The notes under the pieces: generated by a model
Seen by the model: only the letters and a program-made list of their open reading frames with translations
Database searches by the model: none
Told to the model about the DNA's origin: nothing
Program-made: the position numbers and the translations under genes
DNA from: Rubripirellula sp.
GTDB lineage: Bacteria; Planctomycetota; Planctomycetia; Pirellulales; Pirellulaceae
DNA length: 34,263 nt
Direction of reading: 5' to 3'
NCBI GenBank assembly: GCA_029245125.1
Contig: JAQWPZ010000144.1
Span: forward strand, 1 to 34,263
Shown: piece by piece, positions 1 through 34,263 of the stretch
Layout of the letters: each line of letters opens with the position of its first letter
How positions within the stretch are numbered: the first letter of the stretch is position 1

Positions 1-1277
1 GGCAGGATTCGATACAACCCGTTGGTGAAGATTTGTTCGGCCCAGTTGTTGAACCGAAGAATCGGTCGATCAGGGACGATCACCACGTCTCCGTCCCGTA
101 GCCAGATTTCGTCTGCTGGAGTCGGGCGTTTGCCATAGACCGCACCTTGTAGGTCAAGCACTGTTGATATCAATCGCCAGTCCTCGGCACGACGGAATAC
201 CACAACTTGACGCATGTTTCCGCCGGGCAGGTGTCCGCCGGCCGCGGCGATCGCGGAAAGAGCTGTTGTAGGACCCTCCATCTGAATACGGCTTGGCTGA
301 TCGACTTGGCCTAACACGTGGACGAAGTGCGGTGCTTGTTGCTCTAGGATAGGTTCGGTTTCAATCCCCACAACGATTTCGTTGTAACGAAGATTGATCT
401 CGCGTTTTAGCTCGTTCAGACTGAATCCCTGCACGCTGACTTCGCCAATGCCCGGCAGTCGAATCTTCCCATCAGGCTGCACCGTGGTCTGAAGTGCTTG
501 CTGGTTGAAGCCGCTCTGACCACCGACCGCGTTTCGAATGTCTTCTGCCAACGTGTTGGTTTTGACGGGCGTGACATCGATCGCGGCGTCTTGATAAAGC
601 TTTTTGTACTGATCTTCTAAGACATCACGAAGCTGCGAAACCGAAAGCCCGGCCGCGTAGACCTGGCCCAGTAATCGCACGGTGATCGTCCCGTCTGGCT
701 GGATCGCAATGCCGCGTTCGAGGCTGCCACGCGTTAAGTCAGAATCAGCATATGATTCGATAAAGACTTCATCGCCGGGCATCAACCGATAGACACCCTC
801 GGGTTGGCGTCGTGTGATCAAATAAATCACGCTGATCTGATCACCGGGGCGTAAACGGTACTCGCTCAAATGAGCTAACCTGGCAGGGCCTGCGTACCCG
901 CCGGGACCGTATCCACCAAAGTTCATTCGTTTGATGTCTTTCCAACGCAATTCCGCTCCGCAACCACAGGAGCAGTCAACTGCATGCATGCACGGTTGGC
1001 ACCCGCCGACACAACGTTGACCGGTCTGGCATCCACAGGGTGCACCTTGAGGGGCGATCGTTATCGCATTGCCTGTCAAGGCGTTCGGGTTTTGCTGGCG
1101 AGGAACCGCTTGCTGAAACACAGCACGTGGTGGCATGCCAGCTTCAGATTGAATGACCTGATCAGATTGAGGAAGTGGCAGCAGTTCCTGGGCAGCGACC
1201 GAGCCCAGTTCGATCGTGAGAAGTGCGAGCGAGCCAAGCAAGATTCGGGATGCGGCAGAATAGAGGTAGCGTTTCAT
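1..1277 (-). CDS. Polysaccharide export outer-membrane protein (Wza-type), partial at left edge
   Basis: This reverse-strand frame is open from an ATG at 1277 to the window edge (425 codons seen, no stop). Residues 1-29 form a signal peptide ending near VAAQ. Residues 81-106 hold eight cysteines (C81, C83, C89, C93, C96, C102, C104, C106). From about residue 138 the protein matches the planctomycete polysaccharide biosynthesis/export family: 'YRLRPGDQISVIY', then 'GDEVFIES', 'QPDGTITVRLLGQV', and SLBB-like stretches including 'HFVHVLGQV' and 'VVVFRRAEDWRL'. Proteins of this family form the outer-membrane or periplasmic part of capsule and exopolysaccharide secretion. The gene lies 68 bp downstream of a truncated TPR gene on the same strand, probably its former operon partner. 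The family call is firm; the polymer exported is unknown. Confidence 0.9.
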   Translation of the reverse strand, partial: MKRYLYSAASRILLGSLALLTIELGSVAAQELLPLPQSDQVIQSEAGMPPRAVFQQAVPRQQNPNALTGNAITIAPQGAPCGCQTGQRCVGGCQPCMHAVDCSCGCGAELRWKDIKRMNFGGYGPGGYAGPARLAHLSEYRLRPGDQISVIYLITRRQPEGVYRLMPGDEVFIESYADSDLTRGSLERGIAIQPDGTITVRLLGQVYAAGLSVSQLRDVLEDQYKKLYQDAAIDVTPVKTNTLAEDIRNAVGGQSGFNQQALQTTVQPDGKIRLPGIGEVSVQGFSLNELKREINLRYNEIVVGIETEPILEQQAPHFVHVLGQVDQPSRIQMEGPTTALSAIAAAGGHLPGGNMRQVVVFRRAEDWRLISTVLDLQGAVYGKRPTPADEIWLRDGDVVIVPDRPILRFNNWAEQIFTNGLYRIL

Positions 1278-1345
1278 CGATTTATATCTCGGCGCGGTAT
1301 CAGCCCAATTGATGTCGCAAACACGGGGTGAGGTAACAGATTGAA

Positions 1346-1802
1346 TTACCAGACACTGCGAAACGATCCGAAAAAGTTTCGAATCACTCCCGGCTTATCT
1401 TCTTGCGTTGTTTGTTTTTCTGCCGGCAGATTTGCAACCCGTGCTGGCTCGCCTTGTGGTGCCGCTTGATTTGTCAGCATCGAGGGAGAAATGGTTGCGA
1501 ACTGTTCTGGTGAGAGTTGGGTGAATTGAGGGATCCTAGGTGCGTCGACTGACGCTGGAGCGGCCGTTGGATAGCGATAAGCAGTCAGTACTTGTTCCGC
1601 TTCGGCACTCTGCCCACGCCGTCGCAAGACGATCGCCAGTGCAGACGCGGTTGCTGGATTTGGCTGCACGGCCAAGGAGTGCTGTAAAGCCCATTCAGCC
1701 TCGCCATAGAGTCCTGTTTCCGCGAGTTGGGCCCCTAGTCGAAAAGCGAGATCGGCGTTGTTTGGTTGACCTTGAAATGCGGCTCGCCTTAAGCAGAGAG
1801 CG
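1346..1802 (-). pseudogene. C-terminal remnant of a TPR-repeat protein, truncated by an IS21-family insertion
   Basis: The reverse frame ending with TAA at 1346-1348 encodes a TPR-like segment ('NNADLAFRLGAQLAETGLYG' followed by 'EAEWALQHSLAVQPNPATAS') and then a Pro/Gln-rich tail ending in 'NFFGSFRSVW'. Reading upstream, the coding sequence meets the left tip of the IS at 1803. The frame stays open for about 51 codons into the IS, up to an ATG at 1957, so a chimeric 203-residue protein is formally possible, but its first quarter is IS end-sequence. The sequence right of the IS (4588 onward) shows no recognisable TPR N-terminus on this strand. The gene therefore appears to have lost its 5' part. 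It sits directly upstream of the polysaccharide export gene. Confidence 0.7.
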
Positions 1803-1807
1803 TGTAT

Positions 1808-1933
1808 AGCGACAACTAGATTTGCCGGTTGGCGACGATTAGAAGTTCCGGTTTGGGCAGGTTGACGGTGGTGGACTGGGGTTGGTTTGCGGGTTGGGTT
1901 GGGGCTGCTGACGACAATTAGAATTACCGGTTT
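1808..1933 (+). repeat. Left-end multiple terminal repeats of the IS (three copies)
   Basis: Three same-orientation copies of a motif close to GCGACAAnTAGAAnTnCCGG lie at 1808-1830, 1831-1853 and 1909-1933. Copies 1 and 2 abut with a 23-bp spacing; copy 3 is about 79 bp further in. Such repeated terminal motifs are typical binding sites for the IS21-family transposase. The copies are imperfect (TAGATTTGCCGG, TAGAAGTTCCGG, TAGAATTACCGG). Confidence 0.75.
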
Positions 1934-1980
1934 TAGGTGGCTGGTAGAGAATCGCAACTCTCTTGTAGAAGGAGAGTTAC

Positions 1981-3948
1981 GTGATTGAAGATCGTCAAGT
2001 TAAGAAACTTCGTCGCCTGCTGTCGTCAGGTAAGACGTTAGCCCAATCGGCGTTGAGAACAGGGATGAGCGAGCGTACCGCAAGGAAGTATCGAAACATG
2101 GAACGACTGCCAAGTGAAACCCGAACGCCGCGAAGCTACCGCACGCGGCAGGACCCGTTGGAGGCGATATGGCCGGCGGTCGAGGAGCATTTGCGGCAGA
2201 GCCCGGGGCTACAGGCGAAAACGCTGCTGGAGTGGTTGTGTCGCGAGCATCCGGGCAAGTACGACCAGAGCCACTTGCGGACCCTTCAGCGGCGGATCAA
2301 GCAGTGGCGTGGCAGCGAGGGGCCTGCCAAAGAAGTTTTCTTTTCACAAGTCCATCACCCAGGCGACTTGAGCGCATCGGACTTTAGCGACATGAGCTCC
2401 CTGGATGTCACCATCGGTGGCCAGCACCATGCGCACATGGTCTATCACTTTGTGCTGACGTACTCCAACTGGGAAGCCGTAACACTCTGCTACACCGAAA
2501 GTTTTGAGAGTCTGAGCGAAGGACTTCAGAACGCGCTGCAGCGACTCGGAGGCGTGCCACTTCGGCATCGCACAGATCGACTCAGCGCGGCGGTGAACAA
2601 CCAGTGCGATCGCCGTGACTTCACACAGCGATACCAATCGTTGATGAAGCACTATGCGGTGACGATCGAGAAGACGCAGGCGCGGAGCCCCAACGAGAAC
2701 GGCGACGTCGAATCATCGCATCGTGTGTTCAAGACGGCGGTCGACCAAGCCTTGATGCTGCGTGGCAGTCGTGACTTTGCGAACCTTGAAAGCTACAAAG
2801 AATTCTTACAGTCGATTGTAGACAGTCACAACACGTCGCGCGGCAAGCGCGTGAGCGAAGACTTGGCGCAGTTGCGAAGCCTTCCGGCCAACCGCTTGGA
2901 GAGCGTTCGTATCGATCGTGTTCGTGTGAGTACCGGTAGCCTGATTCAAGTTGTCCGCAACACTTACTCTGTCCACAGCCGACTCATCGGAGAACAAGTC
3001 GAAGCACGGACGTACATGGATCACATCGAGATCTGGTACGCGCAGAAATGCGTTGATCGCTTTGCACGTCTGCGCGGCCGCAGCAAGCACTCGGTCAACT
3101 ACCGTCACATCATCGATTTTCTGGTACGTAAGCCCGGCGCGTTTGAGAACTACCGTTACCGCGACAGCCTGTTCCCGACGACGAACTTTCGAATGGCCTA
3201 TGACGCGCTACGTGAGCAGCACGACGAGCGGCGTTCTGCCAAAGAATACTTAGCTATTCTGCACCTGGCCGCCCGCGAGAACGAGTCTCAAGTGGATGCC
3301 GCATTGCGTGAGTTATTGGCAGAACCAGCGTTGCTTAGTGCGTCGTCGGTGCAACGCATTGTGCAGTCCGAATCAAGTCAGCTACCGCATCCGACCGACG
3401 TATCTGTCGAGCCAGCAGACTTGTCGAGTTTCGATAGCCTGCTGGACGAGACGGACAGTTGGTACAGCGACACGCCATGCATCGACGAACAGTGCATCGA
3501 CGAACAGTGCATCGACGAACAGTGCGCCGACGAACAGTGCGCCGACGAACAGTGCGATGAATCCATAACGGAGAGTTCTCCGGTAGACGACTCGAAGCGG
3601 GCTTCGGCTTGCAACGAAACTGTGATCGATAGTTGTGATGATTTTCAGACTCATGCCAAGGAGGGCAACCATGAAAACCCAGGACACGAACGAACTGTTG
3701 ACCAATCAACTCCGCGAACTGCGTTTGCCGGAGTTTCGGGAGAACTACGAAGCGGTAGCCAGGCGGGCCGAACAACAGACACTCAGCTACGAGCAGTACC
3801 TGCAGGAGTTGGCGTCGCTGGAGTGTCAGACGCGTCAGTCGAATCGCATCGAGGGGGCGCTGCGCCGAAGCCGCCTTCCTCTGGAGAAGACGCTGGAGAG
3901 TTTCGATCTGAAGCGATTGCCGACGAAGGTCTCGCGCCAAGTACGTAG
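1981..3948 (+). CDS. istA: IS21-family transposase IstA, with unusual C-terminal extension
   Basis: IstA is the DDE/RNase H-fold transposase of IS21-type elements and acts with IstB. The GTG start at 1981 is preceded by a good ribosome-binding site (GAAGGAGAG). Residues 1-50 form a helix-turn-helix ('SGKTLAQSALRTGMSERTAR'). The rve core follows, with likely catalytic residues D134 (SASDFSDM), D199 (HRTDRLSAAV) and E244 (NENGDVESS). The protein has 655 residues, against roughly 350-520 for most relatives. The excess is a low-complexity C-terminus carrying five CIDEQ/CADEQ pentads, followed by about 90 residues that overlap istB in another frame. The catalytic part looks intact, so the element may be active. 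Confidence 0.9.
   Translation: MIEDRQVKKLRRLLSSGKTLAQSALRTGMSERTARKYRNMERLPSETRTPRSYRTRQDPLEAIWPAVEEHLRQSPGLQAKTLLEWLCREHPGKYDQSHLRTLQRRIKQWRGSEGPAKEVFFSQVHHPGDLSASDFSDMSSLDVTIGGQHHAHMVYHFVLTYSNWEAVTLCYTESFESLSEGLQNALQRLGGVPLRHRTDRLSAAVNNQCDRRDFTQRYQSLMKHYAVTIEKTQARSPNENGDVESSHRVFKTAVDQALMLRGSRDFANLESYKEFLQSIVDSHNTSRGKRVSEDLAQLRSLPANRLESVRIDRVRVSTGSLIQVVRNTYSVHSRLIGEQVEARTYMDHIEIWYAQKCVDRFARLRGRSKHSVNYRHIIDFLVRKPGAFENYRYRDSLFPTTNFRMAYDALREQHDERRSAKEYLAILHLAARENESQVDAALRELLAEPALLSASSVQRIVQSESSQLPHPTDVSVEPADLSSFDSLLDETDSWYSDTPCIDEQCIDEQCIDEQCADEQCADEQCDESITESSPVDDSKRASACNETVIDSCDDFQTHAKEGNHENPGHERTVDQSTPRTAFAGVSGELRSGSQAGRTTDTQLRAVPAGVGVAGVSDASVESHRGGAAPKPPSSGEDAGEFRSEAIADEGLAPST
3478..3552 (+). 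repeat. 15-bp tandem repeat, five copies, inside istA
   Basis: Five consecutive 15-bp units (TGCATCGACGAACAG three times, then TGCGCCGACGAACAG twice) encode CIDEQ x3 and CADEQ x2. A sixth, broken copy follows (TGCGATGAATCC). The array is in frame with istA, so copy-number change would alter the protein without breaking it. Confidence 0.95.
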
Positions 3949-4438
3949 CCTGCTTGAAGGCTCTTTCGTCGATCGCTGCGAGAACGTGCTGGCGTTCGGC
4001 AAGCCCGGTAGCGGCAAGACACATTTATTGAGTTCGATTTCTCAGGAGCTGATCCGTCAGGGCCGTCGCGTCTACTTCAGCAGTTGTAGCCTGCTGGTTC
4101 AAGACTTGTTGATCGCCAAGCGCGACCTGAAGCTAAGTCGTCTACTGAAGAGTCTTGGTCGTTTCGACGCGTTGATGATCGACGACATCGGCTACGTGCA
4201 GCAGAGCCGTGAAGAGATGGAAGTCCTGTTTACGCTGCTGGCCGACCGCTACGAGCGCAGCAGCATCATGCTGACGAGCAATCTCCCGTTCGCGAAGTGG
4301 GAGCAGATTTTCAAAGATCCGATGACCACAGCGGCCGCCATCGATCGTCTGGTCCACCACAGTGTCATCCTGGAGCTGAACGCCGAAAGTTTCCGGCTGG
4401 CACAAGCCAAGCAGTCCAAACAGCAGGCCAGCACCTAG
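3671..4438 (+). CDS. istB: IS21-family helper ATPase IstB
   Basis: IstB is the AAA+ (DnaC/DnaA-like) ATPase that helps IstA select and capture target DNA. The ATG at 3671 is preferred over one at 3635 because AAGGAGGG lies just before it and because the 'ELLTNQLRELRLPEFRENYE' N-terminus is typical of the family. It gives 255 residues, a normal length. Walker A is GKPGSGKT (110-117), Walker B is LMIDD (168-172), and a sensor-1-like 'MLTSN' follows. The first 278 bp overlap the 3' end of istA in a different frame, so translation is probably coupled. All key residues are present. Confidence 0.92.
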   Translation: MKTQDTNELLTNQLRELRLPEFRENYEAVARRAEQQTLSYEQYLQELASLECQTRQSNRIEGALRRSRLPLEKTLESFDLKRLPTKVSRQVRSLLEGSFVDRCENVLAFGKPGSGKTHLLSSISQELIRQGRRVYFSSCSLLVQDLLIAKRDLKLSRLLKSLGRFDALMIDDIGYVQQSREEMEVLFTLLADRYERSSIMLTSNLPFAKWEQIFKDPMTTAAAIDRLVHHSVILELNAESFRLAQAKQSKQQAST

Positions 4439-4451
4439 CTCCCCGTCCCCC

Positions 4452-4523
4452 AGGCGAACGCACGCAGTAGCTGCCGAGTTGCTCGTTCGCCTACGGCTCA
4501 CTTCACAACTCGGCAGCTACTGC
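4452..4523. repeat. Interlocked inverted repeats downstream of istB, within the IS
   Basis: An 18-bp perfect inverted repeat (GCAGTAGCTGCCGAGTTG at 4464-4481, its complement at 4506-4523) surrounds a 24-nt loop. A second 9-bp inverted repeat (AGGCGAACG 4452-4460, CGTTCGCCT 4484-4492) has one arm inside that loop, so the order is a-b-a'-b'. The 18-bp stem could end transcription of istB. The two stems are more likely alternatives than a true pseudoknot, given the 3-nt linker between a and b. Confidence 0.8.
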
Positions 4524-4538
4524 AAATCCAGTACTCGA

Positions 4539-4587
4539 TAGGAACTTCTAGTTGTCGCTAAAGCGCAAGGGTAGTTGTCGCCGAACA
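4539..4587 (-). repeat. Right-end terminal repeats of the IS (two copies)
   Basis: Two inverted copies of the left-end motif occur here. An inner copy at 4539-4559 reads, on the reverse strand, AGCGACAACTAGAAGTTCCT. An outer copy at 4571-4587 reads, on the reverse strand, TGTTCGGCGACAACTAC. The outer copy pairs with the left tip at 1803. Confidence 0.75.
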
Positions 4588-4708
4588 GAACCACGATCTT
4601 CGTTGCCATTAGCCTCTGCCAATCAAACCGTTAGAACCGTCACAGTTTGCCATCCGTGCCAGGGTTAAGCAGATCCAAACCAGGTTCGTGGTTTGCTCTT
4701 GATGGGCG

Positions 4709-5848
4709 TTACCTTGCAAAGGGGCGACCGTAGAAATAGCCCTGGCCGAGGTCAAAGCCAAGCTCGCGACAGGTATCGGCTTCAGCTTCTGTTTCGACTC
4801 CCTCGGCCAAGGTGCGTATCTCGAGGTCGTGCACCATGGTGACGAGGGTTTCAACCATTTGTTGCCGCTGGCGGTCGCAGGAATCGATTCCGCGGATCAA
4901 CGAAATATCGAACTTTACGTAATCCGGAGACGATTCCATTAGTTCTGCCAGGCGAGCCTGTCCCGCGCCAAAATCGTCGTACGCCAATGCGATATCCAGA
5001 TTCTTCAGGTCAGACGAAATCGATCGCATCTGGGCAGGACTAGTGATGCTTGATTCATGGATTTCAAGAACAAGTGGAGTGTCCGGCACCAACTCTCGCA
5101 GCTTGGCCATCGAACGAATCAACTCTGCCGTATTCTCCATCTCCCGCGGATGCGTGTTCACGAATAATGTCGGGCTAACATCGCTGTTTTCGGATTCAAG
5201 ATTCTCGGAAGCCAAAGTGCCTTCCCAACGTAACATCTCGCTCAATTCGACTTCGACACTAAGCTGTTCTGCCGCCTTGAACATCGCAGCGACTAATTCA
5301 AGACCAAAAACTCGTCCCCGACCGAGCAATTCAAAGCCGACGGTGGTTCCTTGATCGAGTTGAATGATCGGTTGGAAGTGCGGTTTGACGAGCTTTTCTG
5401 ACATCAATCGGTCAAATTGAACTAATGCCAAAGCTTTGTCACAAACGTTCTTCGCCACTGTGCAGTTGGGCGTCAAATTTCCAGTTGATTCACAGCGAAC
5501 GCGAAATGGTGCTTCTGCAAAGTGAATCAAATCTTCTTCACCGATTTGGACTGGAACTTCTTTCTCGAGGCGTTCGCCATTGAGAAAGGTCCCATTGGTG
5601 CTATTTTCGTCTTTGAGCATTAACTTTTGTTGATTCAGCCACAGTGAGGCATGGTGTCCACTAACGGTGCTGAACTGCAATCTCAACGAAAGGCCCGAGT
5701 TACGGCCGATCGTAAATGGATGCTCGTCGACATGAACCTCAACAATCGGTTCACCATTCTGCGTTGGTCCGGACAAAATCCACGCGTTCTGCTTTTCAGC
5801 GATCTTGATTTGGCAAGAGTCGGATGTGGCGTTTTCGATAATCGACAT
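4709..5848 (-). CDS. FHA domain-EAL domain protein, predicted c-di-GMP phosphodiesterase
   Basis: This fuses a phosphothreonine-binding FHA domain (about residues 38-115; GR at 48-49, SGHH at 63-66, STNGTFLNG) to a C-terminal EAL domain (about 145-379). EAL domains hydrolyse cyclic di-GMP. The residues normally needed for catalysis appear present: E in 'FELLGR' (173), N in 'FVNTHP' (231), E in 'LEIHES' (262), DD in 'YDDFGAG' (291-292), K in 'YVKFD' (312) and E in 'LAEGVE' (349). The classic EAL triplet is ELL. The ATG at 5848 is preferred over a TTG one codon upstream. No membrane segment or signal peptide is seen, so it is cytoplasmic. It is divergent from the AAA+ and kinase-tubulin genes, with a 253-bp shared upstream region. 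Activity is inferred from motifs only. Confidence 0.85.
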   Translation of the reverse strand: MSIIENATSDSCQIKIAEKQNAWILSGPTQNGEPIVEVHVDEHPFTIGRNSGLSLRLQFSTVSGHHASLWLNQQKLMLKDENSTNGTFLNGERLEKEVPVQIGEEDLIHFAEAPFRVRCESTGNLTPNCTVAKNVCDKALALVQFDRLMSEKLVKPHFQPIIQLDQGTTVGFELLGRGRVFGLELVAAMFKAAEQLSVEVELSEMLRWEGTLASENLESENSDVSPTLFVNTHPREMENTAELIRSMAKLRELVPDTPLVLEIHESSITSPAQMRSISSDLKNLDIALAYDDFGAGQARLAELMESSPDYVKFDISLIRGIDSCDRQRQQMVETLVTMVHDLEIRTLAEGVETEAEADTCRELGFDLGQGYFYGRPFAR

Positions 5849-6101
5849 CAAGGCGGCCGGATAATGGCTGATGAAGGGGCGGAAGAAAGCGGTGGTCGCG
5901 TGATCCTTGTGACCCGGACAACCAGCCGTCTCTGACGGGGGGGGCAGTAGATGGTGCTCGTGCGATTCAAGCCTAGGTCAGGATGCTTGATGCGTGCGAC
6001 ATTCTGTCGGAAAACTCGGACGCCAAAATAGAAGCTACAGTTTGGCGGCGTTTGTCTGGAAAAATTGGGCGTCGATATCCTTTGTATGATTAGAAACCGC
6101 G
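5849..6101. other. Divergent intergenic region between FHA-EAL and AAA+ genes
   Basis: This spacer must hold the upstream signals of both divergent genes. A G8 run lies at 5937-5944. I could not identify a convincing promoter or operator. No supported gene is present; the open frames in it are not family-like. Confidence 0.5.
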
Positions 6102-7427
6102 ATGACCACGATAGCTGAAGAGATTCGAAGTTTTGAATCCAGTTGCTTGGGCAGTTTGTTGTCGGACGACACGTTCTGGCCAGCTGAGCCACAATCTTTC
6201 GATGAAGCCGGGTTGTCGACGACTTATGTTGAAGCGTTAGTGCTGAAGGTCATCCTCACAACTGGAACCATCAGTGGGCGTCACGTCTCGGAACGGTTGG
6301 GACTACCATTTCGAATGATTGAGCCAATGCTCGATACGATGAGAGCGAGAAAGTTGGTGACTCATGTGCGACCTGCCGCGCTCAACGATTATTATTTTTC
6401 GTTGACCGAAGAAGGTCAGCGGCACGCTCAATCGCACATGACACGATGTAGCTACGTTGGGCCTGCGCCAGTCTCGTTAAATGATTACTCGCTCAGTGTC
6501 GAAGCACAGGCAGCAGGCCTCGACCCGATTGACCGAGAGCAGTTGATGGCCGCTCTATCAACGATTTCATACCGAGAAGAACTTCTCGATCAACTTGGGC
6601 CTGCGATCAACAGTAACTCGGGACTCTTTTTATTTGGTGCACCGGGGAATGGTAAGACATCGATCGCGAGGTGTCTGACGGGGTGTCTTGGCCAAGAAAT
6701 TTGGATTCCTCATGCGATCCTAGATGACGGCAATTTGATCAAGTTGAAGGATGACGCTTTCCATCGTCCAGTGTCGGTTCCCGAGGCGGACGGGCAGATT
6801 TTAAAGACGCAGCAATGGGACCGGCGTTGGTTGCGAGTGCAACGCCCGACTGTGATCGTGGGTGGCGAGCTGGTGTTGGAGAACTTGGAGGTCAGGCACG
6901 ACCCTCGATCCAATATTTGCGAAGCGCCGCTGCAGATGAAAAGTAATTGCGGATGTTTGTTGATCGATGATTTTGGCCGACAACGCATCTCGCCAGCTGA
7001 ATTGCTGAACCGGTGGATCGTACCGTTGGAGAATCGTTGTGACTTTCTGACGTTACCGACAGGAAAGAAGATCCAGATTCCGTTTGAGCAATTTCTTGTG
7101 TTTTCGACAAATCTTGAACCCGATTCGTTAGTTGATGAAGCGTTTCTTCGCCGAGTTCCCTACAAGATTTTTGTTGGAGATCCGAGTCCGGATGAGTACC
7201 GGACGCTGATGGCAGATGTCTCTCAGCATCTCGGTTTTACGGTGACGCCCGAGGCAGCTGAACATCTTTTGCGTTTCTATCGTGCGAACGGCCGCCCGCT
7301 CCGACGCTGTCATCCACGCGATTTGTTGACCCAAGTGGCAAGTTTCTGTCGGTATCGAAAAATTCCACTCACGCTCCGGCCAGAGTATCTCGATCAGGCC
7401 TGCCGCAGCTATTTCAATCAGCTTTAA
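6102..7427 (+). CDS. AAA+ ATPase with N-terminal winged-helix-like domain
   Basis: The 441-residue protein has a helical, winged-helix-like N-terminus (about 40-115, 'VILTTGTISGRHVSERLGLP' and 'LTEEGQRHAQ'). A P-loop ATPase domain follows, with Walker A GAPGNGKTS (179-187), Walker B LLIDD (286-290), sensor-1-like 'VFSTN' (333-337) and a likely arginine finger in 'FLRRVPY' (350-351). A C-terminal helical lid follows ('GRPLRRCHPRDLL'). No signal peptide or membrane segment is seen. The stop is 36 bp before the kinase-tubulin gene, same strand, so the two are probably co-transcribed. Its substrate is unknown. The N-terminus could bind DNA or simply be a protein-protein module. Confidence 0.8.
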   Translation: MTTIAEEIRSFESSCLGSLLSDDTFWPAEPQSFDEAGLSTTYVEALVLKVILTTGTISGRHVSERLGLPFRMIEPMLDTMRARKLVTHVRPAALNDYYFSLTEEGQRHAQSHMTRCSYVGPAPVSLNDYSLSVEAQAAGLDPIDREQLMAALSTISYREELLDQLGPAINSNSGLFLFGAPGNGKTSIARCLTGCLGQEIWIPHAILDDGNLIKLKDDAFHRPVSVPEADGQILKTQQWDRRWLRVQRPTVIVGGELVLENLEVRHDPRSNICEAPLQMKSNCGCLLIDDFGRQRISPAELLNRWIVPLENRCDFLTLPTGKKIQIPFEQFLVFSTNLEPDSLVDEAFLRRVPYKIFVGDPSPDEYRTLMADVSQHLGFTVTPEAAEHLLRFYRANGRPLRRCHPRDLLTQVASFCRYRKIPLTLRPEYLDQACRSYFNQL

Positions 7428-7463
7428 GCAAGGCTTAGCCAGACTTTCACCCACGCGAATGAC

Positions 7464-10325
7464 ATGACACAGCTTGATTCATCCCGGATATGTCCAGGCT
7501 ATGAACCGATTCCTGGCTACGTGCTGGAAGCGCGGATTGGCCAAGGTGGATATGGGGAAGTTTGGCGGGCCAGTGCGCCTGGTGGGCTGAAGAAGGCTGT
7601 TAAATTTGTGTTCGGTTCGCACGAGGAGACGCGTGCTTTGAGGGAACTGAAATCCCTTGAGCGAATCCGCAGAGTACAACACCCCTTTCTGCTTACGTTG
7701 GAACGCTTTGAAGCGATCGAAAACCAGTTGGTGATCGTTACCGAATTGGCTGACGGATCCTTGGAACAAGTTTTCCGAGAGGCTTGTGCCAATGGTTCGT
7801 GCGGGATCGCAAGAGATGTGCTGATTTCGCACATGAATGATGTTGCCGATGCGCTTGACTACCTACACGAGAAACATCAGCTCCAGCATTTGGACATCAA
7901 GCCAGGCAACCTGCTGTTGTTTGGCGACCATGTGAAGGTTGCTGACTTTGGGTTGGTAAAAGATTTGGGCGAGGTTGAGTGCAGCGCCGTGGTCGGACTT
8001 ACTCCCACCTACGCACCTCCTGAGCTTTTTGATGGGCAACCCGGAGGAAATAGCGATCAATACAGTCTTGGCGTGATGTATCAGGAATTGCTGACGGGGA
8101 CGCGTCCTTTCAATGGGAGTACGATTGCCCAGTTGGCAACTCAGCATGTCCATGCCGCACCAAATCTTGACTCGTTGCCGGCACACGATCGACCGGTGAT
8201 CGCCAGAGCGCTCGAAAAGAATCCGGATCGACGATTTGAAAACTGCAAAGCGTTTGTGAAAGCCTTAGTGCAAGCGGGCAGTGTTTCGTTGGACTCGTCG
8301 CGTGACCACGTGACAACTTCATCGATTCAGGATGTAGATGGTAAGGTTGAGGATCTTCCTCAGTTGCAGTCACCGCAATCCCAAGTTACCGGCAAGCGAC
8401 AGGTGCTGGTAATTGCGCTTGGTGGTATTGGGGCAACTTGTCTGCAAATTATCGGACAGCGTTTTAGCGAAGCGCATACAGAAACTCCACTTGCGGTACA
8501 GGGAGTGTTGATCGACACAGATGCGGAGTCAATGCAGTCGGTTTTTATACCTGAAGGCGAAGGAGTCTATTCTCGGTGCAAGTTTTTGCACATTCCATTG
8601 AAGACTCCGCAGCAGTACCGTGATTCTGACACCAGTCGATTGAAATCCATTTCCCGCCGCTGGATCTATAACGTTCCCCGCAATGGAACAACAACGGGGA
8701 TGCGTCCTCTTGGGCGTTTGGCCTTGGTTGATCACAGTGAACAAGTTCGCAAAACGCTGCAGGAGTGCGTGAAATCGATCGCAGTTGGTTCAGAAGATCA
8801 AACGCCGATTGTTTATGTCGTTGGATCTTTGTGTGGTGGCACCGCCAGCGGAATGTATATTGATGTTGTCCATCTGTTGCGGCATTTATTGGACGAAGCG
8901 GGATCGGCCGAGACGCCAATACGGTCATTACTAGTGACTCCGCCACTGGAAAACGGGGCCAGCCATCCGCTGGCGTCTCATTCTGCAATAGCTGCAATGA
9001 AAGAGATTCGGCATTGCTTGAATGCTGCGAATGGATATCCCGGTGATGTCGGAGTCGGTTGGTCGGGTGTTCCGGCGGCTCGGAGCCCGCTTCGAGACGC
9101 GTATTTCATTTCCTTGCCGCATCGTGGAAGCTTGATGCGTTCAGTAGAGGAGTCAATTTCACAGTATGTGTTGACTGATAGTGGAGGCGGCAACTCACTG
9201 ATGGCATCAGCGAGAGAGTTGCAATCGAACAATACGCAAGGGTTGGTTCGATGTTCAGTGCGCTCGTTTGCCGCGACACCTTTGGTTGATCAGCGTCAGG
9301 CACGCAGTGAAATGTATGTCCCACCGCTGGTGAGAAAGCTGTTGCTCAGTTGGCTCGGACTTCCTTCGCAGGCTCGGGTCGACGCCGTTGGTTTGAGTCA
9401 GCGAGTATTGCGGCGGAGTGGATTGTTGGCGGAGGACTTGAGTGATGACGCGCAGGCTTGGACAGGTTGTGCAAACAGCCTTCGTCGGGAATTGGCTGTA
9501 TGCCTCAGCGACCGCAGAGCAGATGTGACCACGGTCCTTGAATGCCTGAAATGTGTTGACCAATGGTGTGACACTCAGTCGACGCCTCAGGTCCAAGTTG
9601 TGCGTCAGATGACAGCGAATATTTCGGGGAAAATGGAGCGATACGCTACAACGCTTGCGATGGGAATTGTCGAAACGAACAAGATGCAATCGGTCGATCA
9701 GGACCCCTGGCAGTCCTTGCCTGCGGAAGTGCAGCAGCGGTTCGCAGCATTGATGAAGGAGGTTCACTCACGTTTCGAGAGCGAGTGGTTGGTGCGGCCA
9801 ATGATGCAATCGCGGTTCGAGGTAGAGGCGGTTTCGATGATCCGCGTCATTTCCGCTGGTACCGAGCCGCTGCTGAGCGGATTGCTTGATGAACCAGAAT
9901 CCGAATTGAGCGATCCACATGATGGTCCCGCGTTGTCTACCTCAACCAGCCTCCTGGATGTTAAGTCACATGCGAGCATCAAAGGGGTGTTCGAAACGGC
10001 ACGCCGTTATCAAGCGGAGAGCCCGATGCTTACGGTGGAGCAGGCGGTGATGGCGGCAAAACCACCACTGCTCTCGCTGGGCGGGCTGCATCGCTTAATG
10101 TTGATTGTGGGTAGCGAACACGAAAAACAACAATTGGAATCACAGGTTCGTGCTGCTTACGACGGTGCCGTCTCGGTTGCCATCGTTCAAGGCGCGATGC
10201 CACATTTGATCCACGAAGCGCAGCAGATTGATCTCGCCCGCATCATCTCTCGGCTCTCGCAGATCAATGGCGGTAATGACCAGGTGACAGCGAGATTGGC
10301 AAGTCGCTCGGATATAAAATGGTAG
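7464..10325 (+). CDS. Ser/Thr protein kinase fused to a tubulin/FtsZ-like (Tubulin_2) domain
   Basis: Residues 1-275 are a PknB-type kinase: glycine loop GQGGYG (26-31), lysine K47 (AVKFV), catalytic loop HLDIKPGN (142-149, HLD replacing HRD), DFG at 161-163 and 'YAPPE' in the P+1 region. All core catalytic residues are present. After a Ser/Gln-rich linker, residues 312-480 match the tubulin-like superfamily: 'VLVIALGGIGATC' (first nucleotide loop), 'LIDTDAESM', 'GMRPLGRLALVDH' and the signature-like 'SLCGGTASGM' (455-464) in place of GGGTGTG. The remaining C-terminal half is not assignable. No transmembrane helix is seen. The gene follows the AAA+ gene closely and converges with the next gene, 24 bp away. 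GTP binding and filament formation are inference. Confidence 0.85.
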   Translation: MTQLDSSRICPGYEPIPGYVLEARIGQGGYGEVWRASAPGGLKKAVKFVFGSHEETRALRELKSLERIRRVQHPFLLTLERFEAIENQLVIVTELADGSLEQVFREACANGSCGIARDVLISHMNDVADALDYLHEKHQLQHLDIKPGNLLLFGDHVKVADFGLVKDLGEVECSAVVGLTPTYAPPELFDGQPGGNSDQYSLGVMYQELLTGTRPFNGSTIAQLATQHVHAAPNLDSLPAHDRPVIARALEKNPDRRFENCKAFVKALVQAGSVSLDSSRDHVTTSSIQDVDGKVEDLPQLQSPQSQVTGKRQVLVIALGGIGATCLQIIGQRFSEAHTETPLAVQGVLIDTDAESMQSVFIPEGEGVYSRCKFLHIPLKTPQQYRDSDTSRLKSISRRWIYNVPRNGTTTGMRPLGRLALVDHSEQVRKTLQECVKSIAVGSEDQTPIVYVVGSLCGGTASGMYIDVVHLLRHLLDEAGSAETPIRSLLVTPPLENGASHPLASHSAIAAMKEIRHCLNAANGYPGDVGVGWSGVPAARSPLRDAYFISLPHRGSLMRSVEESISQYVLTDSGGGNSLMASARELQSNNTQGLVRCSVRSFAATPLVDQRQARSEMYVPPLVRKLLLSWLGLPSQARVDAVGLSQRVLRRSGLLAEDLSDDAQAWTGCANSLRRELAVCLSDRRADVTTVLECLKCVDQWCDTQSTPQVQVVRQMTANISGKMERYATTLAMGIVETNKMQSVDQDPWQSLPAEVQQRFAALMKEVHSRFESEWLVRPMMQSRFEVEAVSMIRVISAGTEPLLSGLLDEPESELSDPHDGPALSTSTSLLDVKSHASIKGVFETARRYQAESPMLTVEQAVMAAKPPLLSLGGLHRLMLIVGSEHEKQQLESQVRAAYDGAVSVAIVQGAMPHLIHEAQQIDLARIISRLSQINGGNDQVTARLASRSDIKW

Positions 10326-10349
10326 GTAGGCTCCCGCGGGTGTCGGGGC

Positions 10350-11870
10350 TTAGGGATCGCTGCGAGAGAGACGCTCGGACCAGAAATTCCGAGCGGATCG
10401 AACAAAAGGCACGTGTGCCTGCATCTGTTGCGGTGGCATTTGCTTCAGCTTTTGCTCGTAATCACTCAGCCATCGTTGGAAGAACTCGACTGCCGTTCGC
10501 TTGATGCGTGGTTGGTAATCGAAATCGATGTACCACGGTGCCGTCGATGCCGCACGAAAATGATCCTCGACCAGCGTGACGACTCGAATGGTGACCCAGC
10601 TGCTCTCCTTGATCTCCAACAGTGGGATGCGGCCTCCCGCGCGAGCAAATTCGTCCAACCTTGCGCTATAAAATACTTGGCCATTGAGGATGACTTCCAG
10701 GTACTCGACTGGGTCGCGGACCGAGAGTGCTAGTTCGGGTTGCAGTTGAAGGACTTCACCGCGGCTGGCATTGAACACATGTCCCGGCATTTTTCCCGCC
10801 AATTTTGGACGCATCAGGGGACCGTTGGTGATCAAGCTTTGGCCTTTCCAGGCCGCGTCCCACCATTGTTCGGGGGAGGTTACCCGGGTGACCGCCAACG
10901 GATCGTCCTCATCAGAAAGATTGGGCATCGCGACATACATGCGGTTGTAGCCGATTGGGTTTTTTCCCGCGTTGTCTCCGCTGCCTGCCATTGGAGGAAT
11001 CCGTAGTCCCGCGTTGAGCAGATTCCAGTAGATGCGTTCTGCCCAGCGTCCCAAGGCGGTGCCGCCGCCGAGGCTCAAGCCCTCGATGCCGCGTGAATCA
11101 GGAAGACGGGTCACCTTGCGATCGAGCCGAAGCCAATCACCAAGTAGAAAATAGCCGTCAACTTGGCCACTTGCCAGCCACACCGGCAACGCCCAAGCAA
11201 ATGGGTTCTCGACAGCGACGCGCAGCTGATCTTCGCGGGCGGCTTGCACCAGCATCTGAACCGGCAATGATCCTTCATTCGCTTCTAATGCTTCGCTCGA
11301 TCCGTAGACCGCTAAACCACCAAGGTGGCTCACATCTTCACGAATCCAATGAGGTTCGCCCTGGAGTGGTTCATCGCTTTTGCGGCCAGCGATCGGTTTT
11401 GGTTGTTGGTGACCAAGCGCTGCGGCGACGTGCAAATCTTCGGATGCCATTCTAAGCGGCAGACTGAATGGAGAGGTCGGAACGCAGCAGTCCCCGCTGG
11501 TCCAGCCGTGCTCAAGCATATTGATCATGCGAGGGAGAGCAACGTCATGCTCATCCAGACTCGTTTTGTCGAGCGTGAAATTTCCGGTAATGATTCGGTA
11601 TTCCGGTCCACGGATGAGCCGAAATTGATACGCAGATGCGGGTAACGCAACTTCCACGCGGCGGTCGAGTACAACTCCGATGCCAGCAGGCACCGTCTTG
11701 CGAACCGGCATCGCCTTATCGGGCTTGGATGCTCGCACTAATTCCATCCGCGTGATGGTTTCTTGTCCGTTCGATTCCTCGGTGACGGTGACCGTCAATG
11801 TCCCTTCGACCGCGCAGACGCAGCTAGTTGACAAAAGCAGAGTCGAAATGGCGAGGCGGATTCGATTCAT
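10350..11870 (-). CDS. Secreted CehA/McbA-family-like protein lacking the metal-binding HxH motif
   Basis: A signal peptide (residues 1-20, ending CVCA) starts this 506-residue protein. It follows the layout of planctomycete CehA/McbA metallohydrolase-like proteins: a beta-rich N-terminus, then 'MLEHGWTSGD', a central region, 'LLNAGLRIPPMAGSGDN', 'NPIGYNRMYVAM', 'WWDAAWKGQSLITNGPL' and a C-terminal beta domain. In the PHP-type relatives the first motif reads GDxHxH. Here it reads G126-D-C-C-V-P131, so both histidines are replaced, by Cys129 and Pro131. The protein is probably not a standard metallohydrolase; it may be a binding or structural paralogue. It ends 24 bp from the convergent kinase-tubulin gene. 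The family call rests on recalled motifs. Confidence 0.65.
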   Translation of the reverse strand: MNRIRLAISTLLLSTSCVCAVEGTLTVTVTEESNGQETITRMELVRASKPDKAMPVRKTVPAGIGVVLDRRVEVALPASAYQFRLIRGPEYRIITGNFTLDKTSLDEHDVALPRMINMLEHGWTSGDCCVPTSPFSLPLRMASEDLHVAAALGHQQPKPIAGRKSDEPLQGEPHWIREDVSHLGGLAVYGSSEALEANEGSLPVQMLVQAAREDQLRVAVENPFAWALPVWLASGQVDGYFLLGDWLRLDRKVTRLPDSRGIEGLSLGGGTALGRWAERIYWNLLNAGLRIPPMAGSGDNAGKNPIGYNRMYVAMPNLSDEDDPLAVTRVTSPEQWWDAAWKGQSLITNGPLMRPKLAGKMPGHVFNASRGEVLQLQPELALSVRDPVEYLEVILNGQVFYSARLDEFARAGGRIPLLEIKESSWVTIRVVTLVEDHFRAASTAPWYIDFDYQPRIKRTAVEFFQRWLSDYEQKLKQMPPQQMQAHVPFVRSARNFWSERLSRSDP

Positions 11871-12354
11871 CAGTCGGCGCAGGCTGGGGAATGGTCTGTT
11901 GCGATAGGTGGCAGCAATCAGTGTTGATGATCAGCGGTGTTTTGGGGCTTCGCAAGATCGTCAGGAATTCACGCGGGCAATGGCGGATTGAACTAGCGGG
12001 GCCCGCCAACCGCACTTTTCGAGCTTAATTCGACTCGCCGCAGAATCTGCCAACGCAATTGAAAAAGGGGGGGCGAGATTCGGTGAAGCGGCGGAAAAAT
12101 CGGCGCAACCGATGGTCTAGACGCCGAAGTTTGGCCGTCCAGGATCGACCCGCGGCATTATCGCTTGCAGTGAAGTTGGGGCCTCGGTTTTGCCGCAAGC
12201 TGCGTAAACGGCGTCAGAAGCGAGCTGCGTTCTCCCCAGCGGCGACAAGCTGGGGGCTCCCGGAAAAAGTGAGTTTGGCCGCGAGGAATGACTCGTTTAC
12301 CGATCGGCGTAGGTAGATGGTATCCTAAGGATCGTCCTGTTCCCCCTGAGGCCA
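11871..12354. other. Intergenic region between the CehA-like gene and sulfatase
   Basis: This 484-bp spacer separates divergently transcribed genes. It contains a small stem-loop at 12234-12255 (CCCCAGC, 8-nt loop, GCTGGGG). An Arg/Lys-rich open frame at 12059-12316 shows no protein-like features. No promoter could be named with confidence. Confidence 0.5.
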
Positions 12355-14538
12355 ATGTTGATGCAACACCGAATTACTTACTGTCTGTCGTTTCTATTTT
12401 TGTCTGTTGTCGCGGCACCCGCCGCCGACAAACCCAACATCATCTACATCATGTCAGACGATATGGGATTCTCTGATATTGGCTGTTACGGCAGCGAAAT
12501 CGAAACGCCCCATTTAGATTCCTTGGCAGCTGGCGGAGTGCGTTTTACTCAGTTCTATAACACTGCACGCTGTTGCCCAACTCGTGCCAGCCTCCTATCA
12601 GGATTGTATCCCCATCAAGCGGGGGTTGGTCACATGATGAATGATCGCGGGCACGATGGTTATCGCGGCGATTTGAATCGCAGTTGCGTCACGATTGCTG
12701 AAGCACTGAAACCGGCGGGTTACAAGACTTACATGTCGGGTAAATGGCATGTCACGAAAGTCATCAAGCCTCAACAAGAGGAAGACAAAAACAATTGGCC
12801 GATGCAACGAGGGTTTGATCGTTTTTATGGCACGATTCATGGTGCCGGTAGCTTTTTCGATCCAAACACCCTGACCCGCGGGAACCAGTACATTTCACCC
12901 TATGATGACTCCGAATACACACCCGGCCAAATGGCCAATGGTGAGTACTACTACACGGACGCGATAGCCGATCACGCCACCCGGTTCATCACGGAACATC
13001 ACAATCAGGCCGATGATCAGCCGTTCTTTCTGTACGTCAGCTTCACGGCCGCTCATTGGCCGATGCATGCTCTACCAAAGGATATTGAAAAATACGAAGG
13101 AAAATATGATGGCGGCTATGACGCGATTCGAAATGCCCGTTACAAAAAAATGGTTCAGCTGGGTTTAGTAGACAAAGCAAGCACAGTGAACTGGGCGATT
13201 CCTGATGATTGGAAGGAGACAACGCATTGGGAATGGGATAAACGAAATATGGAAGTTTATGCGGCGATGGTTGACAGCATGGACCAGGGAATCGGCCGCA
13301 TAATTGAAGCATTGAAAAACACTGGACAGTTTGAAAACACACTCATTTGCTTCTTTCAAGACAATGGAGGATGCGCCGAGAACTACGGACGGGGAGGAGT
13401 GGGGCGGGCACGCGCAGAGCAGCCTGAATTGGCATCGCTTGCGGATGACTATTTGCAACCTGACATGACGCCTAAGCAGTCTCGAGACGGCTTTAAGATG
13501 CGGACTGGGAAAGGTTCGATGGCGGGGCCCGCCGATACGGCAATTGGTTACGGGCGCGGTTGGGCGACGGTTTCGAACACACCCTTTCGCGAGTACAAAC
13601 ACTGGGTCCACGAGGGTGGTGTATCGACACCTCTGATTGCCCATTGGCCAAGTAAGATCACCCGGCAAGGAGAGCTCGAAAGTACGCCCGGGCACCTCAT
13701 TGATTTGATGGCGACCGCCGTTGATATTGCCGAAGCAACCTATCCCAAGGTGTACCATGACGGTCAGGCGATTAAGCCGATGGAGGGTAAGAGTTTGGTT
13801 CCGGCGTTCTTGGGACAACCGCTCGAGCGTGACGCCATTTATTGGGAGCACGAGGGGAATCGTGCTATTCGGGTTGGAGACTACAAATTGGTTGCCAAGG
13901 GTGAGAAAGGTCGCTGGGAGCTGTATGACATTTCCAAAGACCGAAGTGAACAAACCGATCTGAGCGAAGCGATGCCAGATCTGGCCGAAGAGTTAGCGGA
14001 AAAATGGATGGCTTACGCCACCCGTGCAAATGTGTTGCCGATCAATCCGAAGTCGAACCAAAAGGCTGATAAAGTCAACAGAAAACAACGCCGGTTCGTG
14101 CTTCGGCAGGGTGATGATCTAGCTCGCGATGTTGCACCGTTTGTGCAAAAACGTTCCTTTGAATTGGTCGCCAACGTGAAGGTGGAGGGAGATGGTGTGG
14201 TCGTGGCGCAAGGCGGAGTCACTCACGGGTGGGCTCTCTACATTCAAAATGGTGAACTTTGTTTCGCCAAGACTCAAAATGGTGAACGTAAAGTCATCGA
14301 AAGCGGGGCGAAACCAACCGGTGAGGTGTCGTTAACCGTTTCATTCTCGCGGCAGGGAAAAGTTGCGATTTGCGTCGATGGCCAAGAGGTCAAACAGGGA
14401 GATTTTCAGTCAGCTCTGTCGACTCAACCCTTGGACGGTTTGCAAATTGGGCAAGACACCAACGGAAATGTCGGAGACTACGAATCGCCTTTTCCAATTC
14501 AGGGAAAGGTGAAAAAAGTGATTCTGGAATTAGAGTAA
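12355..14538 (+). CDS. Secreted arylsulfatase with C-terminal beta-sandwich-like domain
   Basis: A signal peptide (about residues 1-24, ending APAA) precedes a formylglycine-dependent sulfatase (alkaline-phosphatase superfamily). Metal-binding acidic residues lie in 'MSDDMGFSD'. The maturation motif is C73-C-P-T-R77, followed by ASLLSG; C73 is the residue normally converted to formylglycine by an FGE-type enzyme, which is not in this window. 'YMSGKWHV' and 'ICFFQDNGG' carry further active-site residues. Residues from about 595 form an extra beta-rich module ('SFELVANVKVEGDGVVVAQG', ending 'KVKKVILELE'), common in planctomycete arylsulfatases. At 727 residues it is longer than a minimal sulfatase for this reason. 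The likely role is removing sulfate from polysaccharides outside the cytoplasm; the substrate cannot be told. Confidence 0.92.
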   Translation: MLMQHRITYCLSFLFLSVVAAPAADKPNIIYIMSDDMGFSDIGCYGSEIETPHLDSLAAGGVRFTQFYNTARCCPTRASLLSGLYPHQAGVGHMMNDRGHDGYRGDLNRSCVTIAEALKPAGYKTYMSGKWHVTKVIKPQQEEDKNNWPMQRGFDRFYGTIHGAGSFFDPNTLTRGNQYISPYDDSEYTPGQMANGEYYYTDAIADHATRFITEHHNQADDQPFFLYVSFTAAHWPMHALPKDIEKYEGKYDGGYDAIRNARYKKMVQLGLVDKASTVNWAIPDDWKETTHWEWDKRNMEVYAAMVDSMDQGIGRIIEALKNTGQFENTLICFFQDNGGCAENYGRGGVGRARAEQPELASLADDYLQPDMTPKQSRDGFKMRTGKGSMAGPADTAIGYGRGWATVSNTPFREYKHWVHEGGVSTPLIAHWPSKITRQGELESTPGHLIDLMATAVDIAEATYPKVYHDGQAIKPMEGKSLVPAFLGQPLERDAIYWEHEGNRAIRVGDYKLVAKGEKGRWELYDISKDRSEQTDLSEAMPDLAEELAEKWMAYATRANVLPINPKSNQKADKVNRKQRRFVLRQGDDLARDVAPFVQKRSFELVANVKVEGDGVVVAQGGVTHGWALYIQNGELCFAKTQNGERKVIESGAKPTGEVSLTVSFSRQGKVAICVDGQEVKQGDFQSALSTQPLDGLQIGQDTNGNVGDYESPFPIQGKVKKVILELE

Positions 14539-14693
14539 ACGCATCGGCAAGCGGTGTCCGCCGTCGACGGTTGTTTGAGCAGCAGCGATCAGAACGCAGG
14601 TTTCAAATCGCGCGAGATAATCGCGCGAGAACCTGGCCGCCGCGTTAGTGAGGGATTGGCTGCACGCTGGTGATTGGGAAGCACCGTGGTTTC
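14539..14693. terminator. Convergent intergenic region with palindromic repeats
   Basis: Between the converging sulfatase and DUF1080 genes, the 8-bp palindrome TCGCGCGA occurs twice (14608-14615 and 14621-14628), separated by GATAA. They can pair as a stem-loop. There is no clear T-tract, so a terminator role is only suggested by position. A 19-bp sequence at 14565-14583 recurs at 16307-16325. Confidence 0.4.
14565..14583 (+). repeat. 19-bp dispersed repeat, copy 1
   Basis: CGACGGTTGTTTGAGCAGC here is identical to 16307-16325, in the same orientation. The two copies flank the DUF1080 gene, and both are intergenic. Confidence 0.9.
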
Positions 14694-16136
14694 TCAGTAC
14701 GGCAGTTCTCTGATGTAAATGTTTTTAAAGAAGAGTTCGCTACCGTGGTGTTGGAGTTCGATTTGATCTGCCCGCACCAAAGGGGTTTTGCCACTCTTGT
14801 CCCAGAAGTTTTCGAGTTTGACGTGGTTGACGATTAATTTGTCGTTCAGCCAGATTGTGACTTTGTCGCCAACCATTCGAATCAGAAATGTATTCCATTG
14901 CCCTGGTTTGCGGTCAGCCAAGACGAGTGGGCTATTACGTGACCGACGGTTGTTCCAGAGTCCGCCGGATCCAAGGTTGCGCCCGTTTTTGTAGGCGGCC
15001 ACCCATTGTTCGGCAGGGGAAGGTGGTACACCGTTTTTGACACGTGGATCCCAGGGGTCCCAGATCTGAACTTGTGGCGTTCCACGCAAATAGATGCCCG
15101 AGTCGGCTCCGGGTGGGATTTTCCAATCGAGATAGAGTTCAAAGTCGCCGTAATTTTTCATCGAGCAAAGGCTCTGCCCCGTGCCATCATAAGTGAGGAC
15201 GCCCTCGACGATTGACCAATGATTTCTCATCGTTTGATCGGCTTTGGCCTGGGCCGCTTCGAGGGCATCTCCCGCGAGCGATCGGCGTTGATTGGCATTC
15301 TTGTGGGCTAACCCCTTCCAACCGCTGAGGTCTTGTCCGTTAAACAACGCTGCGAAACCACTCGGTGGCTCGTTGTCGACTTTGGAATCAGGCGTGCTTG
15401 GTGATGGTGAATAGTCCGCGATGCGGAGATCGCGGAACTCGACCCGGTCACTGTGACCTGCCAGCACGAGATGTCCTGTGGGCGTCCTCATGCCTGGATG
15501 CGGTGTGCCGTCGACCGGTGTGGTGTCGTCAAGAAATGCATCGACGATGACCGCACCGTTCAGAATGACCATGATGTGGTCTTCGATTGCCACGATGGTT
15601 TCCCGGTTCCATTCACCCGGCGGATTGAGATACCCGGTGCGGGCTGCCGTGATCCCGTAGATCGATCCATGATATTGCCATGGCTTCAACCAACTCATCT
15701 TGCGAGTACGGCCTTCACCCATGTCAGCGATTCCGTTGTAACGGCTGCCATGGTGATCCAAAATCTGGATTTCCATGCTGGATGAGGCAGGGTGACCGCC
15801 ATCGGGAACACGAATGCCAATCCCATTGTTTCCGCTCTCTTCCAATTTGAATTCAAACTGGAAAACAAAGTCGCTGTATTGAGCAACGCTGACCAGATTC
15901 TTGCCGCCTTTTTTGCAGATCAGCATGCCGTCTTGGGCAACATAGCCGGCCGTATCTCCCGACCAACCATCTAGATCCTTTCCATTAAATAGGCTCTGCC
16001 AGGTAGCCGTTTGTTCTAGCTTCGCGAGTGCTCGATTTCCTTGAGCGAGATAAGGATCGTCGCCGCCAGGTTGGGCGAGAAGCGGACTTGTGATTGAAGA
16101 CGCTAAGAATAGTGTGAGCAGTAACAGAGGGCGCAT
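14694..16136 (-). CDS. Secreted protein with two DUF1080 (3-keto-disaccharide hydrolase) domains
   Basis: The ATG at 16136 is preferred to a TTG at 16148 because it starts directly with a signal peptide ('MRPLLLLTLFLASSITSPLL'). Two DUF1080 domains follow. The first is about residues 45-240 ('SLFNGKDLDGWSGD', 'GIGIRVPDGG', 'WNRETIVAIEDHIMVILNG'). The second is about 260-480 ('ALFNGQDLSGWKG', 'DSGIYLRGTPQVQIWD', 'WNTFLIRMVGDKVTIWLN'). DUF1080 proteins are concanavalin-like beta-sandwich proteins; some are 3-keto-glycoside hydrolases. Both domains keep the 'LFNGxDLxGW' opening. The protein is probably exported and acts on sugars. It converges with the sulfatase gene. Confidence 0.9.
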   Translation of the reverse strand: MRPLLLLTLFLASSITSPLLAQPGGDDPYLAQGNRALAKLEQTATWQSLFNGKDLDGWSGDTAGYVAQDGMLICKKGGKNLVSVAQYSDFVFQFEFKLEESGNNGIGIRVPDGGHPASSSMEIQILDHHGSRYNGIADMGEGRTRKMSWLKPWQYHGSIYGITAARTGYLNPPGEWNRETIVAIEDHIMVILNGAVIVDAFLDDTTPVDGTPHPGMRTPTGHLVLAGHSDRVEFRDLRIADYSPSPSTPDSKVDNEPPSGFAALFNGQDLSGWKGLAHKNANQRRSLAGDALEAAQAKADQTMRNHWSIVEGVLTYDGTGQSLCSMKNYGDFELYLDWKIPPGADSGIYLRGTPQVQIWDPWDPRVKNGVPPSPAEQWVAAYKNGRNLGSGGLWNNRRSRNSPLVLADRKPGQWNTFLIRMVGDKVTIWLNDKLIVNHVKLENFWDKSGKTPLVRADQIELQHHGSELFFKNIYIRELPY

Positions 16137-16306
16137 GGCGGTTGGCAACGAGATGGATCGTGGAGAACAAGGAAGGAAGTCGACGCGCGAGGTTTGACAA
16201 ATTATAGCTGGGGCCGCACTCGCAGGGCAAAATTTGTCGTCGAGGTTCGTCGTCCGCTAGACCGAAGTGGCCGCTCCAGCTCTCTCCGAGGTGGTTCAGC
16301 GTGCTG

Positions 16307-16325
16307 CGACGGTTGTTTGAGCAGC
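16307..16325 (+). repeat. 19-bp dispersed repeat, copy 2
   Basis: Identical to 14565-14583 (CGACGGTTGTTTGAGCAGC). It abuts the 17-bp tandem array on its right. Confidence 0.9.
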
Positions 16326-16376
16326 GTCCCGAGTGACTGGGCGTCTCGAGTGACTGGGCGTCCCGAGTGACTGGGC
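16326..16376 (+). repeat. 17-bp tandem repeat, three copies
   Basis: The units are GTCCCGAGTGACTGGGC, GTCTCGAGTGACTGGGC and GTCCCGAGTGACTGGGC. There is one mismatch in the middle copy, and the array is non-coding. Confidence 0.95.
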
Positions 16377-16761
16377 GTTGGGGCACTTTGGCAGCCCCCA
16401 AGAGGCTTGGTCGATGGCGTTCTCTATTCAGTGAGCCGGCGTGATTTTCCCGGATCACTGCGCTGAAAACCTGTACAGAAGCGAGGCAAAACCTTGGCCA
16501 CACCAGCAAATCTTTGGACGCTGAGCAAGACCGGTACTCCGGCGAACTAGAATTCGCGATTGCTTCCGGAATCGTAAGCCACGATTTTTACAGTTGGGAT
16601 GGCGGCTCGCGTCTGACCGGTGATTGAGTGCGAACAATTGCCTAGAACATCGGCATTGAGTCAGAGACGCCTACCTGAAGGCAGAGTGGCAGCCAGATGC
16701 CCGAATTTGATCGGATTCGTGCCGGCATTCTCTCGGTGTGAGGCTGCCTGCGTGAGATTGA

Positions 16762-17088
16762 TTAGGCAGCTCGCCGGATTTCGGTATCCTGAGCCGGTGC
16801 CGGGAGTCGTAGGATCTGTGGCTCCGACTCTCCAGCGGTGGTAATTTGTTGGCTGTCGAAGACTGCCGCGAGTGCCCGGTCTGGGCCATATATTTTTAGC
16901 TCATCCTCTTCGATGAACCAGATCGCATGATGGTGGCGGAGGTGAAACTGCCGCCCGCAAAAGAACTCATTGCGGATTAGAATCGTCTCTCGGAGGATAG
17001 ACTCGTCGTTCTCTTTATAGGTATCTTGGTCTTTCAACCAACATTCCAAACAATCCCTGACCATTGCCAATCGTTGCGAGTTGGTCAT
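16762..17088 (-). CDS. Small hypothetical protein, planctomycete type
   Basis: This is a 108-residue soluble protein starting at an ATG at 17088. The first 85 residues look like a folded domain ('MVRDCLECWLKDQDTY', 'FFCGRQFHLRHHHAIWFIEE', 'DELKIYG'); the C-terminus is Ala/Pro-rich. I do not assign a function. The pattern resembles short uncharacterised planctomycete proteins. It is isolated: 238 bp separate it from the divergent hpt gene. A neighbouring His-rich string 'HLRHHH' could be structural or metal-binding. Confidence 0.65.
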   Translation of the reverse strand: MTNSQRLAMVRDCLECWLKDQDTYKENDESILRETILIRNEFFCGRQFHLRHHHAIWFIEEDELKIYGPDRALAAVFDSQQITTAGESEPQILRLPAPAQDTEIRRAA

Positions 17089-17325
17089 GCTGTGAGTTCA
17101 TCCGAGAAATGCGATACGATGGGGCCGGTGATTCGGTGGCGTCGAGTTGGCGGTGTTGATTCCGCTTTTTTGACGACCAGTCCTACCGTTATCTGTTTCG
17201 GTTCGATTCCATCCGGACATTCGATTCATTTCAAATAAGAAGCATTCTGACCCTAGGTTTCCTAGATTGCCTGAAGAGTCAGGTCGTTGTGATTTGTAAA
17301 TAACCTGCCCGTTGCTGGAGTAAAG

Positions 17326-17868
17326 ATGAGGGTTTTGTTGAGCGAAGAGGAGTTGAATCAGGGTGTCAGCCAGCTGGCGAACGAGATTGATCAACACTAC
17401 GAAGGGCGACCCTTGACCGTGATTGCGATCATGACGGGTTCGCTAGTTCTATTCGCCGATTTGATTCGCCGGTTGTCGATGCCCCAGCGGGTCGGAGTGA
17501 TCCGTGCATCCAGCTATCGAGGGGAAACCACTTCATGTGATCTCCAAGTCGACGCGGGGATGATGATTGATGTGACGGATCGTGATGTTCTGCTGGTAGA
17601 CGATATTTTTGATACTGGTAAAACGCTTGAGCGAACCAGCGAGGTGATGAAAGAGTTTGGTGCTGCGTCCGTGCAGACGGCTGTTTTGTTGCATAAGAAG
17701 CGAGAGCATTTGGTTCAGGTACGACCGAATTTTGTGGCATTTCAAATCCCGGATGAATTTGTCGTTGGCTACGGTTTGGACTATTTGGATATGTACCGGA
17801 ATCTGCCCTACTTAGCGGTTTTAGATCCGGCTGAAATCGAAGCAACCGCGGCGGAAGTTGAGTTGTGA
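17326..17868 (+). CDS. hpt: Hypoxanthine phosphoribosyltransferase
   Basis: The enzyme salvages hypoxanthine/guanine, using PRPP to make IMP/GMP in the cytoplasm. It has 180 residues, the usual length. The PRPP-binding loop reads VLLVDDIFDTGKT (88-100). Loop I is 'IMTGSL', the flexible-loop 'SSYRGET' is at 62-68, and 'HKK' with 'DEFVVGYGLDY' (143-153) forms the purine pocket. GGAG lies just before the ATG at 17326. The stop TGA overlaps the GTG start of the next gene (GTGA), which implies translational coupling with two glycosyltransferases. Confidence 0.95.
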   Translation: MRVLLSEEELNQGVSQLANEIDQHYEGRPLTVIAIMTGSLVLFADLIRRLSMPQRVGVIRASSYRGETTSCDLQVDAGMMIDVTDRDVLLVDDIFDTGKTLERTSEVMKEFGAASVQTAVLLHKKREHLVQVRPNFVAFQIPDEFVVGYGLDYLDMYRNLPYLAVLDPAEIEATAAEVEL

Positions 17869-19112
17869 GTGATCGTCCTCGTGTTTTGTTGATCACACGT
17901 CATTTTTGGCCGCATGGATCGATTGATTCCGCAAGTTACGGTTATCAATTGACGACAGCACTTCGTCGCGATGGTGTCGAGATCGAGGTCGTTACGCCTC
18001 GTTATGCGTCCACTTGGAACGAGCGTTTGATGGTGGCTGGAATCCCGGTTCACCGCCCGATGGCGGCCCCGCGAAGCGAATGGTCAATGGGCCGCTACAT
18101 GCGGCATCTTACGACTTGGCTCCGCGAGAATGCGGGTCGGTTTGATGTCCTGTTCGTGGATGGAATTCGTGAAGAGGCAGCTGCGGCGGTGGAGGCCGCT
18201 CGATCAATCGGCTGCGCGACGATTCTGAGGTGTTCGGGATGGGGCTGGGAGCGGGATACCGAATGGTGGAATCGCAATCGTTCAACGGCGCGGTGCGGGA
18301 CGGTCGGGAAACTGGCTGATGCGGTTGTTGCCAAGAGCCCAGAGTGTGCTCGAGCTTTGGTGGCGGCTGGATATCAAGCAGACCGAGTGGTTCGGATCGA
18401 TGATGGAATTGCCGGTGGCCCACAGCCAACGACTGCAATGAAAGTGAATGCTCGCCAATCGCTTGCGACTGCCAATGGTGACCTTTTCGCGGAGGAGGAT
18501 GTACCAATTGTCCTGTGCACCTCGAGCATGACTCGTAGCGGTGGCATTCACCTGCTGGTCGATGCAGCCCGACTTTTGATCACTCGGCATCCCAACTTGA
18601 GATTGTGGTTCGTAGGCGACGGACCCTACCGCGATTCGATCTATCAACGCATTCGTGGTGATGGTGTGCGTGCGTCCATTGCCATGCCAGGGTCGTTCAA
18701 TGACAACGAGGATTTGTTTTTGGCCGCCGACATTTTTTTACAGCCGGATGAACACGGCTTGGATTATTTTTTGCCCGCTGCTGTCCGTGCCCAGCTGCCA
18801 ATCGTGGCCGTCGACCAACCATCGATACGAACCGTTCTGACGGGCAACGCCAGCGAACGGGGAACGCCAGGTGAGGAAGATCCGGGCCAGTGGGTCCAAT
18901 GGCTGCCGGGAGCGACATCTAAGATAGCGCGAAAGAAATTGTGCGATGTGTTAGGCGACTTACCGAATGCCCGCGTGGGAGCAAGCAAGCTGCGACGTCA
19001 CTTGCTGCGAAGTCGGCCGCAAACTGGCTCGGTCCAGGCTTACCATGAATTGGTCAGGCGTGTAATGAATCGGCCATCGGGGCGAAACCTATCGATTGAG
19101 GCGGCGTCATGA
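17865..19112 (+). CDS. Glycosyltransferase, GT4-like (GT-B fold)
   Basis: This 415-residue protein starts at GTG 17865, overlapping the hpt stop. The N-terminal half begins 'RPRVLLITRHFWPHGSIDSA', typical of GT-B enzymes. The C-terminal Rossmann half has 'VPIVLCTSSMTRSGGIHLLV', 'LWFVGDGPYRD' and 'PGSFNDNEDLFLAADIFLQP'. The usual E-x7-E nucleotide-sugar motif is weak here ('DEHGLDYFLPAAVRAQLPIV'). It has no signal peptide and is likely cytoplasmic. The stop overlaps the next start (ATGA). The sugar donor and acceptor are unknown. Confidence 0.85.
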   Translation: MSDRPRVLLITRHFWPHGSIDSASYGYQLTTALRRDGVEIEVVTPRYASTWNERLMVAGIPVHRPMAAPRSEWSMGRYMRHLTTWLRENAGRFDVLFVDGIREEAAAAVEAARSIGCATILRCSGWGWERDTEWWNRNRSTARCGTVGKLADAVVAKSPECARALVAAGYQADRVVRIDDGIAGGPQPTTAMKVNARQSLATANGDLFAEEDVPIVLCTSSMTRSGGIHLLVDAARLLITRHPNLRLWFVGDGPYRDSIYQRIRGDGVRASIAMPGSFNDNEDLFLAADIFLQPDEHGLDYFLPAAVRAQLPIVAVDQPSIRTVLTGNASERGTPGEEDPGQWVQWLPGATSKIARKKLCDVLGDLPNARVGASKLRRHLLRSRPQTGSVQAYHELVRRVMNRPSGRNLSIEAAS

Positions 19113-20212
19113 CGATTCGTGTTGCACTGGTGATACCCACCATGGATCGCGGTGGAGCTGAGAAGCAGCTCTGCTTGCTTGCGGAGCATTTGCCGCGAGA
19201 TCGATTTGAGCCACATGTTTTTCTACTGACCCATGATGGCCCTCTCAGTGGACGTCTGCGCGACGCTGGCATCCCCGTGACATTGATTGGAAAACGTTTC
19301 AAAGTTGATCCAATGGCACTTTGGAATTTGAAAAAACAATTGATCGAATTCCAGCCTCAGCTCGTTCATACGTGGTTATTTGCAGCGAACTGCTTTGGCC
19401 GCGTTGCCGCAAAGATGGCGAAAGTTCCACATGTTTTGGCCAGTGAACGCTGTGTCGATCTTTGGAAGACCGAAGGCCATCACTGGATTGATCGGCGGCT
19501 CGCTCGGGGGACCGAGGCGATTACCACCAACAGCTCTGGCGTTCGTGATTTTTATACTGAACACGGAATCGCCCCCGAACTGTTTCGCATCATCCCGAAT
19601 GGAATTGAACCTCGTCCAGCTTCTTCATTGAGTCGAGCAGAGGCTTTCGAACGGTTAAAAGTCGATCCGAACCGCAAACTTATCTTGGCGGTGGGACGTC
19701 TTTGGCCGCAGAAACGTTATCGTGATCTGATCTGGTCTGCTGAATTGCTGGGGACCCTGCGTGAGGATACAACCTTCGTGATCATTGGAGACGGACCTCA
19801 ATCGGGCGAACTGTTGCGTCATCGTGATGCCGTCACCACGACCGAACGCGTCCGCTTTGCTGGGGCACGTGATGATGTGAATGACTTACTTCCCCATGCC
19901 GATCAATTTTGGATCGGTAGCGCCTATGAGGGGCAAAGCAACTCATTGATTGAGGCGATGCAGGCTGGATTGCCGGTGGTTGCCAGTGATATTCCAGGAA
20001 ACCGAGACCTTGTGTTTGAGGGGCAGACGGGGCGGTTGGTCAAGCTTGGGGAGACCGCCGATTTCGCTCGGGCCAGCAATCAGTTGCTTGAAAATCCCGA
20101 GCTGGCGACCTGCCTGGGGGCGGCCGGCAAAGACCTGATCGAGTCGCAGTTTACCGTGGAAAATATGGTTGCCGGGCATGCTGATTTGTACGCCGAGTTG
20201 TGCGCGTCTTAG
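19109..20212 (+). CDS. Glycosyltransferase, GT4 family
   Basis: This 367-residue GT-B glycosyltransferase starts at an ATG that overlaps the preceding stop (ATGA). The N-terminus 'VALVIPTMDRGGAEKQLCLL' is the acceptor-side motif common in GT4 enzymes. The C-terminal half has 'LAVGRLWPQKRYRDLI', 'VIIGDGPQSGEL' and 'SAYEGQSNSLIEAMQAGLPV', which holds the E-x7-E motif. It belongs to the hpt-GT-GT unit and, with the window's other glycosyltransferases, suggests surface-polysaccharide or glycolipid assembly. Confidence 0.93.
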   Translation: MTIRVALVIPTMDRGGAEKQLCLLAEHLPRDRFEPHVFLLTHDGPLSGRLRDAGIPVTLIGKRFKVDPMALWNLKKQLIEFQPQLVHTWLFAANCFGRVAAKMAKVPHVLASERCVDLWKTEGHHWIDRRLARGTEAITTNSSGVRDFYTEHGIAPELFRIIPNGIEPRPASSLSRAEAFERLKVDPNRKLILAVGRLWPQKRYRDLIWSAELLGTLREDTTFVIIGDGPQSGELLRHRDAVTTTERVRFAGARDDVNDLLPHADQFWIGSAYEGQSNSLIEAMQAGLPVVASDIPGNRDLVFEGQTGRLVKLGETADFARASNQLLENPELATCLGAAGKDLIESQFTVENMVAGHADLYAELCAS

Positions 20213-20481
20213 CCGTTGGTATTCGCAATCACCTGCTGGGGCCGCTCGAAAACGATGCAGTGAAGTTGACCAAATCCGCCTCGATTGATAGCAAAACCTG
20301 ATAAAAGGTTCCGCTCGTAGCGATCAGGGGAACGTCAGGTCAGGGAATTTCTGTTGAATCAACTGTTTTCGCTCAGATCCGCGTTGAGAAGCCTCCTGGG
20401 ACAGATACTATCGGGCTTTGCGAGGAATCGCGTAGGAGCTGATTCCTGACTGCTAAATCCTTTCCTGAAGAGCGAGCGAAC

Positions 20482-21039
20482 ATGGACCGGAGCGATATCC
20501 GTCAACGACGTGTCGAGGAAGTCGACCTCATGTTGACCAACGCCCGCTTGCGAGACGAGCTGGAACCGTACCGCGACGAATCGATCGATCCCTCGGTGAG
20601 TCGAATGTCCTTACGGGACGAAAACGATTATCTGGCGTCGATGTTGGCTTGGGAGAAGGCTCCTGCTTTGCCGATCGCTAGCTGGTTCAGCCCTGTTCTG
20701 GAATTGCCATCCCCCGATTTGCTAGACGATCGGGAGCTCTCCAAGTTGCTCCCTGTGACCGTCGAAAAGCTTTACTCAGCACGGGTGATTCTTCGTTACA
20801 CCGATCACCTTTCGGATCGGGATCTCTACAAGATCATCTATCGCGACATTTTGCCGTGCTGCGAAAAGAAGGTCGAGCTGCCGGGTAAGTTCCTGGAGTG
20901 GCGTTGCATGGAAGACACTGATGTGTGGCTTCGGTTTTATGCGGACGCCATTGAACGTCGACGATTCCAAGAAGAGTTTGACGTCGAGCTTCCGCCCAGT
21001 GAAACGCCGATGCACAAGCGGCAGTTGCCCGGTAACTGA
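20482..21039 (+). CDS. Hypothetical protein, conserved planctomycete type
   Basis: This acidic 185-residue soluble protein ('DIRQRRVEEVDLMLTNARLR', 'YLASMLAWEKAPALPIASWF', 'YTDHLSDRDLYKIIYRDILP') is preceded by a purine-rich GAAGAGCGAGCG. I recognise the pattern as an uncharacterised protein family in planctomycetes but know no function. It stands alone, with 269 bp before it and a stem-loop-rich convergent spacer after it. Confidence 0.75.
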   Translation: MDRSDIRQRRVEEVDLMLTNARLRDELEPYRDESIDPSVSRMSLRDENDYLASMLAWEKAPALPIASWFSPVLELPSPDLLDDRELSKLLPVTVEKLYSARVILRYTDHLSDRDLYKIIYRDILPCCEKKVELPGKFLEWRCMEDTDVWLRFYADAIERRRFQEEFDVELPPSETPMHKRQLPGN

Positions 21040-21085
21040 TCGTTGGCACTACTGATCGGTTTTCCTAGCGACGGCCACGGAAATC

Positions 21086-21182
21086 GCTTGCCGAAGCAAG
21101 CTTCAGCAGCGAGAAACGTAAGCTTGCAACGTTCTCGTACGTTGAAACACTCTAAACCGCTCGAGCGTTTCTGAACGCTCGA
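21086..21182. terminator. Cluster of three stem-loops between convergent genes
   Basis: Three hairpins lie between the converging genes 20482-21039 and 21263-22105. They are GCTTGC-CGAA-GCAAGC at 21086-21101, CAACGT-TCTCGT-ACGTTG near 21128-21145, and TCGAGCGTT-TCTG-AACGCTCGA at 21161-21182. A bidirectional termination role is likely from position. There are no T-tracts. Confidence 0.55.
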
Positions 21183-21262
21183 ATGTCTCAGCCCAGAGGC
21201 GGCGAATCCGTTCCTTATTCAAGGATATGATCGGCCGCTGCGGGTGAATACTCGGCCAGCGT

Positions 21263-22105
21263 CTACCGGCGATACCTCCAAATGCAGGCCAGGGCCGCAA
21301 ATCCGTCTCGCCAACCGATCTTTTTCCCTTCGGAAAACCCACGGCCTTGGTACTGCGTTGCAACTTCCATGACTCTTGCCCGACGAGCGGCGATCTTGGC
21401 CGTGATTTCCGGCTCGAATCCAAACCGCCGTTGTTCCAGCGGAATACTTCGCAGCATGTCGCCATCGAATGCTTTGTGACACGTTTCCATGTCGGTCAGG
21501 CGTAGCCCGGTCATCGTATTGCTGCTGAAGGTCAGGAGCTGATTTCCGATGCGGTGCAGCCAAGACGGATCTTGGTGCCCGTGAAGATAACGCGATCCAT
21601 AAACTGCGTCGGCGGTGCCCTCAAGAACTGGCCAAATCACCCGCAACAAATCAGCCGGGTCGTATTCGAGATCAGCATCTTGGATTGCAATGACCTTCCC
21701 TTGGGAGTGTCGTACACCCAGGCGAACAGCGGAGCCTTTACCATGATTGCAGCGGCGTTGGATGACTTGTCGATTCGCCCGTGTGGGGAGTTCGGCCAGC
21801 CATTCGGAGGTTCCATCGGTGCTGCCGTCATCGACCACAATGACTTCAGTAGCGGGTGGCATGACCTCGTCCAGACGCTCCAATACGCCTGGCAGCGTGT
21901 TGATTTCGTTGAATACCGGCACAATCACAGTCACATCGATTTGGTCGATCTCATGATCACCGGCGGTGAGCGAATTTGCCTCGGCGAGCAGGTCGAGTGT
22001 CTGATCGATTTGGTCCATCACCCGGAATTCAACAGGGAACCATTCTTGGGATTCCGCTTCGGCAGCGAACAGGTCGTCGGTGGCACAGTTGTTGTCGATC
22101 TTCAT
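21263..22105 (-). CDS. Glycosyltransferase family 2, polyprenyl-phosphate sugar transferase-like
   Basis: A 50-residue acidic N-terminal extension precedes a GT2 (GT-A fold) domain: 'VTVIVPVFNEINTLPGVLE', 'VVDDGSTDGT', 'HGKGSAVRLG', and 'IQDADLEYDP' (the DxD-like metal site), then 'VYGSRYLHG'. This matches dolichol/undecaprenyl-phosphate mannose or glucose synthase-like enzymes. No membrane helices follow, so it is the short form of 280 residues. It lies upstream of and near the sulfatase and UGT genes on the same strand but is separated from the sulfatase by 209 bp. Confidence 0.9.
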   Translation of the reverse strand: MKIDNNCATDDLFAAEAESQEWFPVEFRVMDQIDQTLDLLAEANSLTAGDHEIDQIDVTVIVPVFNEINTLPGVLERLDEVMPPATEVIVVDDGSTDGTSEWLAELPTRANRQVIQRRCNHGKGSAVRLGVRHSQGKVIAIQDADLEYDPADLLRVIWPVLEGTADAVYGSRYLHGHQDPSWLHRIGNQLLTFSSNTMTGLRLTDMETCHKAFDGDMLRSIPLEQRRFGFEPEITAKIAARRARVMEVATQYQGRGFSEGKKIGWRDGFAALACIWRYRR

Positions 22106-22314
22106 AACTCATCTCGGGAAGTGGTAGATTCACTTCTAAAGATGGGATATGACCGTTGCAGAGGATCCGCTTTTAGGCTGGATGTGGCGGAGTGTGGTTG
22201 CCTGTGAGTCTGTTGGTGACGATTGAAACGTCTGTTTGCTTTTGCGAGCAAAGTACAAAGTCTGACTGGGCATCGGTTAGCAGGCCCAGGTCGAGTTGTG
22301 CGAATGGGGCTCTG

Positions 22315-23865
22315 CTAGTCGTTTGTCTGCATGCTGCCCCACCAGTCCTTATTGGGCTGCCAGTTGGGATCAAGCATTGCAGCATGAGATTTTTCTAATC
22401 GCTGCTTGAGTTCGGTCTGAATGCGTCGAAATCGGGCCTCGGTCCGCTCAGGGTCGTAACGGGGGTCGGGTTCTGGAAATTTGGCTCCTACCGATTGCAA
22501 CCATTCGTCCAGTTGCTCAGCCATTCGCTTTGTCCTTGCGGGGTGGGTTCGCGCTAGATCGCTCTGCTCGGTCGGATCCTGATCCAAGTGATAGAGTTCG
22601 TTGCGACCGTCTTCGTAGTAATGGATCAACTTCCACTCGCCCTCACGAAATAAGGAACTTGGTTCACCGCCCTGGTTATCGTAATGCGGGTAGTGCCAAT
22701 ACAGTGGCCGCGCATCAATCTCGTCACCCGTGAGCAGTGGAACCAGCGAAACGCCATCAATGTGTTGAGCTGGATTGAGAGGCAAGTCGCAGAGTTCGAG
22801 AAGAGTTGGATAGAAATCAGCACCTGTGACCGGCGTATCACAGGTCGATCCTGGTTTTGTCGTTACCGGGTAGCGGATGTAATAGGGTTCTCGGATTCCA
22901 CCCTCCCACTGACGTCCTTTGCCACCACGCAGAGGCAGATTACTGGTTGCGTAGGCATCACCCGAAGAAACTCCGCCATTGTCACTCGTGAAAATTACAA
23001 TTGTTGATTCGGTTAGGCCACATTCGTCCAGGGTATCGAGTACTTGCCCAACAGCGGCATCGGTCGTCTCAACCATCCCGGCGTACACTGGGTGGTCCTG
23101 TATTTGCCGAACAGGCAATGTGCGATCAATTTTGAAACGAGACGTGCCGTCGGGGAGTTTCGGGGCTGCCTGCTGATACTTTGTCCACAATTCTTTGGTG
23201 GTTTGGACAGGAGCATGCACGCTGTAGAACGACAACATCGCAAAGAACGGTTCGTCTTGATGTTGTTTGATGAACCCGGCCGTTTCATCACCCAGACGCA
23301 AGGTCAAGGATTCACCTGGTGATCCATTTTCCATTTGAGGATTTTTGTAGGGTGAGAAAAAACCACCGGGAGGGCTGCCCCGATGATGGCCACCCACATT
23401 GAAATCAAATCCGTGGTCAGTTGGGAGTGAACCTTCCCCGCCCAAGTGCCATTTGCCGGCGAAGAACGTCGTGTAGCCAGCCTGTTGTAACGCCTCGGCC
23501 AAGGTGATGTCTTCGCTAGGGAGAGCGTGAACGTAGTCAGCGGGCAGTAAAGGGTCATCACGTTTCCAGTCCATTCCCGAACGGGCGCCGATCCATTGTG
23601 TAATCCCGTGTCGCGCTGTGAACTTCCCCAGTTGAATGCTCGCCCGAGATGGACTGCACACTCGACAAGTGGCATAGCCCTGCGTGAAACGCATGCCAGT
23701 CCTCGCTAAGTTGTCGATGTTCGGGCTGCGGTAAAACGTGCTGCCTTCGACCGACAAGTCATGCAAGCCCATGTCGTCGACCAGGATCAAGACAACGTTT
23801 GGTCGCTTGGCAGACGCGAAACTGCAGGCAAGGCAGATAAAGCAAAGGGCAATCAGAAAACGCAT
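22315..23865 (-). CDS. Secreted sulfatase
   Basis: The ATG at 23865 is chosen because a signal peptide follows at once ('MRFLIALCFICLACSFASA'); a longer frame from 23991 would bury it. The 516-residue protein has the sulfatase layout: 'VVLILVDDMGLHDLSVEG', the maturation motif C70-S-P-S-R74 with 'ASIQLGKF', 'YTTFFAGKWHLGG', and 'IVIFTSDNGG' with a C-terminal 'YHLDQDPTEQSDLA'. C70 is the expected formylglycine position. It lacks the C-terminal extra module of the other sulfatase. The substrate is unknown. Its start lies 122 bp from the UGT gene upstream. Confidence 0.93.
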   Translation of the reverse strand: MRFLIALCFICLACSFASAKRPNVVLILVDDMGLHDLSVEGSTFYRSPNIDNLARTGMRFTQGYATCRVCSPSRASIQLGKFTARHGITQWIGARSGMDWKRDDPLLPADYVHALPSEDITLAEALQQAGYTTFFAGKWHLGGEGSLPTDHGFDFNVGGHHRGSPPGGFFSPYKNPQMENGSPGESLTLRLGDETAGFIKQHQDEPFFAMLSFYSVHAPVQTTKELWTKYQQAAPKLPDGTSRFKIDRTLPVRQIQDHPVYAGMVETTDAAVGQVLDTLDECGLTESTIVIFTSDNGGVSSGDAYATSNLPLRGGKGRQWEGGIREPYYIRYPVTTKPGSTCDTPVTGADFYPTLLELCDLPLNPAQHIDGVSLVPLLTGDEIDARPLYWHYPHYDNQGGEPSSLFREGEWKLIHYYEDGRNELYHLDQDPTEQSDLARTHPARTKRMAEQLDEWLQSVGAKFPEPDPRYDPERTEARFRRIQTELKQRLEKSHAAMLDPNWQPNKDWWGSMQTND

Positions 23866-23987
23866 GGCAAACCCTGGGTGGTGAAAAAACAAAGGCTGAA
23901 CGATTGTATCCCGACCAGAACGGCTGGGGGGGATTGCGTCTAGGAAAGCGGTGCAAAAGTGGTGACCAGAAATTCGTGTGTCTTGAA

Positions 23988-25217
23988 TCACGAATGTTCG
24001 GATGCAGCCGCTCCAAGCTTTTCAATTTCCGCCGCCGCAATGGCGGGGCTATCGGTCAACTGAAGACGTCGTTGAATATCGGGCAGCGTCTGTGACGAAT
24101 CATTTGCGAGTAGGTTCGCGAGGGTATCGGCCAGTTGATGATCCTGCTTTAACCAGCGTCCAACGCCAAGCTTTTCCACCCGGGTTGCGTTGTCGAATTG
24201 GTCAAACGCGAAGGGTCGAATCACCTGTGGGATACCGGCAGCCATCGCTTGCGATGTGGTTCCGATCCCGCCGTGGTGCACGATAGCGCTGCAGTGGGGA
24301 AGTAATTGGCCAAGCGAAACATAGGGCAGAGCGCGCACGGTTTCGGGAAGATTCGCTGGGAAGTTTTCAGGGTGAGAGGAGAGCAACAGGCCGCTCCGTT
24401 GCAGTTTTTGGCAAGCCGCAGTCGCTTGTTCAAAAAATTTGCGGCAATGCTGATGGGCCGTGCCAGCGGTGAATACGATCGGGCGGTCTACAGGCGGATC
24501 GAACGAATTGCCGTTTACGTCATCAAGTGGAAAACCACAGTGAACTAATTGGGAGCAAAAAGACTTGGTGGACGGGGCGTACCAATCGGGAAACATTCCC
24601 AATACTCTGTCCGGCGACAACCACCATTGATCCATGATGCGTCGCACAGCCGGCAAATTATATTCACGCCGTTGTCGATTGACTTTCCCTCGAATGATCG
24701 GGTCCAACACTGCGTTATCGGCAAACCAATAGGTCATTCGCATTGCCCACTGCGGCTTTGACAATTCAAACCACCATGGCGAAAGTCGTGGTGGATCTTG
24801 GAGAGTTCTCAAAGTGACCGGTTGCGGTAACACCGTTGCTAACGGCGTGCCGGGATTCGCATCGCGGAAAATCCTGGATGCCAAATCAAGCGGATGGGCG
24901 ACCAGGACGGTTTCGCCTGGTTTGTGATAGCGGTGGATGACCTGCTGGTGCAGCGGCAAGTAATTAGCAATGATCAATCGGAATACAGCGATGGGGCCGC
25001 GAACTGGCTTCCAGACGCTGGCTGTGCCGATGGCGTCATCAAATTGTTGTTGGCTGATGACCGGTTCAACCTGCAGACCCTCCGCGGCAGCGATTTCTGC
25101 GTAGGGTTCGGCTAACGAAATAATCACTTCATGACCTTGATCGCGAAGTCGCTTACCAATTGCGACCATCGGATTGACATCGCCACGTGAACCGGGGGCG
25201 GAAAGAATTGCACGCAT
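23988..25217 (-). CDS. UGT-like glycosyltransferase (GT1 family)
   Basis: The ATG at 25217 is preferred to a TTG at 25235. It gives the usual N-terminus 'MRAILSAPGSRGDVNPMVAI' and has AGGAAG upstream. The 409-residue GT-B protein carries the UGT donor signature 'HHGGIGTTSQAMAAGIPQVI' and 'PFAFDQFDNATRVEKLGVG'. Such enzymes glycosylate small lipids or aglycones, or act in antibiotic and glycolipid decoration. The start is only 7 bp from the stop of the upstream sigma54-type regulator, so the two are co-transcribed. The regulator may act elsewhere. Confidence 0.9.
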   Translation of the reverse strand: MRAILSAPGSRGDVNPMVAIGKRLRDQGHEVIISLAEPYAEIAAAEGLQVEPVISQQQFDDAIGTASVWKPVRGPIAVFRLIIANYLPLHQQVIHRYHKPGETVLVAHPLDLASRIFRDANPGTPLATVLPQPVTLRTLQDPPRLSPWWFELSKPQWAMRMTYWFADNAVLDPIIRGKVNRQRREYNLPAVRRIMDQWWLSPDRVLGMFPDWYAPSTKSFCSQLVHCGFPLDDVNGNSFDPPVDRPIVFTAGTAHQHCRKFFEQATAACQKLQRSGLLLSSHPENFPANLPETVRALPYVSLGQLLPHCSAIVHHGGIGTTSQAMAAGIPQVIRPFAFDQFDNATRVEKLGVGRWLKQDHQLADTLANLLANDSSQTLPDIQRRLQLTDSPAIAAAEIEKLGAAASEHS

Positions 25218-25224
25218 TTTCTTC

Positions 25225-27042
25225 CTAGCGCTCAATGTCGTATTCGCTCAGTTTTCGGTACGCCGTCGCTCGGCTGATGCCCAGCAGTTGTGCCGCTTCG
25301 GGGACATTACCGCCCGTTCGCTGCAATGCTTTGCGGATCAAACGCTTTTCCCATTCGTCGATTCGCAACGTCTCCATCCTGCTCAGTCCGGTATCCCGAA
25401 GTCCCAGGTCTTCGGTCTCAATCGCCGGATCATCTGCCATCACGACTGCGCTGTCGATGACATTGCGCAGCTGACGCACGTTGCCCGGCCACGGGTAGTC
25501 GAGCAAACGGTTCATTGACTGCTCCGTGATGGATAGATCACTGCGGCCATGTTGGATGCGAAAATGATCCAGGAAGTGTCGAGTTAGCAGCTCGATGTCT
25601 TCGCCCCGCTCGCGAAGCGGTGGAACATACAACTCAAACACACTTAGACGATAAAACAGGTCCTCGCGAAACTTTTTGTCACGAACAATTTCAGCTAGGT
25701 CGCGATTGGTTGCCGCGATCACTCGCACGTCGACCAACACTTCCTCAGTGGCACCGACAGGCAAGAAAGGATGCCCCTCCAGAATTCTCAATAGCTTGGC
25801 TTGGCCCTCGAGGGTAAGCTCACCGATCTCATCAAGGAATAGCGTGCCAGTGTGAGATTGTTGAAACCATCCAATGTGATCGCTGTCTGCGCCGGTAAAC
25901 GATCCTTTCTTGTGACCAAATAATTGGCTCTCCATTAGATCGCGAGGAATCGCGGCGCAATTGACGGTAAGCATGGGACGCCGCACTCGCGGGCTGGCTC
26001 GATGGACGGCTCGCGCAACGAGTTCTTTTCCCGTACCACTTTCCCCTCGAATCAACACGCTTCCACTTGCGCGGCCAACGCGTTCGATCTTGGCTTTCAG
26101 TTTGCCCATGATCTTGCTGGTGCCGATCAATTCGTCCGTTTCCGCGTTACGGTCGGCAATCCGTCGTTTTTCGCTGCGGAGCTTGTCGTTTTCAAAAGCT
26201 CGAGTCAAACCGACCGCGAGAAGCCTGCCCGCGGCGACCGCCAATTCGAAATGTGTGTCATTGAACCCGGTTTCTTGGCGATATAGATGCAGGACGCCTA
26301 GATTGTTGTTACCACTGTCGAGTGGGACGTAGATCGTGTCGGACCATTGTTCGTCACGGCTCAAATCGGCCGGCCGCGATGCATCGTTGATCCAAATCGC
26401 TTCGCCCTCGCGAACCACCCTTCGGATGAGTCCCTTTCCGAGAGTGACCGTATCGCTTTTGTCGGCCGGTGTGACCCGCTGTGGCTTGAGGCGACCGTCA
26501 CCCGAATCAAACGACAGTCCCACCACATCTGCTCCGGTTCGGTCTCGCAGCAAATCGATCACTGTGTCGATCACTTCGTCCGGATTATCTGATTTCAGTA
26601 GGTGCAGACTGAGCGTGTATAGGTCAAGGAGGTAGCCCGCATTCGCGACGCTGGCCATTGGGTCCTCATTTTCAATGAGGAGCGATTTTTCGGTCGCAAA
26701 ATCTTGAATGATCGTTTGCGTGGTGGGGCCATCATCGAAACCGTCCATTGGTGATTCAACCAATTGAATGTCGGTACTGCCCACCGAGATCAGCGTTTTA
26801 TCCAGAAGCCGAGCGTGGTCCGTTTTTTGTCCATTGACCAGGGTGCCATTCCGGCTGCTCGTGTCTCGCAGGTGCCAGTTTCCGTCTTCGAAATAGACGA
26901 CGGCATGAAAGCGAGAGCTAACCGGGTCTGTAAGCATGATCTCGCAACTTGAACCCCGTCCAATGTGCATTGGACGCGAGGTATCCAAGAGGAACTGCTT
27001 GCCTTTTTCTGGCCCGCTACGAACCGACAGATAAGCAACCAC
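25225..27042 (-). CDS. FHA-GAF-sigma54 activator (NtrC-like) with Fis-type HTH
   Basis: An N-terminal FHA domain (about 25-95; 'MHIGRGSSCEIML', 'SSRFHA', 'SSRNGTLVNG') is followed by a GAF-like domain (about 140-285) and a sigma54-interaction AAA+ domain (305-535). Walker A is GESGTGKE (333-340). The sigma54-contact loop is GSFTGA (380-385), a variant of GAFTGA. Walker B is LFLDE (401-405). A Fis-type helix-turn-helix (578-598, 'NVPEAAQLLGISRATAYRKL') ends the protein. It starts at GTG 27042. FHA in place of a receiver suggests control by a Ser/Thr kinase. Target promoters are unknown. Confidence 0.92.
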   Translation of the reverse strand: MVAYLSVRSGPEKGKQFLLDTSRPMHIGRGSSCEIMLTDPVSSRFHAVVYFEDGNWHLRDTSSRNGTLVNGQKTDHARLLDKTLISVGSTDIQLVESPMDGFDDGPTTQTIIQDFATEKSLLIENEDPMASVANAGYLLDLYTLSLHLLKSDNPDEVIDTVIDLLRDRTGADVVGLSFDSGDGRLKPQRVTPADKSDTVTLGKGLIRRVVREGEAIWINDASRPADLSRDEQWSDTIYVPLDSGNNNLGVLHLYRQETGFNDTHFELAVAAGRLLAVGLTRAFENDKLRSEKRRIADRNAETDELIGTSKIMGKLKAKIERVGRASGSVLIRGESGTGKELVARAVHRASPRVRRPMLTVNCAAIPRDLMESQLFGHKKGSFTGADSDHIGWFQQSHTGTLFLDEIGELTLEGQAKLLRILEGHPFLPVGATEEVLVDVRVIAATNRDLAEIVRDKKFREDLFYRLSVFELYVPPLRERGEDIELLTRHFLDHFRIQHGRSDLSITEQSMNRLLDYPWPGNVRQLRNVIDSAVVMADDPAIETEDLGLRDTGLSRMETLRIDEWEKRLIRKALQRTGGNVPEAAQLLGISRATAYRKLSEYDIER

Positions 27043-27412
27043 GAGTCATTCAGGGTTTATGAGAAAGCCGGTTAGTTAGTTAGGGGTAGTTTACGGCGTT
27101 AGAAGTTCATTGGGATGGGGTGTGAAACGTTAGCGGAGCAAAATTCTCGGTTACTGTGACAAAATATCTCGCCTAACTTGCCTCTGTTTTTGGTTTCTGA
27201 CGAGATTTGTCCGATCGATTTATCCCCCATTCACATGGTGCAACGGTGACCCGCAATCGTAATCGCGGCCGCGTGATCCCTGCGAAAGACACCATCATCT
27301 CGGGATTTCGAGCGGAAACGAGGTTTCCAGAATTTGGTTCGCAGTTGGGAAGCTGCTCGGGCAGCTGGGAGATTTTTGAACGCTATCGCACTCGCTACCA
27401 AGTTTGTCGTTG

Positions 27413-27470
27413 GACAGGGGGCGATACAAAAGACAGGGGGGCGATACAAAAGACAAGGGGGAGATACAAG
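27413..27470 (+). repeat. Tandem repeat, three copies of a 19-20 bp unit
   Basis: The units are GACAGGGGGCGATACAAAA (27413-27431), GACAGGGGGGCGATACAAAA (27432-27451) and GACAAGGGGGAGATACAAG (27452-27470). The purine-rich core GGGGGCGATACAAA recurs. Confidence 0.9.
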
Positions 27471-27675
27471 CTTCGGCCCTACGTCGAATGTTGATTGCGA
27501 ATCTGCCCGAGAGAGACTCGGCGGGACCAAGTTCCGGTTGGCCAGCAATGGCCCACGCGGGGTGTCATTCAATTGCATCGGCGAGGTTGGGGATGACATG
27601 TCGCACCGGATGTGGCATTTCCCCTTTCGCTTCCGATGATTGGGTTTGTCACCGATCTCGTTTTTGACCTTGTCG

Positions 27676-27699
27676 AGAACGCCACTGGATGGGCGTTCT
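27676..27699 (-). terminator. Stem-loop downstream of the YHYH gene
   Basis: An 8-bp perfect stem (AGAACGCC / GGCGTTCT) with an 8-nt loop lies 28 bp beyond the YHYH gene's stop on its own strand. No T-tract follows. A terminator role is by position only. Confidence 0.4.
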
Positions 27700-27727
27700 T
27701 GAATGGATTGCCGATCCCAGGCGGCGA

Positions 27728-29227
27728 TTACTCGTTCGGCAGGGACCGACTGCGGCTTCGATTCGTGCTTGGACGGCCGCTGTCTGGCTGACCGCTCCTG
27801 CCTCTGCTCCTGCTGTTACTTCTGCTGCTTGGCCGCGTTTCCGATGAGGAGGCTCGCAACTGGGTTTGTTGCTCGCGAGTCAAAATTTCTCGGAGCTCTC
27901 GGTCAACGGTGGTTTGCAACTCACGTAGCTTGGCTTGCTGCTCGGTGGAGAGGTTTAATGATTGGACGAGCGGAGCTGGAATAATTTGGCCAGCCCTAGC
28001 AGCATCACGATTGGTCGATTCACGGGAACTCTGCTCACGGGAACTCTGCTCACGGGGAGGCAACCTATCGGGAGTTCGTTGGTCGCGACCATCGGCCCCC
28101 GGCGGCATCGGCCCCCGATCACCGCTTGGGCCCCGATCACCACTTGGGCCCCTGCCTCCACTTGGGCCGTGGCGAAAATCAGCCGATGGTGTGCCACGAT
28201 AGTTTCGGGGCACGACTGGCCATTGCTCGGTCATGAAGTAGGCGTATGTGCCGTCTGGAAAATCGGGCGTGACTGTGAAGCGACCGTTACATTCATCCAA
28301 GTCGCCGGCACCTTCAACATATTCGTAGTCGCGGAGAAAGGTACCGTCATACTTTCCAGCAGGAGCGTCTCCGCCGGGGCGATCCCCTTTTTTCAAACGG
28401 TAGCTAGACGTCAGCTTTTGGACGGCCGATGTCGCATTCTTTGGATTACTGTATCCGAATACTGCGTAGATAGGAAAACCATCGGCAGCCCAGCCGATCA
28501 GTGGGGAGTGGGATCCCGCTTTGACTCTGACCGAATCGATTAATCCGGTTGGTAAACCGTGATAGTGGTACTTGCCCGTCGGTTGAACATGGGCATGCGA
28601 CATGTCGATACCGAGGTTGATCGCACCAGAAAGAGGCTCGTATTGCCAGCCAGGTTCTCCGTCATAAAATTCGGCTGCACCTGGATCAAATGGAACCCCG
28701 TTGACCGCTACACCGAACTCTCCCTGGATTGGCGTCGTCTGATCCGCGACTTGAGGATCTGCGGGGACTCGATATACGTGACGCTGGACTGTGATGCGAT
28801 TCGGATTTCCTCGATTGGGAAACCGACCTGTGTTGTGGTTAGGGATTCCATTGGAAACGATGACACGGTCGTCGCCATCAATGCTGATGGTGACTTCGCT
28901 TTCCGTTGGCGGTGAGTCGGTAGCAGAAAGTGGTGTCAGTGTGCCCTTTTCGGTCACTCGATGAGAACGCATGGGCGGGCCACCCCTGCCTCGGCTACCG
29001 AATCCTTGTCCTCTGCCACCTATCCCCTGCCCTCGACCACCGAATCCCTGTCCTCTGGCACCGAATCCCTGTCCTCTGGCACCTATCCCCTGTCCTCTGC
29101 CACCGAATCCCGGACCACGACCGCCTGCCCCAGGTCCGTTCTGATCCGATCCGGGTGACTGCGCAAGCAGGATTCCAGGGCTGAAGAAGATCGCCAGCAT
29201 GACTAGGCGGTGAAGAATTTGGTTCAT
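27728..29227 (-). CDS. Secreted YHYH-domain protein with Gly/Arg heptad repeats
   Basis: The ATG at 29227 is chosen because a signal peptide starts there ('MNQILHRLVMLAIFFSPGIL', cleavage near LAQS). Residues 40-81 form six heptads of the type G(F/I)GxRGQ. A YHYH domain follows (about 110-345), with the hallmark 'HAHVQPTGKYHYHGLP' (211-226) and 'GWAADGFPIYAVFGY'. The C-terminus has Gly/Asp/Arg repeats ('GPSGDRGPSGDRG'), REQSS repeats, a helix 'LSTEQQAKLRELQTTVDREL' and an Arg/Ser-rich tail. YHYH proteins are poorly understood; the histidines suggest metal binding. The basic Gly/Arg segments are unusual for an exported protein. Confidence 0.88.
   Translation of the reverse strand: MNQILHRLVMLAIFFSPGILLAQSPGSDQNGPGAGGRGPGFGGRGQGIGARGQGFGARGQGFGGRGQGIGGRGQGFGSRGRGGPPMRSHRVTEKGTLTPLSATDSPPTESEVTISIDGDDRVIVSNGIPNHNTGRFPNRGNPNRITVQRHVYRVPADPQVADQTTPIQGEFGVAVNGVPFDPGAAEFYDGEPGWQYEPLSGAINLGIDMSHAHVQPTGKYHYHGLPTGLIDSVRVKAGSHSPLIGWAADGFPIYAVFGYSNPKNATSAVQKLTSSYRLKKGDRPGGDAPAGKYDGTFLRDYEYVEGAGDLDECNGRFTVTPDFPDGTYAYFMTEQWPVVPRNYRGTPSADFRHGPSGGRGPSGDRGPSGDRGPMPPGADGRDQRTPDRLPPREQSSREQSSRESTNRDAARAGQIIPAPLVQSLNLSTEQQAKLRELQTTVDRELREILTREQQTQLRASSSETRPSSRSNSRSRGRSGQPDSGRPSTNRSRSRSLPNE
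28985..29110 (-). repeat. 21-bp tandem repeat, six copies, coding for heptads
   Basis: Six in-frame 21-bp units encode GFGGRGQ, GIGARGQ, GFGARGQ, GFGGRGQ, GIGGRGQ and GFGSRGR within the YHYH protein. Changes are mostly conservative. Confidence 0.9.
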
Positions 29228-29688
29228 GATTCGATTCCTTGTCGAAAATTTTGTTGACGCAGATAGCCAAATGGGCGCGAACATGTTGGCGGAGACGCAT
29301 ACCCTCGGAGAACAATGCGAGAATCCGTTGGCAAAGGGGACGCCGTTTCCAAATTTTTTTGGTAAGTGGTCAGTTTTTGGAACCAGCTTGTTTTTGGAAC
29401 CAGTTTGCTTCGGGATGCGGCTTGCTTCGGGATGCAGGGGGATCGCGAGTCTGCGAATCGCTGCTGAGCCGATTCCCCTTGTTCACGTGGTCCCTTTGCC
29501 TATGCGATCAAGCTGTCTGCCTCAATCAAGGCCTGTCCTCATCGTCAGCTAGTCACAGAGAGATTTCTCCGCGTGCTATTTGCAGGTGGAGCAGCGTAGA
29601 TGATGCTTCTTGCCGCGAGCAAGATTCGTGGGTTCAGCAATCGTGAGGCATGGTGACCGTGCGGCAGAAGCACTCAGGTTGAGGCGAG
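29228..29688. other. Intergenic region with 17-bp periodic repeats
   Basis: These 461 bp separate the YHYH gene from the PQQ-propeller gene, which lies upstream on the same strand. No gene is supported. A four-unit 17-bp periodic array lies at 29374-29441. Confidence 0.55.
29374..29441 (+). repeat. Composite 17-bp tandem array (two plus two units)
   Basis: The units are TTTTTGGAACCAGCTTG, TTTTTGGAACCAGTTTG, CTTCGGGATGCGGCTTG and CTTCGGGATGCAGGGGG. Units 1-2 and 3-4 are near-identical pairs of different sequence, joined without a break in the 17-bp period. Confidence 0.9.
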
Positions 29689-30972
29689 CTAATCTTTGCG
29701 AATTGCCCAGAGCGCCTCGAAGGTTCGCAGATAGATTGTGCCATTAGAGATCACAGGCGAGGCGGACATCGATTCACCGGTTTCGTTCTGCGCGACAATT
29801 TCGAAATTTCTTCCTGATTTGACAACGCTGATCTTTCCATCTCGAGCGGTGAGATAGAGATGGCCGTCGGCGTAGATAGGTGAAGCGCGATGTCGATGGC
29901 TGTGAGTGCGGTGCATGTAGACCTCTTCGCCGGTTTTTCGATCGAGGACGAGCAGCATGCCGTTCTCTCGACAGAGGTAAACCAAGTCTTCATGAATCAG
30001 CGGCGAAGGAACATCGGGTGTATGATCGTCTCTCGTCCAAAAAATGGCATCGCTATCTGTTAAATCTCCCTGCTTATTGGGCGTGACCGCAAACACAGGC
30101 CCGTTCTTGGCCGTTGGGCAGACCACGATACCGTTCGCCGCCGCGGGGGAAGCCACGAATCGGAGAGTTGGGTGATAGCTTTTACCTTGTGGATTTAGGC
30201 CACCGAGCCGCCAGATCTCTTTACCGTCCTGCAGTGAATGGGCGATCGTGTAATCAGCTCCATGAGTAATTAGCTGGGTGATGCCATCATGATCGTAGAG
30301 AATCGGTGACGCATAGGAATGCTCGTTTTCTTTCGAGGCACCGGTGACCCGGTCTACCTTCCAGAGGTGGTCACCGGTGGTGGCGTCCAGGGCAACCACA
30401 ATGGCTTCTTGGGTGTTTGGTTTGCCATCACCATGGATTAGTTGGACGAACAAACGGTTCTCATGCATGACTGGCGTTGCCGACATCCCGAATGCAATAT
30501 TGAATTTTCCGTACCTTTGTTGCAGGTTCGTTTTCCAGACAACGTCGCCGGCAACGGTGAAGCATGCCAAGTCTCCGGTGCCCATGAAGCTCCAGACGTG
30601 AATGCCATCGGTGATTGGGGATGGTGAGGCCGAGTTACCCTCGTCGCCACGAGCCTTTTGATTTCCTTTTCCAATTTCACGCCGCCATTGCTCCTTGCCG
30701 TTCGTTCCAAAGCACATCAGCAGTAGAATTTCGCCATCAATCGATGTGAGAAAAACTTGGTCGCCCCACACCACCGGCGTCGCCCCGGCGGGACCAGGCA
30801 ATTCAGTACGCCATGCCACGTGTCTGTCTTGCGACCATTCCAGTGGAATGTCCTTCTCTAACGACACTCCATTGCGGTTCGGTCCACGCCATGATCCCCA
30901 ATTGTCCGCGAACGATTGATTTGCAGTGGCGATGAGGAAGAGCGGAACCCAGTAGGTAATCGTTGATCTCAT
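29689..30972 (-). CDS. Secreted PQQ-like beta-propeller protein
   Basis: The ATG at 30972 begins a signal peptide ('MRSTITYWVPLFLIATANQS', cleavage near SFA). The longer frame from 31056 would place 28 charged residues before it. The mature protein opens 'NWGSWRGPNRNGVS', a motif common in planctomycete PQQ-propeller proteins. It then shows blades of the type 'VVWGDQVFLTSIDGEIL', 'VALDATTGDHLWKV' and 'LVLDRKTGEEVYMHRTHS', over 427 residues in all. The fold is like BamB or quinoprotein dehydrogenases, but without a clear cofactor or catalytic signature a binding or scaffold role is as likely as an enzymatic one. Confidence 0.9.
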   Translation of the reverse strand: MRSTITYWVPLFLIATANQSFADNWGSWRGPNRNGVSLEKDIPLEWSQDRHVAWRTELPGPAGATPVVWGDQVFLTSIDGEILLLMCFGTNGKEQWRREIGKGNQKARGDEGNSASPSPITDGIHVWSFMGTGDLACFTVAGDVVWKTNLQQRYGKFNIAFGMSATPVMHENRLFVQLIHGDGKPNTQEAIVVALDATTGDHLWKVDRVTGASKENEHSYASPILYDHDGITQLITHGADYTIAHSLQDGKEIWRLGGLNPQGKSYHPTLRFVASPAAANGIVVCPTAKNGPVFAVTPNKQGDLTDSDAIFWTRDDHTPDVPSPLIHEDLVYLCRENGMLLVLDRKTGEEVYMHRTHSHRHRASPIYADGHLYLTARDGKISVVKSGRNFEIVAQNETGESMSASPVISNGTIYLRTFEALWAIRKD

Positions 30973-31211
30973 CGGTGGGCGGCTCCGGAAAAGGGTGCGT
31001 GGTGTGTGGATCCTCCCGTGAGGTAAACCGCAGCCTAACCCTTCGCGGAGTGGCAATCAACGACCGCTCAGGCCGTCTCAAATCGTCACACAATCATTCC
31101 GTTTGTGATCTCCGTCTGCTCGAATCTCTATTTCCACCCAGGATGTGCCGGCATTGTGATAACCATCATGCGGTAGCTGCGCCGATGGTCGTCAGATGGT
31201 CCGACCGTCGT

Positions 31212-32474
31212 TTACTCGGGCGTTGCCTGACGATGGTTGCGAAATGGATCAATCCAAAACCCAATGTCATCGCCTTCTGTTTCGCCGGGCCTAGGCACAC
31301 TGACTCGATCCTTCGGAATGGTGTCTAAGCGTCGGTTGGGCCCAAAGGAATAGAGGAAGATGGGCTGGAATCCTTGCATCCGGAGCCAATAAGCGTTGTT
31401 CCAGGGGTCGAGGTAATACTTGCTTCGCAGGGAAGCTAAATCCACGTTGATGCTGGATGAAGTTTCGAAAATGAATTCATTTGGATCGTTGATGGTGACC
31501 AGTCCCTCGCGGACACCCATGTAAATTCGGAAATCAGACAGCTCATCTGAATTCGCAAGACCGGGATTGATCGCCCCGTAGCTTTCGAGCTCACTGCCGA
31601 GCTTTTCCAGTTCCTGTTGTGCTTTGGCAATCAATTCTGAGTCGCTGTTGAACACAAAACGCTCAAGAAGCGGATTTGCTGCAAAGCCTAATGCAAGGGA
31701 GGTTACCAGCATCACAAGTGGCAGGAACGCGGCAATCCACCAGCGTGGAATTTGAAAACTTTGCCGTAGATTGAAAGACTTGTTCAGAATATCGACTAAA
31801 AAAAGCAAACCGAGCATTAGCTCTGCCGCTTCGAACGCCATCATGATGTTGCTGACCCAGTAGACAATGCCAGTCAGCGCAAACCAGGGTGACAACCAAA
31901 TGGCTGGGGCAAATTTTTCTAGCCAATCTGCCGGTGCATATGTTCTCGTGGTGCTGTGGTGTAAGGCTGACCAAAGAGGAGCGGCGACACCGTAGCCGAA
32001 ACAGATCATCGCGATGATCACACGCGGTGAGATCCTTTGTTGCAAAATGTTGTGGAAATTCAATTCCTGTTGACTGTTCATCGTCTGGAAAACTTCGGGC
32101 GGCATGATTCCGAGAACCCTTTGCCCCCAAGAGATTTCTTCACCCGCCGCAAGAATGCAAAACGCGGTTGGTAGGGCCAGTGTTATCAGTCGACTGAGTC
32201 CGACGGAGTTAATGCTGGGCCGCCGCTTTTTCTCGCGAGATACCTTGCCCGCAACCATCCCAACGAGGACGCACACGCCTGTCATTCCGGCGATCGCGAA
32301 GGCGAAGAATGTCGCCCATTCGCCGGCAGAATCTTCCCACATGAGCTTGTCGAATAGATTGCGATCTGCTGCCAGGAGCCACAGCAGACCACCGACGAAG
32401 AAAAAGAAGAACATGGTTACCGTGGTGGCTTGCAGAATGCTCGCTGTCGGATCACGGTTCTGATTCTCCTGCAT
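31212..32474 (-). CDS. Polytopic membrane protein with EEISWGQR motif and pseudopilin-like tail
   Basis: Roughly seven membrane segments are visible (about residues 17-36, 52-75, 93-110, 151-170, 190-210, 212-230 and 245-265). Between segments 3 and 4 lies 'AAGEEISWGQRVLGIMPPEV' and then 'NSQQELNFHN', a conserved-looking acidic/His motif I recall from uncharacterised bacterial membrane proteins. A soluble C-terminal domain (about 275-415) resembles the type II secretion pseudopilin C-terminus: 'YYLDPWNNAYWL', 'FLYSFGPNRRLDT' and 'GDDIGFWID'. The start is 63 bp from the end of the upstream PEP-CTERM gene, same strand. The function is unknown. Confidence 0.75.
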   Translation of the reverse strand: MQENQNRDPTASILQATTVTMFFFFFVGGLLWLLAADRNLFDKLMWEDSAGEWATFFAFAIAGMTGVCVLVGMVAGKVSREKKRRPSINSVGLSRLITLALPTAFCILAAGEEISWGQRVLGIMPPEVFQTMNSQQELNFHNILQQRISPRVIIAMICFGYGVAAPLWSALHHSTTRTYAPADWLEKFAPAIWLSPWFALTGIVYWVSNIMMAFEAAELMLGLLFLVDILNKSFNLRQSFQIPRWWIAAFLPLVMLVTSLALGFAANPLLERFVFNSDSELIAKAQQELEKLGSELESYGAINPGLANSDELSDFRIYMGVREGLVTINDPNEFIFETSSSINVDLASLRSKYYLDPWNNAYWLRMQGFQPIFLYSFGPNRRLDTIPKDRVSVPRPGETEGDDIGFWIDPFRNHRQATPE

Positions 32475-32537
32475 GGATACTCGTTCTTTTACACGGAAAT
32501 GCTCGGGCCTCGTGACCGATCAAGCGTGCATCGAGGC

Positions 32538-33466
32538 TCACCGCAAGACGTTCTCATCAGGAGTGTCGGAATGTTTTGTTTGGGAAATCTTAGGGTTGCG
32601 ACGACGCTTTCGGCGAATCATCGTGCAGCCCAACACCGACATCGTACTCCACGCAATGAAACTTGCGGGTTCGGGGACAATTCCTGTGGTGCCAGTGCCG
32701 TTTCTCGAATAATTCGAGAGGGCGAATTTACCGGACGCATTCGTGTCGACTCCAATGCGACCTGATTTGATGTAATTCGTATAGGGAGATTTTTTTTGTC
32801 TTCACCCACCTTACCATCAAATGTAATCAGCATTTTCGCCTCCTTGACTAATCCGGCATCGATCGCGTCGGCAATGCTACAGTTGGCGAGGTCCCGCCAT
32901 TTGGTCCGGTTCAGCTTTACATAGAACAAAAAGCGTCGGTTATCGCCCTTCGTTCCGATGGTGCCCGTCTCGCTTGATGTTTCGGTTGTGTTGTATTTGT
33001 CGTACACCTCATCACCGGAGAATGCTGCTGCATTCGAATCAAGCCCACCTCCCCAAACGCCATCGCAATCGTAAAGATCGAGCGCGAGAATTCCGTCCTT
33101 TTCTTCGTCGGAAATGTACATCGGTCCGACCGGGGTACCGTCGTTCGAATTTCCGCCATTCTTATTCACATTCAGCGTGCTTGTGTAATCCTTCGTGGCC
33201 GAATGGGCGGACGTGAAAAGGGTGAATCCTCCCGAGTGAAGTTCCATTGTCTCGACGTCGTACGTGATTGTCAGCTCAGCAGCTAGATCTGGTTTGTTCC
33301 CCGCCCATGTCATGCCGTCGTAGGCGAACCCTTTCTTCTTGTTGAAGAAGCCACCACCGTCGGTGTCATCTATTCGAAGCGTGATCGATTCTAGCGATGG
33401 CGTAGCGGAAGAGATGCTGCACAAAAGAGAGACGAACGCAAACGTTTGAAGTGATCGGGATATCAA
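32538..33466 (-). CDS. PEP-CTERM anchored secreted protein, frameshifted at an A8 tract
   Basis: A TTG start at 33466 with AAGG upstream leads into a signal peptide ('MISRSLQTFAFVSLLCSISS'). The frame then runs to a stop at 32618, giving 282 residues whose last part ('RGVRCRCWAAR') looks spurious. Switching by one base at the eight-A tract (32790-32797 on the plus strand as T8) gives a continuation 'KKSPYTNYIKSGRIG...', then a classic PEP-CTERM signal: 'VPEPASFIAW', a hydrophobic stretch and 'RRKRRR', ending at 32538. PEP-CTERM tails are processed by an exosortase, which is not in the window. The central domain ('DDTDGGGFFNKKKGFAYDG') is not assignable. The coordinates given cover both frames. 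Confidence 0.8.
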
Positions 33467-33820
33467 CGGTCAACCTTGGATGTTTTTCAGGGTCCGGGGT
33501 TTTCAAAACAACACAGGACTTTGATCGGACTACCTGTCCCGACTGGATTTTCTAGGGCTTGCCAACTAAGAATGGTAGCAGCGTGTTGGCTGTCTACTTA
33601 GCGGTGTTCGAAGCCGAAGTATGTGGTGGTCGTCCACAGAAGAACGTCTGCTTGGTGGGTCCCGAGGGACCGTAGGAATGCGGCAAGAACCAAGGGTCTG
33701 GAACACACTTTTCAATTTCGCGATGTGTGTGTTGTTTTTTTTATGCGGTGTAGAACGCCCTTGAGGCGTTGCTTGGCTAGAACGCCAAGCTTTGGGTACT
33801 TACGAATCACGGTTTGTTAA
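33467..33820. other. Divergent intergenic region with adjacent stem-loops
   Basis: This 354-bp spacer lies between divergent genes. Two neighbouring hairpins lie at 33754-33770 (AACGCC-CTTGA-GGCGTT) and 33771-33790 (GCTTGGC-TAGAAC-GCCAAGC). Their placement 30-70 bp before the start at 33821 would put them in a leader or promoter. No gene is supported. Confidence 0.5.
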
Positions 33821-34177
33821 ATGACGAAGATCGATTCTTCATGCGGTTGCGAGGCTGTTTCCTCCTTTGAGCGGATGACCGCAGTGGAAACTCAGGGGGA
33901 GCCAAATCAAGCACGGGGATATCCCGCGCGGGTACTCTGGGAAATCCACTTGCCAACATTGTTGTATTCTTCAATTGGCTTGTGTGTTTTGCTTGCGGTC
34001 GCTGGTTACAGGTACCACCAACAAAGCCTGGAAATCCCTGATTTGTTGCTATCGCTAGCTGATGAAGCGGAGCTCAATGAGGATTGGCCACTCGCGATCG
34101 AACGCGTGAATCGTTGCTTGGAAGGTGGTGTAACTTTCTTTCTGTACTTTCGATTTGTTGATGTTGCCACGTTTTGA
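33821..34177 (+). CDS. Membrane-anchored protein, probably N-terminal part of a longer TPR-like protein
   Basis: The frame encodes 118 residues: a Cys-containing soluble N-terminus, one membrane segment (about 46-64, 'LLYSSIGLCVLLAVAGY') and a helical start that resembles a TPR ('LADEAELNEDWPLAIERVNR'). It stops at 34175-34177 just after 'VDVATF'. The frame one base back is open from there to the window edge ('LIRELANGSERGNIIDRLKE'), reads as plausible helical protein, and would be joined by one extra T in the TTTT run at 34172-34175. The gene may therefore be longer and run off the edge. Confidence 0.55.
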   Translation: MTKIDSSCGCEAVSSFERMTAVETQGEPNQARGYPARVLWEIHLPTLLYSSIGLCVLLAVAGYRYHQQSLEIPDLLLSLADEAELNEDWPLAIERVNRCLEGGVTFFLYFRFVDVATF

Positions 34178-34263
34178 TTCGTGAGCTTGCGAACGGATCA
34201 GAACGCGGCAATATCATCGACCGCTTGAAAGAGCGGGCCAGATCGGTTTCTTTTCAAAGTTCT

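Follow-up and report, generated by a model that had tools for sequence, protein, structure and literature searches.

Introduction

The fusion of a protein kinase to a tubulin-like domain is itself not new, having been in print since 2010, when Makarova and Koonin noted four kinase-fused planctomycete members of the FtsZl1 (Tubulin_2) family (PMC2875224). PMC11032199 likewise describes Planctomycetota kinases that carry a tubulin-like domain, and gives FtsZ as absent from the phylum; the accessible text of that study leaves gene neighbourhood and c-di-GMP partners untreated. Our literature search returned no experimental function for FtsZl1-type tubulins, no published link between this family and c-di-GMP domains, and no biochemistry for any part of the unit described below. 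Ser/Thr kinases paired with FHA proteins are familiar from PknB-GarA and PknH-EmbR, and how planctomycetes divide and shape their cells without FtsZ is, to our knowledge, an open question.

Here we analyse a 34,263-nucleotide stretch of DNA from Rubripirellula sp. (contig JAQWPZ010000144.1; hereafter the window), in which a preliminary description had paired two forward-strand reading frames 36 bp apart. Both are found as described: the first encodes a 441-residue AAA+ ATPase (6102..7427) and the second a 953-residue Ser/Thr kinase-tubulin fusion, KT (7464..10325). To these we add a 380-residue FHA-EAL protein (4709..5851, reverse strand), encoded divergently from the AAA+ gene. The locus as a whole suggests a signalling switch built on a tubulin-like protein.

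Conserved gene neighbourhood

In the window's order all 70 Tubulin_2 places were examined, the window among them, and L002 was added; in another family of the same class 21 of 27 places were examined, leaving out G531, G500, two of G518, G464 and G526. The resulting 92 stretches gave 86 KT loci once L046, L048, L070, L073, L074 and L085 had been dropped, the last with no kinase part found in its tubulin ORF. Each gene was taken as the longest ORF, and some of these calls may be wrong. An initial clustering of neighbours undercounted FHA-EAL (53 of 66), and the counts given here come instead from a profile search of six-frame ORFs.

Across the order and the other family, FHA-EAL lies near KT in 79 of the 86 loci, AAA+ in 69 and both in 65; by these sequence matches FHA-EAL is the main and more constant neighbour. 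In the other family, 16 of 21 loci have FHA-EAL, AAA+ and KT in succession on a single strand. Six of the seven KT loci without FHA-EAL (L039, L047, L077, L089, L096 and L156) have a contig end close by on one side or both; the seventh, L002, retains the FHA part alone. AAA+ is not nearby in 17 loci, for 12 of which one of the 51 best AAA+ matches lies elsewhere in the genome; by eye, all 51 of these best matches in the 146-genome sample fall in Tubulin_2-bearing genomes. The pairing of AAA+ with KT noticed in the preliminary description thus holds in related genomes, but it captured only part of the unit, because the more constant neighbour, FHA-EAL, had been overlooked. FHA-EAL genes also occur away from KT: three of nine examined (L132, L134 and L135) adjoin a gene with a kinase-part match, and the two such neighbours scanned with Pfam (L132, L134) are protein kinases; no such match adjoins the other six.

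The unit accompanies the kinase-fused form of the tubulin, because Tubulin_2 places without the fusion lack partner matches. Within the order, L046, L048, L070, L073 and L074 match none of the KT, FHA-EAL, AAA+ and GGDEF-neighbour profiles, and the tubulin genes of L048, L073 and L074 carry Tubulin_2 and no kinase in Pfam. Outside the order, L117-L122 and L124 have no FHA-EAL or AAA+ match, and L117 and L121, both at contig ends, match none of the four profiles. We consider it very probable that FHA-EAL, AAA+ and KT form one functional unit.

This unit is not essential to the group, because its distribution is patchy: Tubulin_2 is present in 65 of the 146 genomes of the order and missing from 81, among them both other sampled genomes of the window's genus, which nevertheless have FHA-EAL relatives. 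Relatives in named genomes amount to one locus, L002, from a Rubripirellula MAG. Outside the class Tubulin_2 is rare (14 of 294 genomes of the phylum sample), and no kinase-fused form was present among the places fetched there.

The kinase-tubulin protein

Residues 19-259 of KT (7518..8240, forward strand) match the Pfam Pkinase domain (E 2.7e-34). K47, H142, D144, D161 and G163 are kept in all 86 collected kinase-tubulin proteins, F162 of the DFG is Phe in 85 and Tyr in one, and at S174, the likely site in the activation loop, 83 proteins have Ser and three have Thr. Judged by its residues, the domain has the catalytic Lys, HxD and DFG of an active Ser/Thr kinase, and its initial reading as an intact PknB-like kinase (K47, HLD 142-144, DFG 161-163) stands. 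Against L002, the closest relative, dN/dS is about 0.03 for AAA+, 0.06 for the kinase and 0.14 for the tubulin domain and C-terminus, values that are rough at a dS of 1.4-1.5, near saturation.

Residues 315-517 (8406..9014, forward strand) match Tubulin_2 (PF13809; E 9.7e-26, 91.3 bits against a curated cut-off of 27). An AlphaFold2 model of residues 305-953, built on an alignment that took in 56 of 64 usable sequences, reached a pLDDT of 84.6 and a pTM of 0.78 and gave 41 PDB matches at E <= 0.001, with TubZ first and with titles that name tubulin-superfamily proteins or tubulin-holding complexes. The predicted nucleotide-binding part resembles TubZ, CetZ and FtsZ in structure, as anticipated when the C-terminal region was first called tubulin-like. 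Searching PDB sequences with the tubulin profile retrieved no tubulin, the matches lying in the helical region alone (apolipoproteins, designed helical bundles and others), so the fold assignment rests on the structure model and Pfam. In the model, the fold is completed within residues 518-953 (9015..10322, forward strand), which also hold an extended helical region and, at the C-terminus, a strand-helix-strand-strand part; long helices run through model residues 337-505, and towards the end there are strands at 571-578, 599-603 and 610-619. In the published description of FtsZl1 proteins, a coiled coil precedes a C-terminal domain that is mostly helical (PMC2875224).

The two glycine-rich motifs picked out in the preliminary description, GGIGATC and CGGTASGM, lie at residues 320-326 and 457-464. 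Compared with the T4 signature GGGTG(S/T)G, the window reads CGGTASG; residue 461 is Ala in the window and Gly in 73 of 86 proteins. The same description had proposed filament assembly controlled by phosphorylation, with the ATPase as remodeller. As a cytoskeletal system, KT would polymerise under phosphorylation control, AAA+ would sever or unfold the polymer and FHA-EAL would be an accessory regulator only. The tubulin-superfamily fold of the model argues for such a system, as do the conserved glycines (G320 and G458 in 86, G321 in 85 and G459 in 84 of 86) and the lack of any FtsZ_C match at E <= 0.01 in this 91%-complete draft assembly, where 13 of 14 control genomes matched; for this assembly the absence of FtsZ, often noted for planctomycetes, is supported. 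In FtsZ, the T7 loop carries catalytic acidic residues. By eye, no FtsZ-type T7 motif is present in the aligned H7-H8 region of 66 KT-family proteins (L067 and L075 are uncovered there), and dynamic FtsZ-like filaments are doubtful for this reason; T6-H7 could likewise not be confidently identified in FtsZl1 in the 2010 description (PMC2875224). The greater constancy of FHA-EAL as a neighbour also weighs against this reading. We therefore regard a filament system as unlikely, although both findings that the preliminary description would have taken as its refutation failed to appear: the C-terminal region is predicted to have a tubulin-superfamily fold, and AAA+ lies near KT in 69 of 86 loci. 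That the tubulin part forms nucleotide-dependent assemblies is a tentative proposal, to which we give somewhat less than even weight.

The FHA-EAL protein and its two forms

The FHA domain, a phosphopeptide reader, occupies residues 47-111 (5519..5713, reverse strand), and its checked residues, G, R, S, H, N and G, are kept in 78 of 79 proteins, the window included; the alignment row of the remaining protein has gaps at the first four of them. The EAL domain (residues 147-377; 4721..5413, reverse strand) reads ENEDDKE at the seven catalytic or metal-binding positions E174, N232, E263, D292, D293, K313 and E350; E174 is placed from the Pfam-covered region and the family alignment, the printed alignments to solved EAL domains starting at residue 192 or later. 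From these residues, the window's EAL domain is reasonably likely to be an active c-di-GMP phosphodiesterase. The 250 bp between the divergent FHA-EAL and AAA+ genes (5852..6101) would be a probable promoter site; a sigma-70 scan found no promoter in it, the scan being uninformative (one match, where shuffled sequences average 3.1).

Two forms are distinguishable among the 79 FHA-EAL loci, 42 (the window among them) having all seven EAL catalytic residues and 37 having at most four. A matched GGDEF neighbour is intact in eight of the 42 complete loci, degenerate in none and lacking in 34; in the 37 degenerate loci it is degenerate in 34, intact in one, where it stands beside a degenerate copy, and lacking in two. 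Lacking here means no match to that profile, and other GGDEF genes may be near; in the window no GGDEF gene is linked. As far as their residues tell, EAL and GGDEF share their state, the two domains being apparently catalytic together or degenerate together. The split requires four changes on the tree, of which the starred branches force only one, so the coupling does not represent many independent events. We do not claim orthology for all the GGDEF neighbours, because their cluster, C3, is heterogeneous: its degenerate-form members are REC-GGDEF-CBS or GGDEF-CBS proteins, and those of L056 and L123 are GGDEF proteins that show no receiver match. The loci cannot all share c-di-GMP hydrolysis as their function, since 37 of the 79 have a degenerate EAL domain.

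The AAA+ ATPase

The AAA+ protein carries a Walker A motif (GAPGNGKT; 6636..6659, forward strand), a Walker B-like LLIDD, STN and AFLRR, conserved in 56 aligned sequences. Walker A, Walker B, sensor 1, arginine finger and the AAA+ fold are all found, with a Walker B that ends in DD, not DE. No Pfam family scores above its cut-off, and the sequence matches the PDB mainly over the P-loop region; the model, from an alignment of 53 of 64 sequences, has 785 PDB matches at E <= 0.001 (50 of 785 listed, AAA+ by title). The protein probably forms a ring. Its modelled N-terminus has a helix-helix-helix-strand-strand topology, and residues 38-106 weakly match the MarR-type regulator OhrR (E 0.019), in agreement with the P-loop ATPase with a winged-helix-like N-terminus first described. 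Spastin and Msp1 are among the PDB matches of both sequence and model and would suit a severing or unfolding role in a filament system, but this is generic AAA+ similarity: among the matches listed, the model ranks an uncharacterised Pyrococcus protein, Lon and RuvB ahead of them.

The winged-helix-like N-terminus and RuvB among the fold matches could also point to a gene-regulation unit, in which AAA+ would bind DNA and KT and FHA-EAL would act as a phosphorylation-controlled sensor, and related AAA+ genes are indeed widespread (a match in 111 of 146 genomes). Winged helices bind proteins too, and the tubulin domain would be left unexplained; we find this reading quite improbable. A conflict or defence function, akin to the GTPase-tubulin and MoxR-vWA systems of PMC7159879, is more improbable still. 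Tubulins are present in GAP1-N2 conflict systems (PMC7159879), the P-loop region of AAA+ is weakly similar to IetA/IteA (PADLOC, NCBIfam; E 1.5e-07 and 2.6e-05), and the kinase matches the PADLOC models PD-T4-6 and mad6; but the IetA/IteA matches span 51-61 residues round the P-loop, the kinase matches are such as any kinase domain would give, Pfam finds no vWA, nuclease or protease in the 20 window ORFs scanned, an IS21 transposase aside, and the locus is conserved in two groups. As a candidate IetA of the IetAS defence system, the ATPase was rejected as weak (23.6 bits against the NCBIfam cut-off of 510, over 51 residues only).

Discussion

Three genes make up the unit, encoding FHA-EAL, AAA+ and the fusion of a Ser/Thr kinase with a tubulin of the FtsZl1 type; some lineages add a GGDEF protein. 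Its genes travel together, its kinase and FHA residues are intact, and the C-terminal part of KT is tubulin-like in fold. On balance, we read the window as carrying one instance of a signalling unit conserved in planctomycetes, in which a kinase-FHA link would connect a tubulin-like scaffold to c-di-GMP domains. The KT kinase would phosphorylate itself or its neighbours, and the FHA domain would bind the phosphorylated site and so bring the EAL domain to the scaffold. It seems quite likely that FHA reads the phosphorylation made by KT; the phosphothreonine preference of FHA domains, set beside a Ser at position 174, the likely activation-loop site, in 83 of 86 proteins, weighs against this. 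In the active form, that of the window, local c-di-GMP breakdown would be coupled to the scaffold's nucleotide or assembly state, and in the degenerate form c-di-GMP or protein binding would take its place. AAA+ would be a likely remodeller or disassembler of the FHA-EAL/KT complex, and we see an even chance that it acts on KT. A fuller scheme, which we put forward as speculative, is a dedicated system linking c-di-GMP signalling to a tubulin-like protein by way of phosphorylation, in which KT writes, FHA-EAL reads and removes c-di-GMP, a GGDEF partner synthesises it in lineages that have one, and a ring of AAA+ returns the complex to its starting state; within part of the family the two c-di-GMP enzymes would have lost catalysis together and become binding or scaffold parts, with the phospho-reader and kinase intact.

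A defined three- or four-gene unit provides concrete, testable partners for an FtsZl1-type tubulin, and it combines an intact kinase and phospho-reader with a paired loss of EAL and GGDEF catalysis. KT shares its domain family with the FtsZl1 proteins, most but not all of which are described with operons carrying vWA, GTPase, OmpA-like and kinase genes (PMC2875224); Pfam scans of 20 window ORFs show no vWA, GTPase or OmpA context, and the accessible text of that survey names none of FHA-EAL, GGDEF and AAA+ as partners for the planctomycete genes. With TubZ, CetZ and FtsZ, KT shares the predicted fold of the nucleotide-binding part, and it differs from them in having no FtsZ_C, no T7 by eye, a large helical region and an attached kinase. 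Like the solved phosphodiesterases 4rni, 2r6o and 3sy8 (RocR), the window protein has an EAL domain, in which all seven checked residues are kept; unlike in these, it follows an N-terminal FHA domain, in a family whose catalytic residues are lost in 37 of 79 loci. As in PknB-GarA and PknH-EmbR, an FHA protein with conserved FHA residues is linked to a Ser/Thr kinase, but here each is part of a fusion, FHA with EAL and kinase with tubulin.

Kinase-tubulin protein, AAA+ ATPase and host genome

The two open reading frames of the preliminary description, an AAA+ ATPase and a Ser/Thr kinase fused to a tubulin-like domain, were found at window positions 6102-7427 and 7464-10325. Strong Pkinase and Tubulin_2 matches (Pfam) place kinase and tubulin-like domain on one chain in 7464-10325, and all the catalytic motifs listed at that stage are present in the window and conserved among relatives; the observation is confirmed. 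With an AlphaFold2 model of the tubulin part (residues 305-953; 56 sequences, pLDDT 84.6, pTM 0.78) as query, 41 PDB entries match at E <= 0.001; going by their titles, they belong to the tubulin superfamily or are complexes containing tubulin, with Bacillus cereus TubZ as the top match (E 4.1e-06). The query-normalised TM-scores are low, at 0.21 to 0.28 among the 50 matches listed. Such values are to be expected, the protein being long and carrying a sizeable additional helical region, and the match to the tubulin fold is therefore partial. AAA-type Pfam matches to the product of 6102-7427 are weak and sub-threshold; the PDB matches of its model (pLDDT 88.5) are AAA+ proteins, the best being an uncharacterised Pyrococcus furiosus protein (8p49), with Lon and RuvB next.

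The source assembly (7.06 Mb, the window being one whole contig of 34,263 bases) has a single Tubulin_2 match and, at 91% completeness, no match to FtsZ_C. Among named genomes a Rubripirellula MAG is closest to the window, which makes Pirellulaceae (Pirellulales) its probable family. It contains nine GGDEF matches, and so c-di-GMP signalling is likely to be present in the host.

A conserved FHA-EAL partner

The preliminary description overlooked a third gene, at 4709-5851, which adjoins the AAA+ gene on the opposite strand and encodes FHA (E 4.6e-16) and EAL (E 1.5e-40) domains (Pfam). We compared 86 loci encoding kinase plus tubulin domains, drawn from a same-order sample (Tubulin_2 in 65 of 146 genomes) and from a sample of another family of the same class (25 of 120 genomes with a match at 1e-60). 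Within the fetched stretches the FHA-EAL gene is present at 79 of the 86 loci, the AAA+ gene at 69 and both at 65, while a GGDEF-neighbor profile matched at 43. Six of the seven loci without FHA-EAL lie near the end of their contig on one side or both, and L077, a contig-end locus counted among those without the gene, retains part of it. In L002, the locus of the closest relative, the FHA part only is kept (6044-6379), and similarity to the window ends at window base 5540.

A nearby AAA+ gene is missing at 17 loci; for 12 of them (L043, L080, L088, L090, L091, L093, L098 and L101-L105) the genome has one of the 51 top-ranking AAA+ matches at another place. All 51 (at least 477 bits; read by eye) fall within Tubulin_2 genomes, and some of the matches ranking after them come from genomes without Tubulin_2; the genomes are related and the points not independent, so this association is not a test. 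The genome's own related AAA+ gene (L076, 4569-6284) is about 45% identical, and those of other genomes 45-53%; such genes are frequent in the order and, where inspected, lie away from kinase-tubulin genes.

The arrangement of the genes varies. At 16 of the 21 loci of the other family, FHA-EAL, AAA+ and kinase-tubulin follow in this order on one strand, spaced by about 270 bp at most and in places overlapping. A GGDEF gene stands in front at six of the 16; L056, from the window's order, has the identical four-gene layout. FHA-EAL is divergent from AAA+ in the window, L061, L064, L071, L072, L082, L100 and others. It lies directly downstream of kinase-tubulin in some relatives of the window and directly upstream in a third set of loci, where a GGDEF gene often separates FHA-EAL from AAA+.

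Nine FHA-EAL genes away from kinase-tubulin genes were inspected as further evidence bearing on a kinase-FHA link. Three adjoin a different gene that matches the profile's kinase portion (L132 3882-8078; L134 7948-12046; L135 7642-11765), and no such match was seen beside the other six (L125, L126, L129, L130, L131 and L133). In the two kinase-like neighbors scanned, those of L132 and L134, a protein kinase domain is combined with DUF5939, that of L132 also having a cyclase match barely above cut-off.

Several other genes of the window were noted. An IS21-type transposase gene (1981-3948; NCBIfam NF033546, 203.5 bits) lies 760 bases from the FHA-EAL gene; the neighborhood comparison of kinase-tubulin loci did not show it as a common neighbor. 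A second FHA signalling protein, an FHA-GAF-sigma54 activator with HTH_8, is encoded at 25225-27042. There are two sulfatase genes (12355-14538 and 22315-23991), a class abundant in the planctomycete group.

Two states of the c-di-GMP domains

Scoring seven EAL catalytic residues in 79 proteins divides them sharply: 42 retain all seven, 37 retain zero to four, and none retains five or six. The GGDEF neighbors follow this division. At complete-EAL loci eight are intact and none degenerate (34 without a match); at degenerate-EAL loci 34 are degenerate and one intact (two without a match), the sole intact copy being at L103, which has a degenerate copy too. In the other family the matched GGDEF neighbors are intact in 6/6. 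In a Pfam scan of six degenerate FHA-EAL proteins, four gave an EAL match above cut-off, L042 gave one under the cut-off and L052 gave none. The six FHA residues checked are retained in 78 of 79 proteins, and the kinase catalytic residues in 86 of 86 kinase-tubulin proteins. EAL state requires four changes on the kinase-tubulin tree; the starred branches force only one of these, and the division may thus reflect one old split rather than many parallel losses.

Proposed mechanism and relation to known systems

The kinase of the kinase-tubulin protein is very probably active. In its activation segment, position S174 is Ser in 83 and Thr in 3 of the 86 proteins, and T180 is Thr in all 86; phosphothreonine is the preferred ligand of FHA domains. 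We propose a model in which phosphorylation would recruit FHA-EAL onto a tubulin-like scaffold, where a complete EAL domain would remove c-di-GMP, and in which the AAA+ protein would disassemble the complex. In the degenerate form the contacts would be unchanged, with binding in place of catalysis. The role of the unit is dispensable in many relatives: Tubulin_2 is missing from 81 of the 146 genomes of the order, which counts against a vital role, and both other sampled genomes of the genus (G113 and G117) are without it, yet have FHA-EAL relatives.

Tubulin relatives are described in GTPase-centred conflict systems (PMC7159879), and FtsZl1 is listed for Gemmata massiliana (PMC4672568). On FtsZl1-type tubulins, the accessible text of a Planctopirus cell-division study (PMC6952346) holds only a citation of the 2010 description of FtsZl1 (PMC2875224). 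Within the literature covered, which takes in few subscription journals and no bioRxiv preprints or supplementary files, no paper was found to name an FHA-EAL or GGDEF protein as a partner of such tubulins, and novelty is claimed within that scope. The kinase-tubulin fusion is already known; the new and testable part is its conserved FHA/c-di-GMP partner.
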